The translations under genes and the position numbers were made by a program. Under the pieces are notes generated by a model. That model did no database searches and had not been told where the DNA came from. It worked only from the letters and a program-made list of their open reading frames with translations. From the IMG/VR virus record IMGVR_UViG_3300028840_006257, positions 149,011 through 213,010 of that record: a stretch of 64,000 nucleotides of DNA. One strand, 5' to 3'. Below are positions 1 through 64,000 of this stretch, piece after piece. Source of the stretch: a virus. Every line of letters starts with the position of its first letter. Position 1 is the first letter of the stretch.

Positions 1-485
1 AGTACACGGCCTACAACTCCGTGACGGCGCCGGGGGGCTCGAGGGCCTTCCGCCTGTTCCGCGGCGGCGGCTCGAGCTTCGTGCTCGGGGGCCGCAACCC
101 GGGCGGCCCATTGGACTGGTTCGCCGACTCGCTCGCGCCGGCACTCAACCCGGTCCTCAAGGGCGGGATGCTCGCCTGCAAGGCCATCCTAGTGAGGAAC
201 TTCGTGGAGGAGGCGTTCTCCACGGAGGACGTGACGACCGACGGAGACGAGATCCAGATGCTCCTTCTCACCAACGGAGTCTTCGGCGACGAAAACACGC
301 CGCGAGAGGGCGTGACGGTCGCTGGCATCGTGGGTCCCACGGGCTTCGGCGAGGGGACGGCTGCCGCCGACCGCTACCGCCTGAACGGCAAGCCCATGTT
401 CGTGGGTAGGATGCGCGTGACCCCGGACCCGGAGCAGGTCCCGATGGCCCCTTTCCCGGGCCGTGACCAGGTCGACCTCGGATGA
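1..485 (+). CDS. Hypothetical protein, 5'-truncated by the window edge
   Basis: The reading frame is open from base 3 to a TGA at 483-485, so the true start lies outside the window. About 160 C-terminal residues are visible. They are rich in Gly and Pro with no membrane segment and no motif I recognise; the style (GGRNPGG, short beta-prone stretches) would suit a virion or baseplate-associated protein, but that is inference. The stop overlaps the ATG of the next gene (ATGA), so the two are probably co-translated. Confidence 0.75.
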   Translation, partial: YTAYNSVTAPGGSRAFRLFRGGGSSFVLGGRNPGGPLDWFADSLAPALNPVLKGGMLACKAILVRNFVEEAFSTEDVTTDGDEIQMLLLTNGVFGDENTPREGVTVAGIVGPTGFGEGTAAADRYRLNGKPMFVGRMRVTPDPEQVPMAPFPGRDQVDLG

Positions 486-871
486 GACACCTCTCACAGC
501 AGATGCTCGCGGAGACGCTCCGGCGTCCTCACCTGAGGAAGCACCGCAGGCGTCTCCAGGAGTCTCTCCAGAACATGCACCTGAGCCCGGGGACGCGGAG
601 GCGCCTCCTCGGCGAGCTCGCGAGACTCGGACAGCCGAAGATCTACCGCGCCGAGGCGACGCCCCCTCCCGGGGCGCTCGATCCGGGTCCCATGCCCCGC
701 CCCGACATCGAACTCGACCTCGAGACGGCCACGGTCGAGTCCCTCTCCGCGACGCCGCACACGCGGCTCTACCTCTACGCGCGCCAGCAAGGTCTCGAGG
801 TGAACCCGGCCGACACGAAGGTCCAGACGATAGGCAAGATCCTGGACGCCATCCAAGGAGGAGACAGATGA
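482..871 (+). CDS. Hypothetical basic protein, 129 aa
   Basis: Starts at an ATG overlapping the previous stop and ends in a TGA overlapping the next ATG. The N-terminal 50 residues are Arg/His/Gln/Leu-rich and probably helical; a Pro-rich linker follows (around residues 60-75) and then a small acidic-to-mixed C-terminal domain. No recognised family. The chained overlaps place it in one operon with its neighbours, possibly a virion-related module. Confidence 0.75.
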   Translation: MRHLSQQMLAETLRRPHLRKHRRRLQESLQNMHLSPGTRRRLLGELARLGQPKIYRAEATPPPGALDPGPMPRPDIELDLETATVESLSATPHTRLYLYARQQGLEVNPADTKVQTIGKILDAIQGGDR

Positions 872-1527
872 GGAAGCACTTCGCTCTGCTGCTGACATTC
901 CTGGCAGCACTCGCAATCACGAGTCCGGTCTACGCCGGGCCGACCGAGGAGGCCAAGGCCGAAAACACGAAGGCGGAGGACACGAAGGCGGAGGAGGCCA
1001 AGACGGAAAAGACCAAGGCCGACGAGGCCGAGGCAGAGGACACCGAGGCGAAGGAGTCCCCGGACGCGGAGGGGGATGCCGAAGCGGACGGACCCGCGAA
1101 GATTGAGGACGACGACGAGGCGGTCGCCGCCGTGAAGCAGCTCATCGACGCGGCCAAGAACGGGCACTGGAGCCTGGTCGTCGCGCTCGGCATCATGCTC
1201 CTCGTCTATGTGATTCACAGGTTCGGCCTCGCCGCCAAACTCGGCAAGAAGGCAGTTCCGTGGATCGCGGCCGCCACGGGCGTCCTTGGCTACGTCGCGG
1301 CCGCGCTCCTGGTCGAGGGCGCAACCATTCCGAACGCGCTGACCGGTGGACTGTTGACGGGAGCCGCGGCGGTCGGTCTGTGGGAGATGCTTTTCAAGCA
1401 TTTCATGGCGGCGAAGAAGGAGCCCGAGAAGGAGCCCGAGAAGGAGCCCGAGAAGGAGCCCGAGAAGGAGCCCGAGAAGGAAACCGGGGGGGACGGCGGC
1501 GACGCCGAGGGTGGCGACGGCGACTAG
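868..1527 (+). CDS. Secreted/membrane protein with charged repeats (holin-like topology)
   Basis: 219 aa. I start it at the ATG at 868, which overlaps the previous TGA and follows AAGGAGGAG; the frame is open further upstream but that part is a shadow. Residues 1-23 look like a signal peptide (MRKHFALLLTFLAALA...). A Lys/Glu/Ala-rich spacer with KAExTKAE-type repeats follows, then an acidic patch and two or three hydrophobic segments (about residues 110-180), and a C-terminal tail of EPEK repeats ending Gly/Asp-rich. A small membrane protein at the end of a transcription unit fits a holin or envelope-associated role, but no family signature is visible. TAG stop, then a terminator. Confidence 0.8.
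   Translation: MRKHFALLLTFLAALAITSPVYAGPTEEAKAENTKAEDTKAEEAKTEKTKADEAEAEDTEAKESPDAEGDAEADGPAKIEDDDEAVAAVKQLIDAAKNGHWSLVVALGIMLLVYVIHRFGLAAKLGKKAVPWIAAATGVLGYVAAALLVEGATIPNALTGGLLTGAAAVGLWEMLFKHFMAAKKEPEKEPEKEPEKEPEKEPEKETGGDGGDAEGGDGD
1420..1479 (+). repeat. Five perfect tandem copies of a 12-bp unit (GAGCCCGAGAAG)
   Basis: Five exact in-frame copies encode EPEK x5 in the tail of the membrane protein. Copy number could vary by slippage. A sixth, diverged unit (gaaaccggg) follows. Confidence 0.95.
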
Positions 1528-1549
1528 CGGCGTTGCGCGCTGGATGCGC

Positions 1550-1578
1550 AGGCCCGGCCTCGGTCGGGCCTGTTTTTT
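1550..1578 (+). terminator. Rho-independent terminator
   Basis: AGGCCCG at 1550-1556 pairs perfectly with CGGGCCT at 1565-1571 around an 8-nt loop and is followed by G and six T. It sits 23 bases past the stop of the membrane-protein gene and closes the left-edge operon. Confidence 0.9.
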
Positions 1579-1607
1579 GCTCCGAAAAGCCACTTTCGGG
1601 ACGTTTC

Positions 1608-1639
1608 TGTAAAAACCGCACGTCTTCCGTGCAGAGGGC
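1608..1639 (+). promoter_or_regulatory. TGTAAA element with CACG-N5-CGTG dyad before a start codon (copy 1)
   Basis: TGTAAAAAC (1608-1616) is followed by CACG (1619-1622), five bases, CGTG (1628-1631), then CAGAGGGC and the ATG at 1640. Nearly the same arrangement precedes the DNA ligase gene (19369) and, on the other strand, the metallo-beta-lactamase-fold gene (39232). It may be a promoter with an operator or a leader hairpin overlapping the ribosome-binding region. Confidence 0.6.
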
Positions 1640-1975
1640 ATGACGATCATGCTGACAGCCAAGGGCCTGTTCTTCGGGGTGCTGACCGCGGGCGCGCCCG
1701 CGCCGAGCACGGCCCCGACCGCGGTAGGATCTTCGACAGTGACGGAGAAGACGGTCACCATCCTGTACGCGGAGAGCCTGCTCCCCAAGGAGCGACGCGA
1801 CCACATCGCCGGGTTGCTCAGGGTGAACTTCGAGATCACGGAGACGAAGTACCTGGTCTCGGACTCGAAGGACGCCGACGTCGTGGTCATCGAGGTCTCG
1901 GAGGGCGTCGACCGTGCCGCCGTGGCCGAGATGGTCGACTGGTACGCCTTCGAGTACGACCCGTGCCCTGACTAG
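1640..1975 (+). CDS. Hypothetical protein, 111 aa
   Basis: First gene after the terminator and the TGTAAA/dyad element. ATG at 1640, with a second in-frame ATG at 1649; GAGGG lies just upstream. The N-terminal 30 residues are Ala/Pro/Thr-rich and may be a linker. Residues 35-110 look like a small alpha/beta domain (VTILYAESLLP, DVVVIEVSEG). Function unknown. TAG stop, short gap to the chaperonin gene. Confidence 0.7.
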   Translation: MTIMLTAKGLFFGVLTAGAPAPSTAPTAVGSSTVTEKTVTILYAESLLPKERRDHIAGLLRVNFEITETKYLVSDSKDADVVVIEVSEGVDRAAVAEMVDWYAFEYDPCPD

Positions 1976-1986
1976 ACGCGCGCGAG

Positions 1987-1992
1987 TAGAAT
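1987..1992 (+). promoter_or_regulatory. -10-like TAGAAT before the chaperonin gene
   Basis: TAGAAT overlaps the first possible ATG (1991) of the chaperonin frame. If it is a -10 box, transcription starts near 1999, which favours translation from GTG 2024 or ATG 2030. The same TAGAATG arrangement occurs at the PP-loop gene (36505-36510, - strand). Confidence 0.45.
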
Positions 1993-2029
1993 GGGGGATC
2001 GAACTCGTTCCCCCGCTTGCGCTGTGAAG

Positions 2030-3703
2030 ATGCCCAGGACACCCGTGGAGGTCGCGACGGGAAACGACCTGCGCCGGAGGATGCTCGACGGAGTCGCGGA
2101 GATGGTCCGGGCGGTCGCGGCGACTTACGGCCCGTGCGGCCGTACGGTGATGCTCGACCGTCCCGGTGGCCTCCTCTCCACGAAGGACGGGGCGACCGTG
2201 GCGTGGGAGATCGAGCCCGCCGACCCGGCGCGGCGCCTCGGGACCCGCGTCGTGCAGGAGGCGTGTGCCGAGGTTGACCGTGCCTGCGGAGACGGCACGA
2301 CGACGACGGCCATCCTCGTTCATGCCATCCTCGAGGAGAGCTTCCGGTGGGTGGCTGCGGGCGCGCATCCGGTCCTCCTCGCGAACGACCTCCGGGTGCT
2401 GGCCGAGAACATGGTGAGGTGCGACCTCTTCGACGTCGCGTGTCCCGAGCCCGTGGAGGACGAGGCCCAGATGCGGGAGATCGCTCTCGCGGCCTGCGAC
2501 GCGGACGCGGAGCTGGCCGACGCGGTCGTTGACGCCCTCGGTCGAGCGGGCTCCGAGGGCATGGTGATCATCGAGCAGGGAAGGGGGCGTGGAGTCGAGG
2601 TCGAGCACAGGCGCGGCACGGAGCTCGACCGGGGATGGGAGAGCAGCGACCTAGCTGGCCCCGACGGATCCCCCAGGCTCCTCGAGGTCCCCCTCGTCGC
2701 TCTGGTCGACGGCGTGCTCGACTCGCTCGAAGACGTCCGCACGCTGCTTGAGGAGGCGACCCAGTTTCCCCACCCCCTCCTCATCGCGTCGCGCGGGTGC
2801 TTCGGGCCGGCACTCCAGACCGTCGTGACGAATGATCGCAGGTTGATGCGCTCGGACGGGGGGACGTTCGAGGTCGTCGCCGTCAGGATTCCCGGACACG
2901 AGGGGGGCGCGCGTGACCTCCTCGAGGACGTCGCGGCGCTGGCGGGCGCGACCGTGGTCGACCCGAGCGTGACCTCGCCGGGCGCGTTCCGGTCGGAGAT
3001 GTTCGGCTCGGTCCAGACGGCCACCGTGCGGGCCGAGAGCACCACGCTGATTGCCTTCGAGGACAGGTTCCCGCTGATCGAAGCGCGCGTCGAGCAGCTG
3101 CGTCGCGCCGAAGGCGAGGCGGTGCACACTCATGACGCCGAGGAGATCCGCACCAGGATCGCGAAAATCACGGACGGGCTCTGCGTGATGAGAGTGGGAG
3201 GATCGACCGACGCGGAGATTCGTGAAAAGAGAGGACGAGTCGAGGACGCGCTGAGCGCCGTGCGTCTCGCGGTCGAGCGCGGCGTCGTTCCGGGCGCCGG
3301 AGTCGCGTACCTGGCGCTGGGCGAGTTCTTCGCGGGGGCGCTTCGGTTGTCGGAGACGACGGCAGCGCATGGACGCCCTGACCTGAGCGTGGCGGGTCTC
3401 GGGGCGAAGGTGCTCGCCAGGGCGCTCAGGGAACCCCTCAGGAGGCTGGCCCGAAACGCGGGTCACGAACCCTCGGTCGTCGAGCGACGCGTCCTGAGGG
3501 CGTCTGAGGAGCCTGGGATGTCTCCGTGTCCCTCCTGGGAGGCGGGATGGGACGCGACGACCGACGAGATCCGAGATTTGCGCCGCGCACCGGCTCTCCG
3601 AGACCCTCTCGGCGTGGTCGAGTGCGCCGTGCTCACCGCGATCTCCGCCGCCTCGACGCTGCTCACGGCGGAGGTCGCGCTCACCCGGAAGGAACGATCA
3701 TGA
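2030..3703 (+). CDS. groEL: GroEL/Cpn60-type group I chaperonin
   Basis: 557 aa from the ATG at 2030 (about 548 in bacterial GroEL); in-frame ATG 1991 and GTG 2024 are alternatives, but GroEL N-termini match the 2030 start. The equatorial-domain ATP site is recognisable: ATYGPCGRTVMLD, STKDGATVA and GDGTTTT near the N-terminus, and VVPGAGVAYLAL plus ...ISAASTLLTAEVALT near the C-terminus. The apical region is divergent and there is no GGM tail. Phage chaperonins are known from some large phages (e.g. EL, OBP), where they fold phage proteins. No GroES gene is visible, so it may act alone or use host GroES. The stop overlaps the next ATG. Confidence 0.93.
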   Translation: MPRTPVEVATGNDLRRRMLDGVAEMVRAVAATYGPCGRTVMLDRPGGLLSTKDGATVAWEIEPADPARRLGTRVVQEACAEVDRACGDGTTTTAILVHAILEESFRWVAAGAHPVLLANDLRVLAENMVRCDLFDVACPEPVEDEAQMREIALAACDADAELADAVVDALGRAGSEGMVIIEQGRGRGVEVEHRRGTELDRGWESSDLAGPDGSPRLLEVPLVALVDGVLDSLEDVRTLLEEATQFPHPLLIASRGCFGPALQTVVTNDRRLMRSDGGTFEVVAVRIPGHEGGARDLLEDVAALAGATVVDPSVTSPGAFRSEMFGSVQTATVRAESTTLIAFEDRFPLIEARVEQLRRAEGEAVHTHDAEEIRTRIAKITDGLCVMRVGGSTDAEIREKRGRVEDALSAVRLAVERGVVPGAGVAYLALGEFFAGALRLSETTAAHGRPDLSVAGLGAKVLARALREPLRRLARNAGHEPSVVERRVLRASEEPGMSPCPSWEAGWDATTDEIRDLRRAPALRDPLGVVECAVLTAISAASTLLTAEVALTRKERS

Positions 3704-4524
3704 CGACGACTCTCGTACAGCACAGAGCTGGGGCGTTCACCCCTGACTTGGCGGCCGCCCTCCGACAACTCGAGCACCGCGTCAGCGCGTTGAAGGCTCG
3801 AGTCAAGATCGAGGGCCGCTCTCCGGCCAAGATGGCGTGGGACGACGTGCGCCAGGATCCGGGTCCCACAGGACTCGCGCCCGAGTGGTCTGCCGTGCCC
3901 ACGGGCCGGGAGGTCCGTCTCCAGATCCAGATTCTTGAAGAGGAGGACGACGAACCGTCCGTGTCGAGGAGCGAGCGCGAGCTCGCGATGCTCTGGGGAC
4001 TGGCGGTCCCACTAGGCCTCACGCCGTTCAGTCGCTACCCGCTGCCTGGACCCCACGAGTCCGTGTTCCATTTCGTCGGACCGTGGGCATCCATGATGGA
4101 CCAGCTTCTTGGAGCTGGTCGCGGCGAGGTCGCGTGGCCGAGTTTCTGCTGCGCCGCGCAGATCGACGTCGGTCGGTGGGAGGGAGGACGCACGATGGAG
4201 CGGCTCGTGCAGGCGCACCTTCACCGGCTCGGCTACAACGTGGGTCCCCTCGACGGGATCGTCGGCAACAAGACGCAGGGAGCCCTGAGAGCCGCGAACC
4301 TCCACTCCAAGTCGATGACCGAGGTGGCCGAGCACATCGTGAATCTTTCGCCCGAGGTTCCGAGGGAGTTCGAACCCGCCGTGCAGGGGCGTCTTGAGCT
4401 CCCCGACGCTAGTTTCTCTATTCACCCCTATGGACAGGTGCGCGCGTCGCGAACCATCCGAGGGGCCGATCTTCACATCACGGGTCCCGGTCGCGTCGTG
4501 GTCGACATCCGGGAACCGACGTGA
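3700..4524 (+). CDS. Protein with peptidoglycan-binding-like domain
   Basis: 274 aa; ATG at 3700 overlaps the chaperonin TGA, with AAGGAA upstream. Residues about 165-205 match the PG_binding_1 pattern (LVQAHLHRLGYNVGPLDG...G..TQGALRAAN). Before it, YPLPGPHESVFHFVG resembles the His-rich end of LAS/M15-type peptidases, but a full zinc-ligand set is not evident, so catalytic activity is uncertain. It could be a cell-wall-binding lysis or virion protein. Overlaps the next gene by ATGA. Confidence 0.75.
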   Translation: MTTTLVQHRAGAFTPDLAAALRQLEHRVSALKARVKIEGRSPAKMAWDDVRQDPGPTGLAPEWSAVPTGREVRLQIQILEEEDDEPSVSRSERELAMLWGLAVPLGLTPFSRYPLPGPHESVFHFVGPWASMMDQLLGAGRGEVAWPSFCCAAQIDVGRWEGGRTMERLVQAHLHRLGYNVGPLDGIVGNKTQGALRAANLHSKSMTEVAEHIVNLSPEVPREFEPAVQGRLELPDASFSIHPYGQVRASRTIRGADLHITGPGRVVVDIREPT

Positions 4525-5180
4525 TGCTCTCAGCCGCCACCCCGAGCCACCAGCGAGTCGCCTGGGCGTGGCTCGAGAAGCTCGTGAGTCAGCCGCCCCC
4601 GCGAGCACCGAGTCCACCGCCTGCGCTCAAGATGACGGCCCGGGAGCGCGAGAGACTCCTCGAGAGTGCCTACGAGAGCATCAAGCAGGAGCTCATCGCG
4701 GCCGTCAAGCAGGAGATCCCGAAGCTCGAGCGGGCTCAGGGGCAGATCGCCGGGCGGCATGGCATCGATCCACTGTTTCTCGACTGGTTCATCGTCAACG
4801 GCAAGCACTGGCCACCGATGTCGCCGAGGCAACGTCGCGCGCTCCGGGCTTTGCAGAGCACGAACATCTGGTTCGGCGCGCTGCCCGACACGTGGCGCAA
4901 CATGGTCGTGCCCGAACTCGACCAGATGCGCGAGCGCGACCAGGCGTTGCGCGAGCTCGCGGACTGGTTCGTGAAAAACAGCCTCGCCACGATCGAACGC
5001 AAGTACGTGAACGCGATCTGGAAGCACTCGCGCGACCTCGTCCGGGCGTTTCGCGGAGGCGGTGCTCCGACCGACCCGAAGGCGTCGCTGCTGCTCATGA
5101 GGGAGTTCAAGAAACGCCTCGTCGGAGACAGATTTCAGCTTCAGCCGTCGGTCCAGAAGATCGTCGATCTCTTCGACTAG
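4521..5180 (+). CDS. Hypothetical helical protein, 219 aa
   Basis: ATG overlaps the preceding TGA. The N-terminal 40 residues are Pro-rich; residues 40-80 are strongly helical and charged; the middle is Trp-rich (DWFIVNGKHWPPMSPRQRRA). No family recognised. TAG stop, then a 30-base gap holding the promoter of the helicase gene. Confidence 0.75.
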   Translation: MMLSAATPSHQRVAWAWLEKLVSQPPPRAPSPPPALKMTARERERLLESAYESIKQELIAAVKQEIPKLERAQGQIAGRHGIDPLFLDWFIVNGKHWPPMSPRQRRALRALQSTNIWFGALPDTWRNMVVPELDQMRERDQALRELADWFVKNSLATIERKYVNAIWKHSRDLVRAFRGGGAPTDPKASLLLMREFKKRLVGDRFQLQPSVQKIVDLFD

Positions 5181-5198
5181 CACCCTCGCGGGGATGCG

Positions 5199-5204
5199 TA
5201 TAAC
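5199..5204 (+). promoter_or_regulatory. -10 box TATAAC, leaderless-type spacing to the helicase ATG
   Basis: TATAAC ends 6 bases before the ATG at 5211, so a start 7 nt downstream of the -10 box would fall on the A of the start codon. No Shine-Dalgarno sequence is present. One of several such arrangements in the window. Confidence 0.5.
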
Positions 5205-5210
5205 GGTGGC

Positions 5211-8200
5211 ATGGACGCACGCCTCAAGTCCGCGCACGCGAAGCTCCGAGAGCTGCGCGAACGTACCGACCTGTCGCTCAGGCCGACGCCGCTGCTGAAG
5301 CAGACGTTCACGGACTTCGACGGCGAGGAGAAGCCGCTCAGGATCCGCTACTACCAGGTGCAGGGCATCCTGCACCTCGTGGCGATGAACAGGTTCCTCC
5401 TGGGCGACGACACGGGGTTGGGCAAATGCGTCGTCGGTGACACGTTGGTGAAGACGGATCGCGGTCTCGTCCCGATTCGCGATCTGAATCCCGGCGTAGA
5501 GGAACCGGACTCCTTCGCCGCGTTGGAGGGGGTGCGTTTTCAGGTCGGAGTTTCCGAGGTTCAGGGGCGGTATTTCTACTACGGCGGCGAGAAGCCGACC
5601 GTCAGACTCCGTACCCGCTCGGGCTACGAGCTGGAAGGGTCACAGATTCATCCTGTCATGGTGCGTCGCGACGGCACGGACCAGTGGGTCCGGCTGCGAG
5701 ACCTTCGGGAGGGTGACTTCGTTGCGGTGGAGCGTACCGACGACTTCTCGGTGTGTGAAGGACGGCCGGAGCCTGCTCTTCCGGGGCCTGGTTCGGGCGC
5801 CCCGCACGAACGCAGGCACAGGATCCCTTCCAAGATGTCGCCTGACCTCGCCCGGTTCCTCGGTTATCTCATCGGGGAGGGGTGGTTCCGACGACACGAC
5901 TTCTTTACGCTCAGCCAGCATCGCGAAGTGAACCCTGAAGTCTACGGGGACATGGAGGAGCTGGGACGTGTGTTGTTCGACGTGAAGATGCAGCCGGCCG
6001 AGGACGGGTTCACCATCGCGAGCACACAGATCGTTCGGTTCCTGCGCGGGATCGGCTGCGACCCGAGTCTGGCGCCGGACAAGGAGGTGCCATGGTCGGT
6101 GCTTCAGGCATCTCCCGCGTCCATGCGAGAGTTTCTTCGGGGATTCGTGGATAGCGAAGGGTCGGCCAGCGAGTTGGGGATTGAAGTGAGTTCGTCCTCG
6201 GAGAAACTTCTTCGCCAAGTCCAGGTCATGTTGCTGTCCTTTGGAGTTGTCTCGCAACGCAATCCGAAGCTGATCGAAGGGCGTGACCGCGTCTACTGGA
6301 GACTCCAGATCCAGGGCGATGACGCACGCATTTTTTCTCGACGCATCGGCCTGGTGTCTTCCCGCAAGACCGCGGCGCTCCGGCCGCTGCTGGAACAGGA
6401 CTCAAATCCGAACTATGACGTGGTGCCAGATGCGTCAGCAGAGATCGAGGACCTGCGTGCTGAGGTCTATGCCCGAGCGGGGCGCCACGGTTATAAAGGC
6501 GTAGGAATGACGGAGCGCTGGGGTTCGGCGTTTTACAACACGCTCGGTCATGTAAGGGCTGGGCGTCGGAATCCCACCTACCAGTACCTCAGGCGCTTCC
6601 TTGAGATCGCTCGTGAGGTTGGGATCTCCGAGTTGAATCCTGCGTACGCACGCGTCCAGGCCCTTGTGCGGCGCAAGTGGTTTTACGACCCTGTGGATGC
6701 CTTGGAGGACGGGTGGGCAGAGGTCTATGACGTTGAGGTCGATGATCCTCGGCATGCGTTCATCGGGAACGGCCTCGTCAACCACAACACGCTCATGGGC
6801 ATCGCCTCCCTCTGCTACATCTGGGCGAAGGCGCCGGAGACGAAGGCCGTCATCTTGACGAACAAGTCGCTGGTCCAGCAGTGGGCCGGGGAGTTCGACA
6901 AGTTCTGCGCGCCGGGCGAGATCAACGTCATCGTGTGCACCGGGGTTCCGGCAAAACGGCGGAAGATCTACCAGGAGTTCGAGGCGTCGACGGGGCCGAC
7001 CGTGCTCGTGATGGGCTACGCGACGGCGCGCCGCGACATCCGGCAGATCCAGGAGTGGTCCGGGCACGTGCTGATCACGGACGAGTGTTTCCAGTATCAC
7101 ACTCCCATTCTCCTGGCAGACGGTACTCAGGAGTTGATCGGGCGTCTGGTGACCCGAAAAACACCTGCCGAGGTTCTGTCGTGGAACGCCGAAACCGGGG
7201 AGATAGAGCCCCGACGGATCGTGGGGTGGTATCGAAAACCGATGCCGGGGATTCACGGGCGTTCTCCGAGCAAGCGAACGGCCGCCATGCTGAAGCTGGA
7301 GTTCAGGTGGGGGGGCAACCTCTTGAGCACGCCAGACCATGAGTTCTATCGCATGGATGGGACGAAGGTTCGGGCTCGTGACCTCGGGTCGGGGGACCGC
7401 ATCGTTCACTTCGATCGGAACATTCCTTCGCCGGACCAGATGCAGGTCCTTCTCGGAGGGCTTCTGGGAGACTCTTCTGTTTCACACCCACGAAAAACAT
7501 GGGCCGTCGCGTTCGGGCACGGGACGGCTCAGAAGGCGTACCTTGAGTTTAAGCGGGACGTGCTTATGAGTTTGGGAGTTTCGGAGGTCACGGAGACCCG
7601 AAGTGGCTACGCCAGGAGCAAAAAAATCTGGCGCTTTCGCATGAAGGCCAACGAGGAGTTCACCCGCGTCGCGCAGGACGACTGTGGCTTGCTTGTTCCG
7701 TACAGCGGGCCGCGTACGGATCGAAGGTACAGGAAACGAATCACGCACGAGTGGTTGAACCGGATAGGTCCTCTTGGGCTGGCGATCTGGTATGCCGATG
7801 ACGGAAGCCTGACTCAGTACCGTAGAAAGGACGGCTCGAAGGGGTACCAGGTTCGCATCAGCACAGACGACTTCACACAGTCAGAGGCTGGCATGTTGGC
7901 GGGTTGGCTTTACTGGGTGTGGGGGATCAAGGCCGAACCCAAGATTGAATACCGCAAGTCAGGAGGAAAGAGGAAACGCCGACGCCTGCCGTACCCTCAT
8001 CTGTTCCTTGGGGATGAGGCGGCTCGTTCCTTTTTTGAACTTCTTCCGGGCGCTTTCCCGGGGGTTCAGGCCAAGTTTCCAGACGGCATGCGGGTCCTTC
8101 GACCCCAGGATCTGGATCTGTTGTCGCAGACACAACTTCGGGACGACAGGCTAGTCCGTCGGTCTCGATGGAAAACCACGAAGCCAGCCGAACGGTACGT

Positions 8201-9359
8201 TTACGACCTTGAGGTCGAAGGAAATCACAACTACTTCGCCAACGGCACCCTCGTTTCCAATTGCAGCGCGTACAAGAACCCGAGCACCCAGACCTACCAG
8301 GTGGTTCGGCATCTCGGCCATCCTGAGCGCGCGGCCCGACACTGGGGGCTCACGGCCACGCTGATCAAGAACAACCTCATCGAGGGCTTCGGCATCTACT
8401 CGCTGCTCGTTCCCGGCCTGTTCCCGTCGTCCAAGAACAGGTTCATGAACGAGTACTGCCTGACGCGTCTTCAGCCCATCCCGAACAGCAGGCGTCAGAT
8501 CCCGGTCATCGTCGGCTACCGGCCCGACCAGATCGCCCGGTTCCGCGAGAAGATCGATCCGTACTTCCTCTCGAGGGCGAAGTTCGACGTGGCCAAGGAG
8601 CTGCCCGTGCTGACCATGCGGGAGCACAAGGTCGGCATGACGCGCGAGCAGGAGGACAAGTATCGCGAGGCCCTCTCCGGGTTGCTGGAGATCGACAAGA
8701 CGGGGGAGGAGAAGGAGATGACGAAGCTGACGGCGCTCACGTACTGTCAGGAGATCGTCGACCATCCCGAGCTCGTGGACTGCGAGGGCGACAGCGAGAA
8801 GATGGACGCGCTGTTCACCATGCTGACCGAGGGAGACTTCGCGGACGAGAAGGTGATCGTGTTCAGCCGGTTCAGGAAGATGGTGGACAAGCTGGAGGCC
8901 GTCGCCAAGTCCAAGAGGTACGGGTTGAGCACCGTCCGCGTGACGGGCAAGGAGGAGGAGGACGAGCGCCAGGAGGCCATGCGGCGGTTCCAGGACCCGA
9001 ACGACGCCGCCCGGATCTGCTGGATCACGACCGCCGCGAAGGAGGGCGTCAACCTCCAGGCGGCGAAGGTCCTCATCTTCTACGACTCCCCCTGGTCGGC
9101 GGGCGATTTCCTGCAGGTTCTCGGCAGGATGATTCGAATCGGCTCGCTGCACGACAGGTGCTACGCGGTACACCTGGTCGCGCGGGGGACGATCGACGTG
9201 CACGTGATGGCCGTCCTGCGCAAGAAGATGAAGCTGATAGAGCAGGTCATGGGGAGGCGCCTCAAGGGCGATGACATGAGCGACGTCGTGGTAGCCTCCC
9301 AGGACAGCATCGACGACCTGTTCGCGGCGATGAGCCGGGACGCGAGGAGGGCGGTGTGA
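5211..9359 (+). CDS. SNF2-type superfamily 2 DNA helicase/translocase with two inteins
   Basis: 1382 codons; excision of two inteins leaves a 536-aa helicase. Extein motifs: QxxG-like YYQVQG, Walker A GDDTGLGK|T (broken by intein 1), Walker B LITDE|C (broken by intein 2), and the helicase C-terminal lobe with VIVFSRF, EGVNLQAAKVLIFYD and QVLGRMIRIG (motif VI). The family uses ATP to move on or remodel DNA; in phages it assists replication or recombination. Exteins are GC-rich with G/C third positions; the inteins use more A/T-ending codons, suggesting later acquisition. The stop overlaps the GTG of the next gene. Confidence 0.92.
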   Translation: MDARLKSAHAKLRELRERTDLSLRPTPLLKQTFTDFDGEEKPLRIRYYQVQGILHLVAMNRFLLGDDTGLGKCVVGDTLVKTDRGLVPIRDLNPGVEEPDSFAALEGVRFQVGVSEVQGRYFYYGGEKPTVRLRTRSGYELEGSQIHPVMVRRDGTDQWVRLRDLREGDFVAVERTDDFSVCEGRPEPALPGPGSGAPHERRHRIPSKMSPDLARFLGYLIGEGWFRRHDFFTLSQHREVNPEVYGDMEELGRVLFDVKMQPAEDGFTIASTQIVRFLRGIGCDPSLAPDKEVPWSVLQASPASMREFLRGFVDSEGSASELGIEVSSSSEKLLRQVQVMLLSFGVVSQRNPKLIEGRDRVYWRLQIQGDDARIFSRRIGLVSSRKTAALRPLLEQDSNPNYDVVPDASAEIEDLRAEVYARAGRHGYKGVGMTERWGSAFYNTLGHVRAGRRNPTYQYLRRFLEIAREVGISELNPAYARVQALVRRKWFYDPVDALEDGWAEVYDVEVDDPRHAFIGNGLVNHNTLMGIASLCYIWAKAPETKAVILTNKSLVQQWAGEFDKFCAPGEINVIVCTGVPAKRRKIYQEFEASTGPTVLVMGYATARRDIRQIQEWSGHVLITDECFQYHTPILLADGTQELIGRLVTRKTPAEVLSWNAETGEIEPRRIVGWYRKPMPGIHGRSPSKRTAAMLKLEFRWGGNLLSTPDHEFYRMDGTKVRARDLGSGDRIVHFDRNIPSPDQMQVLLGGLLGDSSVSHPRKTWAVAFGHGTAQKAYLEFKRDVLMSLGVSEVTETRSGYARSKKIWRFRMKANEEFTRVAQDDCGLLVPYSGPRTDRRYRKRITHEWLNRIGPLGLAIWYADDGSLTQYRRKDGSKGYQVRISTDDFTQSEAGMLAGWLYWVWGIKAEPKIEYRKSGGKRKRRRLPYPHLFLGDEAARSFFELLPGAFPGVQAKFPDGMRVLRPQDLDLLSQTQLRDDRLVRRSRWKTTKPAERYVYDLEVEGNHNYFANGTLVSNCSAYKNPSTQTYQVVRHLGHPERAARHWGLTATLIKNNLIEGFGIYSLLVPGLFPSSKNRFMNEYCLTRLQPIPNSRRQIPVIVGYRPDQIARFREKIDPYFLSRAKFDVAKELPVLTMREHKVGMTREQEDKYREALSGLLEIDKTGEEKEMTKLTALTYCQEIVDHPELVDCEGDSEKMDALFTMLTEGDFADEKVIVFSRFRKMVDKLEAVAKSKRYGLSTVRVTGKEEEDERQEAMRRFQDPNDAARICWITTAAKEGVNLQAAKVLIFYDSPWSAGDFLQVLGRMIRIGSLHDRCYAVHLVARGTIDVHVMAVLRKKMKLIEQVMGRRLKGDDMSDVVVASQDSIDDLFAAMSRDARRAV
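5427..6788 (+). mobile_element. Intein 1 (454 aa) in the helicase Walker A motif, with LAGLIDADG endonuclease
   Basis: Begins with Cys (CVVGDTLVKTDRG, block A) and ends YDVEVDDPRHAF...VNHN before Thr +1. Ligated exteins read GDDTGLGK-TLMG, a perfect Walker A. A block B-like GSQIHPVMV is present. Two endonuclease motifs (RFLGYLIGEGWF and FLRGFVDSEGS) show a dodecapeptide homing endonuclease, so the intein is probably mobile. Insertion in an invariant ATP-binding motif is typical. Confidence 0.93.
7086..8261 (+). mobile_element. Intein 2 (392 aa) in the helicase Walker B motif, with LAGLIDADG endonuclease
   Basis: Begins with Cys after ITDE (CFQYHTPILLADGTQE) and ends YDLEVEGNHNYFANGTLVSN before Cys +1, giving extein ITDE-CSAYKNPS. 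STPDHEF is block B-like; LLGGLLGDSS and AIWYADDGSL are the endonuclease motifs. The penultimate residue is Ser rather than His, a tolerated variant. Two inteins in one gene, at the two ATPase motifs, is notable. Confidence 0.92.
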
Positions 9360-10648
9360 CGGTCGAACCCGCGGTGATCAGGCGTCCTCTGGGTGACCGG
9401 GCCCGGACGGCGATCCTCTACTACGGTGCGAGCTGTCTCGAGACCCTGCGCTGTCTGGCGGACGAGTCGGTCCACTGCTGCGTGACTTCTCCTCCTTACT
9501 GGGGGCTCCGGGACTACGGGACCGAGGAAGATCAGATTGGGCTCGAGGAGAGGCCGGAGAAGTACGTCGATAACCTGCTGAACGTGTTTCGTGAAGTCCG
9601 GCGCGTCCTCCGAGACGATGGAACCGTGTGGCTCAACCTCGGCGATTCGTACGCACGGGGGCGTACAGGACGGGATGATGCGGGACGCACGGTGGCAAAG
9701 AAGGACGCCTGGAAGGACACGATGCCACACGAGCGCCGTGATCGTGGCATCCCTCAAGGCCTGAAGAACAAGGACCTCGTGGGCATCCCGTGGATGGTGG
9801 CGTTCGCCCTGAGGGCCGACGGGTGGTACCTCAGGTCGGACATCGTCTGGGCCAAGTCGATCAGCGGAGACACGCGGACGGGTACCTGCATGCCCGAGTC
9901 GGTAACCGACAGGCCCACGCAGTCCAAGGAGTACGTCTTCCTCCTGTCGAAGTCCCCGACCTACTTCTTCGACATGGATGCGGTACGGGAACCCCACACG
10001 ATGCGCCCACAGGCGCGTCCATCGGGCCACAAGCGCGGGAGACCGGGACCCCTCTTGCCGGAGCACACCTGGTCTGGGACTGCTCGCAACGGGCCCGGCA
10101 TCGACGGCGACCTCTCCGGTCGCAATCTCCGGTCCGTCTGGCACCTGAACCCCAAGCCTTATCCGGGGGCCCACTTCGCAGTCTTTCCTCCGACGTTGCC
10201 CCGTCTCTGCATCCTCGCAGGCACGTCCGAACGGGGTTGTTGTCCCATGTGTGGGACGCCCTGGGTTCGGGAGGTCGAGCGCTCTTCCATGAAGGTGCGG
10301 GAAGGCCCTGGACGAGCCGGCCTCATGGGTGCCTCGACTACCGCCACCTCGCGGACGGCCTGCACCGGGACCGTCACGGAAGCACCCGTTTATCGCATGC
10401 TAGGATGGCGCCCGACCTGCGGGTGTCCCGAGCACGAGCCGGTCCCGTGCGTCGTGCTCGACCCATTCTCCGGCAGCGGGACGACGGGGATGGTCGCCCT
10501 CGATCACGGACGCAACATCGTGGGACTGGACCTGAACGGAGACTATCTCGAGCTCGCTAGGGCTCGGATCCTCGGTGAACCCGTGCCAGATCCGCACGAG
10601 GAGGACGACCTCGGGATCTTGAATTTCCTGGGAGTAGAAGATCCGTGA
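9356..10648 (+). CDS. DNA methyltransferase (N4-cytosine/N6-adenine class)
   Basis: 430 aa; GTG start overlapping the helicase TGA (GTGA) with AGGAGG upstream. Catalytic motif IV is TSPPYW (residues about 45-50), more typical of N4-cytosine enzymes. The AdoMet motif is near the C-terminus (VLDPFSGSGTTGMVA), so the order is the beta type. A CxxC pair (CCPMCGTPW) and a late CGCPEH suggest a zinc-stabilised insertion. It probably methylates phage DNA against host restriction; specificity cannot be read from sequence. No partner nuclease is visible. Confidence 0.9.
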   Translation: MTVEPAVIRRPLGDRARTAILYYGASCLETLRCLADESVHCCVTSPPYWGLRDYGTEEDQIGLEERPEKYVDNLLNVFREVRRVLRDDGTVWLNLGDSYARGRTGRDDAGRTVAKKDAWKDTMPHERRDRGIPQGLKNKDLVGIPWMVAFALRADGWYLRSDIVWAKSISGDTRTGTCMPESVTDRPTQSKEYVFLLSKSPTYFFDMDAVREPHTMRPQARPSGHKRGRPGPLLPEHTWSGTARNGPGIDGDLSGRNLRSVWHLNPKPYPGAHFAVFPPTLPRLCILAGTSERGCCPMCGTPWVREVERSSMKVREGPGRAGLMGASTTATSRTACTGTVTEAPVYRMLGWRPTCGCPEHEPVPCVVLDPFSGSGTTGMVALDHGRNIVGLDLNGDYLELARARILGEPVPDPHEEDDLGILNFLGVEDP

Positions 10649-11535
10649 GCCGGGAGTACGCCAGGCCGGACTGCATCCACTGTCGGGGCAGCGGGTTCAT
10701 CTACGGCGAGTCCATGTTGGACGGAGGGCACTACTGCGAGTGCACCTTCGACGGGATGCGCCTGGAGAACATGGAGAAGGTGTGGAGGCCGCTTCCGGCC
10801 GCGCGTGAGATTCCTGGCCTTCGGCAGAGGGCGCCTCTGCGGCAGCTCGTGGGCACGGACGTCTGGATAACGGCCAAGACTCCCGTCTTCCAGGCGCACC
10901 TCAAGGCGGTCGCGTTCAGCTGTCCCACGATGTGGGACTGCCGGGTGTTCTCCGACAAGGACCTCCTGACCGCGTGGCTCAACACGGCCCGAGCACAGGG
11001 GCACAAGATCTACGACGCCGAGGTCGAGGCCATGCGCATCGGGGCGATGGACGTCGATGAGCTGGTCGAGCCGCCCGAACTCGTCATCCTCGTGCTCGGT
11101 GTCAAGCAGGCCCCGAACAAGGAGACGCCTAGCGTCCTGCTCGAGGCCATCGGGGTGCGACGGCATCTCGGAAAACCCACCTGGCTCGTGGATCAACCCG
11201 ATCATCCCGTCGATCAGATGAGGCATCTCTGCTACAGCGAGACGCTCGAGATGTGGCTCTCTCACTGGCCGCACCTCGAGCTGCACGGCCCGAACGTGAA
11301 AGTCGTCGGCGGCGTGGTCGAGAAACCCTCAGCCGCGGCGGAGACGGATCCTGAGGAGATCGTCGAGCCGTCGGACGAGGCCGAGGAGCAAGTCGAGGAG
11401 GCGCTCGAGGACCTGGACGGGGCCGAGTCGGCGACGACGAACTTCATGGACGAGATCCTCCAGAACGAGGAGGCTCAGGAGAAGAAGGCGCGGAGAAAGT
11501 CGTTCTCCCAGAGGAAGAAGGGAGGGCGTTCGTGA
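10645..11535 (+). CDS. Unknown protein between methyltransferase and DnaB-like helicase; possible helicase loader
   Basis: 296 aa; GTG start overlapping the previous TGA. Starts with a small zinc-binding-like cluster (CxxC near residue 10, CEC near 32). The middle holds an alpha/beta segment without a Walker A motif (LVILVLGVKQ...LLEAIGVRRHLGKPTWLVD). The last 80 residues are acidic then Lys/Arg-rich. Position immediately before the replicative helicase, with overlap, suggests a helicase-loading or primosome role; that rests on context only. Confidence 0.8.
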   Translation: MSREYARPDCIHCRGSGFIYGESMLDGGHYCECTFDGMRLENMEKVWRPLPAAREIPGLRQRAPLRQLVGTDVWITAKTPVFQAHLKAVAFSCPTMWDCRVFSDKDLLTAWLNTARAQGHKIYDAEVEAMRIGAMDVDELVEPPELVILVLGVKQAPNKETPSVLLEAIGVRRHLGKPTWLVDQPDHPVDQMRHLCYSETLEMWLSHWPHLELHGPNVKVVGGVVEKPSAAAETDPEEIVEPSDEAEEQVEEALEDLDGAESATTNFMDEILQNEEAQEKKARRKSFSQRKKGGRS

Positions 11536-13100
11536 AGAACCTGCTGCGCTCGTGCTTCCTCGCCGACCCGACGGACAGCGCCGAGCTGCACGCCCAGAAC
11601 TACCACGCGATGGTGGACTCGGGCCTCGGCTTCGAGCTGCCCGAGGACAACATCATCTGGGCGTTCGTCCAGGACTTCTTCAAGAGCCACGGGCACGTCC
11701 CCCTCGTCCAGTCGATCCGGTCGCACTACGAGGCCGTCCACGAGAACGACGTGGTCGACCGCCTCGAGCGACTCGCGATGATCAAGCCCAGGACTCGGGG
11801 CGACTTCCTCACCTACCTCGAGGAGAAGGCCAGGGACCGTCGCAACCGGGTCGTGCTCGAGCTCGCCAAGGAGATGACCCAGATCACCTCTACCGGGCTG
11901 GAGGTCAAGGGTCCGCGCGGGAAGTCCGAGAAGCTGTTCGGGGCGATCGACGCTATCCGTCACGTGCTCGACCGCAGCCACGACATCGTGGCCCCCACGC
12001 TCGGGACCAAGCTGTCGGGAAACCTGATGCAGGACGGCGACGACTTCATGGCGCGGTACGATCGCGTGAAGGCGGACCCGAAGTACGGCATCGGGCAGTA
12101 CTGCGGGATCGCCCAGATCGACGCCGCGATGAACGGCGCCAAGCGCTACGAGCTATGGGTCCACGCCGGGTTCACGGGCGCCCTGAAGTCCACGACGGGG
12201 CTCCACTGGGCCTACATCCAGGCGGTCTACTACGGCTTCTCGACGGTCTACTTCTCGCTCGAGATGCCGTACCTCCAGTGCCGCAACATGATCTACACGA
12301 TGCACAGCGCGCACGAGGACTTCAAGCCCGTGCGCGAGGAGCTGGGAATCGAGGGCATCGGGCTCGACTACGAGAGGGTCCGCGACGGAAACCTCGCCCC
12401 GAACGAGGAGAGGTTCCTGCGCGAGTACGTCGTGCCCTCGCTGAACAAGCAGCGGGTCGTCCCGCCCCGGGGCAGGCACGCCCTGGATCCCCGAGACTAC
12501 GGGGACATCCACATCGAGGTCGCCGATCCCGACAAGACCGACTTCACGGTCCCGGACCTGCGCGCCAAGGCCGAGCTGATCTTCTCCAAGACGCCGTTCT
12601 CCATGATCGTCGTGGACCACGGCGGCCTCATGAGTGCGAGGCAGCGGTACTCGAACACGACCGAGAAGCTCAACGAGGTCGTGCGCGACCTCAAGCGGCT
12701 GGCGATGAGCTTCAACCGCGGCATGGGCATCGCCATCCTCCTCCTGTTCCAGATTAACCGCGAGGGCTACAAGCAGGCCGAGAAGAACGGCGGCCGCTAC
12801 AACCTCGCGGCCCTCGCCTACGCGAACGAGTGCGAGAGGAGTGCCGACGTGGTGACGGCGACCTGGATCGACGACGCCCTCCGCAAGATGAACCGGGCCG
12901 TCTTCCAGTGCCTCAAGTCACGCGATCAGAAGCCGTTCGACCGGATCCCGGTGAAGGTCGAGTTCTCGTGCAGGCGCCTTCTGACGGACAAGACGACCTC
13001 GATCGAGGAGATCGACCAGAAGATGAGGGACGCGAGAGGTGATGCCCCGCGCATCGTCGAGTCGAGTCAGCAGGTTCCCGACCTGGGGTTGCAGACATGA
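11532..13100 (+). CDS. DnaB-like replicative DNA helicase (superfamily 4)
   Basis: 522 aa; GTG start overlapping the previous TGA. RecA-type core: P-loop GFTGALKS at residues 213-220, followed by TVYFSLEMP, a Walker B-like FSMIVVDHGGLM, and LLLFQINREGY...NECERSADVV, which follows the DnaB motif order. The P-loop has Leu where the canonical GK glycine sits. The N-terminal 200 residues are helical. Role: unwinding ahead of the phage polymerase, loaded perhaps by the preceding gene product. Confidence 0.88.
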   Translation: MKNLLRSCFLADPTDSAELHAQNYHAMVDSGLGFELPEDNIIWAFVQDFFKSHGHVPLVQSIRSHYEAVHENDVVDRLERLAMIKPRTRGDFLTYLEEKARDRRNRVVLELAKEMTQITSTGLEVKGPRGKSEKLFGAIDAIRHVLDRSHDIVAPTLGTKLSGNLMQDGDDFMARYDRVKADPKYGIGQYCGIAQIDAAMNGAKRYELWVHAGFTGALKSTTGLHWAYIQAVYYGFSTVYFSLEMPYLQCRNMIYTMHSAHEDFKPVREELGIEGIGLDYERVRDGNLAPNEERFLREYVVPSLNKQRVVPPRGRHALDPRDYGDIHIEVADPDKTDFTVPDLRAKAELIFSKTPFSMIVVDHGGLMSARQRYSNTTEKLNEVVRDLKRLAMSFNRGMGIAILLLFQINREGYKQAEKNGGRYNLAALAYANECERSADVVTATWIDDALRKMNRAVFQCLKSRDQKPFDRIPVKVEFSCRRLLTDKTTSIEEIDQKMRDARGDAPRIVESSQQVPDLGLQT

Positions 13101-13807
13101 GCCGCGTCGTTAAACTCTGGAAGGGAGACTGCCTGGAGCGGCTGCTCGAGATCCCAGACGGCACCGTTGGCGCCTTCATCTGCGATCCTCCCTACGACCT
13201 GACTCAGGCGAGTCGGCGAGGAAGCCCGCGACCGCCAGGATCGGGGCCCTTCGGGCGGCACACGCTGGCCACCCACGGACACGACCGCGGAGTCGGGTCC
13301 TCGGGGGGTTTCATGGGGAAGACGTGGGACGCGACGGGCATCGCGTTCGATCCCGAGTTCTGGCACCTCGCGTTCCGCAAGCTATGTCCCGGCGGCGTCG
13401 TCAAGGCATTCGGTGGGACCAGGACGCACCATCGGATGCTCCGCGTGGTCGAGCAGGCCGGCTTCGTGGACGCGTGCCTTGAGGCGTGGGTATACGGGTC
13501 TGGTTTTCCGAAATCGACGAACATCTCGAAGCAGATCGACCGGCGAGCAGGGGCACCGCGCGAGGTCGTCGGCTACAAGCGGGGAGTAGGGGGAGAGAAC
13601 CTGAACGATCTGGTGCGGGGCTCGGAGATTCGACAGACGACGGACGCTGGCGGCCGGGGAATGGGCGCCTACGGCACGGGGGCGAGGCAGGTCCCCGTGG
13701 ACGTGCCCGTGACCGTGCCCACGACCGAGCTGGCGAAGCTGTGGTCTGAGTATGGAACCGCGCTCAAGCCGGCTTGGGAACCAGTTGTGATCGCCAGAAA
13801 ACCATGA
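13097..13807 (+). CDS. N-terminal part of a split DNA methyltransferase (catalytic DPPY half)
   Basis: 236 aa; ATG overlaps the helicase stop. Carries the catalytic motif CDPPYD (about residues 29-34), GGTRTHHRM and WVYGSGFPKS, in the order seen in full-length phage methyltransferases, then stops at TALKPAWEPVVIARKP, exactly where such proteins normally continue into the ARKP...GALNIDGCR section. That continuation starts the proteins at 15103 and 17665. An HNH gene and one other gene lie between. No AdoMet-binding DPFxGSG motif is encoded here, so it should need a partner. Confidence 0.85.
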   Translation: MSRVVKLWKGDCLERLLEIPDGTVGAFICDPPYDLTQASRRGSPRPPGSGPFGRHTLATHGHDRGVGSSGGFMGKTWDATGIAFDPEFWHLAFRKLCPGGVVKAFGGTRTHHRMLRVVEQAGFVDACLEAWVYGSGFPKSTNISKQIDRRAGAPREVVGYKRGVGGENLNDLVRGSEIRQTTDAGGRGMGAYGTGARQVPVDVPVTVPTTELAKLWSEYGTALKPAWEPVVIARKP

Positions 13808-14298
13808 GCAAAAGAACGAAAAGAAGGCACACATCACGTCCAACAACGCTGACGTGTGCCAATGCGTTGTGCGGGAAAGAATTCCAATCCTACGAAGGAC
13901 CGGCGCATCTCAAGCGAAGCAAACGGCACTACTGTTGTCGGTCGTGTCAGAACACGACCCATGGTCTGGGGGGCACCGAGCGCCATAAGATCTGGGAACG
14001 CCTCAGGAAACGGGCACGGCAGCAAAAAATCCCGTTTGAACTCACCGTGCACGACATCCCGGAAATCCCGGTACGATGTCCCGTTTTGGGCATCGAGATC
14101 AAGGCAAACTCCGAGGCTGGTCCTCTGGATACCAGTCCTTCGGTCGACAAAATCAACCCGTCCCAAGGGTATGTCCCCGGCAACATCCGCATCATCAGCA
14201 ACAGGGCTAACCGTATTCGCTCAGATGCCACGGCAGAGGAACTCTACAAAATCGCCCAAGATGCCGAGACATTGGAGGCCCGTAAAGCGGCGAGGTAA
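13804..14298 (+). CDS. HNH-type homing endonuclease
   Basis: 164 aa from ATG 13804, overlapping the TGA of the methyltransferase fragment. An N-terminal zinc-ribbon-like part has CANALCGKEF and CCRSC. The C-terminal signature SVDKINPSQGYVPGNIRIIS-NRAN is characteristic of phage HNH/homing endonucleases. Codon use is visibly more A/T-rich than its neighbours (AAA, AAT, ACA), a sign of transfer. It sits exactly where the methyltransferase is interrupted. Confidence 0.8.
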   Translation: MSKRTKRRHTSRPTTLTCANALCGKEFQSYEGPAHLKRSKRHYCCRSCQNTTHGLGGTERHKIWERLRKRARQQKIPFELTVHDIPEIPVRCPVLGIEIKANSEAGPLDTSPSVDKINPSQGYVPGNIRIISNRANRIRSDATAEELYKIAQDAETLEARKAAR

Positions 14299-14307
14299 GG
14301 TGAAGAC

Positions 14308-15099
14308 ATGCCGAACAGGCGACAGTTTCTGCAGATGCTCGGCCTCGGAGGAGCCTCCCTGGCCGTGTCCGCCGCCGTCGAGGCGAGCCCCATCGTCCCG
14401 CTGTTCTCGGGACGTGAAAGCAAGGTCTGGAGGCCCGAGCATGCCAGTTTGACGCGGAGTCACCTCGTCCTCACGCGTCCGAAGGAAACGTCGTGGACGC
14501 AATCTCCCACTCCCCGAGGCGCTCTTCTGGGCATCCAGCGGCTCGGCAAGAAGCGGTGGCCCATCGTGGGAGGAATGCGCCTTCCGATGATCGATGACGC
14601 GGAAATCTGGTCCTCACCATGGAGGACGCGTCCTGAATCCGCCTTTTCCAACATCCGCGATGTCAAAGTCTTGCTGGAGAAGGGCGACGATCCGCACGAG
14701 GCGTTCTACCGAGCCGCGATGAAGATGCGAGACGAGTTCGCCACGCAGTCGCGTCGGCGATTTGCCCAGGTTCCCGAGCCCCGACGACCCTACTCCCTGC
14801 TCGTCACCCTCGTGGACACTCCCATCTTCGCGGGTCCGTTGACCACTCCGGGGCCCTACGAGCCGGAAGACGCCGAGCGAGGTTTCTACCTCGAGATCAG
14901 CTACACTCCGCACCTCGTCGAGAACGGAGATCTCGAGCTCAACGGCTGGGGAATCTACTCCGAGAACGGCGAGTATCCGATAGAGGTTCCGACCGACGTG
15001 GACTTCGACCGCCTCCTGACCCTCGACCGCCTCGTTCTCGCGGGGGACGCCGATCCCCTCAGGTTCGCGGGCAAGCTGATCTCGGCCGCGCAGGATTGA
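14308..15099 (+). CDS. Unknown protein with twin-arginine-like leader, 263 aa
   Basis: ATG at 14308 with AGGTGA upstream. The N-terminus MPNRRQFLQMLGLGGASLAV followed by SAAVEASP resembles a Tat signal (RRxFL plus a weakly hydrophobic segment and AxA-like site). The remaining 235 residues show mixed alpha/beta character and no known motif. Export of a phage protein by Tat would be unusual. It separates the two parts of the split methyltransferase. Confidence 0.75.
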   Translation: MPNRRQFLQMLGLGGASLAVSAAVEASPIVPLFSGRESKVWRPEHASLTRSHLVLTRPKETSWTQSPTPRGALLGIQRLGKKRWPIVGGMRLPMIDDAEIWSSPWRTRPESAFSNIRDVKVLLEKGDDPHEAFYRAAMKMRDEFATQSRRRFAQVPEPRRPYSLLVTLVDTPIFAGPLTTPGPYEPEDAERGFYLEISYTPHLVENGDLELNGWGIYSENGEYPIEVPTDVDFDRLLTLDRLVLAGDADPLRFAGKLISAAQD

Positions 15100-15102
15100 T
15101 CC

Positions 15103-17661
15103 ATGCGCATCGTGACGATGACGCGCAAGCCGTGCTCAGGTGGCAGCGCGACGAACAACGTCATCGGGCACCAGGCGGGAGCGCTGAACATCGACGGCTG
15201 CCGCGTCGGGTACCTGTCCACGCGAGATTTTCGGGAGACGGTTAGCCGCAATCCGGGCACAGATCGCCGATTCGTCTCGAACCTGTACGACACACAGAGC
15301 AAGACGAGGCCGATGCAGAGAGTGGACACGTCGGGAAGGTGGCCCGCGAACGTCGTGCTCGTCCACCGCCCAGAGTGTCATCATGTCGGCGCCGTCGCCG
15401 GACCTGGCTACACGATCAACCGCTGGACCGACGGGGCCAAGCCCTTCGGGGGCGGTGCGGGCCACGAGTACGAGAGCAAAGAACGGTCCGAGGAGCGCAT
15501 CCCCGTCTGGGATTGCGTGGATTCCTGCGCTGTGGGGAAAATGGACGAACAGAGCGGGGTTTCTCGAAGCGGTGCCATGAGGCGGTACGTCGGCGCCTAC
15601 GAGGGCGACTCCGTAACGGGATTTCTCCGTGGAAATTCAGGGCCGCACAACCAGAGGGATGATGTGGGAACCGCGGCCCGCTTTTTCAAGCAGGTGCAGA
15701 GCGAGGAGGACGCCATGAGCAACGTCCCACGGGAACTCTGGGACTACCTCTACACGATGATCGCGCCGCCACTCAGCTGCGAACCCATCATCATCATGGA
15801 CGCCGACCTGGCGGCCCTCGACCTCTCGCAGTTCGAGGACTCCTCCGTCCACGGCATGATCACGGTCGGGAACCCGGAGCTCTACATGAAGGAGATCGAC
15901 CGGGTGCTCAAGCCAGGGGCACACCTTCTCCTGATCGCCCCCGACACTGAGCCGACGGGACACACGGGAGCCTGTGCCGTGGAGGACTTCGGCTACGAGA
16001 TACGCGATGCCATCGCCCTCCTGGATGCTCCCGCCGAGTTCCACTACGTCGCGAAGGCGAGCACGAGCGAGCGCAACGCGGGCGTCCCCGAGTTCAGGCG
16101 CACGGTCGAGGTCGCGCGGCTGTTCCCGGCGGACGGCGTGGACGTCGAGGACCTCGCGGAGGACATGGCCGAACACCTCGAGGAGGAGCAGGCGCGCACG
16201 TGGCTTGAGGAGGGGCTGCCTCCGCACGCGGTGCCCGAAGATTTGAAGGACAAGTTCGTGGAGCGCAAGGTCAGCGTCGAGAAGGTGCGCCGCAACGATC
16301 ACCCTTGTTTGCATCCTGATGACTTAGTGATGACCGCGAGGGGGTACCGGCCGTTGACGGAGGTTCAAACGGGGGATCTCGTATACTCGCAGGACGGTAG
16401 GTTCCACGTTATCGAGGAGGTCACCCGTCATCCGTATGCAGGCCCCTGTCTTTACGAGATCAGGGTGATCGGAACTAACTACACGACGAGAGCGAGCAAC
16501 AACCACCCTTTCCTGGTCTGGCGGCCCGTGCGCGAGAGACGGTACATCCTGGGGGGGCACGTTCTGTGGCTTGATGCGGCAGATGTCCAACGAGGGGATT
16601 ACACGATGACTCCGATCATGGAGGACGAGCCTCTTGGAGACGGGCGCTCGGAGGAGTTGGCGGCACGAGCCGACGACGAAGAGTTCTGGTTCATGTTTGG
16701 TCTCTACCTGGCCGAAGGTTCAATCCATACTGCCGGGCCCGGGAAAGCCGCCTATCCGTCCTATGGATTGGGCGACCATGAGGACGATTTGCATCTGCGG
16801 ATTGACGAGTACTTCGCACATGTCAAAGTCGGAATCTATGAGAAGGAATCGGGTACCGCCGTCGCAATCATTCCTTTTGATGCTGAGGCAGGACGAATTT
16901 TCCTCTGGCTCGGGGGAAAGGGAGCCGCGACTAAGAGTCTTCGTCCTGAGTTCTGGAGTCTCTCTCGGAGCGCACGAGAGGCAGTTTACGAGGGTTACAT
17001 GGCCGGAGACGGAGGAGACGTCAGGAATCACAGGCAGTGCAAAACAGTATCGCAGGACCTCGCCTCTCAGATGTGGCTTCTTTCCGAGGGACTGGGCTAC
17101 AAGGCCAATCTGTTCCGGTACCCCGGAACGCCAGGTGGGATTGGAGATCGCGTCTTCAAGAGTGTAAGCCCTGAGCATCAGATGCACTTTTATAGTCGGA
17201 ATCAGGCGCTCCAAAGGCGACAGCCTTCCAGGCCCACGCATCTTGAGCATGAAGGTCGACGGTATCTTCTGCGCTACGTCAAGGAAGTCCGAGAAGTCCC
17301 CTACGAGGGAGACGTGATGAACCTCAGCGTGGAGGGGTCTCCGACTTTCATGACACCTGTCGGGATGACCCACAACACCTGCAAACCCGTCGGCGTGATG
17401 GAACGGCTCCTCGCCGACGTCCCCAAGGACGCCCTCGTGGTCGATCCGTTCGTGGGTTCGGGCACGACCGGCATCGCGTGTCTCAGGACGGGACATGACT
17501 TCGTCGGCATCGAGCAGGACGCCGAGTACCTGAAGATCGCGGACCAGCGAATCCGGTACTGGGATCGAGCGGAGGCCGCGTGGCAGAACGCTGAGATCGA
17601 GAGCGAGGCCGAGCTCGAGGAGGACGAGCCGATGACTCTTGAGGACCTGTTCGGAGGCTAG
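15103..17661 (+). CDS. DNA methyltransferase (AdoMet-binding part) with an intein and a fused recognition-type segment
   Basis: 852 codons; 495 aa after excision of one intein. Residues 1-200 resemble the middle section of phage methyltransferases (TRKP...GALNIDGCRVG, GRWPANVVLVH, AARFFKQ). Residues from 205 onward follow the core order again, but where DPPY is expected the sequence is ITVGNPELY, so the catalytic motif is lost. Then VLKPGAHLLLIAP, FHYVAKASTSERNAG, NDHP|TCKPVGVM (intein site) and VVDPFVGSGTTG, the AdoMet motif. An internal ATG at 15715 with GAGGAGGA upstream could give a shorter product. It may complement the DPPY protein at 13097. Confidence 0.85.
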   Translation: MRIVTMTRKPCSGGSATNNVIGHQAGALNIDGCRVGYLSTRDFRETVSRNPGTDRRFVSNLYDTQSKTRPMQRVDTSGRWPANVVLVHRPECHHVGAVAGPGYTINRWTDGAKPFGGGAGHEYESKERSEERIPVWDCVDSCAVGKMDEQSGVSRSGAMRRYVGAYEGDSVTGFLRGNSGPHNQRDDVGTAARFFKQVQSEEDAMSNVPRELWDYLYTMIAPPLSCEPIIIMDADLAALDLSQFEDSSVHGMITVGNPELYMKEIDRVLKPGAHLLLIAPDTEPTGHTGACAVEDFGYEIRDAIALLDAPAEFHYVAKASTSERNAGVPEFRRTVEVARLFPADGVDVEDLAEDMAEHLEEEQARTWLEEGLPPHAVPEDLKDKFVERKVSVEKVRRNDHPCLHPDDLVMTARGYRPLTEVQTGDLVYSQDGRFHVIEEVTRHPYAGPCLYEIRVIGTNYTTRASNNHPFLVWRPVRERRYILGGHVLWLDAADVQRGDYTMTPIMEDEPLGDGRSEELAARADDEEFWFMFGLYLAEGSIHTAGPGKAAYPSYGLGDHEDDLHLRIDEYFAHVKVGIYEKESGTAVAIIPFDAEAGRIFLWLGGKGAATKSLRPEFWSLSRSAREAVYEGYMAGDGGDVRNHRQCKTVSQDLASQMWLLSEGLGYKANLFRYPGTPGGIGDRVFKSVSPEHQMHFYSRNQALQRRQPSRPTHLEHEGRRYLLRYVKEVREVPYEGDVMNLSVEGSPTFMTPVGMTHNTCKPVGVMERLLADVPKDALVVDPFVGSGTTGIACLRTGHDFVGIEQDAEYLKIADQRIRYWDRAEAAWQNAEIESEAELEEDEPMTLEDLFGG
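16306..17376 (+). mobile_element. Intein 3 (357 aa) in the methyltransferase, with LAGLIDADG endonuclease
   Basis: Starts with Cys after NDHP (CLHPDDLVMTARGYRPL), block B-like SNNHPFLVW, and ends YEGDVMNLSVEGSPTFM...MTHN before Thr +1. Joined exteins give NDHP-TCKPVGVM, the conserved HPT-KP motif. FGLYLAEGSIH and YMAGDGGD are the endonuclease motifs. A/T-richer codon use than the exteins. Confidence 0.9.
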
Positions 17662-17664
17662 GCC

Positions 17665-18312
17665 ATGCGCGTCGTGACGGTGGCCCGAAAGCCGTGTTCG
17701 GAGAGCAGCACGGTGCGGAACGTGGTCAGGCACCAGGCGGGTGCGATCAACGTCGACGGCACGCGAGTCGCCGGACCTGCGTGGGTTCGGAGCACGGAGA
17801 CGCTCGAGGACATCCGAGGAGGCCGGTATGGGGCCGCATCGAAGGACCGGATCGTGACGGAACCTCGAGAGATGCCCGAGGGAGGGCGCTGGCCCTGCAA
17901 CGTCGTTTTCGTGCACCGTCCCACGTGCCAGGCCGTCGGGACGCGGAAGGTCTCGACCGGGACCGCCGTCCGACGCAACGTGGGGCACTCGACCAGGGGC
18001 CTGATCAGCTACGCGCGAGGAACCAAGGACGCCGAGATGAAGGACGACGTGACCTACGGCGAGAGAGACGGGAAGGAGACGGTGCTCGACTGGCGCTGCG
18101 AGTCCGGCTGTCCCGTGGCCGAACTGGACCGACAGAGCGGGTTTCTCGCCTCAGGAGCGGGGGCCGTCAAGCGGGCGAGCTCGCAGGACCGAGAGGATAA
18201 CAGGAGCGCGACCTACGGCGCCGAGAACCGTCGGGACGGCGAGCCCCAGGTCTGCTACGGAGATAGCGGGGGTGCCTCCCGGTTCTTCCGGCACTTCAAG
18301 GCCAGCTCCTGA
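17665..18312 (+). CDS. Free-standing methyltransferase middle (recognition-type) domain
   Basis: 215 aa. Starts MRVVTVARKPCSESSTVRN, closely parallel to the start of the preceding protein, and continues with HQAGAINVDGTRVAG, GRWPCNVVFVHRP and GGASRFFRHFK, the same section found in the middle of full-length phage methyltransferases. It has neither DPPY nor the AdoMet motif. It looks like a duplicated recognition-type module; whether it swaps with its paralogue to change specificity is speculation. Confidence 0.8.
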   Translation: MRVVTVARKPCSESSTVRNVVRHQAGAINVDGTRVAGPAWVRSTETLEDIRGGRYGAASKDRIVTEPREMPEGGRWPCNVVFVHRPTCQAVGTRKVSTGTAVRRNVGHSTRGLISYARGTKDAEMKDDVTYGERDGKETVLDWRCESGCPVAELDRQSGFLASGAGAVKRASSQDREDNRSATYGAENRRDGEPQVCYGDSGGASRFFRHFKASS

Positions 18313-18420
18313 TCCCCCGTCGCCCCCTCTTGAGCCTCTGGCATGGTCGGGGACCCCTCCGGCTGGTCCGCACACAGTCGGGCCCTTGAAGGGCGTAAAA
18401 GCAGGGAGGAGGTCGATGGC
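18313..18420 (+). other. Short untranslated stretch with hairpin and strong ribosome-binding site
   Basis: Contains GCCCTTGAAGGGC (a 5-bp hairpin, also seen at 47380) followed by TAAAAG and GGGAGGAGG before the ATG at 18421. The hairpin lacks a T-run here and is not a convincing terminator. Confidence 0.4.
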
Positions 18421-19344
18421 ATGAGCTACACGGAGATGTACGCGGTCCGCGAGGACGGGGAGGTCGTGTCCTTCGCCGAGTTCGCGAACTCGCACGGCGG
18501 CGGCATGGCCGTCTGGCGCATCCTCATCAAGAAGTACTTCGGCGTCACCGGGGTTGGGCTCATAAAGATGATGGACGGCGGCTTCAAGGGACTGTTCGAG
18601 TTCCAGAAGGAAGGCAAACTTCAACCCTGGGAGGACGTGGTGCTGACCACGACCTGCGATAACGTGATCGTCCCCATCGAGTGTGTCGAGACCGTGGCTT
18701 CCGCGATGGAGGTTTTCGACGACACCTACGGGCCCGTCGAGAGGACCGAGCAGCGCGCCTTCTCCATCGGGCAGCAGGCCAAGGAGCTTCGTCGGATGCT
18801 GGCCGAGCGCGAGGAGCACGGCTGGCGAGGCGTCTGCTGGAACCAGACCTCCGTGAACGGAGACGCCCTCTGGTACGGCAGATGGGTCGAGTGTTCCGAG
18901 TGCGATTCCGTGGAGAGGGAACACGACGAGGAGGGGGAGAACGTTCCGTACAACGTCGACGAGCATGACGACCACTGGTTCTACAAGCCCGAGAGGATCG
19001 AGGGCGGATACGCGAGACCCAGGTCGAGCAAGGAGAGCGTCTACGACGAGCGGATTTCGCCGCTCATGACGGAGATTTTGAAGGTCTGCAAGGAGCACGG
19101 GATCAACATGGCCGCGACGTTCTCCCTCGACCCGTGCCAGGACGAGGAGAGCGAGAGCTACGGTGAGCCTCTCCTGTGCACTTCGGTCCTCGCGGTCGAC
19201 GAGGCCGACGCCGCGGGTTTCGCGCTCGTGAACAACGTCCGACGCGTCGTACGCGACGGTTGGAAGGTCCAAGGGCCGCTCACGACGACCATGACCATCC
19301 TTTCGCGCGACCCGCGCGGCTCCGGGGAGGACGGGGGCGAATGA
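18421..19344 (+). CDS. Hypothetical protein, 307 aa
   Basis: Start chosen at ATG 18421 behind GGGAGGAGG; the frame is open further upstream without a better start. Largely acidic. The N-terminal part (SYTEMYAVREDGEVVSFAEF) looks like a beta-rich domain; a WVECSEC pair could bind zinc. No recognised family. TGA stop; the TGTAAA element of the ligase gene follows. Confidence 0.8.
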   Translation: MSYTEMYAVREDGEVVSFAEFANSHGGGMAVWRILIKKYFGVTGVGLIKMMDGGFKGLFEFQKEGKLQPWEDVVLTTTCDNVIVPIECVETVASAMEVFDDTYGPVERTEQRAFSIGQQAKELRRMLAEREEHGWRGVCWNQTSVNGDALWYGRWVECSECDSVEREHDEEGENVPYNVDEHDDHWFYKPERIEGGYARPRSSKESVYDERISPLMTEILKVCKEHGINMAATFSLDPCQDEESESYGEPLLCTSVLAVDEADAAGFALVNNVRRVVRDGWKVQGPLTTTMTILSRDPRGSGEDGGE

Positions 19345-19368
19345 GGCGCGTCTGCGCGCCCCGGAGCG

Positions 19369-19402
19369 TGTAAAAACTTCACGATCATCGTGCAGAGAGC
19401 GT
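19369..19402 (+). promoter_or_regulatory. TGTAAA element with CACG-N5-CGTG dyad (copy 2), before DNA ligase
   Basis: TGTAAAAAC (19369-19377), CACG (19380-19383), five bases, CGTG (19389-19392), CAGAGAGCGT, then ATG 19403. CACGA-TCA-TCGTG is a perfect palindrome. Same order and spacing as the copy at 1608. Confidence 0.65.
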
Positions 19403-21361
19403 ATGGCTAGCCGAAACATCCCGGAGATCGTCGAGCAGCTCGAGCAGTGGCGCGAGGCGTACTACAACGCCGAGCCGCTCGTCGACGACGCCGAGTACGA
19501 CGCGCTCCTAGACGAGCTGCACGAGCTCGACCCCAACAACCCGTTCTTCAAGCACGTCGGCGCGACGCCGAAGGCTTCGACCAAGTGGAAGAAGGTCCGG
19601 CACGGCGCGCCGATGGGCTCCTTGAACAAGGTCCAGACTCCAGCCGAATTCGATGCCTGGGAGCAGGACGCCATCGCGAAGATCCGGGCAGCCGAGCGCG
19701 CCGGAGACCTCGACGGCCCAACGCGCGACTTTGTGATCAGCGAGAAGCTCGACGGCATCTCGGTCTCCATGCACTACGAGCAAGGCAGGCTGGCCGAGGC
19801 GATCACGCGGGGCGACGGCGAGACCGGCGAGGACATCACGCGCAACGTCCTGCTGATGAAGGGCGTCGTGAAGAAGGCGCGCGACTTCAGCGGGTACGTC
19901 CGAGGCGAGATCATCCTCACCAAGTCCGCCCACAAGAAGCACGTCCCCGACTACAAGAATCCTCGCAACGCGGCCTCCGGCATCGCAAAGCGCGAGTCCG
20001 ACCCGGAGCCCTGCAAGCACCTCACCGTGGTCTGCTACCAGGTCATCAGCGACAAGCACAACATCGAGCGCAAGAGCCACGAGTTCAGGCTGCTCGAGGC
20101 CCTCGGCTTCGAGACCCCGAACTGGGAACTCCTCAAGGCAGGTGATGCCAGGGAGGTCCAGCAGGTCTACGACGAGTACGTGGCGAAGAGGCGCGACGCG
20201 CTCGACTACGAGATCGACGGCCTCGTCATCGAGTTCGACGATCTCGCCGCGATGGAACATCTGGGCGAGCACGACGGGCGTCCGAAGGGCGCGCGGGCCT
20301 TCAAGTTTCCGCACGAGGAGCAGGCGACGAGGCTTCGAGAGATCGTCTGGCAGGTCGGCAACTCGGGTCGAGTGACCCCGGTCGCCTACTTCGATGGCGT
20401 GAGCCTCGCGGGCGCGACGGTGTCGCAGGCGAGCCTGCACAACGAGTCCAACGTCCGGCGCCTCGCCGCCAGCTGCCCCCAGGGCCTCCTCGGCAAGTCC
20501 GACAAGATCCTGGTCAGCCGCCGCAACGACGTGATCCCCTACGTGGAGAGGGTCATAGCTGCCTCCAAGAGGGAGCGCCTGGCCGTTCCGAATGAGTGTC
20601 CCTCCTGTGGCACGAGGCTGACCAAGAAGGGCGAGTACCTCGTCTGCGCGAACGAGAAGAAATGCCCCGCGCAGCGGAGCGGCGCCGTCAAGCGATGGGT
20701 CAAGAAACTCGACATCAAGGGATGGGGCGACACCCTCGTCGAGGCTCTGTGCGAGTCGGGGATGGTCCGCGGCGTGGCCGACCTGTACGGTCTCGACGCG
20801 GACGAGCTGGGCGACCTGACGCTCTCGGGCAAGAAGGTCGGCAAGAGCACGGCCACCAAGGTCCTCAAGAACCTGCGGGCCAAGATGAACCTGTCCATCG
20901 TGGACTTCGTCGGTTCCTTGGGCATCGACCTTTGGGGTCGCAGCATGGTGAAGTTCATCGTCCAGGCCGGGTTCGACACCCTGGAGAAGATGGAGGACGC
21001 CTCGGTGGCCCAGATCGCGGCCGTGCCTGGCGTCGGTGACACGAAGGCCACGGCCTTCGTGGACGGGTTCAAGCACCGCCGGAAGGTGATTGACGAGCTC
21101 CTGGCCGCGGGCGTGAAGATCAAGAAGCCGGTGACGGGCGGCAAGCTGAGCGGCGTGTCGTTCTGCTTCACAGGAGTGCGCGACCGCGCCTTCGAGACGC
21201 AGATCGAGGAGGCGGGCGGCACCGTGAAGAGCGGCGTTGGTAAGGGCCTGACCTACCTAGTCGCGAAGTCGAAAAGCGGCTCTTCTGCCAAACTCAAGAA
21301 GGCTAAGGCTCAAGGAGTCCAGATCCTCACTTTGGAGGAAGCGAAAGGGTTTCTGAAATGA
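19403..21361 (+). CDS. ligA: NAD+-dependent DNA ligase
   Basis: 652 aa, near the usual 650-700. Domain Ia (YYNAEPLVDDAEYDAL), adenylation motif SEKLDG with Lys at residue 115, then the OB fold, a four-Cys zinc finger (CPSCG ... CANEKKCP), helix-hairpin-helix repeats (VPGVGDTKA) and a C-terminal BRCT domain (GGKLSGVSFCFTGV). It seals nicks using NAD+, e.g. between Okazaki fragments. ATG at 19403 behind the TGTAAA/dyad element. The stop overlaps the next ATG. Confidence 0.96.
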   Translation: MASRNIPEIVEQLEQWREAYYNAEPLVDDAEYDALLDELHELDPNNPFFKHVGATPKASTKWKKVRHGAPMGSLNKVQTPAEFDAWEQDAIAKIRAAERAGDLDGPTRDFVISEKLDGISVSMHYEQGRLAEAITRGDGETGEDITRNVLLMKGVVKKARDFSGYVRGEIILTKSAHKKHVPDYKNPRNAASGIAKRESDPEPCKHLTVVCYQVISDKHNIERKSHEFRLLEALGFETPNWELLKAGDAREVQQVYDEYVAKRRDALDYEIDGLVIEFDDLAAMEHLGEHDGRPKGARAFKFPHEEQATRLREIVWQVGNSGRVTPVAYFDGVSLAGATVSQASLHNESNVRRLAASCPQGLLGKSDKILVSRRNDVIPYVERVIAASKRERLAVPNECPSCGTRLTKKGEYLVCANEKKCPAQRSGAVKRWVKKLDIKGWGDTLVEALCESGMVRGVADLYGLDADELGDLTLSGKKVGKSTATKVLKNLRAKMNLSIVDFVGSLGIDLWGRSMVKFIVQAGFDTLEKMEDASVAQIAAVPGVGDTKATAFVDGFKHRRKVIDELLAAGVKIKKPVTGGKLSGVSFCFTGVRDRAFETQIEEAGGTVKSGVGKGLTYLVAKSKSGSSAKLKKAKAQGVQILTLEEAKGFLK

Positions 21362-21840
21362 ATCAGTGCCCGGTCTGTCACCAAGATTTCCAGAATGTGT
21401 GGGGGCATGCCAGGAAGCACCGCGACGTGGCTCATCGGTCGTTTGTGGAGGAGATGGTGGAGGAAGTTATCCAGGATTTCCACTCTCGCGAGACGGCAGT
21501 ACAGGTCGCACAGCGATTTCCGTTCAACCCGGAGGTAGTGAAACGAATTTGGCGCGACCACTACACTGTGGAGGAACGTACCCACAGGCGTCTTTCGTTG
21601 CTGGCTCGCGAGCGACCATCGTGTAAAAGGTATGGGAAACCTGTGAAGGAAATGAGGGGCAAATTCTGTTCGGTTCGGTGCTCCAACATGGTGAACGGTC
21701 AGAGGAGCGATTTCCGAAAGCGTCGTTCGCAGAGTTTGAAAGGACGCCCCAAGACGGAAGTCCACCGCCAGAGGATCTCGGAGACTTTGAAACGTGAAGC
21801 GGAGCAGGGAACTCTGGCGCCGCCCTCAGAGCCCCTATAG
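21358..21840 (+). CDS. Zinc-finger protein with NUMOD3-like motif (homing-endonuclease relative or remnant)
   Basis: 160 aa; ATG overlaps the ligase TGA. An N-terminal C2H2-like finger (CPVCHQDF...HARKH), a helix-turn-helix-like centre, a Cys pair motif (GKFCSVRCSN) and a C-terminal GRPKTEVHRQRISETLK, typical of the DNA-binding NUMOD3 module of GIY-YIG/HNH homing endonucleases. No nuclease catalytic motif is visible. A/T-richer codons than ligA suggest acquisition. It may be a worn endonuclease or a regulator. Confidence 0.65.
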   Translation: MNQCPVCHQDFQNVWGHARKHRDVAHRSFVEEMVEEVIQDFHSRETAVQVAQRFPFNPEVVKRIWRDHYTVEERTHRRLSLLARERPSCKRYGKPVKEMRGKFCSVRCSNMVNGQRSDFRKRRSQSLKGRPKTEVHRQRISETLKREAEQGTLAPPSEPL

Positions 21841-21906
21841 CACTCCTTCAGCGTGGGATCGATGCTCACGGTGGGTCGGCGTCCCCTGCGGGCGTACAAG
21901 GGAGGC

Positions 21907-22563
21907 ATGAAGCTCGCGGATGCCTACGAGCGCATTCGGCTCAAGCCGCTCGTCCCGTTCGAGCGAGGAGAGGGCGTCCTGGTGCGCCGCGCCGTCGGCG
22001 GGGTGGGGATCAGGGGCATAGGTTCCTCGGTTCACATGCTCGTCGAGCTCTACCTCGATCTGGCCGACGCCCTCCGAGAAGTCGCCTTGTGGGAACGGCA
22101 TCGGGTCAGGTTCTTGGTGGTATGTCTCGACCATCACCAGGCTCGGGATTTCCGCGGAGTGCTGGAGCAGATCCACGGCACTCTCGACCAGGATGTCGCC
22201 CTCGACCAGATCAGCTTCTTCCCCGAGACCTCCGACGAGCAGCGTCTCCGTGGATACGAGTGGCACTCGTGGGGCGTGTTCTGCGACCACGCCGTCAAGG
22301 AGAGGCACGACCTGGAGAGGTCGGTCGGTCCCTACCGCCTGGTACGGTCGCTCGAGCGTGGCTCCTCGGCGTGGGTGGCTCGCGACCGCGACGGAGGGCT
22401 CGTCTGTCACCTGACCGACGATGGCATGCGGGATCTCGTCGACGCCAGCCCGTGCCCGATCACCTACCGTCCGGACCCGAAGGTTGTTCCCGTCACGTAC
22501 CCGGCGTGGTCTAGCTTCGGTGATCGGATCGACATCAGGCTGACGAGGGCCTTTCAGCTGTGA
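21907..22563 (+). CDS. Hypothetical protein, 218 aa
   Basis: Start taken at ATG 21907, preceded by GGGAGG at the right distance; TACAAG just before could also act as a -10 box. Contains ALWERHRVRFLVVCLDHHQ and a His/Trp/Cys-containing centre. No recognised family. Ends GTGA overlapping the zinc-finger gene, so it belongs to the replication operon. Confidence 0.75.
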   Translation: MKLADAYERIRLKPLVPFERGEGVLVRRAVGGVGIRGIGSSVHMLVELYLDLADALREVALWERHRVRFLVVCLDHHQARDFRGVLEQIHGTLDQDVALDQISFFPETSDEQRLRGYEWHSWGVFCDHAVKERHDLERSVGPYRLVRSLERGSSAWVARDRDGGLVCHLTDDGMRDLVDASPCPITYRPDPKVVPVTYPAWSSFGDRIDIRLTRAFQL

Positions 22564-23147
22564 GCACGTCCAGACTTCGGGCTAGGGCCGACAGGGTCAA
22601 TCAGGAGTGCGACCTGGGCGCGCTCCTGCAGGAGTACGGCTACGCGGTCGTCCCGGATCGCCAGCGCGAGCAGCAGTTCTCGTGCGACCTGCACGGCGTG
22701 GACGCGAAGCCGTCGGCCCGGCTCTACGGCGCGACCAACTCGACGTACTGCTGGGTCTGTCAGAAGACCCGCGATCCCATCGCCTACGTCATGGAGAAAG
22801 AGCACGTCGGCTTCGTCGAGGCCGTCGACATGCTCGAGAGGCGCCTGGGGCTTTCCCCGCTTCCGTGGAAGGACGAGGAGGAGCGGCCGAGGGACCTGGT
22901 CGACGAGCTCGAGGACCTAGCCTCTGCCGACGGGGGCTATGAGGTGGAACGTGGTCGCGCGCGCCGTTTCCTCGATCAGCTCACCCAGGAACGCGAGCTC
23001 GACGTGCTCACGCTCCTCGCTTTCTGGGAGGCGTTCGATCGGGTCGAGTACGCGGTCGCCAGGCAGGGTTGGCCCGAGAGGAAGGGCGCCGAGGCGATGG
23101 CGAAGATCAGGGAGCGCGTGATGGCTCGTCTTCGGGAGGCATCGTGA
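22560..23147 (+). CDS. DnaG-type CHC2 zinc-finger protein, no TOPRIM domain
   Basis: 195 aa; GTG start overlapping the previous TGA. Residues about 10-90 match the primase zinc-binding domain: a recognition helix, FSCDLHG, then TYCWVCQK with the CHC2 spacing, and VEAVDMLERRLGL. The rest is helical and lacks primase TOPRIM motifs. It could bind template DNA to prime synthesis with another subunit, or be a regulatory relic. Located between ligase and polymerase genes. Confidence 0.82.
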   Translation: MSTSRLRARADRVNQECDLGALLQEYGYAVVPDRQREQQFSCDLHGVDAKPSARLYGATNSTYCWVCQKTRDPIAYVMEKEHVGFVEAVDMLERRLGLSPLPWKDEEERPRDLVDELEDLASADGGYEVERGRARRFLDQLTQERELDVLTLLAFWEAFDRVEYAVARQGWPERKGAEAMAKIRERVMARLREAS

Positions 23148-23599
23148 TTCGCGGGTTCCGCTACGTCGTTCTCGACGACCCCGACCGTCATGCTCGGCTC
23201 CCCGTGATGTTCCCGACGCCGCGGCGCGACGAGCCGTGGGGGGTACTGGCACCCCTGCGCGGGACGAAGTGGGGCGAACAGATTCCCGTCGTCACGGGCG
23301 AGGCGCTGTCGCACGCGCTCCACGGACATCCGAAGATGCTTCGTGAAATGTGGGGCAACCCTCCCCGGACGCGCGCCATGCGACTCGAGGCGAAGCACCG
23401 ACTATGCCACGAGCACCAGCACGGCATCTGCGCGATCAGGACCCCCGACTGCCACCCGGGTTCCGCGCAGATGCCCGACTGCTACGTCGCTCCCCTTCAG
23501 GACCAACACGTCAGGCGCCTGGCGGACGTCGTGGCCCGCGCCTGGGCCGAGGACCGGCACGTGTTCGTGGTCGAGGGACCCGAGTTCGTCGTCACGTAG
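23144..23599 (+). CDS. Hypothetical protein, 151 aa
   Basis: GTG at 23144 overlaps the previous TGA and follows GGGAGG. His/Cys-rich centre (HRLCHEHQHG, CAIRTPDCHPG, DCYVAPL) suggests metal binding. C-terminus VARAWAEDRHVFVVEGPEFVVT. No known family. TAG stop before the polymerase promoter region. Confidence 0.75.
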   Translation: MIRGFRYVVLDDPDRHARLPVMFPTPRRDEPWGVLAPLRGTKWGEQIPVVTGEALSHALHGHPKMLREMWGNPPRTRAMRLEAKHRLCHEHQHGICAIRTPDCHPGSAQMPDCYVAPLQDQHVRRLADVVARAWAEDRHVFVVEGPEFVVT

Positions 23600-23620
23600 G
23601 AACGTGAAAACCGAGGCGGG

Positions 23621-23626
23621 TAGAAC
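23621..23626 (+). promoter_or_regulatory. -10-like TAGAAC before the DNA polymerase gene
   Basis: TAGAAC lies 15 bases before the GTG at 23642, with AGAAGAGA between as a weak ribosome-binding site. The only intergenic gap in this stretch. Confidence 0.4.
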
Positions 23627-23641
23627 CAGAAGAGAACACCC

Positions 23642-26600
23642 GTGAACCTGAGTTTCCTGGACAGCCTTGAGGAGGCGACTAGGCCCGACGTGGAACGCCG
23701 CGCCTGGATCGACGACGTGCACCTGGAGCTCGTGACCGAGAAGACGCTGGACGGCGTCGTGGACGACTGCATCGCGTCGGGGCGTTTCGGTTGTGACCTG
23801 GAGACCACAGGTCTCGACAACCGGGTGTTCGACGGACGCACCAAGGACCAGATCGTCGGCTACTGCCTCAGCCCGGACGTGAAGCGGGGTTACTACATCC
23901 CCGTCCGGCACCGGAAGGGAGAGCAGCACAACCTCCCGATCCAGCGGGTCGAGACGGCCATCCGTCGCCTGGTGAGCTCCGAGGCCGTGGCAATCTTCCA
24001 CCATGCGAAGTTCGACCAGGAGTTCCTCCAGTTCTGCGACCTCGGCCTCTGGGACGAGCCGCGCCAGTTCGACGACACGATGATCCTGGCGTACCTGTGG
24101 AACGCCAGGAACAAGCAGAAGGGCCTGAAGTACCTGGTCAGGACCCTCCTCGGCGTCGACATGATCGAGCTGGACGAGCTGTTTCCGGGCGATCACAAGG
24201 GCGCCAAGGACTTCTCCGAGCTCGACCCGTCGTGGGACCCCTGCGTCTGGTACGCGGCGGCGGACCCGCTGTTCACCTACCGGCTGTACGAGCACCTTCA
24301 TCCCCTCGTGGCCGCGCCGGACGGGGACCGCGGGAGGGGGCAGGAGGTCGTCTACAACCTCGAGAAGATGTGCCTGCCGGCGACGCGCTGGATGGAGCGG
24401 TGCCGGGTCTACATTGACCAGGACAGGGTGACCGAGTTGATGCAGCTCGGACAGCAGGAGTACTTCGACTCGATGCGGGAGATCTACGACTTCTCCAACG
24501 AGTCTCTCGGGCGGCGCATCGAACCAGGGTGGTTCAGGCTGCTGCGCGAGAAGTTCGTCGCGGACAATCCCGACTACAACATCAACCAGCAGATCCACGA
24601 CTGTCGGCTCGAGGCGAAGAGGAAGGGGTTCGACGACCTGGACGGCAAGGGGCACTACTTCAAGACCGAGAAGGGGTGGCCCGAGCGCTGCGACGTGTTG
24701 AGTCGAGAGCAGCTCGGTCCCCTGTTCGAGGAACTCCAGATACCGGACCTGCGCAAGACGGAGAAGAAGGAGCAGGTTCAGACGACGCAGGCCGAGATCG
24801 CGCGCCTCGAGGAGCAGCATGGCGAGAAGTACCCGTTCCTGCCCAAGATCAAGCGCCTCGGCGAGCTGCAGAAGGCCCTGGGGACCTACCTCATCTCGCT
24901 CCGCAACGACGTGGGCCCCGACGGGACCCTGAAGATCGACTACAACCAGTGCGGGACGGACACGGGTCGCTTCACGACTCCCTCGTCGCAGAATCCTGCG
25001 TCCGACGGCGGGACGAAGTTCCCTATGCACGGGACCCCGGCCACCTACGACAAGTCGCGTCCTCAGTGTCTCCTGCGAGCTCGCGAGTGCGTCAAGGCGC
25101 GGCCCGGCAAGGCGATGGTCGCGTGCGATTTCGGTGGGGTCGAACTCAGGATCGCCACCATCCTGTCGGGCGAGCCCCTGTGGCTCCGCGAGTTCTTCCG
25201 GTGCAGCACGTGCGGCCAGACGTTTGACCGCGGCGACGGCAAGAGCACGCCGCCGGCTCCTCCGGCCTACTGTCCCAAGTGCGGGGACGACCGTATTGGA
25301 GACCTGCACACCCTGACCGGCATCACCTTCTTCGGCGAGGACAAGGTCGGCACGAAGGAGTGGAAGCAGCTGCGGAACCGAGCGAAGAGCGCCAACTTCA
25401 GCATGGCGTACGGAGGGGGGCCCTCCTCCATAGTCCGCACCATCAAGTGCGACGAGCAGGAGGCCTCGCGGCACCATCTGGCCTTCAACCGAACCTACTC
25501 GACGCTGAAGGCGTGGTGGGACAGCGTAAAGGCGTTCGGCCGCGCGCACGGATACGTCAAGACGGCCTTCGGGCGCCACTACCCTATCCCCGACATCCAG
25601 CTGCCGACGAACGCCCGCGGCGTGCAGAAGCAACTCGCGGAGCAGTACAAGGCGAGGGTCGCGGCCGGGAAGAAGGCGACGCCGCCTGACGAAGCGGCCA
25701 TCCGGCGCCAGATGGACTGGAACCGAAAGTTCCGAGCGAAGGCCGAGCGCAACGCGACCAACGGACCGATCCAGGGCTGTCTTCACGCGGACTGTCGGAT
25801 TCCGACGTCTCTTGGGACTTGTCGGATCCAGGACCTCTGGGAACTCCGTGAACGAGGAGTTAGTAGATTCAAGGTATGGACCGGGCGAAACTGGGAGGCC
25901 GCGTGCGCCCTCTACTCAGGATTGAAGGAGCTCGTCGTCACGGAGTTCGAATCGGGACAGACCATCAGGACGAGCCCCGAACACCTGTTTCGCGTGTATC
26001 GGGAGGGGGCGTTCGGCTGGGTTCGGCAGGACGAGCTCACGCCGGACATGTGGGTGGCGACGAATTCAATGCCCGTGATCTCAGAGGGAGAACCCGTTTA
26101 CTCGTACGACTCGACGACGTTCGACCTAGAGGGGGACCCGGTCAAGATTCCGAATTTTCCCCACAATCGAAAGCCGTTCGTCTTCAAAGGAAATTCCCCA
26201 ATCTTGTGGGAGTTTCTCGGAATGGTTTACGGAGACGGGACCATCCAGACGGATTACTTGCTGGTCCACGTCGGGGAGGCGCCGAAGCACCTTACGACCG
26301 ACTTCTCCGCCGAGCGGCTTGCTCGCGAATGCGCGGAGGAACTCAACGACGCGCTGGAAATTGGAGCCATAGCCCGGAAAAGATGTCGAAGGGAGGGCGA
26401 CGCTCGGCGCCCTACCTGGCAGATCAAGGTCCACAATAAGTCGTTTCGCGACTTTTGCCGGATCGTGTTGGGCGTCGAAGATCAGAACACCTGGACCAAG
26501 CGGTTCCCCCGCGCCGTGTGGTCGGAGAGCTACGAGAACCGCAACGCTTTCCTTCGGGGGTATTTTTCGGCCGACGGTGGCATCAACTGCGAAAGCGTGA

Positions 26601-27910
26601 TCGATGTCCGGAGCGTGAACGAGGGTCTTCTGCGAGACGCGCACCAGCTGCTTCGCTCGGTCGGCATTCGTTCCACTCTCCGGCTGGCCTCTCAACGGGT
26701 GTCCGTCAAGGATCGACGAGCTTTTCGGGATCGAGTGGGATTCCTTCATTCCTACAAGCGCGACCGCATGGCCGCCATGACCGAGAATCCGTACTTCGAT
26801 CAGTGGCACCTCTGTCCTCCAGATCTCGTTGGACGAGTGGGTCAGTGCGTTCGAGAGTCCTCGCTGTGGCTGACCCTGACCAAGGACGAGAAGTCCGCCG
26901 TCTACCGGCTGATGAAGGGTTCGGGAAGCAAGTCACAGTGTCTTCGTTTTCTCAACCGAGTGAAGGGCGCCGAGGTTCCGCAGAGCCTGCGGGACGCCCT
27001 AGTATACGACTTCGAGCGCATCGTCGATTCTGAGCATACTGGAGAAATCGTCGAGATGTATGATGTCGAGGTGTTCGACGACGAGCACGCGTTCGTGGCC
27101 GACGGTTACGTCGTCCACAACACCTCGGCGGACATCACGAAGCTGGCGATGGCCCTGATCTACAAGGAGTGCAAGAAGCGGGACTGGCTCGACAAGGTCT
27201 ACATGATCATCACGATTCACGACGAGCTCGTGTTCGAGATCGATCTCGACATCCTCGCGGAGGCCGTCGAGGTGTTCCAGGAGATCATGACCCGGAACAG
27301 GACGATCACGAAGATGTGCTGGTCCGTGCCCCTCACCACCGACTGCGAGATCGGGTTCGACTGGACCGTCCCGTACGACGTGAAGGACTTCAAGTACCGT
27401 CGGGTGCGGCCCGACGGCGTCCAGGTCAACGAGAAGGGGGAGCCGACCAAGAAGGTGTGGCCCGAGGAGTTCGTGAAACTCTTCGGTCCGGTGTACGGGT
27501 TTGCCGGGGACGCGGAGGCTCCTCCGGCCCCGGCTTTCAAGCCCCTTCCCGCACCGCCCGCGGAGGCGCCCCAGAAGGCCCAGGAGGCGCCCGCACCCGT
27601 CGAGGCCCCGTCGCTCCCGGAACGCGTCGTCGAGGCTCCCGAGCGCTCTGAGACGCCCTCGACGCCTCTCCCGGCGCCGACCCTCCCGTCGGCGCCCCTG
27701 GAACGTGGTCAGGTCTATGAGTACCGGCTGCGCGCCCTCGGGGTCGGCGTCGCGGACCGCCTGGCGCGCGCCATCGTACAGTGCCACGGTCGGGGGTCGC
27801 ACCCGCTGCGCGTCGTCGGTCCGACGGGCGAGGAGGCCCTATGGGCCGGCGCGGAGATTCTGGTAAACCCCATTGAGTTCGAGACCGTCGCCGGCATGTA
27901 CGGAATCTGA
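23642..27910 (+). CDS. Family A DNA polymerase with 3'-5' exonuclease, zinc-ribbon insertion and an intein
   Basis: 1422 codons; 974 aa after intein removal. Exonuclease motifs DLETTG (residue 52), FHHAKFDQEF and YAAADPLFTYRLYE. Polymerase motif A is CDFGGVELR (about 493), motif B RAKSANFSMAYGG, motif C HDELVFE after the intein. Between A and B sits a four-Cys ribbon (CSTCG ... CPKCG, about residues 519-546) absent from E. coli Pol I. The C-terminus has a long Pro/Ala linker and a roughly 70-residue terminal domain, perhaps for partner binding. GTG start. It is the likely replicative enzyme. Confidence 0.95.
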   Translation: MNLSFLDSLEEATRPDVERRAWIDDVHLELVTEKTLDGVVDDCIASGRFGCDLETTGLDNRVFDGRTKDQIVGYCLSPDVKRGYYIPVRHRKGEQHNLPIQRVETAIRRLVSSEAVAIFHHAKFDQEFLQFCDLGLWDEPRQFDDTMILAYLWNARNKQKGLKYLVRTLLGVDMIELDELFPGDHKGAKDFSELDPSWDPCVWYAAADPLFTYRLYEHLHPLVAAPDGDRGRGQEVVYNLEKMCLPATRWMERCRVYIDQDRVTELMQLGQQEYFDSMREIYDFSNESLGRRIEPGWFRLLREKFVADNPDYNINQQIHDCRLEAKRKGFDDLDGKGHYFKTEKGWPERCDVLSREQLGPLFEELQIPDLRKTEKKEQVQTTQAEIARLEEQHGEKYPFLPKIKRLGELQKALGTYLISLRNDVGPDGTLKIDYNQCGTDTGRFTTPSSQNPASDGGTKFPMHGTPATYDKSRPQCLLRARECVKARPGKAMVACDFGGVELRIATILSGEPLWLREFFRCSTCGQTFDRGDGKSTPPAPPAYCPKCGDDRIGDLHTLTGITFFGEDKVGTKEWKQLRNRAKSANFSMAYGGGPSSIVRTIKCDEQEASRHHLAFNRTYSTLKAWWDSVKAFGRAHGYVKTAFGRHYPIPDIQLPTNARGVQKQLAEQYKARVAAGKKATPPDEAAIRRQMDWNRKFRAKAERNATNGPIQGCLHADCRIPTSLGTCRIQDLWELRERGVSRFKVWTGRNWEAACALYSGLKELVVTEFESGQTIRTSPEHLFRVYREGAFGWVRQDELTPDMWVATNSMPVISEGEPVYSYDSTTFDLEGDPVKIPNFPHNRKPFVFKGNSPILWEFLGMVYGDGTIQTDYLLVHVGEAPKHLTTDFSAERLARECAEELNDALEIGAIARKRCRREGDARRPTWQIKVHNKSFRDFCRIVLGVEDQNTWTKRFPRAVWSESYENRNAFLRGYFSADGGINCESVIDVRSVNEGLLRDAHQLLRSVGIRSTLRLASQRVSVKDRRAFRDRVGFLHSYKRDRMAAMTENPYFDQWHLCPPDLVGRVGQCVRESSLWLTLTKDEKSAVYRLMKGSGSKSQCLRFLNRVKGAEVPQSLRDALVYDFERIVDSEHTGEIVEMYDVEVFDDEHAFVADGYVVHNTSADITKLAMALIYKECKKRDWLDKVYMIITIHDELVFEIDLDILAEAVEVFQEIMTRNRTITKMCWSVPLTTDCEIGFDWTVPYDVKDFKYRRVRPDGVQVNEKGEPTKKVWPEEFVKLFGPVYGFAGDAEAPPAPAFKPLPAPPAEAPQKAQEAPAPVEAPSLPERVVEAPERSETPSTPLPAPTLPSAPLERGQVYEYRLRALGVGVADRLARAIVQCHGRGSHPLRVVGPTGEEALWAGAEILVNPIEFETVAGMYGI
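25778..27121 (+). mobile_element. Intein 4 (448 aa) in DNA polymerase, with LAGLIDADG endonuclease
   Basis: Starts with Cys after GPIQG (CLHADCRIPTSLGTCRIQD), block B-like RTSPEHLFRV, ends YDVEVFDDEHAFVADGYVVHN before Thr +1. Joined exteins read NGPIQG-TSADITKLAM, the conserved motif upstream of motif C. FLGMVYGDGTI and FLRGYFSADGG are the endonuclease motifs. Confidence 0.94.
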
Positions 27911-27917
27911 CCGTCGG

Positions 27918-27923
27918 TAGAGT
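27918..27923 (+). promoter_or_regulatory. -10-like TAGAGT before the gene at 27942
   Basis: TAGAGT lies 18 bases before the ATG, with CCAGGA between as a weak ribosome-binding site, in the 31-base gap after the polymerase gene. Confidence 0.35.
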
Positions 27924-27941
27924 AGACCCAGGACACGACCC

Positions 27942-28553
27942 ATGCTCAAACCGCTAGAGACCGAGTTCAAGGGACGGCCCCTGTCTCTCGAGTGCACCCA
28001 CAGGCGCAACTTCCCTCCGCCTCAGATGTACGGACATACGATCGAGGACATCGACGTGCTGTGGAAGCAGGGGAACCTCGATCAGAATCAGCACCAGCTG
28101 CTCAAGACCTGGGCCGAGAACTGTGGCCTGATGGTCATGGGACCACGCTGCCTCGACTGTCCTCTCGCCCTCAAGCGGAATCCGCGTCCGGGTCGCCCCG
28201 AGGTCATCGAGACGGAGAACTGGCTCGAGGCCAAGCGCAGGATGCACTGGGAGGACATGAAGGCGGCCAAAAGGTCCGAGGAAGGTGACGACCTCGAACA
28301 GCAGGAGGTCTCGGTGAGCGCGGTCGTGGACGACGTCGACGAGCCGCCACAGCCCGAGGACCTGGAATCCGTTCCCTGGACTGACAAGGAACCCGTCGGC
28401 TTCAGGGACGTCGACGTGCCTGCTCCGCTCGGTGAGGCCGGGGACGAGGAACCCGAAGCTGCCGAGGAGGCCGACAAGGCGAGCGAAAAGTCGTCGGCAT
28501 TGAAGGAGCCGGTCCTCTCCCAGGACATCATCGAGGCGCTCGCGGACGACTGA
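27942..28553 (+). CDS. Hypothetical acidic protein, 203 aa
   Basis: The N-terminal half has conserved-looking Cys residues (CTHRRN, CGLMVM, CLDCP) that may form a zinc site. The C-terminal half is very acidic and low-complexity, probably disordered. No known family. The TGA overlaps the next ATG by one base (TGATG). Confidence 0.75.
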   Translation: MLKPLETEFKGRPLSLECTHRRNFPPPQMYGHTIEDIDVLWKQGNLDQNQHQLLKTWAENCGLMVMGPRCLDCPLALKRNPRPGRPEVIETENWLEAKRRMHWEDMKAAKRSEEGDDLEQQEVSVSAVVDDVDEPPQPEDLESVPWTDKEPVGFRDVDVPAPLGEAGDEEPEAAEEADKASEKSSALKEPVLSQDIIEALADD

Positions 28554-29500
28554 TGGTGAAGCCGAGGCGTCTTGAGCTCGACCCGAACGACCGGGTGGTC
28601 GGCGTCCGTGCTCGAGAGAAGCGCGACCTCTTCGCGGGCTGCAACGAGCCCGGCCAGCGGTGGTTTCAGCGCGACCCTCACGAGTTCGAGCGCATCCACT
28701 GCCGCATCTGCAAGAACGCGGACTGCATCCGGGCGAAGGGAGCGGTCAGTCCTTGGGCGACTCGGATGCAGGAACAGGTGGACTACCTGCTCAACGCCCC
28801 GATCTTCTCCGACATGACCTCTCCCGAGCACAAGGCCCTGGCAGAGATGGCGTTCGAGTCGATCAGGGCGAAGGCCGAGCGCCTGGAGATCGCTCGTGAG
28901 CGCCAGGACTGGACGATCCCCGACGACGGCCCGACCGACGGCTACGATAGGGTCTCGCAACCCGCGACCACGGAGGGCTTCGACGACGCCGTCAAGGCGC
29001 TGGCAAAGGCCAAGGGCAGGCCCGAACCCGAGCTGCCCACCGAGCGTCGGGAAGAGGGCCCAGCCCACTTCACGCCGGGTACCGACGAGGAACCCGAGTA
29101 CGAGACTCGGTACCCGTCCTCGGACGGGAGCCGGACCTACCACGTGATGCTCGCGAGAGATGGTGCGTGGTCATGTGAGTGCGAGGGGTTCAGGCATCGC
29201 GGCAAGTGCAAGCACCTGGCGACCGTGCGCGCCTGGTACGAGGAGGAGGTGCGCAAGATCGAGGAGACCGAGCGGCGTCGGGAGGAGGAACGGATCTCGC
29301 CTCCGCCTCCTCGGCCCACGGCCGACCCTCGCGTGCCCGTGAGCCGACCGCACAACACTCCGATGCCTCCCGGCGGCGTGATGGTGGGGGGAGCAGACTC
29401 GTCGGCCTCCTCGAGGGTCGAGAGGGATCCCTGGGAGATTCCCGACGAGCACGTGGTCGAGCCCGGGGCGACGGTCACGGTGAGGAGGAGCAAGAAGTGA
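28553..29500 (+). CDS. SWIM zinc-finger protein
   Basis: 315 aa. Residues about 195-230 carry a SWIM finger: TYHVMLARDGAWSCECEGF followed by GKCKHLATV, i.e. CxC...CxH. An N-terminal Cys cluster (GCNEPGQRWF, HCRICKNADC) resembles a second zinc site. Central and C-terminal parts are charged or Pro-rich. SWIM domains bind DNA or protein and occur with SNF2 helicases; a link to the helicase at 5211 is conjecture. The stop overlaps the next GTG. Confidence 0.82.
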   Translation: MVKPRRLELDPNDRVVGVRAREKRDLFAGCNEPGQRWFQRDPHEFERIHCRICKNADCIRAKGAVSPWATRMQEQVDYLLNAPIFSDMTSPEHKALAEMAFESIRAKAERLEIARERQDWTIPDDGPTDGYDRVSQPATTEGFDDAVKALAKAKGRPEPELPTERREEGPAHFTPGTDEEPEYETRYPSSDGSRTYHVMLARDGAWSCECEGFRHRGKCKHLATVRAWYEEEVRKIEETERRREEERISPPPPRPTADPRVPVSRPHNTPMPPGGVMVGGADSSASSRVERDPWEIPDEHVVEPGATVTVRRSKK

Positions 29501-30570
29501 CCGAAGACTCGGAGATGCTCGCCGCCATCGAAAGGTTCAGCCGGGAGATGTTCGGGGAGGAGCCCGCCCTCGACGACCTCGTCCGGCGAGCGCGGTCGGG
29601 CTCCATGACCCTCCAGGAAGTCGTCAGGGAAACGTGGAGGATCGCGGCGATCTACCCCAACTTCGACAGCGAGCTGAAAGACGCGCTCTGCTCCGCGTTC
29701 GGCCTAGAGACGGCCTCGACGGAACTCGCCCGGTTCCCGGATAGGGACAGGCTGCTCGAGCGCTGGGGTTTCGCCGAGGAGGACCTGATCTACCAACCCT
29801 TCGAGGAGCGCCCCGACTACAAGATGCTCCATCCGCTGCTCATGGGCATGATCGTCGAGCTCATCCAGTTCGATGGCGACGTGCCGGAGCTGCGGACCGG
29901 CCGGATGCCCGAGGGAGGCAGCCCGGCCGTCCCGGTCGAGACGACTGCCCGCGATCCCGTCATGATAGGGGCCATGCTGCGGACGGCCAGCGCCGAGGTG
30001 GCCGGAGAGCTCCGCGCCGCCGAGGAGACACATGACCGGAAAGTGGGGAAGCTCGCCGAGGCACTCAGCGGCGAGGAGGGAGGAACGGAGTTGGTACGTC
30101 AGGAAGCCGAGCGCGCCGTCGGAGTCCCGGGTTACGAGCCGGGGAGGCGAGCACGTCCTCGTCGGGTCGACGCTCCGTTGTCCTCGGAGCTGGCCCGTCT
30201 GCCCTTCAGGGAACGACAGGAGCTTGCGCACAAGACGCTGACGAGCACGCAGGGACGTCGGTCGGCGGCTCCGGTGATCGCGAGCGGGGTCCTGGAGGAG
30301 CTCCACGAGCGGGGGTTCACAGGCGTGGCGATAGGAGAGGGATCCGAGAGGTTCGCGGAGGCCGAGTGGATCGTCTCCATCGACGGAGGACGAGGCGAAC
30401 GCAACCCAAACTTCAACTTCATCGAGACGGCGACGAGGGCCATCGCGGCCAAGCTAGGGAACGAGCTGAGCGGCAATGCCAGCCGCTACACCCGCTTCCG
30501 TCTCCAGGTCAGGCCCGTGAACGAGGTCTCGGAGCGCCGCGTCGGTTGGCGCGCGGTCCTGTGCGAGTAA
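29497..30570 (+). CDS. Hypothetical protein, 357 aa
   Basis: GTG at 29497 overlaps the previous TGA and follows GAGGAGGAG. The N-terminal 110 residues are helical and acidic; the middle is charged; residues about 250-357 look like a compact alpha/beta domain (AEWIVSIDGG, IETATRAIAAKLGNE, YTRFRLQVRPVNE). No recognised family. TAA stop, then an 82-base gap with a promoter. Confidence 0.75.
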   Translation: MTEDSEMLAAIERFSREMFGEEPALDDLVRRARSGSMTLQEVVRETWRIAAIYPNFDSELKDALCSAFGLETASTELARFPDRDRLLERWGFAEEDLIYQPFEERPDYKMLHPLLMGMIVELIQFDGDVPELRTGRMPEGGSPAVPVETTARDPVMIGAMLRTASAEVAGELRAAEETHDRKVGKLAEALSGEEGGTELVRQEAERAVGVPGYEPGRRARPRRVDAPLSSELARLPFRERQELAHKTLTSTQGRRSAAPVIASGVLEELHERGFTGVAIGEGSERFAEAEWIVSIDGGRGERNPNFNFIETATRAIAAKLGNELSGNASRYTRFRLQVRPVNEVSERRVGWRAVLCE

Positions 30571-30639
30571 GGAGGGATCACGAACGGGGCTGGAGACGGC
30601 CGACGGCGCGCCCTCGAGACGGGAGCACTGTTCTTCGTG

Positions 30640-30645
30640 TATTAA
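30640..30645 (+). promoter_or_regulatory. -10 box TATTAA, leaderless-type spacing
   Basis: TATTAA ends 7 bases before ATG 30653; AGCAGG between is a poor ribosome-binding site. The spacing would place the transcript start at the start codon. Confidence 0.5.
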
Positions 30646-30652
30646 GAGCAGG

Positions 30653-31015
30653 ATGGATCTCGAGGTCACCCACATGCTCGTCCTCGGTCGGATGATCGAG
30701 CACGCGCGACGCACGCGCGAATGGCTCGTCGTCGTGGCGCCGGAGCGGTCATTTCGCGGGCTCCTGCGCGTCCTCCCGGGGATCGCGCCCGCCGAAAGCC
30801 GCGTCCTGGGTTGCACGGTGCTGCTTTCCGACGGAGGGCGCGTGACCCTGACCGAGACGTCGCGCCCGGTGCATGGAGACGGTTACCGGGTCGCCTTCCT
30901 GGGCGTCGACGGTGCCGGGACGCCCCGCGAGGAGATCGCCATGCACGCGTGGCGCGAGGCGGCCCGGGGAACTCTCAGCCTGGGCGACAGACCCGGAGAA
31001 CTGAGGATCGGATGA
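30653..31015 (+). CDS. Hypothetical protein, 120 aa
   Basis: Starts MDLEVTHMLVLGRMIEHARR; short alpha/beta pattern (EWLVVVAPERSFRGLL) and Gly/Pro-rich turns. Unknown function. The stop overlaps the next start (ATGA). First gene of a run of small overlapping genes (30653-33187). Confidence 0.7.
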   Translation: MDLEVTHMLVLGRMIEHARRTREWLVVVAPERSFRGLLRVLPGIAPAESRVLGCTVLLSDGGRVTLTETSRPVHGDGYRVAFLGVDGAGTPREEIAMHAWREAARGTLSLGDRPGELRIG

Positions 31016-31452
31016 TGGCCCACCGCGAGTTCTGGATCTTCGAGGTCCTCGGCGGCCAGTCCTTCGACATGCGGGTGACGGGCAACCCGACCATGCGTCA
31101 CGACGGGAACCGCTCGATTGTCCGCTGTCTATGCACGGACGAGCAGGCGGCCGAGCTCGAGGACGAGATGCGGCGCCGAGGATGCCGGGTTCGGTCGAAC
31201 TCGCCCAGGGAGGACGACGAGCAGGCACACGAACGCGAGAACCTGCTCGCCGTGCTCGGAGGGGAGCGGGCGTTCCCGTGCGAGCGCTGTCCCGAGTGTG
31301 CATGGTTCGACCCCCACTTGGAGAGCTTGTGCGGAGCCGGGTTCGCCGTCGCGGGTCGGGGTTGGGAGACTTCGGCCCGCGACGGTGCCATGACGAACCA
31401 GAAGTTCCGCGACGACTGCGAGGCATGTCCGCTGCGGAGGGAGAGCTCTTGA
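31012..31452 (+). CDS. Hypothetical Cys-containing protein, 146 aa
   Basis: ATG at 31012 overlaps the previous TGA. C-terminal Cys pattern (CERCPECAWF ... CGAGF ... CEACPL) suggests an iron-sulfur or zinc site. N-terminal FWIFEVLGGQSFDMRVTG is beta-rich. No family recognised. Confidence 0.72.
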   Translation: MMAHREFWIFEVLGGQSFDMRVTGNPTMRHDGNRSIVRCLCTDEQAAELEDEMRRRGCRVRSNSPREDDEQAHERENLLAVLGGERAFPCERCPECAWFDPHLESLCGAGFAVAGRGWETSARDGAMTNQKFRDDCEACPLRRESS

Positions 31453-32078
31453 GCGACGAGACGGAACGCAAGAACCCCGTCCTGGAGGTGAAGGACGGTG
31501 GCTACCCGGGCCGGGAAATGCTCGACTCGCTCAAGAAGACGTTGTTCGACACGGGCGGCGACAACTACCTCGGCAGCGGGATGACCTTTCACGACTGGTT
31601 CGCCATGATGGACCTCCTGCGCTACGACCGATGGCAGGCGACGCAGGCTCCCCACGAGAAGCGCAGGCGCATGAGATACCTCATCTCGCTCTGCGCCGAG
31701 CAGGCTCGCCTCGTGGAGGAGAGCATCCAGGCCACCGGCATCTCCGAGATGCTGATCGAGGATCTGATCGCGGGAGACTGGAAGGGGGTCGACTGCTGCA
31801 TCCAGAGCTTGAAGTTCGAGGGAGAGCGCCCGGAGTACCGACAGCCTCAGGCCGAGCGGTTCGCCCGCTTCGTAAAGATCGCCCAGGAGGCGTACGACAC
31901 GCGCCCCAAGGTGTTCTGTCCCGTGTGCATGCGCCCCGCCCCGAAGGAACACGTCGGGGCGTTCCACGACGGACGCCACGTATGTCCCTGGTGCGAGGTC
32001 GTCCACGACGACGAGGGAAACTACGAGGACAGGGCCAAGGCCAACCTCAGGCCCGTGAAGGAGTCCGAGGATGGCTGA
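31449..32078 (+). CDS. Hypothetical protein with C-terminal zinc ribbon, 209 aa
   Basis: I start it at TTG 31449 (TTGA overlap with the previous stop), because GGAGGGAG lies just upstream and no ATG follows until well inside. The body is helical with FHDWFAMMDLLRYDRW. The C-terminus has CPVC ... CPWC spaced like a zinc ribbon. Overlaps the next ATG by 8 bases. Confidence 0.7.
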   Translation: MSDETERKNPVLEVKDGGYPGREMLDSLKKTLFDTGGDNYLGSGMTFHDWFAMMDLLRYDRWQATQAPHEKRRRMRYLISLCAEQARLVEESIQATGISEMLIEDLIAGDWKGVDCCIQSLKFEGERPEYRQPQAERFARFVKIAQEAYDTRPKVFCPVCMRPAPKEHVGAFHDGRHVCPWCEVVHDDEGNYEDRAKANLRPVKESEDG

Positions 32079-32460
32079 GCAGCTCCCGCTCGGCACGCGC
32101 CTCGATCCTCCGTGTCCCGAGTGCGGGGAACCGATGGTCCTGCGCGACAGCAAGTACGGGCTGTTCTACGGGTGCAGTGCCTTCCCTCAGTGCAGGGCGA
32201 CGCACGGCGCCTATCCCGACGGTCGTCCCCTCGGGACGCCAGCCGACAAGGAGACGAAGAAGGCCCGCATCCGAGCTCATGACTGCTTCGACCAGTTGTG
32301 GAAAGGCAGGCACATGGGCCGTGGCGAGGCGTACGCCTGGATGCAGGAGGCGATGAGTCTCTCCCCGGAGGAGGCCCACATCGGGAGATTCACGATCGAC
32401 CAGTGCGACCGACTCGAGCTGCTCGTGGACGAGTACCTCGAGGAGAAGGACGACAAGTGA
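32071..32460 (+). CDS. Topoisomerase-type zinc-finger protein, 129 aa
   Basis: Residues about 14-50 match the C4 finger at the C-terminus of type IA topoisomerases (CPECGEPMVLRDSKYGLFYG, then CSAFPQC). The remaining part is helical (DCFDQLWKGRHMGRGEAYAW...). There is no topoisomerase core, so it is probably a stand-alone DNA-binding protein. Confidence 0.8.
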   Translation: MAEQLPLGTRLDPPCPECGEPMVLRDSKYGLFYGCSAFPQCRATHGAYPDGRPLGTPADKETKKARIRAHDCFDQLWKGRHMGRGEAYAWMQEAMSLSPEEAHIGRFTIDQCDRLELLVDEYLEEKDDK

Positions 32461-32717
32461 TGGACGCGGACACGCTCACCATGCTGCTCCTGGGCCACTG
32501 GACCATCGAGACCGACTGCGGCCCATGTCTCCGCCTCGTGCGCCATACGAGGTACACGGACCTTCCCGACGTCGAGGGGCCGTGGGTCTACCCGGAGGAC
32601 GCCGGGCTGCCTCGCTTCTGCGACGACTGGGACGCCACCCTTCGGGTCCTTTTGCCCTTGGCCGTTGACTCAATCATGGAACATCTCAGGAAGGAAACCC
32701 ATGGAGAGACCATATAA
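32460..32717 (+). CDS. Hypothetical small protein, 85 aa
   Basis: ATG overlaps the previous TGA (TGATG). Acidic, with a CGPC pair. No family recognised. TAA stop within the start region of the next gene (17-base overlap). Confidence 0.6.
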   Translation: MDADTLTMLLLGHWTIETDCGPCLRLVRHTRYTDLPDVEGPWVYPEDAGLPRFCDDWDATLRVLLPLAVDSIMEHLRKETHGETI

Positions 32718-32997
32718 GCGGTGGGTTCAGAGCTTCTTCACGCCCGAAGGGCGAATGGGGGCGTGGGTCGTCGTCTGCGACTCCGAGGAGCAGGCGGACG
32801 CCGTGCTCGACGCCTTCGGGAAACCTCGGGACGGCGAGTCCGAGCTCTCGCTAGACCAGCAGGCCGGGCTGGCCGGGCACCGGACGGGGACCGGACTTCC
32901 GGGGTTGTCGATGCAGCGAGAGGCCGAGCTGGCGCAGCCGGGGGTGCACGAGCCAGCGCCGAAGGGTGACGATGGATCGCGTCGGTTCCCTAGGTGA
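32701..32997 (+). CDS. Hypothetical small protein, 98 aa
   Basis: Start at ATG 32701 after AGGAAGG. The N-terminal half (KRWVQSFFTPEGRMGAWVVV followed by CDSEEQADAVLDAF) is a plausible small beta-alpha domain; the C-terminal half is Gln/Gly/Pro-rich and probably disordered. Overlaps the next gene. Confidence 0.6.
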   Translation: MERPYKRWVQSFFTPEGRMGAWVVVCDSEEQADAVLDAFGKPRDGESELSLDQQAGLAGHRTGTGLPGLSMQREAELAQPGVHEPAPKGDDGSRRFPR

Positions 32998-33187
32998 GCG
33001 TCTGCGCTGGCACAGACAGGCGACCGGGATGACCGGCGCCGAGGTCGCTGCGGCGCTCAAGGTCTCGCCCGCCACGCTGTCTCGTTGGGAGAACGATCTG
33101 TTGTCACCCCCCGTGGTTCAGCTCCGACTCTTGGCGCGCGTGCTGGTCATTCCCGACTACTGGAACCTGCTGAGGGGCCCGGACTGA
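32972..33187 (+). CDS. XRE-family helix-turn-helix protein
   Basis: 71 aa from ATG 32972 behind GAAGGG (GTG 32966 is an alternative). LGERLRWHRQATGMTGAEVA followed by AALKVSPATLSRWEN is a clear Cro/CI-type helix-turn-helix. It probably regulates transcription; its own operator cannot be identified. Stop overlaps the next ATG (TGATG). Confidence 0.85.
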   Translation: MDRVGSLGERLRWHRQATGMTGAEVAAALKVSPATLSRWENDLLSPPVVQLRLLARVLVIPDYWNLLRGPD

Positions 33188-34005
33188 TGCCACACGAAAT
33201 GAGATTGAAAGATGCTTTGACGGGCCTCCGCGAGATGGGCGACGGGTCTGCCAATCTTATCGTAACCGATCCTCCGTATGAGTCCTTGGAACGCTGGCGT
33301 GACATGGGGACGACCACGAGGCTCAAAAAGTCCAAGATGTCGAACAACCCGTGGTTCCCGACGGTCCCCAACGACTATTTCGTGCCGTTCTTCGTGGAGT
33401 GCTACAGGGTTCTGGCGAGCAACACGCACATGTACGTGATGTGCGACGAGGAGACATCCGAGGCGCTCAGGCCGATGATCCGCGCCGCCGGGTTCAGCCT
33501 CCGCAAGTCGCTCATCTGGCACAAGGTCGGGAAGCTGGAGAAGGTTTCGTGCCCGAGGTGCGGGACGCACGTCTGTGACCGTCGCGCTCCGGGGACGCCC
33601 GGCATGGGCTATCCGTACCGCTCGGCCTACGAGATGATCCTGCTCGCCGAGAAGGGCAAGAGGAAGCCTCCGGAGGACAGGTCGGTCCGCAACGTGCTCG
33701 AGGAGGGCTGGATCGACGAGGCGTGGATCAAGAGCCAGGACGCGTACCCGACGGAGAAGCCGGTCGCGCTCTGCCTGCCTCTGATAAGGATCTCCTCCGA
33801 GAAGGGCGACCTCGTGCTCGATCCCTTCGCGGGCAGCGGCTCCGCGGGCGAGGCGGCGTTCGAGCTCGGGCGCGACTTCCTGGGTTTCGACGTGCAGCAG
33901 GAGGCCCTCGACAGGTTCGAGGAGCGGCGGCAGCACTGGACCTACGAGAACCCGGAGGAGGCCCCGAAGGTCACGGGGGGCATCCTCGATTTCCTGTCAC
34001 ACTAG
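33187..34005 (+). CDS. DNA methyltransferase (DPPY type, probably N6-adenine)
   Basis: 272 aa. Catalytic motif TDPPYE (about residues 25-30), then YRVLASNTHMYVM, a CPRCGTH zinc knuckle, TEKPVALCLPLI and the AdoMet motif VLDPFAGSGSAGEA near the C-terminus: the beta order. A complete single-chain enzyme unlike the split set at 13-18 kb. Some AAA/AAG mix at the 5' end. Converges on the release-factor gene; only 5 bases separate the stops. Confidence 0.9.
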   Translation: MPHEMRLKDALTGLREMGDGSANLIVTDPPYESLERWRDMGTTTRLKKSKMSNNPWFPTVPNDYFVPFFVECYRVLASNTHMYVMCDEETSEALRPMIRAAGFSLRKSLIWHKVGKLEKVSCPRCGTHVCDRRAPGTPGMGYPYRSAYEMILLAEKGKRKPPEDRSVRNVLEEGWIDEAWIKSQDAYPTEKPVALCLPLIRISSEKGDLVLDPFAGSGSAGEAAFELGRDFLGFDVQQEALDRFEERRQHWTYENPEEAPKVTGGILDFLSH

Positions 34006-34010
34006 GAACG

Positions 34011-34692
34011 TCACCACAGGCGCCGGAGATCTCCCTTCTGGTATGCCTCCCAAGTGGTGCGTTTTCGGGTGCGATGGTCCACGACCTGGTTGCGTTGGAC
34101 GGCGATCGTCCGTCGTTTGTCCCCACGCGCTCCACGACCCACCTGGGCCTTCCTGTCGGCGTTCCGCCCCCGCGTCTCCCTAGCGTCGATCTTGGCCTTG
34201 AGACGCGCCCTCAGGACGGCCAGGGCCGTTTGACGGTTGACGTGCTGGCTGCGACCGCCGTCGATCCTCACGGTGATGTCCGAGGGGCGGTGCGACAAGA
34301 CCACGCAGCTGTCGGTCTTGTTCCGATGCTGGCCTCCCTTTCCGCTCCCGCGCGTGAACGACTCCTCGAGGTCGCGAGGGTCGATGTGGAGCTCGTGCTC
34401 CTCAGGCTCAGGAAGGACGGCGATCGTCACCGTCGACGTGTGGACGCGTCCGCGCTTCTCGGTCGGAGGGACCCGTTGGAATCTGTGACCCCCGGCCTCA
34501 TGGCGGAACGCCGCCACGGCCCCACGTCCTGCGACGCGCATCAGGAGGAAGCCGGGTCTCGCCTCGAGGATCTCGTGGTCAAAGACCCTCCTGGGCCATG
34601 AACTTCTCGTACACCCGGTACTGGACGCGCACGAGGTCCTTGGAGTCGTCGCCGCCCTCGGCAGCCCTGATTTCCACGATCACTCGTTCCAT
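34011..34692 (-). CDS. Peptide chain release factor (class I) needing a +1 frameshift
   Basis: Two overlapping frames. Frame 0: ATG 34692 to TGA 34581-34579 (37 aa), containing VEIRAAEGGDDSKDL, the start of release-factor domain 2. The +1 frame continues from GAC at 34580 for 189 codons with GRGAVAAFRHEAGGHRFQRV, then VPPTEKRGRVHTS and SGKGGQHRNKTD, the peptidyl-tRNA hydrolysis GGQ motif. The junction is CTT TGA C, the same heptamer as bacterial prfB, preceded by AGGAGG. Product 226 aa, lacking domain 1. The tripeptide is PPT, matching the RF1 PxT pattern (UAA/UAG). Many genes here end in TAG, so a phage RF1-type factor would have substrates. Confidence 0.88.
34579..34592 (-). promoter_or_regulatory. 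Programmed +1 frameshift site of the release factor
   Basis: On the minus strand: AGGAGG (34592-34587), GT, CTT (34584-34582), TGA (34581-34579). In E. coli prfB an AGGGGG element 3 nt before CUU-UGA-C drives about half of ribosomes into +1. The same elements are present here with 2-nt spacing. Bacterial sites sit near codon 25; here it is after codon 37, inside domain 2. Confidence 0.8.
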
Positions 34693-34772
34693 TTCGATTT
34701 GTCTACTTCCTCTCGCGCTCGGGCGCAAGATGCCGTTGATGTTCGTGCTCGTGTGGACGTGCGCGAACCTGG

Positions 34773-35193
34773 CTAGAGGAATCCTGGAAACGAACCCTGA
34801 AACTCGTAGTCCGATGCAAGCCTGATTCGCTTAGCCTGTTTGTTGCGGGAGGGTGCGACACGCAGAGAAGCTTTCCTTGTTCCAACATGTTCGACCGGTA
34901 CTAAGTACACGGCATCCAACTCTGGTGAGTACACGGCAAAAAACTCGATTTCTTCTCGGTAGGCTCTCGTCTCGCCCGTGTTCCAGTTGTTGGAACATGT
35001 CGAAAAATTGAGGGCTCCTTTGAAGACCTTGCCGGTCTTGCACTGAATACGAACGAAACGACCATCCTGATCCACGACCAAATCGTACCTCTGTGAGTCT
35101 CCGAAGGGAGTCAGAACAACCAACCCTGCCCGCAAAAAATCTAGCAATCATTTGCGCTTCAGACCGTTCTCCGATCTCCTTTGGGGTTGCCAT
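34773..35193 (-). pseudogene. PD-(D/E)XK endonuclease of the group I intron-associated type, frameshifted
   Basis: ATG 35193 begins MATPKEIGERSEAQMIARF and then leaves frame; the +1 frame continues LRAGLVVLTPFGDSQRYDL, VRIQCKTGKVF and FFAVYSPELDAVYLVPVEHVG, the order of the group I intron-associated PD-(D/E)XK family (D...QxK). The break is at a run of six T; five T would restore one frame of about 139 aa. So it is decayed, uses slippage, or there is an assembly error. Strongly A/T-richer than its surroundings. TATCTT lies 6 bases before the ATG. Confidence 0.75.
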
Positions 35194-35228
35194 AGAGCTA
35201 AGATATCACAACCCCCATCTCTTGTAAC

Positions 35229-35321
35229 TGGCGAGCGAGGAGGGATTTGAACCCCCGATGGGACTTGCGTCCTCTGGATTAAAAGTCCAGTGCGTTCGGC
35301 CAGGCTACGCGTAACTCGCCC
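35229..35321 (-). tRNA. Class II (Leu/Ser-type) tRNA with UUU anticodon
   Basis: 93 nt including encoded CCA. Acceptor GGGCGAG/CTCGCTC, D-loop with GG, anticodon arm CTGGA-CTTTTAA-TCCAG (anticodon TTT, Lys by decoding), a long variable arm (GGAC-GCAA-GTCC), T-arm GGGGG-TTCAAAT-CCCTC, discriminator G. Lys tRNAs normally have a 5-nt variable loop. The GACGCACTGGACTT-type stretch resembles tRNA-Leu(UAA), and G73 is typical of Ser. Amino-acid identity is therefore uncertain. Confidence 0.8.
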
Positions 35322-35386
35322 ACAACTGATGGAGCAGGGCGCCGCGCGTTTGAGTCTGTGGTGTGTAACCGACATCGTCTTCTCGG

Positions 35387-35459
35387 TGAGCCGGGTGGGT
35401 CACGATCCCACGGCCTGCGGGTTAAGAGTCCGCCGCTCTGCCTACTGAGCTACCGGCCC
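35387..35459 (-). tRNA. tRNA-Lys(CTT)
   Basis: 73 nt, no encoded CCA. Acceptor GGGCCGG/CCGGCTC, GCTCAGTAGGCAGAGC D-arm, anticodon loop CTCTTAA (CTT) with an A-C mismatch closing the stem, variable AGGCC, T-arm GTGGG-ATCGTGA-CCCAC. The T-loop begins ATCG rather than TTCG, which is unusual. Confidence 0.8.
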
Positions 35460-35585
35460 TGGAGACGCACTCCAGCGATGCCCGAGGGCACGCGAGGCGT
35501 CCCCCCAGGCTAGGTCTTGCGTTTCAGTCGGACAGTCACGGGAATCCGTTGTACGCGACGAGGGGCGCCCTGTCAAGCCTCGGGC

Positions 35586-36467
35586 TCAGACGATGCACTC
35601 GCACGGCCGGTTCTCGTTCTCCTCCTCCTGCTCCTGGAGGACCGGGGAGAAGTAGTCGAAGATCGTAGGGCGCCCGTGCCACTCGAGGGCCTCTCGAGCG
35701 TGGGCCCAGAAGAGGGACGCCTCCGTGTTCTCGGTCGCCTCCACCTTCGCCTCCCTCATGATCGCGAAGTCGGCCTCGAGCTCCTCTAGCCGGACGTTCC
35801 GCAGGATGGTGTGGCCGATGTGGGCCTCGGCCTTCTTGGCCTTCTCCCAGAGGTCGGGTCGGGTGCAGTAGACGATGTACCAGTGGCGCCTGCCGGCCCT
35901 GAGGCACGCCGTGCAGTTCGCGTGCTTGAAGACCCCGTAGGTAAGCGGCGGCTCTATCCCGATCTCCCTGGTGGACTCGATGGTGCGGCCGGTCCAGCGA
36001 GCGAGTGGGTAGTCGGTCTGGTATCCCATGTCCCCCAGGACGGCCGTGCGCCTCTCGATCCTGTGATCCTCGTACGCGTCGAACCCGTAGTAGACGACGC
36101 AGTTCTTCTCCGGTTCCATGTTCGCCGCGAGCCACTTGTGGAAGGGCTCCGTCTTGAACCTGTGCGTGCAGAGCACGGACGTGGCGCCGACCTTGAAGCC
36201 CGTGTGCTTGATGCAAACGTCGAACTGGTCCATCGTGTCCCAGCTCGGATAGTTCGCGTACGTGATCTCGACTCCGAGGTAGCCGGCGACCTCGCGCTTG
36301 AAGCGCTTGATGTCCGGGTCCTCGACCGACGGGTTGATGTCGTGGTTGAGGAGGATCAGATTCTCGGTCCCGTGGCGACGCGCGACCTCGACGGCCACGA
36401 GCGCCGAGCTGTGGCCCCCGCTGAAGCACACGACGTGCTTCGTGGTCTCGTCGATCCTCGGCATCAT
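35586..36467 (-). CDS. PP-loop ATPase, PAPS-reductase-like
   Basis: 293 aa from ATG 36467, which follows AGGAG at 8-9 bases; an upstream ATG (36506) overlaps a TAGAAT box and is less likely. The PP-loop is CFSGGHSSALVAVE near the N-terminus, which binds ATP pyrophosphate. HANCTACLRAG and a C-terminal CEC could bind a cofactor. Proteins of this fold act in sulfate reduction or nucleotide/DNA modification; phage versions are of uncertain role. A sulfotransferase is two genes downstream, which suggests sulfur-nucleotide chemistry. Confidence 0.82.
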   Translation of the reverse strand: MMPRIDETTKHVVCFSGGHSSALVAVEVARRHGTENLILLNHDINPSVEDPDIKRFKREVAGYLGVEITYANYPSWDTMDQFDVCIKHTGFKVGATSVLCTHRFKTEPFHKWLAANMEPEKNCVVYYGFDAYEDHRIERRTAVLGDMGYQTDYPLARWTGRTIESTREIGIEPPLTYGVFKHANCTACLRAGRRHWYIVYCTRPDLWEKAKKAEAHIGHTILRNVRLEELEADFAIMREAKVEATENTEASLFWAHAREALEWHGRPTIFDYFSPVLQEQEEENENRPCECIV

Positions 36468-36504
36468 CTGGGGGTCTCCTAGAGGACGACCAGCGAGGTC
36501 GCTC

Positions 36505-36510
36505 ATTCTA
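36505..36510 (-). promoter_or_regulatory. -10-like TAGAAT before the PP-loop gene
   Basis: TAGAAT (minus strand) overlaps a spurious ATG; the real start with a ribosome-binding site is 38 bases downstream. Same layout as at 1987. Confidence 0.45.
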
Positions 36511-36534
36511 CGCCCCGACGGACCTCGGTCCTTT

Positions 36535-36822
36535 TCACGAAAGGTCGAGTTCCCGCAGCTGCTCGTGAAAATCCAGCAGATGCCGCCGTTCCTGGCGCGT
36601 GAGTGCCTCGAAGCTGCGGCCGAAGACCGTGAAGCCGAAGTGGCGACGCGGATTCCCGCACGAGTAACACGAGCACCAGGCCAGGTTGTCGGCTAGGCGC
36701 AGGGCCGCCTGATGGAGCTCCTCCTCGGTGAAGCGGGCGCCGCTCCACCAGCGCCTCTGGATCCTCTTGACGTGGGCGATCATCCTCGCCCGGTGATGGC
36801 GACGCAGGGCTCTCTTGGACAT
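36535..36822 (-). CDS. Small Cys-rich basic protein, 95 aa
   Basis: ATG follows GAGGAGG at 5-6 bases. Arg/His-rich N-terminus (MSKRALRRHHRARM...), then LADNLAWCSCYSCGNPRRHF, a CxCxxC-NPR motif I associate with short uncharacterised proteins in bacteria and phages, then a short helix. Probably metal-binding. TATAGA in the upstream gap (36924-36929, minus) may be its -10 box. Confidence 0.75.
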   Translation of the reverse strand: MSKRALRRHHRARMIAHVKRIQRRWWSGARFTEEELHQAALRLADNLAWCSCYSCGNPRRHFGFTVFGRSFEALTRQERRHLLDFHEQLRELDLS

Positions 36823-36946
36823 GACGGCCTCCTCGGCCCGCCCGGTCCCGAGAGCCTCCTGCTCCGGGCCGGGCTAGGTCGTGATCGGACCGCCGCGTGC
36901 CTTGTCGCGCATCACGCCCCCTCTATACATCAACTCGAGGCCCGTG

Positions 36947-37579
36947 TCACCGTTTGAAGGGTCGTTCGACCTCGGAGAGAAAGCGGTATCCGAGAGAGTC
37001 GATCTCCTCTCCGAAGCGACGCCGGACGATGGCCCTGGTCTCGTCGTCGTAGTAGGACGGCCACGGCATCTTCTCGGTCGTGACGTTCGTCCAGGAGAGG
37101 CGGACGGGCTCGATTCCGAACCTGTCGAGGAACATGTCGAGGTCGTCCTGGAGGCGCTCGTAGCGGAGGGCGTAGTCCGCGTCCTGCCAGAAGATCTTGC
37201 CGGTCCTGAGGTACGGACCTCCGGGCATTCCCTCGTCGTAGACCTCGACGAAGTGACGGAAGGTGACCTCTCGGTCCAGGTGCTTTTCGAGGACTTTCCT
37301 CTGTCGCAGCCACCAGGTCACGAGCAGGTCGTACGGGTTCCTGATCGTCGTGACGGCCAGCTCGACGCCCACGAAGGAGTCGGGTTGGCGCTTCCTCAGC
37401 TCGGCGCGCGTCGCGTGGTGGGTCGCCCTGGGAAACCAGTGCTCGATCTCGAGGTCGCGGACCTCGTTGATGTCGCTGACTACGGCCCCCTCTAGCGTCG
37501 CGAGGGCTCGCGTGGTGGCGATGGAGGCCGTGTGCGGGGTCGCCAGGTAGATGAACCTTCCGGGAAGTAGGACCGCCAT
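36947..37579 (-). CDS. Sulfotransferase-family protein
   Basis: 210 aa from ATG 37579 with GAGG upstream. FIYLATPHTASIATTRAL corresponds to the 5'-phosphosulfate-binding loop and VTTIRNPYDLLVTWWLRQ to the 3'-phosphate-binding motif; YERLQDDLDMFLDRFG and a C-terminal YYDDETRAIVRRRFGEEIDS fit the family. Such enzymes transfer sulfate from PAPS to sugars, proteins or small molecules. The substrate is unknown; the PP-loop protein upstream may act on related sulfur nucleotides. Confidence 0.82.
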   Translation of the reverse strand: MAVLLPGRFIYLATPHTASIATTRALATLEGAVVSDINEVRDLEIEHWFPRATHHATRAELRKRQPDSFVGVELAVTTIRNPYDLLVTWWLRQRKVLEKHLDREVTFRHFVEVYDEGMPGGPYLRTGKIFWQDADYALRYERLQDDLDMFLDRFGIEPVRLSWTNVTTEKMPWPSYYDDETRAIVRRRFGEEIDSLGYRFLSEVERPFKR

Positions 37580-37665
37580 CGTGCGTCCTCGTGGGCGCGT
37601 GCGGCCCACGTCTAGGGGCCGTCAAAAGGGCGGTTATCGTCCCCCGAAGATCGGCGCGTGACCGC

Positions 37666-38358
37666 TCAGGCCCTGCGCCTCTCGTCGAGGATGGCTTGGA
37701 TGGCCCGGAAGCGACGGTTGCTCTCCTCGGCGAGCTCGTCGAGGCTCATGGGGACGATCTCGCGCTCGAGCCACGCCCCCAGGCTCTGCGGGGCCTCGGC
37801 CGGAGGGACGCCGAGGTGCAGATAGTGAGGTTTCACGGAGAGGAGCTGCCGCACCATCGGTCGGCTGTGGGTCGTGACGAACACGCCCCTCGTCTGCTCG
37901 GGAAGATCGGCCACGAACTCGGCCACGACCGTTCCAGCTCCGGCCGCGGCCGCCTCCCCCATGCCGATGTCGGGCTCGTCCCAGTAGAGGAGGTGCGAGT
38001 GCGTCCGAGCTCGGCACGTGCTGATGGCCGTCCTCACCGTCATTCCCGAGTTCTCTCCGGTGGAGCGGAAGCCCTCGTCTCCGTAGACGAAGCCCTTCAT
38101 CGCCCCCATCATGTTCATGCCGGCGCGGGCCTCCATGCTGAGGTGGATGACCTCCTTGATGGAGGTGTGGCTCTTGGCCGACGCCTGAACGCAGCGTCGG
38201 AAGAAGCTCTTCCCGCTCGCGTTCTCTCCGAGCACGAGGAAGAGGGGCGACGACCCCTTCACCCAGAGGGCCGGGATGGCGGGTTCGTCGCCGACGAAGT
38301 ATCGCCAGCTACCGAGGATGTTTCCGACGATCCAGAGGCCGGTGCTCGGCTTGCTCAT
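37666..38358 (-). CDS. ABC/SMC-type ATPase
   Basis: 230 aa; ATG 38358 after GGAGGAG and overlapping the preceding gene (ATGA). Walker A GENASGKS, Walker B HLLYWDEPDIGMG, and an H-loop-like FVTTHSRPMVRQLL. There is no transmembrane part and no obvious ABC signature, so it resembles stand-alone RecF/SMC-like or OLD-type ATPases. Coupled translation with the metallo-beta-lactamase-fold gene suggests a joint role, perhaps in nucleic-acid processing. Confidence 0.82.
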   Translation of the reverse strand: MSKPSTGLWIVGNILGSWRYFVGDEPAIPALWVKGSSPLFLVLGENASGKSFFRRCVQASAKSHTSIKEVIHLSMEARAGMNMMGAMKGFVYGDEGFRSTGENSGMTVRTAISTCRARTHSHLLYWDEPDIGMGEAAAAGAGTVVAEFVADLPEQTRGVFVTTHSRPMVRQLLSVKPHYLHLGVPPAEAPQSLGAWLEREIVPMSLDELAEESNRRFRAIQAILDERRRA

Positions 38359-39197
38359 CGGTCTCCTCCGTCGAACAGGAGGATCCGGTCGAGCATGGCC
38401 GCCGGGAACCTGCGTCGCAGGATCTCCTCGGCCTCCTCGCGCGAGTGCTTCATGGACCTGTGCGTGAGCACGAGATAGTCGCCCTCGAATTTCTCGCAGT
38501 GCTCGGCCATCTCGGCCACGTGCGTGTGGCCGTAGCGCCGCGCGCCCTCGACGTTCGCGTCGTCCATCTCCCAGGTCGTGACCTCGTGGACGAGCACCTT
38601 GGCCCTCCGAGCCCTCTCGTGCTCCAGCAGGAAGTCGATCCGGGTGTCGCCCGAGACCACCAGGAGGGTGCTCACCACGTCGTCCGTGACCTGCACGCCC
38701 TCCCGACGGAGGCGCCCTATCTCGGAGCCCTCCATGCCGACGAACTCGGTCTTGAGCTTGCTCGTGGTGCGGTCGACGCCCCACCCGAGCGACGCCCCCC
38801 GGTGCCAGCTCCGCATCGCGTGTACGACCGCGCCGCGTCCGAGCTCGAAGAAGTAGCCGGGCCTCGCGGGGTAGAGGCGAACCTTCGCCTCGTGCTCGCT
38901 GTCCCGCTGCACGTCGCGCATCGCCTCGAGGAGCCTCTCCATCGGCTCGCCGAGCTCGTCCGGTAGGTAGACGCTCAGCGTCGCCTTGTTGCGCCGAATG
39001 GAGCGCAGGCTCACGATGTACGGGAGCGCCGCCACGTGGTCCGCGTGACCGTGGGTCAGGAAGACGTGGTCGACGGTCGCCCCTGGCACCGCGCCCGCGT
39101 CGAACACAGCGCGGATCTCGGGGACGTGGAACGCCGTCTGGCAGCCGCCCTGGGCGAACCCGTGCAGCGTCACGCCGCCTATGCTGATCTTCTCCAT
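38355..39197 (-). CDS. Metallo-beta-lactamase-fold hydrolase (RNase Z-like)
   Basis: 280 aa from ATG 39197. HTHGHADHVAALPYIV gives the HxHxDH zinc motif; VVSGDTRIDFLL, HEVTT and a late VLTHRSMKHS give further metal ligands. The order matches RNase Z/ElaC-type phosphodiesterases, which trim tRNA 3' ends. Given the tRNA arrays nearby, tRNA processing is an attractive but unproven role; other MBL-fold functions are possible. Preceded by the third copy of the TGTAAA/dyad element. Confidence 0.82.
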   Translation of the reverse strand: MEKISIGGVTLHGFAQGGCQTAFHVPEIRAVFDAGAVPGATVDHVFLTHGHADHVAALPYIVSLRSIRRNKATLSVYLPDELGEPMERLLEAMRDVQRDSEHEAKVRLYPARPGYFFELGRGAVVHAMRSWHRGASLGWGVDRTTSKLKTEFVGMEGSEIGRLRREGVQVTDDVVSTLLVVSGDTRIDFLLEHERARRAKVLVHEVTTWEMDDANVEGARRYGHTHVAEMAEHCEKFEGDYLVLTHRSMKHSREEAEEILRRRFPAAMLDRILLFDGGDR

Positions 39198-39232
39198 GAT
39201 CACCTGCACGGGGCGTTCGTGAAATTTACAGA
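39198..39232 (-). promoter_or_regulatory. TGTAAA element with CACG...CGTG dyad (copy 3)
   Basis: Minus strand: TGTAAA (39230-39225), TTT, CACG (39221-39218), seven bases, CGTG (39210-39207), CAGGTGATC, then ATG 39197. Spacing differs slightly from the two plus-strand copies. Confidence 0.55.
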
Positions 39233-39239
39233 ACCCCCG

Positions 39240-39431
39240 TCAGAAGGCGCTTGGAAACCTCTGATGGGACTGTCCGCGCGGAGGGCGCTTCGGGGGCGGC
39301 TGCGCGTCTTCGGGTTCGACACGAGCCCCACAGCGGGCACAGAAGCGTCTCCCGTTCTTGTCGGGGCTGGTCAGCATTCCGCGGTGGGTGCACAGCGACA
39401 TGCGGTCGTAGTGGGTGAAAAGCAGTGACAT
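39240..39431 (-). CDS. Small zinc-ribbon-like protein, 63 aa
   Basis: Start at ATG 39431; the frame extends into the tRNA upstream, which is not coding. A His/Cys set (SLCTHRG, FCARCG) suggests one zinc site; the C-terminus is Pro/Lys/Arg-rich. Weak ribosome-binding site. Sits between the MBL gene and the tRNA group. Confidence 0.55.
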   Translation of the reverse strand: MSLLFTHYDRMSLCTHRGMLTSPDKNGRRFCARCGARVEPEDAQPPPKRPPRGQSHQRFPSAF

Positions 39432-39451
39432 CTTGGATTCTTTCGAGGTTG

Positions 39452-39524
39452 TGCCCCAGGACGGAGTTGAACCGCCGACACTCTGGACTTCAGCCAGATG
39501 CTCTACCGCCTGAGCTACCGGGGC
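39452..39524 (-). tRNA. tRNA-Phe(GAA)
   Basis: 73 nt. Acceptor GCCCCGG/CTGGGGC, anticodon arm TCTGG-CTGAAGT-CCAGA, T-loop TTCAACT, discriminator A, no encoded CCA. Confidence 0.88.
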
Positions 39525-39525
39525 G

Positions 39526-39601
39526 TGGTCCCTCGGGCGGCGCTTGAATCCGCGTCTCCTGGGCTTCAACCAGGCGCTTGAACCGTCTCAGCTACCGAGG
39601 G
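39526..39601 (-). tRNA. Second tRNA-Phe(GAA)-like gene
   Basis: 76 nt with encoded CCA. Perfect acceptor CCCTCGG/CCGAGGG, anticodon arm CCTGG-TTGAAGC-CCAGG (GAA), T-arm GCGGA-TTCAAGC-GCCGC with an end mismatch. Starts with C rather than G and lies one base from the first Phe gene; possibly a diverging duplicate. Confidence 0.7.
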
Positions 39602-39672
39602 GCATGGCATTGCGCCGAGCCGCTCTCCCGAAGGAGACCGACCCGGCTAGGCGAACAGCTCCGCGGTGACGG

Positions 39673-39746
39673 GGTGCGTGACGGGGATCGAACCCGTAAC
39701 CTCCTGGGCCACAACCAGGCGCTCTGCCATCCGAGCTCCACGCACC
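39673..39746 (-). tRNA. tRNA-His(GTG)
   Basis: 74 nt including the extra G-1 that marks tRNA-His, pairing with discriminator C. Acceptor GTGCGTG/CACGCAC, anticodon arm CCTGG-TTGTGGC-CCAGG, T-loop TTCGATC. Confidence 0.92.
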
Positions 39747-39855
39747 ATGAGATGATGGTGTGGGGCCTCGTCGGCGTCGGTATGTCGTCCAGCGAGCACG
39801 GTCTCGGTTCCTGAAGTGTTGAAGATACCCGAAAATCTCCGGGTGTCAAGTGGAG

Positions 39856-39932
39856 TGGTAGCGGGGACAGGATTTGAACCTGTGGCCTCCGGGTTATGAG
39901 CCCGACGAGCTACCTGACTGCTCTACCCCGCA
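39856..39932 (-). tRNA. Initiator tRNA-fMet(CAT)
   Basis: 77 nt with encoded CCA. Anticodon stem carries the three G-C pairs (GGG...CCC around CTCATAA) that mark initiator tRNAs, and the first acceptor pair is a mismatch (T1 x T72), also an initiator hallmark. Close overall to bacterial tRNA-fMet. Phage-encoded initiator tRNAs are uncommon. Confidence 0.9.
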
Positions 39933-40090
39933 TCATAGGGGACTTGCCGTTTCCAGACACCGGGTTCGGTGGAGATCGTCAACCAGGGCTCGATTCTACA
40001 TATCAATCGTCGTCCCCTGCGCTGCTTGACTCCGTCCACTATCGGGCGGTGTTGGGCCGCGGGTGTTCGCCGCGGAGGTCTCCTTTCGTC

Positions 40091-40393
40091 TCAGTGGTAG
40101 TCGTCCCAGATCTCGATGGCCCTCTCCGGCATCTCGTCCCCTTGGACCAGGTCCCAGAAGTCGCGGATGCCATTCCTGGAGAGGATGATTCCGGAGAGGA
40201 ACCGCGAACCGTCACCCGCGCCGAGCTCATCGGCCCACTCGAGTACCTCGTCCAGGCTCTCGAAGTCTCGGACGTGCCACGCCAGCTCCTGCACCTCGTC
40301 GGTCTGCTTCTTGTGGCGGAAGATGCCCTTCTGCCCCGTGCAGCCGTCGGTGAGGACGGGGTTGCCGCTCGTTCTCTTGACCGCGAATCGCAT
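40091..40393 (-). CDS. Hypothetical protein, 100 aa
   Basis: Start at ATG 40393, 6 bases after AGGAG; an ATG at 40399 is too close to that site. MRFAVKRTSGNPVLTDGC...G.FRHKKQT then acidic helices (EVLEWADELGAGDGSRF). No recognised family. Lies just downstream of the permuted tRNA-Tyr, so it could share its transcript. Confidence 0.75.
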   Translation of the reverse strand: MRFAVKRTSGNPVLTDGCTGQKGIFRHKKQTDEVQELAWHVRDFESLDEVLEWADELGAGDGSRFLSGIILSRNGIRDFWDLVQGDEMPERAIEIWDDYH

Positions 40394-40466
40394 CGGCATC
40401 TCCTGGGCTGCGTGAAAGGAAACCCCGGAAGCCTCTCTCGAGGGGGCGTCCGGGGACGGGAAAGTT

Positions 40467-40618
40467 GGTCAACGCCGAGTGAAGAACCTTGATCGCGTTT
40501 TCACGCCAGATTTACACGTCTGGTGGCTTTTCCAATTTGCCTACCCCGCCGTGTGGTGGCGGGGGCTGGACTCGAACCAGCAAGGTTTGCTTGTGAGGTT
40601 GATCTGCGGGCGTTGACC
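40467..40618 (-). tRNA. Circularly permuted tRNA-Tyr(GTA) gene with flanking complementary arms
   Basis: On the minus strand the 3' half comes first: T-arm GCTGG-TTCGAGT-CCAGC (40581-40565), acceptor CCCCGCC, A, CCA (to 40554). After a CAC spacer the 5' half follows: acceptor GGCGGGG (40550-40544), TA, D-arm GGC-AAATTGGAAAA-GCC, anticodon arm CCAGA-CGTGTAAA-TCTGG, and a class II variable arm CGTG-AAAA-CGCG (to 40494). Acceptor strands pair perfectly. AACCTT next to the T-arm pairs with AAGGTT after the variable arm, and GGTCAACGCC (40618-40609) with GGCGTTGACC (40476-40467). The anticodon loop has 8 nt. Cutting at CAC|GG by RNase P would give a two-piece tRNA without ligation. Confidence 0.8.
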
Positions 40619-40655
40619 TAAAGGGTAGAAGCGACCGAGTTGAAAGGCTGTTTGA

Positions 40656-40729
40656 TGCAAGGAGCAGGACTTGAACCTGCGACCTTCGGTTTGTCGAACC
40701 GACGCTCAAGCCAGCTGAGCTGTCTTTGC
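40656..40729 (-). tRNA. tRNA-Val(GAC)-like, C at position 33
   Basis: 74 nt. Acceptor GCAAAGA/TCCTTGC (one A-C mismatch), D-arm GCTCAGCTGGCTTGAGC, anticodon arm TCGGT-TCGACAA-ACCGA, T-arm GCAGG-TTCAAGT-CCTGC, discriminator A, no CCA. If the loop is standard the anticodon is GAC and position 33 is C instead of the near-universal U. The gene at 47789 has the same oddity. Confidence 0.65.
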
Positions 40730-40758
40730 TTGTGAGCCTGACCTTGGTGGTCGCTTCT

Positions 40759-40890
40759 TGGTGGCGGACCCTGGAGTCGAACCAGGTTGCTTGTGGACCT
40801 TCAACGGGTGCCTCTCCGGGAGAGGTGAGTGTTGTTGTCGGTTTTACCGATTTACCGTCGGGTGACCCCCCGCCGGGGTCTTGGTCCGCC
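40759..40890 (-). ncRNA. 132-nt tRNA-like RNA (acceptor, D-like and T arms with extra hairpins)
   Basis: The 3' end is a perfect tRNA end: T-arm CCTGG-TTCGACT-CCAGG, then GTCCGCC-A-CCA. An exact acceptor partner GGCGGAC lies at 40890-40884. In between are a hairpin GACCCC-GGCGG-GGGGTC, a D-arm-like GGT-AAATCGGTAAA-ACC and a hairpin CCTCTC-CCG-GAGAGG, far more than a normal tRNA holds. No clear anticodon arm. Could be an interrupted tRNA, a decayed tRNA or a tRNA-mimic RNA. Confidence 0.45.
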
Positions 40891-40934
40891 GTGTTGTAGG
40901 TAGTTCCGAGAGCGTGGTCTTGCTGGCTTCAAGA

Positions 40935-40956
40935 CCCCGACCCTCTGGGGTCGGGG
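40935..40956 (-). other. Strong 9-bp hairpin in the tRNA leader
   Basis: CCCCGACCC-CAGA-GGGTCGGGG on the minus strand, without a T-run, between the putative promoter at 41055 and the tRNA-like RNA. It may be a processing signal or attenuator. Confidence 0.45.
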
Positions 40957-41049
40957 ATGCGCTTGTAGGACCTGCGCGTTTGGCTTTGATCCTCGAGGGA
41001 GGTTAGCCAGGAACAGCCGAGAAAGGAGTCTGGGGCAGCGCAGAGCCGT

Positions 41050-41055
41050 TGTCAA
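41050..41055 (-). promoter_or_regulatory. -35 box TTGACA upstream of the tRNA group
   Basis: A consensus TTGACA on the minus strand, inside the end of the E1-like gene's downstream region; no good -10 box is evident 16-18 bases on (CAGACT at best), so this is tentative. Confidence 0.3.
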
Positions 41056-41064
41056 CCCCCTTTC

Positions 41065-41637
41065 TCAGATTTTCTCGACCCGCGCCGGCGAGATCGAGTA
41101 CCCCACCTTCCGGCGCGTCTGGACGAACTGCTGGACCGCGAGCGCGAGGAAGGCGCTCACGACTTGGATGAAGGGGAGAAATTCCCCCTCTTCGCAGGTG
41201 GCAGCCCCCGCCACGTCCTCGTCGTCGACCACGAAGTCCTCCTCCCAGATGATCCTCCCGTAGCCACCGTCGGCCGCGAGGGCCCCGTGGAGGCACGGGA
41301 CTCCGTTCGCGCGGGCGAAACCCTGGACGAGCCTGCGAGCCTCGCCGTTGTCTAGGCAGTCGACGAGGAGCTCGGCGCCGCCCAGGAGCTGGGTCGTGTT
41401 GTCGGCCGTGAGCTTGTGGCCCACGACGTCGACCTTGCGACCGAAGCAGAACTGCATGGCTCCCCGAAGCGCCTCGGTTTTCTTCTTGCCCACGCCAGCC
41501 CTCAGGTGGAACTGCGAGGCGACATTCTTCATCTCGACCCTGTCGAAATCCACGAGGGTCAGAATCACCTTCTCGTTCCGCAGGGCCTGAACCAGGTGCG
41601 AGCCCAGGGCGCCGGCTCCGACGATCGTGATCTTCAC
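41065..41637 (-). CDS. E1-like (ThiF/MoeB/HesA-type) adenylating enzyme
   Basis: 190 aa from GTG 41637, overlapping the preceding TGA (GTGA). VKITIVGAGALGSHLV is the nucleotide-binding Rossmann motif; LVDFDRVEMKNVASQFH gives the D-x-D...N...Q signature; CLDNGEARRLVQ and GAATCEEGEFLPFIQVV follow, the Cys being a candidate for the thioester site. E1 enzymes adenylate the C-terminus of ubiquitin-like proteins. A ubiquitin-like protein and a JAMM protease lie in the same operon. It is minimal in size, close to the catalytic core only. Confidence 0.87.
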   Translation of the reverse strand: MKITIVGAGALGSHLVQALRNEKVILTLVDFDRVEMKNVASQFHLRAGVGKKKTEALRGAMQFCFGRKVDVVGHKLTADNTTQLLGGAELLVDCLDNGEARRLVQGFARANGVPCLHGALAADGGYGRIIWEEDFVVDDEDVAGAATCEEGEFLPFIQVVSAFLALAVQQFVQTRRKVGYSISPARVEKI

Positions 41638-41849
41638 GGCACGGTCCTCGCGTTTACGCTCCGCAGCTTTTTCCACTCGCCCTCGTGGAAACGGCAGTAG
41701 TGATGTTTGACGTTCACCTCGAGGCCGTCCTCCGTGCTTCGGATGTCGTGCGTGGGGATGACGATCCTGTCTCCCTCGATCCTGGCGCCGAGCACGGCGA
41801 GCATCTCCTCCAACCCCGGAGTGCATTCTCCCAGACGTTCGATGATCAT
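41634..41849 (-). CDS. Small protein of the ubiquitin-like operon, 71 aa
   Basis: ATG after AGGAGG; stop overlaps the E1-like start. MIIERLGECTPGLEEMLAVL then IVIPTHDIRSTEDGLEVNV and HHYCRFHEGEWKKL. Tight coupling with the E1-like gene suggests a partner. It is too short for a normal E2; the Cys in HHYCRF is the only notable candidate residue. Confidence 0.7.
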   Translation of the reverse strand: MIIERLGECTPGLEEMLAVLGARIEGDRIVIPTHDIRSTEDGLEVNVKHHYCRFHEGEWKKLRSVNARTVP

Positions 41850-41859
41850 GGCTTCCTCC

Positions 41860-42216
41860 TTACTTGGGTTTCCCGCGTCTCAGTAGCTCGTCGGCGACCA
41901 TGCCGAGGAACTCCTCCTTGCGGCGTTCGCGGTTGGCCTCGGCGTTGCGGAGCACCTCTCGCAGGTGGTCCACGGTCGACTCCCGCTTTTCGTCCACCTT
42001 CGACTGGATGCGCTTGGCATTCTCGATGGCGTCGAGCACGGACGTAGAGGGCCCTTTGGCGGTGAATGTCAGGGTCTCCCCGTTCTTCACGAGCCGCGAG
42101 GTCCCTCCGGCGTCCCGGTGCAGCTCCCGCAGGGCTCGGAACGCCTCCCTCGCCTTCGGCCACATCGAGCTAGGGACCCGAAGGGTGACGGTGTGCTCGA
42201 TAGGGTCGCCGACCAT
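41860..42216 (-). CDS. Protein of the ubiquitin-like operon, 118 aa
   Basis: IEHTVTLRVPSSMWPKAREA, a small beta-alpha domain, then a long charged helix (residues 75-118, RESTVDHLREVLRNAEANRE...). No catalytic Cys. Function unknown. 10-base gap to the next gene with GGAGGA. Confidence 0.72.
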   Translation of the reverse strand: MVGDPIEHTVTLRVPSSMWPKAREAFRALRELHRDAGGTSRLVKNGETLTFTAKGPSTSVLDAIENAKRIQSKVDEKRESTVDHLREVLRNAEANRERRKEEFLGMVADELLRRGKPK

Positions 42217-42222
42217 GCTCGC

Positions 42223-42477
42223 CTACCGTCCGAACGCGGCCTTGGGACGAAGGTAGAGCCGATTGCCCTGGTCGTCCTTCGCAGTGAATCTGTCCACCAC
42301 GAAGTCCCCGAAGTTGACGTTCGGGTCGGCGTCGATTCCGGGGACGTGCCCGGCGGCGACGGCCTCGGTGGCCCACGCCTTGATGTCGGCGTCGGTCGCG
42401 TCGAACTGGACCGGGTCCGGGAGGTCACCGTTCATCCCGTTCACGGTGATGTTGAGACGTGCCTCATTCTCTTCCAT
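42223..42477 (-). CDS. Ubiquitin-like protein, 84 aa
   Basis: ATG 42477 follows AGGAGAAGG. Beta-grasp pattern: LNITVNGMNGDLPDPVQF, then ATDADIKAWATEAVAAG (helix), then FGDFVVDRFTAKDDQGNRLY and the tail LRPKAAFGR. The end near Gly resembles bacterial ubiquitin-like proteins that finish in PKTPFG-type tails; here one Arg follows the Gly and could be clipped by the adjacent JAMM protease. Assignment rests on pattern and on the E1/JAMM neighbours. Confidence 0.72.
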   Translation of the reverse strand: MEENEARLNITVNGMNGDLPDPVQFDATDADIKAWATEAVAAGHVPGIDADPNVNFGDFVVDRFTAKDDQGNRLYLRPKAAFGR

Positions 42478-42856
42478 TTTCCTTCTCCTGTTCTGAGTGC
42501 TTGCGAAGCTGTGCGGTCCAGTCGGGCTCGTTCGTGAGGATCGACAACGCGTAGTCGTGCTCGCCCGGTCCTTTCCAGCGCAGGGCGACGACGTTCGATG
42601 AGCTCGTGATCCACCAGGTGAGGCGCCGGCCGAGACCATGCTCGACGGCGGCGAAGGTGGTGATGTCTTCGTGGGAGGGCCCTGGGACCCCGTTGCCGGG
42701 ATGGCTGTGCGCGAAGCCGAGGCCCTCGTCCTCGCGGTGCTTCCACAGGACCAGCCAGAGGTTCCGCTTGTCGGGAATGTTCCCTCCCGTCCTGTCGGGT
42801 GGCAGGTGCCAGAACACGGGGCCCCCGGCCGTGACGACGACGCCGGTCTCGATCAT
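42464..42856 (-). CDS. JAMM/JAB-domain metalloprotease
   Basis: 130 aa; ATG 42856 overlaps the previous TGA, and the end overlaps the ubiquitin-like gene by 14 bases. The JAMM motif is HSHPGNGVPGPSHED (HxH, P, S...D) with an upstream acidic residue in KHREDEGLGF. JAMM enzymes cleave ubiquitin-like proteins from substrates or mature their tails. Presence between a ubiquitin-like gene and an E1 gene supports that role. Confidence 0.88.
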   Translation of the reverse strand: MIETGVVVTAGGPVFWHLPPDRTGGNIPDKRNLWLVLWKHREDEGLGFAHSHPGNGVPGPSHEDITTFAAVEHGLGRRLTWWITSSSNVVALRWKGPGEHDYALSILTNEPDWTAQLRKHSEQEKENGRE

Positions 42857-43383
42857 GGCTTGTCTCCCTTCAGGATCGTCGTCCGTATCCCCGCAGGAAG
42901 AAGCGCCTCGGGGCGCTCGAAGAACCACCCGAACAGCGGGAAGGGGGTTTCCCAGTCACGCCGGACGAGCACGAGGTCTTCGCCGGGGGCCGTCCTGTCC
43001 ACGCTGATCTCGGCGAACTTCACGAAGGGCCTCTGCTCCCGCTGGAACATGACCACGATGCCTTCGAAGTCGAACATCACGTACTCGGCGTAGATGTCAC
43101 GCCAGAAGGGAATCAGGGCGGCTACGAAGGCTTCGATGGACGAGTAGTTCCCCACCGATCCCCACGTGAACATGTCGCCCCTGGGACCGGCCCCGACGCC
43201 GTGCCCCTCGACGACGTACCGGAGCATCCGATGGGCGTCCGCGTTGTACCCGTCCTCCGCCGAGGGATACGGCGTGGACTCTTTGAGCGCCTCCATGATC
43301 TTGAGCTGTCGGCGCGCGCACACGAAGAGCTTCGCGTCGCTTCTGACCTCGAACTGGACGGTGATGTTGCAGCAGACGCTCAT
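42853..43383 (-). CDS. Unknown protein of the ubiquitin-like operon, 176 aa
   Basis: ATGA overlaps on both sides. Starts MSVCCNITVQFEVRSDAKLF; aromatic-rich middle (WGSVGNYSSIEAFVAALIPF) and C-terminal WETPFPLFGWFFERPEALL. It may be an unrecognised E2 substitute or a substrate; I see no E2 signature (no HPN or clear catalytic Cys). Confidence 0.75.
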   Translation of the reverse strand: MSVCCNITVQFEVRSDAKLFVCARRQLKIMEALKESTPYPSAEDGYNADAHRMLRYVVEGHGVGAGPRGDMFTWGSVGNYSSIEAFVAALIPFWRDIYAEYVMFDFEGIVVMFQREQRPFVKFAEISVDRTAPGEDLVLVRRDWETPFPLFGWFFERPEALLPAGIRTTILKGDKP

Positions 43384-44192
43384 ACGCCTTTCTTCTTTCG
43401 CAGGGCCCTCTCAGGGGGCCAGCCTTTCAGGAGACGGTAGCGAATCGTGGTGCTGCTCAGGCCCGTCTCTTCGGCCCAAGCAGCGAGGCATTGAATTTTT
43501 CCGAAGGCCCGAATTTCCCGGTTGTTACGACGATTGCGTGCCTGTTCTTTGCGAGTCGCCCACCGGACGTTTCCAGGTCCGTAGTCCCCATCGATGTCTA
43601 GCCGATCGAGCGTGTGGTGGGGGCTCGGGGAAGGTCCCATGTCTCGTAAAAAGTTGGCGAACGACGTGATCCAGGGTTCGTGGATTCCAATCCCACGACC
43701 TCCGTAATTTTCGTACCCCATGGCTTGCGGATCTAGGCACCTCTTTTTCATTGCGTGCCATGAATTCCACTCAGGTCTCCCCCACCCGCCGTGGATAGTC
43801 GCCGTTTTCCTCAACCTCTCGGCGGCCACCTCCTTGTTCAGACAGCCGCAGGATTTCGTTTTTTCGGCAAGCAAATCGTATCGCCAGATCCACCTTTCCG
43901 CGCCACAAGAGTAGCGACACAGCACCCATTGACGTTCATTCCTGAGAACGGTGAGACGGTGAAAGACAGTGCCCTGCGGGATGGAGACGGTCTTCGAGTG
44001 CTTCTTCCACTTCTCCTGAAGTTGCTGACGTCGCAGGCATCCGCAGGACTTGCTCGCTCCCCTGACGAGATTGCAGCGACGAAACGTCATTGACGTTCCG
44101 CACTCGCAGAGACACAGAACGTCCTTGTAGCCTCGGTCTTCCATGACAGTCAGACGGCCGAAGCGCTCCCCGCTCTCTAAACGTGTCGCCAT
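43380..44192 (-). CDS. HNH homing endonuclease (AP2/HNH type)
   Basis: 270 aa from ATG 44192, overlapping the upstream gene by 16 bases and the downstream gene by ATGA. Two N-terminal Cys repeats (LCLCECG...KSCGC and SCGAERW...KSCGC) and the HNH region WHAMKKRCLDPQAMGYENYG then LDRLDIDGDYGPGNVRWAT, the usual signature of free-standing phage HNH endonucleases; a C-terminal helix-turn-helix follows. A/T-richer codons. It has inserted within the ubiquitin-like operon without breaking its overlaps. Confidence 0.85.
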   Translation of the reverse strand: MATRLESGERFGRLTVMEDRGYKDVLCLCECGTSMTFRRCNLVRGASKSCGCLRRQQLQEKWKKHSKTVSIPQGTVFHRLTVLRNERQWVLCRYSCGAERWIWRYDLLAEKTKSCGCLNKEVAAERLRKTATIHGGWGRPEWNSWHAMKKRCLDPQAMGYENYGGRGIGIHEPWITSFANFLRDMGPSPSPHHTLDRLDIDGDYGPGNVRWATRKEQARNRRNNREIRAFGKIQCLAAWAEETGLSSTTIRYRLLKGWPPERALRKKKGV

Positions 44193-45106
44193 ATCACCAG
44201 CTTGCCTTCTCTCACGGCTTGCCGAATGATAAGGGGCAGGCTTTCCAATGTAAAGTAGGTGTCGTAGGACTCCTCCGTGGCGTGGTCGGTGAGGCACACG
44301 CCCGCGTCGATGATGTGGAGGTTCGTGTCGCAGACGCACTCGAGGCGCTGGCCGTCGACGCGGTACTTCACGGCCCACTCTCCGCGACGGACCCTGCGGT
44401 GGTCGAGGTAGTCGGCTCCTCCCACTTGGAGCGCGGCCCTCGCAGCCTCGGCGAAGTTCTCCTGAGCCATGGCGCGTCGGGTGGCGCCGTCCCCGAGTCG
44501 TTCGCGGAGCTCGGCACGGCGCTGCTCCCGGAGCCTCCGGGCCTCCTCCTCGGCACGTCGCCGGGCGATCTCCTGCCGACGCAGCTCGGCCTGCTCGCGT
44601 CGGTACGTCTCCATGCGGAAGGCGGCGTCGAGGGCCGGGACGACGCCGGGAATCCCGGTCACGTCCTTCTTCCCGTCGAGGTAGGCGTCCATGACCTCGT
44701 TCTCGGGACCGAGCGGGAACGCCTGCTCGAGGAAGATGAGGGGGCCCTCTGGATAGATCCTCCCGGCCCGCACTCGGGAGAACCTGTCGAGCTCCTCGGG
44801 GATGAGGTGGACCCTCTCCGAGTGTCCCACGATCGTGGCGGGATCCGGGTCCACGCGGACCTCGTCGGAGACGATCCGGTCCCCGACGAGGTACCCGGTG
44901 ACAGGATTCCTGAGGATCTCAGGCACCGGCTCGGCGCTCTCGAAACTCGTGGCCGTGTTGCCCTCGATCCTGAACCGATACCACCCGAACTCGCGCAGGC
45001 GGCTCCCCAGCTTGAAGGTGCGGGAGTCCGAGTGGAGGGACGCGCCTCCCGTCCAGGGAAGGGTGACGGTCTCCGCGCCGCCGGCCAAGAGGTCCCTCCA
45101 TCCCAT
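44177..45106 (-). CDS. Unknown protein, 309 aa, with central coiled coil
   Basis: N-terminal 150 residues beta-rich (FRIEGNTATSFESAEP, VTGYLVGDRIVSDEVRV); a central Arg/Glu-rich coiled coil (about 165-205); the C-terminus has VKYRVDGQRLECVCDTNLH and a segment ending GKLVIWRHV. No known family. 7 bases downstream of the VWA gene. Confidence 0.8.
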   Translation of the reverse strand: MGWRDLLAGGAETVTLPWTGGASLHSDSRTFKLGSRLREFGWYRFRIEGNTATSFESAEPVPEILRNPVTGYLVGDRIVSDEVRVDPDPATIVGHSERVHLIPEELDRFSRVRAGRIYPEGPLIFLEQAFPLGPENEVMDAYLDGKKDVTGIPGVVPALDAAFRMETYRREQAELRRQEIARRRAEEEARRLREQRRAELRERLGDGATRRAMAQENFAEAARAALQVGGADYLDHRRVRRGEWAVKYRVDGQRLECVCDTNLHIIDAGVCLTDHATEESYDTYFTLESLPLIIRQAVREGKLVIWRHV

Positions 45107-45113
45107 GACTACC

Positions 45114-47039
45114 TCAGGCCCACGCGGGTCTCACGAGCAGGTCCGTCCTGATGATCTGCTCCACCAGGGTGACACGACGGGGGCGCGCCCCCTGTTGGAT
45201 GGCGTCGCCCACGGGCGTCGCCGCGACCAGGTTCCTGACGATTCGGGGGATCGCGTAGGGGTCGTCGAACGTGTCCTCCTGGATCATGAAGCACGGGATC
45301 CCCAGCTTGGCCGCCGTGTCCCGGACGGCCGTGGCGTAGTCGTCGCCGTAGTGACGACGGCGCCACGCGGCCCCGCCCTCCTCGGCCACGACCTTGAGGA
45401 AGCCGAACGCCATGGGACGCAGGCCCGAGGCCTCGACCTCGCGCTCGAACGTCCTCTGCTGCTCCTCGTCGCCGGCGAACACGAACAGCGAGTCCTCGTC
45501 GTCCTTCGGCTGGTGGTGTCGGAGCGCCCAGACGCCCTGGCCGTAGTCGGTCGCCCCGCTCGCGTCGATGCCCCTGAAGGCGTGCTCTACGAGCTTGGTC
45601 GACAGCGAGCCGTCGAGCCCGTCGGCGCCCGCTGGTGCCCTGATGACGATCTCCTTCCCCACCGTGTTGAAGCAGGAGACGTGGACCCTGTCGGGCGGGA
45701 ACGACTGGAGGAACTTCGCGATCAGAGGCTTGGCGCGCTCGAGCGCCCCCTTCATCGAGGAGGAGCGGTCCACGATGAAGTAGGTGCGGATGTGTCGAAC
45801 TACCTCCTCGACGACCTTCTGGCTCGCCTTGTCGCCTCCCTCCTCCATCTGGTCTCTGAGCTCCTTCGACCGCACGTTGCGGGCGATGTTGGCCGCGCGC
45901 ATGTCCTCGGCGCGGGCCAGGGCCGCGGCGTGGCGCTCCTTGACGTCCTGCACCTTGAGGAGCCCTAGCTCCTCGAGGGTGGGCGTCATGATGATGATGT
46001 CCTTGTCGGACACGGAGCCCGCGTCGATGGCCGCGGCCACGACCGCGCGGGTGACTCCGATCTCCTTCGGGAGCAGGCCGACGATGCGTTTCCATCCGGG
46101 CCTGTCCTCCTCGATCTTGCGGCAGACGTCCTCCTCGCTGAGGTGCGCCCAGGACTCGGCCACCTTGACGTGCTTGCCGATCGCCATCTCGCGGCGTCCG
46201 TCCTCCGCCTGCTTCTGCTTCCACCGCAGTAGCTCGAAGAACCACTCGGAGCTCGGCTTGTAGCCGATCTTCCTGGCGAGGGTCATGACCGTGGTCCTGA
46301 ACCCGGCCTTCACGAGCCCCTCGAGCATCTTCGGGTTCTCCTCGCGGTACCGGAGCCACTTCTCCACGGCCTTGGGCCATCGGCCCAGGAAGGGACGCCT
46401 GGCCGACCGACCGAAGCCGAGCTCGCGGTTGATGGCCGCGATCTCGGGCACGGTCAGGACCTCCCAGATGCGCAGGAGCAGCTTCGGGTTCAGGTCCCGG
46501 TTCTTCTCCTGAAGGAGCATCATGGCCTCGCCCACGTCGCGGTAGTCTTCGTCCTCGAACAGGACCTCGCCGGCGTCGACGACGGGATCGCCCTTGCGAG
46601 ACTGCACCAGCATGAAGGCCGCGAGCACGACCTTCAGGTCCCGGTGCTCCTGACGGAACGCGTAGCTCGCCCAGCGCGCGGCGAACTCGTTGTCCATCTG
46701 CCACACGGCGGCGACCTGCCTGTAGAACCAGACGGCGACCTCGGGGAAGAGGCCGCTCTTGCGGTACAGCCCGATCTCACGGCCACCGTGGACGACCCTG
46801 TCGTCGCCGTCCATGGTGCCGATCTGGACGCGCTGCTGCTTCTTCCCGCGCCTCTCGAGGCGGTACACGACGCGCTCGCCATTCTCGCCCGCCTTGTGGG
46901 TGACGGGTTCCCACCTGACTCCGACAGTCGTACGCTGGTCGGGAACCACGATCCCGGGGCGTCCATGATATAGATGGTCCTGATGAGCGAGCAGTGTGTT
47001 GATGATCTGCTCGGCAGGTCCTAGACTTTCCTTTTCCAT
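45114..47039 (-). CDS. VWA-domain protein with helical-repeat N-terminus (TROVE/Ro60-like layout)
   Basis: 641 aa from ATG 47039 after GAGGAG. About 400 residues of helical character (e.g. KWLRYREENPKMLEGLVKAG) precede a C-terminal von Willebrand A domain with MIDAS motif TYFIVDRSSSMKG, a TDYGQG segment and LFVFAGDEEQ. Helical repeats plus VWA is the layout of Ro60/TROVE RNA-binding proteins, but the similarity is architectural and a profile search is needed. First intact gene of the ubiquitin-like operon. Confidence 0.82.
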   Translation of the reverse strand: MEKESLGPAEQIINTLLAHQDHLYHGRPGIVVPDQRTTVGVRWEPVTHKAGENGERVVYRLERRGKKQQRVQIGTMDGDDRVVHGGREIGLYRKSGLFPEVAVWFYRQVAAVWQMDNEFAARWASYAFRQEHRDLKVVLAAFMLVQSRKGDPVVDAGEVLFEDEDYRDVGEAMMLLQEKNRDLNPKLLLRIWEVLTVPEIAAINRELGFGRSARRPFLGRWPKAVEKWLRYREENPKMLEGLVKAGFRTTVMTLARKIGYKPSSEWFFELLRWKQKQAEDGRREMAIGKHVKVAESWAHLSEEDVCRKIEEDRPGWKRIVGLLPKEIGVTRAVVAAAIDAGSVSDKDIIIMTPTLEELGLLKVQDVKERHAAALARAEDMRAANIARNVRSKELRDQMEEGGDKASQKVVEEVVRHIRTYFIVDRSSSMKGALERAKPLIAKFLQSFPPDRVHVSCFNTVGKEIVIRAPAGADGLDGSLSTKLVEHAFRGIDASGATDYGQGVWALRHHQPKDDEDSLFVFAGDEEQQRTFEREVEASGLRPMAFGFLKVVAEEGGAAWRRRHYGDDYATAVRDTAAKLGIPCFMIQEDTFDDPYAIPRIVRNLVAATPVGDAIQQGARPRRVTLVEQIIRTDLLVRPAWA

Positions 47040-47041
47040 GG

Positions 47042-47255
47042 CTAACTCCTCATGTGGGTTCGAATTCTGTGACAGACAGAGCAGACAAGGTCGCACTTGG
47101 CGATCTCAGCGAGAAGGAGAGGCACAGAGCCGCGGTAGACAAGGGCTGACACTTTGTCGATTTTCGTGGCCGGGTTACGGTGATCGAAATCCATCGCACA
47201 GGACGGAAAGGTCTTGCCGCAGTCAGCACACGGCCCTTGCTTTCTTATCGGTCAT
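47042..47255 (-). pseudogene. Small HNH endonuclease gene, frameshifted
   Basis: ATG 47255 with GAGAGGAA upstream encodes MTDKKARA and then a TGA. The +1 frame continues CADCGKTFPSCAMDFDHRNP, then TKIDKVSALV and EIAKCDLVCSVCHRIRTH to TAG, a typical short phage HNH protein. Removing one G from GGG would join the frames. So it is a decayed gene, a recoded gene or a sequence error. It lies directly before the VWA gene. Confidence 0.65.
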
Positions 47256-47414
47256 GGTCTTGTTCCTCTCTCATTCGTGCAAAGTGGAGCACCTCGGGCC
47301 TTCCCTTGTACTCCAGACGCAACGTAAAAAGCCGACCCTCCTGCAAACAGGGCCGAAATCCGTGTTTCGCTCCTCTTATGCCCTTGAAGGGCGTTTTTTC
47401 CGTTGATCCTTGGG
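47256..47414. other. Gap between tRNA group and ubiquitin-like operon; hairpin with T-run at 47380-47399
   Basis: No gene seen. GCCCTTGAAGGGC followed by G and six T reads as a weak plus-strand terminator, although genes on both sides are on the minus strand; it might stop antisense transcription. The minus-strand promoter of the operon is probably also here but not evident. Confidence 0.4.
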
Positions 47415-47488
47415 TCCCGGAGGAGAGACTTGAACTCTCGACCTCCCGCTTATGAGGCGGGCGCTCTCGCCAGCTGAGCTACTCCGGA
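47415..47488 (-). tRNA. tRNA-Met(CAT), elongator type
   Basis: 74 nt. Acceptor TCCGGAG/CTCCGGG, anticodon arm CCCGC-CTCATAA-GCGGG, T-arm GAGAG-TTCAAGT-CTCTC, discriminator A. No initiator GGG/CCC stem. Could instead be Ile2 (lysidine-modified). Confidence 0.8.
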
Positions 47489-47516
47489 GGTTGTGGACGC
47501 GTTTTCTGGGTCTCGG

Positions 47517-47590
47517 TAGCGGGGGTCGGATTCGAACCGACGGTACCCGGATCATGAGTCCGGCGCCTTACCTGACTTGGCTACCCCGCA
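47517..47590 (-). tRNA. tRNA with CAT anticodon (Ile2 or Met)
   Basis: 74 nt. 5' TGCGGGG TAGCCAAGT..., anticodon arm CCGGA-CTCATGA-TCCGG, T-arm GTCGG-TTCGAAT-CCGAC, 3' CCCCGCT-A. Shares a T1 x T72 mismatch with the fMet gene but lacks its three G-C pairs. A second CAT tRNA next to an elongator Met suggests Ile2; not provable here. Confidence 0.75.
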
Positions 47591-47610
47591 TCGTGTTGCC
47601 GGGTTCCTTT

Positions 47611-47638
47611 TGGTGGATGTGGGAAGACTCGAACTTCC
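47611..47638 (-). tRNA. Orphan tRNA 3' end (T-arm, acceptor strand, CCA)
   Basis: GGAAG-TTCGAGT-CTTCC, CACATCC, A, CCA. No GGATGTG 5' partner lies within 200 bases on either side; the upstream neighbour is a complete tRNA-Ile. The preceding CCGTCTGCCTTC resembles a class II variable arm. A tRNA fragment or half gene. Confidence 0.5.
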
Positions 47639-47650
47639 GAAGGCAGACGG

Positions 47651-47724
47651 TCGGCCCGGCTGGATTCGAACCAGCGATCTCCACTGTATCAGAGTGGCGT
47701 CCTCACCAACTAGACCACAGGCCG
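47651..47724 (-). tRNA. tRNA-Ile(GAT)
   Basis: 74 nt. Acceptor CGGCCTG/CGGGCCG, anticodon arm CCACT-CTGATAC-AGTGG, T-arm GCTGG-TTCGAAT-CCAGC, discriminator A. Confidence 0.88.
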
Positions 47725-47788
47725 AGCTGGGAATCGCAATCTCGCTGTCGGGAGCGCCCATCGTCTTCTCCTTTCCTGGTTGTCTCGG

Positions 47789-47862
47789 TAGGCCCGCCCG
47801 GACTCGAACCGGGGACCCCCCGTCGTGTCGAGACGGTGCTCTTCCTGCTGAGCTACGAGGCT
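47789..47862 (-). tRNA. tRNA-Val(GAC)-like, C at position 33
   Basis: 74 nt. Acceptor AGCCTCG/CGGGCCT with one mismatch, anticodon arm CCGTC-TCGACAC-GACGG, T-arm CCCGG-TTCGAGT-CCGGG. The 3' half is nearly identical to the next gene (47872), so they are duplicates. C33 is anomalous. Confidence 0.7.
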
Positions 47863-47871
47863 GTGTCATTG

Positions 47872-47943
47872 TAGGCCCGCCCGGATTCGAACCGGGGACC
47901 CCTGTCGTGTGAAGGCAGTGTTCTCCCACTGAACTACGGACCT
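47872..47943 (-). tRNA. tRNA-Val(CAC)
   Basis: 72 nt. Acceptor AGGTCCG/CGGGCCT, anticodon loop TTCACAC (CAC) with one stem mismatch, T-arm CCCGG-TTCGAAT-CCGGG. Shares its 3' half with the gene at 47789. Confidence 0.8.
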
Positions 47944-47950
47944 GCATGGG

Positions 47951-48024
47951 CGGGGTGAACGGGACTCGAACCCGCGACCTCCGAATCGACAATCCGGCGT
48001 TCTGGCCATCTGAACTACCACCCC
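47951..48024 (-). tRNA. tRNA-Asp(GTC)
   Basis: 74 nt. Acceptor GGGGTGG/TCACCCC, anticodon arm CCGGA-TTGTCGA-TTCGG, T-arm GCGGG-TTCGAGT-CCCGT, discriminator G as expected for Asp. Confidence 0.9.
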
Positions 48025-48096
48025 AAGGCGATCGTCATCGTCATCATCAGCCATTGGACTGTCCTCCTTTCGGTTGCGGATTTGAGGGTCTTGCTG

Positions 48097-48169
48097 AGCC
48101 GGAGGTGGGAATCGAACCCACGAGTTTCCTCTTTACCAAAGAGGTGCCTTTCCACTTGGCCACACCGGC
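48097..48169 (-). tRNA. tRNA-Thr(GGT)
   Basis: 73 nt. Acceptor GCCGGTG/CTCCGGC (one T-T mismatch), anticodon arm CCTCT-TTGGTAA-AGAGG, T-arm GTGGG-TTCGATT-CCCAC. Confidence 0.85.
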
Positions 48170-48175
48170 GTCGGA

Positions 48176-48439
48176 TCAGTCCCAATGCGGTAGAACTTCA
48201 ACAGGGTCCTGGTCCTGAAGATGTTTCGTCAGGAGTTCAGTTGTCGCCGCGTCTTCTGAGTTCTCTGGAGCGGCACCTTTCAGCATCGCTTCGAACCATG
48301 TTCGATGCTCGGCTCGGAGACGTCCGTCTAGTGCCCGCTGAAGCCTCTCCATACGGTATGCGCCGCGCGGATTGCCGTTCTTTTCATCCGCATCGTCAAG
48401 ACTTTGCGTGTATCTGAGGAAATTTTTGACGGTGATCAT
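48176..48439 (-). CDS. Small helical protein within the tRNA array, 87 aa
   Basis: ATG follows GGAGAGAG. Charged helices (YRMERLQRALDGRLRAEHRT); C-terminal EVLPHWD. Unknown. Placed between tRNA-Thr(CGT) and tRNA-Thr(GGT), so presumably co-transcribed with the tRNAs. Confidence 0.72.
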   Translation of the reverse strand: MITVKNFLRYTQSLDDADEKNGNPRGAYRMERLQRALDGRLRAEHRTWFEAMLKGAAPENSEDAATTELLTKHLQDQDPVEVLPHWD

Positions 48440-48481
48440 GGATTTTCTCTCTCCTTTCAGTTCTGTAACCTGGGTACACTG

Positions 48482-48555
48482 AGCCCGCGGTCGGAATCGA
48501 ACCGACGAACCTGCCGATTACGAATCGGCCGCTCTGCCGACTGAGCTACACGGGC
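48482..48555 (-). tRNA. tRNA-Thr(CGT)
   Basis: 74 nt. Acceptor GCCCGTG/CGCGGGC, anticodon arm GCCGA-TTCGTAA-TCGGC, T-arm GTCGG-TTCGATT-CCGAC. Confidence 0.9.
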
Positions 48556-48590
48556 GCGTTTTTGTCTCTTCTCTCGATGAAAGTTCTCGG

Positions 48591-48662
48591 AGCTGGCGAT
48601 GGGAGTCGAACCCGCAACCGCCTGATTACAAATCAGGTGCTCTACCGTTGAGCTACGCCAGC
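48591..48662 (-). tRNA. tRNA-Thr(TGT)
   Basis: 72 nt. Acceptor GCTGGCG/CGCCAGC, anticodon arm CCTGA-TTTGTAA-TCAGG, T-arm GCGGG-TTCGACT-CCCAT with one mismatch. With the CGT and GGT genes, a full Thr set. Confidence 0.88.
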
Positions 48663-48983
48663 AGGAGCTGACGAGGCCGCGGCACCGTGTTGAGCATCCC
48701 CTCCGGGGTCCCCGGCGGGCTTCCTTCAGTTGGTCACGCGCCGGGAAATGCTCAACACGGGGTCGTATCGCCCGAAATGGGGCGTACGAAGGCCACGACC
48801 GCCATCAGGGCGGCTGTCGTGGCCGATGTTGTCGTGGAGCGTTTCATGGCGTGTGTGTGCGCGTCGGTCCTGCGCTTTAACCCCCGTCCGTCAGGACGGT
48901 GCGCCGATCCTGCCAAGGGAACGACGCAACCCATGTGTACGCCGTCTTTCGCCGCAAGTCAAGCGCCTTCTCGTCCGCGGCTC
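48663..48983. other. Structured non-coding region upstream of the tRNA array
   Basis: Two strong foldbacks: CCGTGTTGAGCAT (48685-48697) pairs with ATGCTCAACACGG (48748-48760), 13 bp; and GGCCACGAC (48791-48799) pairs with GTCGTGGCC (48816-48824) around a nested CGCC/GGCG hairpin. No T-run follows either. A 31-codon minus-strand frame (48847-48752) starting MKRSTTTSATTAAL has no ribosome-binding site, and its end runs into the first foldback. May be a non-coding RNA or leader. Confidence 0.5.
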
Positions 48984-49247
48984 TCAGTCCAGGTCGTCCC
49001 AGGGGTCTTGATGCTCGTCAGGGTCGGGGGTGTCCTGGAGCATCTCCAGTCCGCGGAGCAGGAGCAGCAGGAGCAGCACGAGGATCGCGAACCAACCCAT
49101 CCCGAGCAGCGCGAGCACGAGGAAGGGACGCCATGGCGGGAAGGCCAGAGCGACGATCCCGAGGCTCCCGGCGAGGGCCAGGTACCAAAGCCCTCGCCTC
49201 TGCACGAGACGCCAGGTTTCCCGGATCTTTTCGCCGTGCGTGGTCAT
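48984..49247 (-). CDS. Small membrane protein with two membrane segments, 87 aa
   Basis: ATG overlaps the macro-domain TGA (ATGA). Hydrophobic segments at about residues 22-36 (WYLALAGSLGIVALAF) and 40-65 (FLVLALLGMGWFAILVLLLL), then an acidic tail. Holin-like size and topology; the upstream operon includes a lysin-like gene, which makes a lysis role plausible. Confidence 0.78.
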   Translation of the reverse strand: MTTHGEKIRETWRLVQRRGLWYLALAGSLGIVALAFPPWRPFLVLALLGMGWFAILVLLLLLLLRGLEMLQDTPDPDEHQDPWDDLD

Positions 49248-49765
49248 CGGGAAGTCGGGAGGTCGTACACGGTGACGGGGATGTCGTTGGCGACGAAGTG
49301 CTGCTCGAGGAGGGGCTCGATCTCATCCCAGGAGCCGCCAGCCAGACCGCACCCGATCCGTGGCATGTGCACCGAGACTCGACGTTCGGGATGGCTCTGA
49401 GCGTACTCCGCGATCATCCGGAACCCGTAGGCTATCGCCTCGTAGCGGACGGGAGATTTTCCCTTCGGGCCCCTCTTGAGTCCGCGCTGCCCCACGATGT
49501 TCGCGACCCAGATGTCGTTCTCGACTGGGACGAGCTGCATCGCCCCGAGCAGCTTCTTCCCCCTCTCCAGGGAGTCCGCCACCCAGCGGCGGTACTCGAC
49601 CTCGGGCCTCTTCCACCTGTCGGAGAGCGCCAGCACGAAGCCCGCGCCCCAGGCCCCCTCGTCGTTGCAGCAGTGGGCGATGATCTTGAGCCCGTCGCCC
49701 TCGGGACGGGTGGCGTCGCCCGTGACGTACTCGATGGAGGTGGACATCTCTTCGGCAGCACTCAT
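49244..49765 (-). CDS. Macro-domain protein
   Basis: 173 aa (start ATG 49765; ATG 49747 is an alternative). IEYVTGDATRP, IIAHCCNDEGAWGAGFVLAL and MPRIGCGLAGGSWDEIEPLL are the ADP-ribose-binding loops of macro domains. Such proteins remove or bind ADP-ribose. In a phage it could reverse host ADP-ribosylation defences or recycle NAD-derived metabolites. TAAAAC 4 bases before the ATG is a candidate -10 box. Confidence 0.9.
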   Translation of the reverse strand: MSAAEEMSTSIEYVTGDATRPEGDGLKIIAHCCNDEGAWGAGFVLALSDRWKRPEVEYRRWVADSLERGKKLLGAMQLVPVENDIWVANIVGQRGLKRGPKGKSPVRYEAIAYGFRMIAEYAQSHPERRVSVHMPRIGCGLAGGSWDEIEPLLEQHFVANDIPVTVYDLPTSR

Positions 49766-49780
49766 GTTCGTTTTACTCGG

Positions 49781-50833
49781 TTACGTGTTGCCGCGGGCCA
49801 GGACCTCCGCGAAGGACACCTTGAACTGATGCTCGCCGATCACGGCCCAGCGACCGGGGTCAAGGTCGGCGTTGTACCAGTCCCACCAGACGATCGACTT
49901 CTCGGGGGTCGGCGTCCGAGAGAGGAGATCCCTCATCTCTGCTGGCGTCTTGTACGCCGTGCTCGCGGGCACGACCTTCTCGTAGCCGAGAGCCCGCCAC
50001 TCGGCCACGGAGCGTGTCGGGTAGTCCTCGGGCATCGAGTTCTGGGAGTCGTAGATCTGCGGGACCCCGAAGTCTGCCTTGGAGAATTCCGCGAACGGGA
50101 ATCTCGCGTGGTACCAGGGCGCTCCGTAGCTCGTCAGGCCGACGGGGCATCCGAGGCTCGTCATCTTGTCGATCAGGACCGTGGCCTGGGCGCCCTGGTC
50201 GTACCAGGGAGCCTCGCAGTCCATGACGATCCCCTTCGCCCCCCACTCCTGCCGTGTCTCCCACATGGTCGCGACGTAGTCGTCCTCGCGGTTCGGCACC
50301 GGCCAACCCCAGATCCAGAGCTCGCAGCCCGTGTCCTCCCACGCCCGCTTGTAGTCGTCGAAGCTCGACTCGTTGTAGTACTTGTCGTCGTTCGGGTCGT
50401 CGTACTGCCAGAGGCGTTGGACGCAGATCCACTGGATGCCGCGTTCGGTGATGTGCTGCTTCATGTTGTCGACGGTGCCGGTACCGGTCAGGCTCCGCAC
50501 GAACATCCCCTTCCCCCGCGGGATCCTGGCGTCGGGCTCCGGCTCGGGAGGCTGGGGTTCGGGCTCCGTGGGCGGCGTCGGGCCGAAGTCCACGCACACC
50601 TGGTTGAAGAGCATCGTGAGCGTGCGCAGGTCGACGGCGAGCGACAGGGTGTCGTTGTAGGAGTGGTCGATCTCGAAGCGCTCGATCGCCTTCCTGGTCT
50701 CGTCGCCGAAGATGCCGTCGACGGTGAGCTCGTAGCCGGCGAAGACGAGCGCCTCCTGCAGCGCCGTGATCTTGTCTCCCCGGGCGCCGTACTTGTAGTT
50801 GCGGGGATCGATCGTGAAGGGATTGGTCGCCAT
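49781..50833 (-). CDS. Lysin-like protein: peptidoglycan-binding domain plus glycoside-hydrolase-like domain
   Basis: 350 aa from ATG 50833, with TAGTGT 5 bases upstream and no ribosome-binding site. Residues about 12-70 are a PG_binding_1 domain (GARGDKITALQEALVFAGYE then TVDGIFGDETRKAIERFE). A Pro/Glu linker (residues 88-103) leads to a domain with KGMFVRSLTG, GIVMDCEAPWYDQ, VGLTSYGAPWYHA and KSIVWWDWYNAD, a pattern of TIM-barrel lysozyme/DUF1906-type folds; the D/E in MDCEAPW are catalytic candidates. Probable endolysin or virion lysin. Confidence 0.8.
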   Translation of the reverse strand: MATNPFTIDPRNYKYGARGDKITALQEALVFAGYELTVDGIFGDETRKAIERFEIDHSYNDTLSLAVDLRTLTMLFNQVCVDFGPTPPTEPEPQPPEPEPDARIPRGKGMFVRSLTGTGTVDNMKQHITERGIQWICVQRLWQYDDPNDDKYYNESSFDDYKRAWEDTGCELWIWGWPVPNREDDYVATMWETRQEWGAKGIVMDCEAPWYDQGAQATVLIDKMTSLGCPVGLTSYGAPWYHARFPFAEFSKADFGVPQIYDSQNSMPEDYPTRSVAEWRALGYEKVVPASTAYKTPAEMRDLLSRTPTPEKSIVWWDWYNADLDPGRWAVIGEHQFKVSFAEVLARGNT

Positions 50834-50853
50834 CCCCCACACTACCGACCGTC

Positions 50854-51288
50854 CTACTGGGCGAGGATTTCGCTGACGGCCACGAGGGCGTTCGCGAACG
50901 AGTCGGAGGTCTCGCGGAGGCGCAGCTTCGGGTCCGTCACGTGGGCCCACTGACTTCCGGTCCACGAGATGGTGATGCCGTGGTGGACGGCCACGTCGCC
51001 CTCCTGGATGAGCTCACCGTAGACCGTCACGCTGCCCAGGCAGCGACACGCGGCCTCGCGCAGCTGGTCGTCGTCGAGCACGTCGAGCACCTCGCCGAGC
51101 TTCGAGCTGACGGCCCCGTAGCCCGCCCACAGCGTCTCGGAGGTGAGGTGCACGGCGTCCTTGAACTCGAGGCCCGTGATCACGAGCCACGGACGCAGCA
51201 GCTTGATGAGCGGGGTCGTCGCGGCGTTCCCCTCGAGCATCTGGGCGAGGCCCCCGATGACCGTCTTGAGTTCGGTGTCCTGTGTCAT
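50854..51288 (-). CDS. Hypothetical protein, 144 aa
   Basis: ATG after GGGAGACAG. N-terminal helix, then LIKLLRPWLVITGLEFKDAV and helical/beta segments; no signal peptide or motif recognised. 20 bases upstream of the lysin gene. Confidence 0.75.
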   Translation of the reverse strand: MTQDTELKTVIGGLAQMLEGNAATTPLIKLLRPWLVITGLEFKDAVHLTSETLWAGYGAVSSKLGEVLDVLDDDQLREAACRCLGSVTVYGELIQEGDVAVHHGITISWTGSQWAHVTDPKLRLRETSDSFANALVAVSEILAQ

Positions 51289-51369
51289 GTCGTCTGTCTC
51301 CCTGTGCGGACGTCTTCGTGAAACTCCGGGCGCACTAGTCCCGGGGTCCCGAGACGCCGTCCTCGGATC

Positions 51370-51705
51370 CTACCCGCGCGAGAGACGATGTACCCGGGCC
51401 CGGCCGCCGATGGAGTCGATCAGGAGCTTCGCCGCGGCATCGGGGTTCACGTCGCCGCAGGTGAAGATGTCGGCCATCCACGCCGCGTGCTCGGGATACG
51501 TGTGAATGGTGGCATGAGACTCGGCCAGGATTACCCAGGCCGTCACTCCTTGCGGTTCGAACTTGTGGTAGTCGGAGGAGAGGACGGTCGCGCCGGTGGC
51601 CCTCACGGCCTCGACGAGAATCCCCCTCAGACGCTCCGGGTCGTCGAGCAAAGCGACCTCGGCGCCCCAGGCGTCCACGATGGCGTGGCGTCCCAGCTCG
51701 CGCAT
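51370..51705 (-). CDS. speD: S-adenosylmethionine decarboxylase proenzyme
   Basis: 111 aa from ATG 51705, near the bacterial/archaeal SpeH-type length. GRHAIVDAWGA at the start, and AESHATIHTYPEHAAWMADI followed by FTCGDVNP: the ES/H site where the chain self-cleaves to make the pyruvoyl group (Ser 63), and the catalytic Cys in FTCG. It makes decarboxylated AdoMet for spermidine; no spermidine synthase is visible. Spermidine could help condense DNA or support translation. Confidence 0.92.
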   Translation of the reverse strand: MRELGRHAIVDAWGAEVALLDDPERLRGILVEAVRATGATVLSSDYHKFEPQGVTAWVILAESHATIHTYPEHAAWMADIFTCGDVNPDAAAKLLIDSIGGRARVHRLSRG

Positions 51706-51784
51706 GTCACGAACCAGGAAGCGATAGACCCAAAAACCGGGGCCCCTTGGCGTGGTGCTTCGTCTATGGCCTCCCCCTCGTCGA

Positions 51785-52675
51785 ATGCCGAACGCGGTGC
51801 CAGGTTCCTCCCGTCTTCGCCGGGAGATCGTGAAGCTTGCGCGCGAGGATCGCGGATTCGCGCGGCTGCTCGTGGCCGAGTTCCATCGGCTCGCCGACCT
51901 GAAGCGACGGCAGATCACAAAGCTCGTCCAGGGCCCCCGGTCGTTCATGAGCATCTCCGCCTGGAAGGGCGACCGGAGTCGGTCCGAGAATAAGGCCGCG
52001 ATGGCCCGACTGCGTCGGGACCTCGAGAAGCAGGGGCTGCATCCCATCGACTCCTGGGCGACCTGGAAAGACGCGGAGACCGGCAAGCTATACGGAGAGG
52101 ACAGCTTCATCGTTCCGGGTGTCACCGCGCCCCAGGCGTTCGAGATAGGTCGCGAGTTCGAGCAGGACTCGGTGATCTACAGGTCACCGAAGGGCGTCCT
52201 GGCGATGTACGATACTCGAGGAGCCGAGCCCAAGGCGTACGTCGCTCACCGGGCGGACGGCTCTCCGGCCTACCGGGTCCAGACGGAGAAGTCTCCGAAG
52301 AGGGAGAAGGGAAAGGGACCGCGAGGGCGGGAGCGCGAGCAGGAGGAGCTGTTCAGTCGAACCCGCGGGGTCAACTTCGAGTTCGACTTCCTCTGGGACC
52401 ATCCCGTGCGGTTCGACGGCGAGACTCCCGTCACCCCGAAGCGGATGCGAGAGGTCGTCGGGCGCGCGTTCCGATCCGAGGGCGCTGGAATCAAGGCCCG
52501 GTGGGAGGAGTACCTGAAGCGCGAGTGGGAGGGCGGCAAGAAGATGGTCCGCAACACGAACCCGAAGAGCCGCGACGCGCACCCCAGGGTCACGATGCTC
52601 ACGCTGATGAGGACGGATCCGAAGTTCCGCGACGACGTCATCGCCCGCTTCAGACGAGAACGCCGGGAGGACTAG
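51785..52675 (+). CDS. Unknown basic protein, 296 aa
   Basis: Plus-strand gene in a minus-strand region. Start taken at ATG 51785 (in-frame GTG 51752 possible). Highly charged, many Arg/Lys; helices near the N-terminus, then VPGVTAPQAFEIGREFEQDS, a charged linker (KSPKREKGKGPRGREREQEE) and a C-terminal KKMVRNTNPKSRDAHPRVTM segment. Looks nucleic-acid-binding; family unknown. Divergent from speD, convergent with the next gene (4-base overlap). Confidence 0.75.
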   Translation: MPNAVPGSSRLRREIVKLAREDRGFARLLVAEFHRLADLKRRQITKLVQGPRSFMSISAWKGDRSRSENKAAMARLRRDLEKQGLHPIDSWATWKDAETGKLYGEDSFIVPGVTAPQAFEIGREFEQDSVIYRSPKGVLAMYDTRGAEPKAYVAHRADGSPAYRVQTEKSPKREKGKGPRGREREQEELFSRTRGVNFEFDFLWDHPVRFDGETPVTPKRMREVVGRAFRSEGAGIKARWEEYLKREWEGGKKMVRNTNPKSRDAHPRVTMLTLMRTDPKFRDDVIARFRRERRED

Positions 52676-52962
52676 GCCTCTCCGCGGCTTCTCGTGTCGC
52701 GCTCGGCCGCCAGGACGGCCCGATGAGTCTCCTCGAGCGACTCGCTCGGACGCTCGGGGTCGAGGGCCCGCGCGGGGACAGGCGTCGAGTAGTCGAAGTC
52801 GATCAGCAGCGAGTTGTGACCGAAGCGGAAGCCGTGAAAGTAGCGACGTCGGAACGGCGGCGCGCTGACCTTCGACCAGGCGTGCCGATACGCCTCCCAG
52901 AGCCTGTTGCGGGCCCGTCGGGTCTTCTTCCGGCGCCTCTTCGTCTTGCTGTCTCGTGCCAC
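52672..52962 (-). CDS. Small basic protein, 96 aa
   Basis: GTG start at 52962 after GGACGGAGG. Arg/Lys-rich N-terminus (RDSKTKRRRKKTRRARNRLW) followed by FRRRYFHGFRFGHNSLLIDF and an acidic tail. Probably nucleic-acid-binding. Unknown family. Confidence 0.6.
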   Translation of the reverse strand: MARDSKTKRRRKKTRRARNRLWEAYRHAWSKVSAPPFRRRYFHGFRFGHNSLLIDFDYSTPVPARALDPERPSESLEETHRAVLAAERDTRSRGEA

Positions 52963-53002
52963 GGGGCGCACCTCCGTCCCCTGGACGACTGGCTCGTAAA
53001 TT

Positions 53003-53194
53003 TTACATCTCGCGGCGGGACCGCGCGAGCTCCTCGGCCTCGTCCAGCGCCTCGGCGATGAGTTCCTCGAGCTTGTCGAGGTCGAGCCGGTGCACGTGAA
53101 TCGGAGAGGGTGACGGAAGGTAGCGCCGTTCGCGCCAGGCGTCGACGATCCGGCGAGCCTTCGCCTTCCTGTCTGTCGGTTCTCTCGTTTCCAC
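53003..53194 (-). CDS. Hypothetical small protein, 63 aa
   Basis: GTG start at 53194, weak ribosome-binding site. Basic N-terminus, then IHVHRLDLDKLEELIAEALD, a short helical hairpin. TAA stop inside a TGTAAAATTTAC stretch. Unknown. Confidence 0.5.
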   Translation of the reverse strand: METREPTDRKAKARRIVDAWRERRYLPSPSPIHVHRLDLDKLEELIAEALDEAEELARSRREM

Positions 53195-53305
53195 GATGAC
53201 ACCGTACCTTTCACGTCCTCGGCGCGGCGTCCGCAGAATGCCGTTGAGGGGCCGAAAGACGGCCGTTCGCGAGTTTGTCCCAGGAAAGGAAGGAGGAGAT
53301 CTGCC

Positions 53306-53485
53306 CTAGTCCTGGGATGGCGGGGTCAGCGCGGTCTCGATGGCCGAGACCACCGCGTCGACCTGTGCCTGCTCCTCCTCGGACAGCTCGCGGCCGCCCG
53401 CGTTCTTCCGGGCTACGTGGGGGAGGACCGTGGCGATCTTCGCCTTGGCCCTCGCGTCCGCCTGCCTGAGTGCTTCCGACGACAT
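53306..53485 (-). CDS. Hypothetical small protein, 59 aa
   Basis: ATG 53485 just after the uracil-DNA glycosylase stop, with GTAGGA upstream. One helical domain (EALRQADARAKAKIATVL ... EEEQAQVDAVVSAIETAL). Unknown; probably last gene of the glycosylase operon. Confidence 0.6.
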   Translation of the reverse strand: MSSEALRQADARAKAKIATVLPHVARKNAGGRELSEEEQAQVDAVVSAIETALTPPSQD

Positions 53486-53489
53486 GGTC

Positions 53490-54092
53490 CTACCCACGCG
53501 GAGACGATAGGCCCGCTAGCGCGAGGGCCCGTCTGAGGTCCGTGAGGGCCACGGGTTCCTTCTCGGCTCGTCCTCCTCGCAGGACGTAGCTCGGATGATA
53601 GATCGCGACGACGGGCGCCTCGACGCCGGTCTTCTCGTTCCGGTAGAAGAACTCGCTGTCTCGCAGCTCGGCCATCGTCAGCCTCTGGCCCGTCAGCGAG
53701 TTCGCCGCGTGACGCCCGAGTGCGACTAGCACCCTCGGCCTGATGAGGAAGATCTGCGTGTGCAGGAACGGAGCACAGGCATCCTTCTCCTGGGGGTAGG
53801 GATCTCGGTTGTCGAGGGGCCGGCACTTCACGACATTCGCGATGTAGACCTCCGAGCGTCGGAGCCCGATGACCTCGATCCAATGGTCGAGGCACTTGCC
53901 AGCCATGCCGACGAAGGGCCTGCCGGTCTGGTCCTCCTGGGCGCCGGGAGCCTCGCCCACGAACATCACGTCGGCCTCGGGGCTGCCCTCTCCGAACACG
54001 ACGTTGGTCCGGTTCATGTGGAGGGCGCACCGGGTGCAGTCGCCGATCTTCCGGACTCGGAGATAGTCGAGTTTCTCGACAACGGTGGTCAT
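53490..54092 (-). CDS. Family 4 uracil-DNA glycosylase (iron-sulfur type)
   Basis: 200 aa. Cys 19 and 22 (CTRCAL) with later Cys in VVKCRPL and DACAPF would hold a 4Fe-4S cluster. GEAPGAQEDQTGRPFVG is the active-site loop and AIYHPSYVLR the HPS motif. It removes uracil from DNA. ATG overlaps the TGA of a 23-codon gene. TAG stop. Confidence 0.93.
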   Translation of the reverse strand: MTTVVEKLDYLRVRKIGDCTRCALHMNRTNVVFGEGSPEADVMFVGEAPGAQEDQTGRPFVGMAGKCLDHWIEVIGLRRSEVYIANVVKCRPLDNRDPYPQEKDACAPFLHTQIFLIRPRVLVALGRHAANSLTGQRLTMAELRDSEFFYRNEKTGVEAPVVAIYHPSYVLRGGRAEKEPVALTDLRRALALAGLSSPRG

Positions 54093-54160
54093 TGATTGGT
54101 CTCGTGTTCGCGCCGGGAGTTCCTGATGTGCTTTCTGAGCTTGTAGGCGCCGTTCTTCAT
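54089..54160 (-). CDS. Possible 23-aa peptide gene
   Basis: ATG 54160 (TGATG overlap with the upstream gene) after GGAGGTCC; encodes a very basic peptide (MKNGAYKLRKHIRNSRREHE...) ending in a TGA that overlaps the glycosylase ATG. The exact chaining on both sides and a good ribosome-binding site argue it is translated, perhaps only to couple translation. Confidence 0.5.
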   Translation of the reverse strand: MKNGAYKLRKHIRNSRREHETNQ

Positions 54161-54936
54161 CAGGGACCTCCGATCCCCCGTTCTCGCGCGATCTCCATCA
54201 TCGGGCTGACCTGAGGCCATCCGTGCCAGCTCACCACGTCTAGGGTCACGAACTCGAGCCACTTGTCGTGGTCCGTGAGTTCGTTCCAGACCGTGGCACG
54301 CCAGGCCCAGTCTTGCGACGTCACCTCCTCAGGTCGATCCGAGTTGTTCCAGTACGAGAAGTCCTCCAGGCGCCCGTCGGTCTGCATGAACTCGAGGCAG
54401 CCCGCGAGCAGACACGCCCGGTCGCAGTAGGGGATCAGGTAGAATCTGTCGCGGAATCGCCTCGCGGCGACGCACGTGTCGAGCGCCCAGGCGTTCCGCT
54501 CGAAGCGCGCGAGCTGCTCCCCGTACTTGGCTAGGGCCCACGCGTCCACGTCGAAGATGCCCGGCCGCATACCCTCGGCCGCGTCGCGCCTCGCCGCCGT
54601 GAGCACCTCCTCGTTCGATGCCGGGTAGATCCCGGCCGCGACCCGAAACTCCGGGGGGCAGTGCTCCTTCTCCCACTTTGCGTAGAGCGAGAGGGAGAGC
54701 GACGGCGTCTTCTCGAGCTCCTCTCCGTGGTTCTCCCGAGCCCACGCCGTGAAGAGGCCTTGCTGCTCCCTGATCTGGAGGTGGGCCGTGTGCGAGCGTC
54801 CCTCGAGCACGTCCTCGAAGATCTTCCTGAGGCGTTCTCGGGCGCGGCGCTGGCCCTCCCCCTTCAAGTCCCAGAGGAGGGGAAAGGGGTCGACCTGCTT
54901 CTTCAGGCGGTACGCCTCGTAGATCTTGATGCTCAT
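54160..54936 (-). CDS. Hypothetical protein, 258 aa
   Basis: ATG 54936 with TAGAAC 4 bases upstream and no ribosome-binding site. Helical N-terminus (RRARERLRKIFEDVLEGRSH), Trp-rich middle, CDRACLLAGCLEFM and a C-terminal WLEFVTLDVVSWHGWPQVSP. No family recognised. Confidence 0.75.
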   Translation of the reverse strand: MSIKIYEAYRLKKQVDPFPLLWDLKGEGQRRARERLRKIFEDVLEGRSHTAHLQIREQQGLFTAWARENHGEELEKTPSLSLSLYAKWEKEHCPPEFRVAAGIYPASNEEVLTAARRDAAEGMRPGIFDVDAWALAKYGEQLARFERNAWALDTCVAARRFRDRFYLIPYCDRACLLAGCLEFMQTDGRLEDFSYWNNSDRPEEVTSQDWAWRATVWNELTDHDKWLEFVTLDVVSWHGWPQVSPMMEIARERGIGGP

Positions 54937-54940
54937 GCCC

Positions 54941-55027
54941 GTTCTACGCCCGCGACCAGGCTGGCCGGGGGCGCGCCGTCAGGATGCCGCGGCCGCAGGC
55001 GTGCCTGATCCTCCGGGATGGTAGGAT
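54941..55027. promoter_or_regulatory. Divergent -10 boxes between 54936 (-) and 55034 (+)
   Basis: Minus strand TAGAAC at 54946-54941, 4 bases from its ATG; plus strand TAGGAT at 55022-55027, 6 bases from its ATG. Both fit leaderless transcripts. Confidence 0.5.
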
Positions 55028-55033
55028 GTCTCG

Positions 55034-55228
55034 ATGTCCGAGGAGCTCGCGCGCGTCGAGGTGCTCGACCCGGAGCGGCGACCCGTCCGGCGTCGCAGGT
55101 CGCTCGGTCCGACGAACGCGGCGATGTTCGTGCTCGCCGTGTTCGCCGCGTTCGGAATCCTGCTCCTCGCCGTGGGCACCGTCCTTCGCGAGCGGGCCCG
55201 GGGGTTGACGGGCCGGAGGTCGCCGTGA
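55034..55228 (+). CDS. Single-pass membrane protein, 64 aa
   Basis: Charged N-terminus (ERRPVRRRRS), then a membrane segment about residues 28-50 (AAMFVLAVFAAFGILLLAVG), then a basic end. By the positive-inside rule both ends are basic, so orientation is unclear. Stop overlaps the GTG of the next gene. Confidence 0.7.
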   Translation: MSEELARVEVLDPERRPVRRRRSLGPTNAAMFVLAVFAAFGILLLAVGTVLRERARGLTGRRSP

Positions 55229-55488
55229 AGAGGACTCCGCGCTCGCTCACCCTCCACTTCCCAGGAAAGCTCCGCGAGCGCATGGACAGGCTCGTGCGGG
55301 AGTCGGGGTGTCGGGAGGCGAGGGACGTGGTCGTCGCGGCGCTCGAGCTGTACGAGTACGTCGTCGACCGACGGCTCACGGTGGACGCTAACTTCTTCTG
55401 GCAGGCACCCGGCGGCCCGCTCGTGTCTCTCGAAACTCCGACGGGCCCGTTGACTTGGGACGCCGGGTCGGCCGAGGACGACGCCTGA
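55225..55488 (+). CDS. Ribbon-helix-helix-like protein, 87 aa
   Basis: GTG start overlapping the previous TGA with GGAGG upstream. KRTPRSLTLHFPGKLRERMD followed by RLVRESGCREARDVVVAALE fits a beta strand plus two helices of the CopG/Arc type. Possible regulator of the small-gene operon to the right. Confidence 0.65.
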   Translation: MKRTPRSLTLHFPGKLRERMDRLVRESGCREARDVVVAALELYEYVVDRRLTVDANFFWQAPGGPLVSLETPTGPLTWDAGSAEDDA

Positions 55489-55550
55489 GCTGGCGGGTAT
55501 CGTGGCATACTTTTCCTATGGGGACGGCGTAGGAGACAGGAGAAGATCAC

Positions 55551-55760
55551 ATGGCAGTTCGTTCCACGAGTTCTGAGTATCAGCCCTCCCCACCGAACTA
55601 CGTGCAGGGCGCGACCGGCGTCTGGCACAACATCGGGCACTACCGCGCGGTCACGTCGACTCCGACGACGCAGACCCCGGTGAGTGCGAACATGTGCACT
55701 TCTCCGGTGTGCTCCGTCACGCATCGTCAGTTCCAGTACATCCCCAGGATCAACGGGTAG
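55551..55760 (+). CDS. Hypothetical small protein, 69 aa
   Basis: ATG after AGGAGACAGGAG. Ser/Thr/Pro-rich, with NYVQGATGVWHNIGHYR and CTSPVC; no helix-rich region. Monocistronic: preceded by a 62-base gap and followed by a terminator, so possibly strongly expressed. Confidence 0.65.
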   Translation: MAVRSTSSEYQPSPPNYVQGATGVWHNIGHYRAVTSTPTTQTPVSANMCTSPVCSVTHRQFQYIPRING

Positions 55761-55786
55761 TAGGTCGAAAAACCCTCCGTTCAAGG

Positions 55787-55826
55787 AGAGCCCGCCGGGC
55801 GTATAGTGCGTGGCAGGGCTCTTTTT
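55787..55826 (+). terminator. Rho-independent terminator with TATAGT in its loop
   Basis: AGAGCCC (55787-55793) pairs with GGGCTCT (55816-55822), followed by T-rich TTTTTG. The 22-base loop carries TATAGT (55802-55807), a candidate -10 box for the next operon. Confidence 0.75.
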
Positions 55827-55847
55827 GTGCCTTCGGAAACGCTACAG

Positions 55848-55946
55848 ATGGCCGAACCGGGGTTTCTAAGGGACTTTCACTTCTCTACCCTGGGAACGGG
55901 ACTCGTGGACGAGCTTCTGGGGGGATCGAGCGTCCGATGTGGCTGA
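55848..55946 (+). CDS. Possible 32-aa peptide gene
   Basis: MAEPGFLRDFHFSTLGTGLV and a few more residues, stop at 55944-55946, overlapping the start of the next gene by 10 bases. Protein-like composition, no clear ribosome-binding site. Tentative. Confidence 0.35.
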   Translation: MAEPGFLRDFHFSTLGTGLVDELLGGSSVRCG

Positions 55947-56473
55947 ACTTCAAGTTCGGGGTGAGCCCGGACGTGAGCCATCGCTCTACCCGGTTCACGA
56001 CGGACGTGGTGATCAGTCCGAATTTCAGGTTCCCCGTCGCGCTGCCGGAGGGCGACGAGATCGTGGTGAGCACGAGGAGCGGGCGCCGCCTGCACGCCGA
56101 GTTCGCGCTCCCCGACGACCTGGTGCGGAGCTCGCGGGGTGACCTGGGCAACGTGGTCCGCGACGGGTTCAGGAGCAGCCTGCTCTCGGGCGCGCATCGC
56201 CTCTACGAGTTCGATCCGCGAATCGGGTGGCGATGGGACGGCACGAGAGACCGGGTCGAGCTGCCCGTTTCGCGGCTCTTCGACCCGCCCGAACCGTTCT
56301 CGCGCCACGGAGTGCCTCTCATCCTCGACCGGGACGGCTCGGAGTATCGGCCTCAACAAATTCACGAACCGCGCTGCCCGTTCTGCCGGAGGGCCCACGA
56401 GTTTGACGATCCGCCGATCTGGGCCGGGGCCAACCTGATGTGGGTCCACAGGCGCTGCTGGAGGCGGTCGTGA
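55937..56473 (+). CDS. Hypothetical protein with zinc-like Cys pair, 178 aa
   Basis: Start at ATG 55937 after GGGGGGATCG. Beta-rich N-terminus, then helices; C-terminal CPFCRRAHEFDDPPIW ... HRRCW resembles a small zinc site. Stop overlaps the next GTG. Confidence 0.72.
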   Translation: MWLNFKFGVSPDVSHRSTRFTTDVVISPNFRFPVALPEGDEIVVSTRSGRRLHAEFALPDDLVRSSRGDLGNVVRDGFRSSLLSGAHRLYEFDPRIGWRWDGTRDRVELPVSRLFDPPEPFSRHGVPLILDRDGSEYRPQQIHEPRCPFCRRAHEFDDPPIWAGANLMWVHRRCWRRS

Positions 56474-56964
56474 GCGCGGACCTGCTGGCCGACGAGCGAG
56501 TAGAAGAGTGGAGGCGTCTGCATCCGCGAGAATGGTGGGCCTTCAGACAGCTAGACCAGGACGACGACCTGCGAGCGCGCGTGCTCGCGGCCGTCCTCGG
56601 ACGTCGGACGGCCCACGACCCGGCCCTCGACGACCTCGTGCGGTACGCCGACGCCCTCGAGAACATGCAGCGAGCTCGGCGAGAAGGGACGCTCAAGGCT
56701 CCCCCGGGCGACGGCGAGCGTCGTCCCTTCCCGGCTCGCGTGACCAGGATGGTCCACTTGCAGTCCGGGGGGCGCACGTTCTACCGGGTAGACTTCGCGA
56801 CGCCCCACGGATGGTCGGGGACGTTCGACACCACCAACCCCGACCTGGTCGAGCGCGTGTCGAAGCAGCGCGACCCCAGGAAGCCGGTCACCCTGGTCGG
56901 CGAGATCACGCGGCGTCCGTACGAGTTCCTCGTGGAGCTCGACGCCCGCGTCCGAATCGTGTGA
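56470..56964 (+). CDS. Hypothetical protein, 164 aa
   Basis: GTG 56470 overlaps the previous TGA. Acidic helical N-terminus (WRRLHPREWWAFRQLDQDDD), then a beta-rich part (RTFYRVDFATPHGWSGTFDT, KPVTLVGEITRRPYEFLVEL) that resembles a small OB-type domain. Unknown. Confidence 0.72.
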   Translation: MSADLLADERVEEWRRLHPREWWAFRQLDQDDDLRARVLAAVLGRRTAHDPALDDLVRYADALENMQRARREGTLKAPPGDGERRPFPARVTRMVHLQSGGRTFYRVDFATPHGWSGTFDTTNPDLVERVSKQRDPRKPVTLVGEITRRPYEFLVELDARVRIV

Positions 56965-56971
56965 GGAGCAG

Positions 56972-57766
56972 ATGCCCAAGGCCAAGCCGTATTCCGGTCC
57001 GATCGATGCAAACCTAGCAGCACAGCTGCTCAACAGCAGCGGGGTGACCGTCGACGACGTCCCTCTCGGAGACGCGCTCCGGGCGGGAGCCGAGCACCTG
57101 GAGAGCCTCGTCTCTCGAGCCCGGAAGGCCCTCGACGCCAGCGAGTTCGCGCAGATCGTGGCGGACCACCTCACCGCCAAGATGAACAGGCGCGGCACCT
57201 CGACGCTCACGGTCTCCGACACGGGCCAGGTGACCCTCGAGATCAGCTACGAGGACGCCCCCGTCCGGCACGCCCGACAGCAGCGCACTCGTCGAGTCCC
57301 GCTCATGGAGGAGCTCAAGGCGAAGGCCGACGAGCTGGGCGTGGACATCAGCGAATTCGGAATTAAGCGCAAGAAGATCTGGGAGCACCTTCAGGAGGTC
57401 GAAGCGAAGCGGGCGCAGAGGCCCAGGTCGAAGCGCGAGTCTCGGCGAGAGAAGCGCGCCGAGACCCCGAAGGTCAAGGAGACGGGCCCCGAGGACGAGG
57501 AGGATCGCGGCCCGATGTCCGCCGGTCCCGACGAGACCAGGCTGACGGATCCTCCCGACGACGTGAAGCCGCCGCGGCGAGGCTTCGTGAAAACTGGCGA
57601 CGCGGTCGAGGGCCCCGTCCTCGTGGAGCCCGAGGAGGGCGCGGAGGAGGCCAAGAACGGCCCCAAGGGGGGAAAGAAAGGTTCTCGGCCCTCCATGAAG
57701 CAGCTCGTGCAGGACTCCAAGGAGGTCGACATCACGGACCTCCTGACCTCCGACCCTCCCAAGTAG
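56972..57766 (+). CDS. Hypothetical charged protein, 264 aa
   Basis: ATG after GAGGAGC. The N-terminal 110 residues may fold (DDVPLGDALRAGAEHLESLV, TLTVSDTGQVTLEISYED); the rest is Lys/Glu/Pro-rich with a coiled segment and is probably disordered. Unknown; TAG stop. Confidence 0.75.
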   Translation: MPKAKPYSGPIDANLAAQLLNSSGVTVDDVPLGDALRAGAEHLESLVSRARKALDASEFAQIVADHLTAKMNRRGTSTLTVSDTGQVTLEISYEDAPVRHARQQRTRRVPLMEELKAKADELGVDISEFGIKRKKIWEHLQEVEAKRAQRPRSKRESRREKRAETPKVKETGPEDEEDRGPMSAGPDETRLTDPPDDVKPPRRGFVKTGDAVEGPVLVEPEEGAEEAKNGPKGGKKGSRPSMKQLVQDSKEVDITDLLTSDPPK

Positions 57767-57799
57767 TGGTTTTCCTTCTATGGCCCCGATCTTTGGTAG

Positions 57800-58249
57800 A
57801 TGGGCTGTGAGAACAACTGCCCCCAGTGTCAGCAGTTTCCGTGCACGTGCTCCACGAACTTCTGGATCCTGCCGTCGGGGGTGAACACGCTGAAGGGTTG
57901 CGAGTGCGACCCTGAGAACCCGATCCGGCTGGCAGACTGCTTCATCCTTCACGCCCTCCAGCACTCGATGAAGGCCCGCGCGGACTTCGAGGCCCTGTAC
58001 CCCACGCTCTTTCCGTGCGAGCAGGAGAGGTTCGAGCTCCTCATGGAGGAGTCTCCCTACCTCTTCAAGCTCGTACTCGACGAGAGGGACGACGCGGACG
58101 CCTTCCAGCGCAGGATGAACGACATCCCCGTACACGTGGCCGGTCCTCGAGGCGGCAGGCGGCTCCCCATCACCCACCAGGCCCAGGCGCTGACGCTGCC
58201 GCCGTGGTTCGCGCCGAAGGCCCAACCCAGGCGGTGCGAGGGCAGCTGA
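57800..58249 (+). CDS. Cys-rich protein, 149 aa
   Basis: N-terminus MGCENNCPQCQQFPCTCST and then CECDPENP give eight Cys in about 40 residues, likely metal-binding. Then helical ADCFILHALQHSMKARADFE and a Pro-rich tail. Unknown family. Confidence 0.72.
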   Translation: MGCENNCPQCQQFPCTCSTNFWILPSGVNTLKGCECDPENPIRLADCFILHALQHSMKARADFEALYPTLFPCEQERFELLMEESPYLFKLVLDERDDADAFQRRMNDIPVHVAGPRGGRRLPITHQAQALTLPPWFAPKAQPRRCEGS

Positions 58250-58250
58250 C

Positions 58251-58598
58251 ATGGCGGACGCCGAGACCTCACGAACCGACACTCCGTGCCTGAACGGGCT
58301 CGACGTCGCCAAGGTGTACGAGAAGGCCTGGTGGCAGTCCAAGAAGTTCTTCGCGTTCCTGCTGTGCGAGGTCGGGTTCTTCGTGCTGATGGGCTCGATG
58401 ATCTACACGCAGGAGCTCGACAAGCTGGCGGAGAACGTGGCCTTCATGGTGCTGGCCGTCACGTCTGGGATGCTTGCCATAGGGTTCATTCTCGGACAGG
58501 GCGCCCTAGATCGTTACGTCCGCGTCGCCGCCCTCGCCATGGGGCGCGGGATAGAAAACGGGTCCTCGAAGGCTTCGGCACGAGAGGACGACGGCTGA
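58251..58598 (+). CDS. Membrane protein with two membrane segments, 115 aa
   Basis: Segments at about residues 33-52 (FFAFLLCEVGFFVLMGSMIY) and 64-85 (VAFMVLAVTSGMLAIGFILG). Holin-like size. Starts one base after the preceding stop. Confidence 0.75.
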   Translation: MADAETSRTDTPCLNGLDVAKVYEKAWWQSKKFFAFLLCEVGFFVLMGSMIYTQELDKLAENVAFMVLAVTSGMLAIGFILGQGALDRYVRVAALAMGRGIENGSSKASAREDDG

Positions 58599-58617
58599 TC
58601 AGGAAGGAGAGACAAAA

Positions 58618-59112
58618 ATGCCCGGAAGACCACCCCCTCCCATGTACGGAGCCGTCCGGAAGAGGCGCGTTCCTCAGCAGCACACGGTGACCGTCCAGCC
58701 GAAGACCGAGGAGCAGCGCCAAAAGGAGGCGGCCGCGGCGGAGAAGCAGGCCGAGAAGGCCCGCAAGGAGGTCGACAAGGCGCGCAAGGACGCCCTGAAG
58801 GCGGCCGCGCCTCCGAAGAAGGCCGCGCCTCCGAAGAAGGCCGCGAAGAAGGCGACGAAGAAGAAGGCGACGAAGGAGAAGGCGAGCAAGAAGGAGGCCA
58901 AGGAGGAGGCGCCCAAGAAAACGGCCAGCAAGGCCACGAAGAAGCCTCCCAAGAAGGCCAAGAAGTTCCCGAAGTGGTCTCCCGATGACACGCGCGACAC
59001 CCTCTACAGGCTCGCCAAGAAGCTCGAGCTCGACGTGAACTCGCGCGACCCGAAGGACTGGCTCGTCGACCAGCTCGAGAAGGCGGAGAAGAAGGCGGCG
59101 AAGCAGGCCTGA
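58618..59112 (+). CDS. Histone H1-like lysine-rich protein
   Basis: 164 aa; ATG after AAGGAGAGA. Residues 30-125 are Ala/Lys/Pro-rich with AAPPKKAA and AKKATKKKAT repeats like H1/HC-type tails; the C-terminus (WSPDDTRDTLYRLAKKLELD) is a short helical domain. Likely binds DNA or RNA non-specifically. Internal 18-bp direct repeats near 58806 could vary in number. Confidence 0.82.
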   Translation: MPGRPPPPMYGAVRKRRVPQQHTVTVQPKTEEQRQKEAAAAEKQAEKARKEVDKARKDALKAAAPPKKAAPPKKAAKKATKKKATKEKASKKEAKEEAPKKTASKATKKPPKKAKKFPKWSPDDTRDTLYRLAKKLELDVNSRDPKDWLVDQLEKAEKKAAKQA

Positions 59113-59133
59113 GGTCCCTCGTGACGACGCGGG

Positions 59134-59139
59134 TACAGT
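59134..59139 (+). promoter_or_regulatory. -10-like TACAGT before the lipoprotein gene
   Basis: TACAGT is 5 bases before ATG 59145, near leaderless spacing. Confidence 0.4.
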
Positions 59140-59144
59140 GGGCC

Positions 59145-59498
59145 ATGCTGCGCGCGCTCCTGGTTCTCACGCTCCTGGCCCCCGTGGGCTGCAAGAAGGT
59201 CGGGGTGGTGCTCCGCGATCCGGAGGTCTACAAGAACGAGATCGCGTTCTTCCAGATGGCCCTCGAGCAGGACACCGAGCTCCTCGAGAAGTACCTCGCA
59301 GAGGGATCGTGCTCCTGCGAGGAAGGGGCCTGGACCACGGAGGAGTGCGAGGTGGCCGCCTTGAACGTCCTCGTGGTGAGACACCGTCTCCAGTACCACG
59401 TGGACCTGATGCTCTACAACGCGAGGATGCGGGACGAGAGGCCCCCGAAGGAGCCTCCCGAGGTTCCCGATCCCTCGACGCTCTGCCCGGAGGGATAG
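59145..59498 (+). CDS. Predicted lipoprotein, 117 aa
   Basis: From ATG 59145: MLRALLVLTLLAPVGC, a signal peptide with lipobox (APVGC) and Cys 16 as the lipidation site; the upstream GTG 59121 would put charged residues before it. The mature part has CSCEEGAW...C and a helix. Could be a spanin-like lysis lipoprotein or a surface-exclusion protein; no inner-membrane partner is obvious. TAG stop. Confidence 0.75.
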   Translation: MLRALLVLTLLAPVGCKKVGVVLRDPEVYKNEIAFFQMALEQDTELLEKYLAEGSCSCEEGAWTTEECEVAALNVLVVRHRLQYHVDLMLYNARMRDERPPKEPPEVPDPSTLCPEG

Positions 59499-59504
59499 CC
59501 GCCG

Positions 59505-59885
59505 ATGTCGTACAAGCGCAAACTGTCTGGCCTCGCGTCGAAGCTCGGTCAGGAGGGGGTGGACCGCCTGGCCGACCTGCTCGACGACGAGGCCGGGAAG
59601 GCCGACGAACCTTGGAAGAAGACGCTCCTCGACCTGCTGGCCGACGGGGCTCGCCGTCACGGGCCCGACGGTTTTCAGATGGCCCAGGACGCCGTGGAGC
59701 GGCTGCTCGACGGAGACGACGCGGACATCAGGAAGGTGACGAAGAACCTCCTGATCGCCAGCAACCTCCTCGCGCAGCTCCAGAACGCCGAGGCCGACCG
59801 CAAGGACCGGGCTCGCAAGTGGCTCAGGGCCGTCGGCGAGACCATCGGACAGATCCTGAAGGCGGTGGTCGGGACGGTGCTCTAG
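59505..59885 (+). CDS. Helical protein, 126 aa
   Basis: Regular amphipathic helices throughout (RKLSGLASKLGQEGVDRLAD ... VERLLDGDDADIRKVTKNLL). GGAGGG upstream. Unknown. TAG stop. Confidence 0.72.
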   Translation: MSYKRKLSGLASKLGQEGVDRLADLLDDEAGKADEPWKKTLLDLLADGARRHGPDGFQMAQDAVERLLDGDDADIRKVTKNLLIASNLLAQLQNAEADRKDRARKWLRAVGETIGQILKAVVGTVL

Positions 59886-59910
59886 CCGCGTCCGCGGCGG
59901 AACTCGTGTC

Positions 59911-60369
59911 GTGACGAGCCTGGTCCGCAAGCGGATGCGCGTAGCCCGGTACATCCCGGCCAAGCTCTATGGCTTCGTGATGGACGACGACGGCCTTCAG
60001 GTGTTCTTCCACGTCCGGGCGTTCGATTGGGGGACGTTCAAGACGCGTCCTCCGCCCATCGTCGGGGAGCTCGTGGACGTGGAGTACGACCCGGCCGGTC
60101 CCGTGAACGGCAAGGCTCCGAAGGCGCGCCACGTTCACCGTCTCGAGGAGCCCCAGGCGTGTCACGGGATCGTGGAGGACTTCAACGAGGGCCGTGGGTA
60201 CGGCTTCATCACGACGTCAGACGGCCGGTCGCACTACCTTCACAGGTCGGAGATGACGGACGGGAGCCTTCCGCGGCCCGGCATGGAGGTCTCGTTCTTC
60301 GAGGGCTTCAAGCAGGGGCGCACGAGGGCGTGCTACGTGTCGCTCGCGAACCAGGGAGCGAAGAGATGA
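59911..60369 (+). CDS. Tandem cold-shock-domain protein
   Basis: 152 aa (GTG 59911; ATG 59935 possible). The second domain is clear: CHGIVEDFNEGRGYGFITTS with the RNP-1 GYGFI and HRSEMTDG; the first has YGFVMDDDGLQVFFHVRAFD (RNP-like YGFV and VFFH). Cold-shock domains bind single-stranded RNA or DNA; a phage copy could act on mRNA folding. Stop overlaps the next ATG. Confidence 0.85.
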   Translation: MTSLVRKRMRVARYIPAKLYGFVMDDDGLQVFFHVRAFDWGTFKTRPPPIVGELVDVEYDPAGPVNGKAPKARHVHRLEEPQACHGIVEDFNEGRGYGFITTSDGRSHYLHRSEMTDGSLPRPGMEVSFFEGFKQGRTRACYVSLANQGAKR

Positions 60370-60965
60370 GCCAGGACGAGAACCCCTTCGGCGGCAAGAA
60401 CCCTCACGGCATGTACGTGCCCATCACGGACGACGAGATGGAGGTCGTAGCCAGGATCGCGGAGGCGGGCGGCTTCAGGCTCGTGGTCGCGGACTGGGGA
60501 CGCGTCGACGGCTTCACGCTCGCCGTTCCCGGCGAGCGCTACACGGGCAGGCCGCTCGTCGTGATGGGAGACAAACGCGTCTCGTTCTACTTCCGCATGA
60601 CGTTCTCCGCGCCCGAGGTGCCGCAGCCGAACTGGTACTTCGACGTCGAGGTGTGGGCCTTCGACCGGCTCCTCTTCTCGAAGCGCATGCCCACGGAGCA
60701 GAACGGGCACCCCATCGAGATCGTCGCCGGGATGTCCATCGACCTGGCCCTCGACATCGCGCTCGACAAGATGGATCCCGCGTTCGTCAAGGAGGTCAAG
60801 CCCGGCGCGACCGGACTCACGACGCGCCACGGCAACCTGCATCTCGACCTGCATCGGCAGCGCCTCCTGCGCGAGACGCGGGCCGGGGAGAAGGCAGTTC
60901 GTGAAATATCGCGCCGCGAGGCCGTGGAAGCCACGCAGAAGGCCAAGAAGGCCACGGGACGGTGA
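60366..60965 (+). CDS. Hypothetical protein, 199 aa
   Basis: ATG overlaps the previous TGA. Mixed alpha/beta (MEVVARIAEAGGFRLVVADW, NWYFDVEVWAFDRLLFSKRM) and a Lys/Arg-rich C-terminal helix. Unknown. Confidence 0.75.
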   Translation: MSQDENPFGGKNPHGMYVPITDDEMEVVARIAEAGGFRLVVADWGRVDGFTLAVPGERYTGRPLVVMGDKRVSFYFRMTFSAPEVPQPNWYFDVEVWAFDRLLFSKRMPTEQNGHPIEIVAGMSIDLALDIALDKMDPAFVKEVKPGATGLTTRHGNLHLDLHRQRLLRETRAGEKAVREISRREAVEATQKAKKATGR

Positions 60966-60972
60966 CGGCCCT

Positions 60973-61158
60973 ATGAGACGTCCCCTGACGAGATGCCCGG
61001 CGCGCGAGAAGAGGCCCAAGATCATCGTCCGCAGCAGCCGTCCGAGGAACAGGGTCGTCGTGCGACCGAGGAACCCACTGAACCGCTACAAGGTCGTGAC
61101 GACGCTGCCCGCTCCGGGAGCGGTGGGACACCTCCTGATCTCGATCCGCGGCTCCTAG
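60973..61158 (+). CDS. Basic small protein, 61 aa
   Basis: Start at ATG 60973. Chosen over the overlapping frame because its third codon positions are almost all G/C, as in neighbouring genes. Very basic (RPKIIVRSSRPRNRVVVRPR). TAG stop shares one base with the next GTG. Confidence 0.6.
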   Translation: MRRPLTRCPAREKRPKIIVRSSRPRNRVVVRPRNPLNRYKVVTTLPAPGAVGHLLISIRGS

Positions 61159-61739
61159 TGCGCCGAGCGCTGGCCGCCGAGAGGCCGAAGCGTCCCGACG
61201 ATGCCGAGGTCGACGTCGACGGCGAGGAGATGGACACCGAGTGGGACGAGCCCGCCGCGGCCTGGATGCAGGTCAAGCGGGCCGCGGTCAGGCGCGCCAT
61301 CGCGTCGCTCGTCAACGATCCCGAGAACCTCCCACAGGTCGGCAGGCGCGTCGACCGGATCGTCCGTCAGACGGGAGCCGCCGACATCTACTTCGACGAC
61401 GGCTCGTGGGTGTCCGCGACGGTGGACGATCCTGAGCCCCGCACGAGCGAGCAGGCTCGGGTCCTCGAGGAGGTGTACGGAGAGGCGTCCCCGGCGGCCA
61501 CGCGGCCGCTGGTCGTGGCCGCCAGGAACCGCAGGATGCTCGGGGTGCTCGACGCTCGCGCCCCCGGGGCGACCGACCCACGCCTCTGGCGACTCAGGCT
61601 CGAGGCACCCTTCGACCTCTACCTCGTCCGCGATCCGAGATTGGCGCCCGAGAGTTTCAAGATGCGCGACGCGTCGGCTCGAGACTGGAGACGCGTGCGC
61701 CGCCTGGTGAGGGCGAGCCTGGTCGCTCGCGTCCGCTGA
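61158..61739 (+). CDS. Hypothetical protein, 193 aa
   Basis: GTG 61158 overlaps the previous TAG. MDTEWDEPAAAWMQVKRAAV, then helical and ADIYFDDGSWVSATVDDPEP. The open frame to the left up to 60993 has poor codon bias and is excluded. Unknown. Confidence 0.7.
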   Translation: MRRALAAERPKRPDDAEVDVDGEEMDTEWDEPAAAWMQVKRAAVRRAIASLVNDPENLPQVGRRVDRIVRQTGAADIYFDDGSWVSATVDDPEPRTSEQARVLEEVYGEASPAATRPLVVAARNRRMLGVLDARAPGATDPRLWRLRLEAPFDLYLVRDPRLAPESFKMRDASARDWRRVRRLVRASLVARVR

Positions 61740-61916
61740 TTTTCACGACGCCGGTCGAGTTCCGCGGCCGAGCTCGGGGCGCGGGCGAACGCGCGCCTCG
61801 CACGGTGTCGCAGAAGCCCGAATCTCCGCGCATGGTGCGGATCTTCGCGTCGATAAGTTTCGTCGCCGGGCCTCGGTTTTCGTTCGATGGGGGCGCCCTT
61901 ACCAGAGAGGCGTCCT
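61740..61916 (+). other. Untranslated gap before the virion-type genes
   Basis: No gene that I can support. An in-frame ATG at 61887 could extend the next gene by 10 codons; GAGAGG near 61903 favours GTG 61917. A promoter is expected but none stands out. Confidence 0.4.
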
Positions 61917-62642
61917 GTGACCACGCTCACCAACTTCAAGGCGATCGAGCTTTTCGGGGGAGGGGGAGGAGCTGCCGACCTCGCCACGACTCTCGGCATC
62001 GGGAACACGACCGGAGGCAACGACATCGTGTTCTCGAACGCCGGCGGAGGACTCCTCGACCAGATCGACTCCGAGGACAACGCGGCCGGGGCGGGCTACA
62101 CGTTCAACCTCAACGGAAGCGACGCCGGCGGCGGAGTCTTCGTCGGCGGCGACATCAACCTGAATCCGGGACTGGGTTCGGGGGGAGCCGCGGACGGCAA
62201 GGTCAACATCAACGGCGACCTCGTCGTGACCGGGAGCGTCACGCTGACGAACCTCTACAGTGGGACGGGCTCTCCCGAGGGCGTCCTGACTGCCGCCGTC
62301 GGATCGGTCTACACGAGGACGGACGGCCAGGACGGGAACTCTCAGTACTTCAAGCAGGCGAATGGTGCAGGGAACACGGGGTGGGTGCCTGCGGGACCGC
62401 AGGTCGTCGAGGAGTTCACGGCTCCGGGCGGCTCGGCGATCTTCACGACCGCGCGCGCGGTGTTCGACGCGACCGTGGTCACCACCGTCGACAACCTCGC
62501 CGTGTACTGGAACGGCGTGCTGCAGCGCGAGGGGGCCCTGAACGACTACACGGTCGTCTACAACCCCGCGTTCGCGTCGATCACCCTCAACCAGGTACCG
62601 CCAGCGAGCGACCCCATCACGATCAAGTACCTGCCCGAGTAG
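61917..62642 (+). CDS. Virion-type protein (tail fibre or decoration-like), 241 aa
   Basis: GTG start behind GAGAGG. Gly/Asn/Asp/Thr-rich with repeating short strands (GGVFVGGDINLNPGLGSGGA, KVNINGDLVVTGSVTLTNLY), typical of beta-helical tail-fibre shafts; the C-terminal VYWNGVLQREGALNDYTVVY resembles receptor-binding or fibre-tip repeats. No catalytic motif. Confidence 0.75.
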   Translation: MTTLTNFKAIELFGGGGGAADLATTLGIGNTTGGNDIVFSNAGGGLLDQIDSEDNAAGAGYTFNLNGSDAGGGVFVGGDINLNPGLGSGGAADGKVNINGDLVVTGSVTLTNLYSGTGSPEGVLTAAVGSVYTRTDGQDGNSQYFKQANGAGNTGWVPAGPQVVEEFTAPGGSAIFTTARAVFDATVVTTVDNLAVYWNGVLQREGALNDYTVVYNPAFASITLNQVPPASDPITIKYLPE

Positions 62643-62669
62643 CGCAGGAAGCAACGCAGGAGCAGAAGC

Positions 62670-64000
62670 ATGACCGTCGCAAAGACCAACCTTGCACCCC
62701 AGGATCAGGTACGAGTCGTCTCGACCTACACGGACACCATCGCCGCGGGCCAGACGGCGCTCGAGCCGTCGGTGGCCTCGGGCGCGTCCATCGAGGACAA
62801 CGTCCACGGGATCATCTCGCAGATCAACAGGATCCTGAACGCGACGACCTCGGGCAACGACTGGTACGTGGACATCAACACGCCGAGCTCGTTCGAGGGC
62901 GGCGCGAAGCGCGGCGTCCGTGACCTGAACAGCGACCTGCACAACCTCGAGCGCAAGCGGATCCTGAAGCGCACGAGCATGGTCGGCGTCGACGTGCCGA
63001 ACCCCGGGAGCGCGCTCCTCTCCGTCCTCGGGGCTGGCGACCTGCCGACCAACACGACCGCGGCCATCGGCGCGGTCACGACCCAGGGCACCGTGCTGGC
63101 GACCGCGACGACGTTCGGCACGGCAGGTCTCGACGAGGTGGCGGGGAGCAACGCGTTGCAGCCGAAGAACCTCGCGATCCTGACGGACACGTCGACCGGC
63201 GAGGTGGTCACCCGCACGAGCGACGGCAAGCAGGTCTACGGCCTGTTCCAGTCGGAGAGCTCGACCGACGGCTCCACCATCACCGCCACGACTCCGAACC
63301 GGGTGCAGCTCAGCTTCGTCGTCCACAACGCGGCGAACGACGACCTCGAGCTCATCCAGGCCGGGGACATGAGCGGCATCGTCTTCGACTACGCCTACGT
63401 CGAGCGCGACGCCTTCGACGACCTCAACGAGCAGGACTTCCTCGGAGACGGCTTCACCGACATCGGCGTGTCCACCTCGGACCGGCAGACGGCCTACGAC
63501 GTGCAGGGGACGGCGGTGGTCACGACGACCACCAACGCCACGCTCGACCTCGGGACGGGCTTCACCTGGGAGATCGGCGACGCGGCCAGCGCCTCGCTGA
63601 TGCGGTTCACCGAGGCTTCTGCCGGAGGTACCACGGACCTCAGCATCGGGGCGGACGTCGACACCTACGTGAACTCCGCGGTGGACGTGGACTTCACCCA
63701 GGGCATCACGGTCAACACGGCCGACGCCATCAACATCGGCAAGACGACCGACCAGATCGACTTCACGGGGAACGCCACGATCACGGGCGGCACCTCGACG
63801 ATGACCCTGACCACGGACTCGAACTCCGTGACTGTCTCGACCACGACCTCGGGCAACATCAACCTCTCGTCGGTCGGCAACATCAGCAGCACGACCCAGA
63901 CGGGCGGGGCGACGGGAGGGGAGTTCGACGTCACGTGCGGGACGGGGACGACGACGGGCGGTGCCATCGACCTGAACGCGGGTGCCGGCGCGACGAACGG
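62670..64000 (+). CDS. Large virion-type repetitive protein, truncated by the window edge
   Basis: ATG 62670 after GCAGGAGC; open to the last base (443 codons seen). The N-terminal 110 residues are helical (HGIISQINRILNATTSGNDW); then Thr/Ser/Gly/Ala-rich beta repeats (TLTTDSNSVTVSTTTSGNIN), as in phage fibres and surface proteins. Together with the preceding gene it marks the beginning of a structural region. Confidence 0.8.
   Translation, partial: MTVAKTNLAPQDQVRVVSTYTDTIAAGQTALEPSVASGASIEDNVHGIISQINRILNATTSGNDWYVDINTPSSFEGGAKRGVRDLNSDLHNLERKRILKRTSMVGVDVPNPGSALLSVLGAGDLPTNTTAAIGAVTTQGTVLATATTFGTAGLDEVAGSNALQPKNLAILTDTSTGEVVTRTSDGKQVYGLFQSESSTDGSTITATTPNRVQLSFVVHNAANDDLELIQAGDMSGIVFDYAYVERDAFDDLNEQDFLGDGFTDIGVSTSDRQTAYDVQGTAVVTTTTNATLDLGTGFTWEIGDAASASLMRFTEASAGGTTDLSIGADVDTYVNSAVDVDFTQGITVNTADAINIGKTTDQIDFTGNATITGGTSTMTLTTDSNSVTVSTTTSGNINLSSVGNISSTTQTGGATGGEFDVTCGTGTTTGGAIDLNAGAGATN

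What the first reader, a model, noticed from the sequence alone, without database searches (positions are those of the whole stretch)
40467..40618. Circularly permuted tRNA-Tyr gene that could work as a two-piece tRNA
The sequence shows the 3' half (T-arm, acceptor strand, CCA) before the 5' half (acceptor, D-arm, anticodon arm, variable arm), separated only by CAC. Acceptor strands match over 7 of 7 pairs. Two perfect complementary arms (6 bp directly at the open ends, 10 bp further out) hold the outer ends together where a tRNA-Tyr variable arm would be. Known permuted tRNAs (Cyanidioschyzon, some archaea) need splicing; two-piece tmRNA does not. Here one RNase P cut before GG, plus the encoded CCA, would yield a charged-ready, two-piece tRNA. 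The 8-nt anticodon loop is a second oddity. No other Tyr tRNA is visible in the window.
Basis: partly seen in the sequence, partly recalled or inferred. Interest (0 to 1): 0.92.

Follow-up and report, generated by a model that had tools for sequence, protein, structure and literature searches.

The report
Back-to-front tRNA genes in huge phages
This phage gene encodes a tyrosine-type tRNA with its two halves in swapped order, and it belongs to a conserved and apparently undescribed family of such RNAs in very large phages, whose altered anticodon loops suggest a role against bacterial defences that destroy tRNAs.

Summary
On the minus strand (40618 to 40467), T-arm, acceptor 3' strand and ACCA precede acceptor 5' strand, D-arm, an anticodon arm with GUA in an 8-nt loop, and a variable hairpin. 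The RNA's ends pair in a 10-bp stem (P1). It is not chance: 0 pattern matches in shuffles, folding z -4.5, and in six related loci 11 of 38 pairs change on both sides (0/500 shuffles). It is one of about 30 permuted tRNAs found in IMG/VR phage contigs, many from 200-620 kb records. They carry many anticodons and share one flanking element: P1 entered through CACUC, P2, and UNACAAGC before the T-arm. The same element, closed by a hairpin, sits between variable arm and T-arm of normal-order tRNAs in the same arrays, including a second Tyr-like gene at 40759-40890. It also flanks some complete tRNA domains. U33 is missing, or the loop enlarged, in 26 of 47 members against 20 of 506 ordinary tRNAs nearby. 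No Ro60 (TROVE) protein and no known RNA family explain it. Whether the RNA matures as two pieces, is ligated, or stays a sealed tRNA mimic is not settled. I favour acceptor-end processing to a clamped two-piece tRNA (about 0.4).

The parts
40609..40618 (-). P1 5' strand GGTCAACGCC, pairs with 40467-40476
   Evidence: three compensated pairs in orthologs
40596..40600 (-). P2 5' strand AACCT, pairs with 40485-40489
   Evidence: MFE; two compensated pairs
40589..40594 (-). conserved motif ACAAGC 5' of the T-arm
   Evidence: CACAAGCAA occurs 3 times in the window, all in this array, 0.18 expected; conserved across the family
40565..40581 (-). T-arm GCTGG-TTCGAGT-CCAGC
40558..40564 (-). acceptor stem, 3' strand CCCCGCC
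   Evidence: 7/7 pairs with 40544-40550; four compensated pairs in relatives
40554..40557 (-). encoded ACCA; then spacer CAC 40551-40553
   Evidence: NCCA in 3 of 4 Tyr orthologs
40544..40550 (-). acceptor stem, 5' strand GGCGGGG
40525..40541 (-). D-arm GGC-AAATTGGAAAA-GCC
40506..40523 (-). anticodon arm CCAGA-CGTGTAAA-TCTGG, 8-nt loop, GTA
   Evidence: loops CATGTAAA, CATATAAA, CGTGTAAA in orthologs
40496..40505 (-). variable-arm hairpin CGT-GAAA-ACG
40467..40489 (-). P2' AGGTT (40485-40489), CTTCACTC (40477-40484), P1' GGCGTTGACC (40467-40476)
   Evidence: P1' preceded by CTC in most members
40759..40890 (-). second Tyr-like tRNA (anticodon GTA, loop CGGTAAA), normal order, with the same element closed by hairpin CCTCT..AGAGG between variable arm and T-arm; ends ACCA
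   Evidence: sequence; same architecture in 15-24 tRNAs of relatives
40627..40758 (-). tRNA-Val(GAC) domain (40656-40729) flanked by the open element, P1 AGAAGCGACC/GGTCGCTTCT
38355..39194 (-). RNase Z-like metallo-hydrolase gene downstream of the tRNA cluster
   Evidence: TIGR02651 E 6e-19, 68 bits, below the curated cut-off; Lactamase_B_2 2.5e-12

Best explanation
This is a genuine circularly permuted tRNA(Tyr)-type gene and one member of a huge-phage family of altered tRNAs built on a shared RNA element (P1, CACUC, P2, UNACAAGC) at the junction of variable arm and T-arm. Shown: gene order, covariation, the family, the same element in normal-order tRNAs, and the deviant anticodon loops. Inferred mechanism: the transcript folds with its two outer ends clamped by P1/P2. 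RNase P cuts before GGCGGGG, and 3' processing (possibly by the phage's own RNase Z-like enzyme) trims to the encoded CCA. The product is a two-piece, tyrosine-chargeable tRNA held together by acceptor stem, tertiary contacts and the clamp. Inferred purpose: a spare tRNA whose changed anticodon loop and topology make it a poor substrate for host tRNA-cleaving defences.
For: All 33 permuted candidates, when rejoined in silico, are recognised by ARAGORN as tRNAs. In six related loci, 99.1% of cells pair and 11 pairs change on both sides, 0/500 shuffles, with slid controls at 24-45%. P1 pairs in every one of 21 members although its sequence differs; own-flank helices are 7-12 bp against mostly 5-6 for cross-paired flanks. 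Three of four Tyr orthologs keep NCCA plus a 3-5 nt spacer. The closed form has an ordinary open acceptor end, and one form is the other cut at a different place. Ten of ten ordinary tRNA-Tyr in these arrays have U33, while no permuted or closed Tyr member has the normal loop. Phage tRNAs with anticodon-loop changes are proposed to resist anticodon nucleases (PMC10264068), and a phage tRNA-Tyr rescues phage from retron-Eco7 (PMC11555353). Permuted genes without ligation already exist for tmRNA (PMC3978253).
Against: No RNA evidence. The high CCA rate among permuted members is largely an artefact of search patterns that required CCA; members found otherwise mostly lack it. Several relatives have acceptor caps of only 4 nt, including UUCG, UCCG and GAAA. 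The element also flanks complete tRNA domains, some with poor or about 3-bp acceptor stems, where a two-piece clamp makes no sense. Lost U33 may impair decoding.
Confidence: 0.4

Rival explanations
1. The P1/P2 element is a small non-BHB intron signal: a nuclease cuts near CAG and ACAAGC, and a ligase such as RtcB joins the halves. Closed genes are spliced; permuted genes become circles that RNase P and RNase Z open at the acceptor, as in Cyanidioschyzon.
For: The same element occurs as an insert in normal-order tRNAs and as paired flanks of permuted ones, which is the relation of introns to permuted genes in algae (PMC3978253). RtcB is found in 6 of 17 member records, among them most of those above 320 kb, and an RNA ligase over the cut-off in 3.
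Against: Inserts were seen only at the variable-arm/T-arm junction, never in anticodon or D loops. No RtcB or PF09414 ligase in the window's own, possibly partial, 213-kb record. No known bacterial endonuclease fits. Joining makes no sense for complete tRNA domains flanked by the element.
Confidence: 0.22
2. The RNAs are sealed tRNA mimics, not chargeable: acceptor stem capped by a loop, outer ends in P1, used as decoys or inhibitors of tRNA-binding enzymes, in the manner of the tRNA-like YrlA RNAs.
For: Acceptor caps of 4 nt including UUCG, UCCG and GAAA. Complete tRNA domains with sealed acceptor and no CCA. Weak YrlA match across T-arm, acceptor and D-arm (24.5 bits). Ordinary tRNAs of the same isotypes exist in the same arrays.
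Against: Closed-form members have open acceptor ends. NCCA is kept in 3 of 4 Tyr orthologs and in two Gordonia phage relatives. Anticodon arms and acceptor pairs are kept complete; YrlA lacks an anticodon arm. No TROVE protein in 18 records.
Confidence: 0.3
3. Degenerate or rearranged tRNA genes (pseudogenes) without function, the permutation left over from tandem duplication.
For: One related array (L217) contains a decayed closed gene.
Against: Compensatory changes in P1, P2, acceptor and D stems; invariant T-loops and motifs in divergent phages.
Confidence: 0.03
4. A Y RNA bound by a Ro60 (Rsr) protein.
For: Permuted tRNA-like order resembles YrlA.
Against: TROVE domain absent from the window's record and 17 member records; Rfam YrlA score far below its gathering score (24.5 against 69).
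Confidence: 0.03

Closest known systems
Circularly permuted tRNA genes of Cyanidioschyzon, other algae and Thermofilum
   Same: 3' half of the tRNA encoded before the 5' half; acceptor halves joined by a short spacer
   Different: Those are joined at a bulge-helix-bulge motif by splicing endonuclease and ligase (PMC3978253). Here the ends form P1/P2 with CACUC and ACAAGC motifs, always at the variable-arm/T-arm junction, in phages.
Two-piece (permuted) tmRNA
   Same: Permuted gene with T-arm and CCA before the acceptor 5' strand; halves stay base-paired
   Different: No tag reading frame or tmRNA GGATTCGAC start; a complete D-arm and anticodon arm are present
YrlA (bacterial Y RNA, RF02553)
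   Same: Permuted tRNA-like order with an outer stem
   Different: YrlA has no anticodon arm and no CCA, and is encoded near Ro60 (own knowledge, and PMC7790460 for the operon); no TROVE gene here; score below gathering
Phage tRNAs with anticodon-loop changes (mycobacteriophage cluster C1, eLife 85183)
   Same: Altered anticodon loops thought to resist anticodon nucleases
   Different: Those are ordinary tRNA genes without permutation or inserted element
tRNA-Sec and other tRNAs with long variable arms
   Same: Closed members often have a long D-stem with a short loop plus a large extra domain near the variable arm
   Different: The extra domain here is a separate P1/P2 hairpin after the variable hairpin, with many different anticodons

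Membership tests
Circularly permuted tRNA gene | 3' half precedes 5' half, and rejoining gives a normal cloverleaf | tested here: met
   33 of 33 rejoined candidates recognised by ARAGORN; window member recognised with 4-nt anticodon tgta
Circularly permuted tRNA gene | Bulge-helix-bulge at the precursor ends | tested here: not met
   Ends form P1 10 bp, an internal loop and P2 5 bp; no 3-4-3 bulge-helix-bulge by inspection of the structure
Circularly permuted tRNA gene | Circular intermediate and mature linear tRNA | not testable with these tools
   needs RNA from infected cells
tRNA (functional, Tyr) | 7-bp acceptor, G1-C72, A73, CCA, T-loop TTCRANN, D-loop GG, anticodon GUA | tested here: met
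   sequence; conserved in Tyr orthologs except CCA in one, N73 and anticodon (AUA) in another
tRNA (functional, Tyr) | 7-nt anticodon loop with U33 | tested here: not met
   8-nt loop CGTGTAAA; ordinary tRNA-Tyr in relatives all CTGTAAA or TTGTAAA
Two-piece tmRNA | tag reading frame and tmRNA start sequence | tested here: not met
   anticodon arm in place of tag; no Rfam tmRNA match; ARAGORN tmRNA none
Two-piece tmRNA | two unligated RNA pieces in vivo | not testable with these tools
   needs northern blot or RNA-seq
YrlA / Y RNA | score above Rfam gathering threshold | tested here: not met
   24.5 bits against 69
YrlA / Y RNA | Ro60 (TROVE) partner | tested here: not met
   0 of 18 records; records may be incomplete

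The most novel reading that the evidence does not exclude
Huge phages make natural two-piece tRNAs from circularly permuted genes, clamped by a new conserved RNA element and carrying altered anticodon loops, as a translation-competent tRNA set that host tRNA-cleaving defences cannot destroy.
Probability: 0.25. Interest if true: 0.95.

Novelty: new variant of a known kind. Interest (0 to 1): 0.85.

Why it matters
Permuted tRNA genes were known from algae and an archaeon; I found no report of them in phages or bacteria in the open-access library searched. Standard tRNA finders miss them, so tRNA inventories of huge phages are incomplete. The shared element gives a sharp handle on three open questions: whether a natural tRNA can work in two pieces, whether bacteria have an unknown tRNA-joining reaction, and how phages keep translating when hosts destroy tRNAs.

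Tried and rejected
A first collection pattern had a wrong spacing and could not match even the query; it was repeated correctly. The first pattern hits were mostly permuted tmRNAs and anticodon-less tRNA-like RNAs, sorted out by reading the sequences. ACAAGCAA plus T-arm and the genome-contig scan were swamped by ordinary tRNA-Val. A twister-sister match (18 bits, E 1.7) and the other sub-threshold Rfam matches look like chance T-arm resemblance. I first took the frequent CCA as proof that the acceptor end is selected, then dropped it because the search patterns had required CCA. A 2-bp GC/GC helix between ACAAGC and the variable hairpin was considered; the GC is more simply the end of the variable hairpin. 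BLASTN of member arrays against named phages gave only ordinary tRNAs, apart from an anticodon-less relative in Gordonia phages.

Full report
WHAT IS THERE. The window is bases 149011-213010 of a 213-kb virus record. The reported stretch lies on the minus strand, like all tRNAs around it. Read 40618 to 40467, it has an outer strand GGTCAACGCC, 8 nt, AACCT, C, ACAAGC, a linker, a T-arm, acceptor 3' strand CCCCGCC, ACCA, spacer CAC, acceptor 5' strand GGCGGGG, TA, a D-arm, an anticodon arm with loop CGTGTAAA, a variable hairpin, AGGTT, CTTCACTC and GGCGTTGACC. Neither ARAGORN nor Rfam calls it. The predicted fold contains all cloverleaf arms plus the outer stem: -60 kcal/mol against -42.8 +/- 3.8 for shuffles. 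A pattern for a permuted tRNA with this kind of acceptor stem matches once in the window and never in shuffles.

RELATIVES. Scans of IMG/VR gave many loci with a T-arm plus CCA placed before a complementary acceptor strand. Most were permuted tmRNAs or tRNA-like RNAs without an anticodon arm. A subset are complete permuted tRNAs with D-arm and anticodon arm: 33 candidates after removing artefacts, some of them doubtful (9-nt loops), all recognised as tRNAs when rejoined in silico. More came from later scans and from whole tRNA arrays of member records. The contigs include records of 619, 529, 497, 437, 392, 377 and 372 kb. Anticodons are of Tyr, Trp, Phe, Leu, Lys, Ile, Asn, Arg, Ser, Glu and others.

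ORTHOLOGS. Three close relatives (L221, L217, L385) are permuted tRNA(Tyr) with 8-nt loops CATGTAAA, CATATAAA and CGTGTAAA. In an alignment with two further permuted neighbours, 99.1% of cells pair and 11 of 38 pairs change on both sides: 3 in P1, 2 in P2, 4 in the acceptor, 1 each in T and D stems. This is 0/500 in shuffles, with 24-45% paired when slid. Across 21 members P1 pairs in every member although its sequence differs. P1 was not part of the search patterns, though it was chosen as the best helix of each flank. Own-flank helices are 7-12 bp, against mostly 5-6 bp for flanks paired across members.

THE ELEMENT. P1 is 7-12 bp in permuted genes, its 3' strand almost always preceded by CUC (mostly CACUC). 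P2 is 4-5 bp. UNACAAGC (or ACACGC, ACAUGC) lies before the T-arm. The same element closed by a short hairpin is found between variable arm and T-arm of normal-order tRNAs in the same arrays. In the window this is 40759-40890, also with anticodon GTA. Closed and permuted genes are the same ring of parts opened at different places. A third arrangement has the open element around a complete tRNA domain: tRNA-Val in the window, and Asp, Arg and Asn in others, where some acceptor stems are poor or only about 3 bp by inspection.

ANTICODON LOOPS. Among 32 permuted members 15 lack a 7-nt loop with U33; among 15 closed members 11 do; among 506 ordinary tRNAs in these stretches 20 do, a good part of them Val(GAC). 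No Tyr member has the usual loop, while ten of ten ordinary tRNA-Tyr in these arrays have U33. Several members carry A34, such as Asn(ATT), Leu(AAG), Ile(AAT), which is rare among the ordinary ones. Members are not independent, but the contrast is large.

PARTNERS. TROVE was not found in the window's record or 17 member records, which speaks against a Y RNA. RtcB is in 6 of 17 member records and an RNA ligase over the cut-off in 3, but neither is in the window's own record, which may be a fragment. A gene at 38355-39194 minus resembles RNase Z.

INTERPRETATION. That this is a real permuted tRNA family is, in my judgement, about 95% sure. The mature form is open. Two pieces held by the clamp fits the window member: encoded CCA, spacer, long P1, and tmRNA as precedent. 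Ligation fits the intron-like closed genes and the ligases. A sealed mimic fits relatives whose acceptor stem is capped by UUCG, UCCG or GAAA, and the flanked tRNA domains. The deviant anticodon loops, kept beside ordinary copies of the same tRNAs, point to conflict with host tRNA nucleases, as proposed for other phage tRNAs (PMC10264068) and shown for tRNA-Tyr and retron-Eco7 (PMC11555353).

LITERATURE. Searches of the open-access library found permuted tRNAs only in algae and archaea, and state that their halves are ligated, while only rRNA and tmRNA work in pieces. Subscription papers and most preprints were not covered, so novelty is provisional.

Noticed in passing
L009-L011, L014, L015, L019-L021 and others: Permuted tmRNA genes (T-arm and CCA before the tmRNA start) are common in IMG/VR phage contigs.
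   Followed up: partly
L352:586-672 (Gordonia phage Keelan MN586014, about 61.55-61.64 kb); L403 (Fryberger): A permuted tRNA-like RNA with ACCACAA acceptor loop, D-arm and outer stem but no anticodon arm, conserved with compensating changes in Gordonia Ronaldovirus isolates, annotated as a hypothetical protein or not at all.
   Followed up: partly
L033, L048, L055, L072: Permuted tRNA-like RNAs without anticodon arm; several carry UUACUUC where the window family has UUACAAGC.
   Followed up: no
window 40898-41030, minus: Further stretch with TACAAGC and CTCTCGG motifs enclosing two hairpins instead of a tRNA; z -3.3; a similar stretch occurs in L217.
   Followed up: partly
window 5211-9359 and 23642-27910, plus: SNF2-type helicase and DNA polymerase I genes that both carry inteins.
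   Followed up: no
window 1991-3703, plus: Phage-encoded GroEL-like chaperonin.
   Followed up: no
window 41065-41826, minus: ThiF/MoeB-like E1 gene next to the tRNA array.
   Followed up: no
L029:3329-3482 minus: A permuted tRNA with anticodon UUA, which would read the stop codon UAA, in a 133-kb contig.
   Followed up: no
ordinary tRNA-Val(GAC) in window, L355, L361, L365: C33 instead of U33 in several ordinary Val(GAC) genes of these phages.
   Followed up: no
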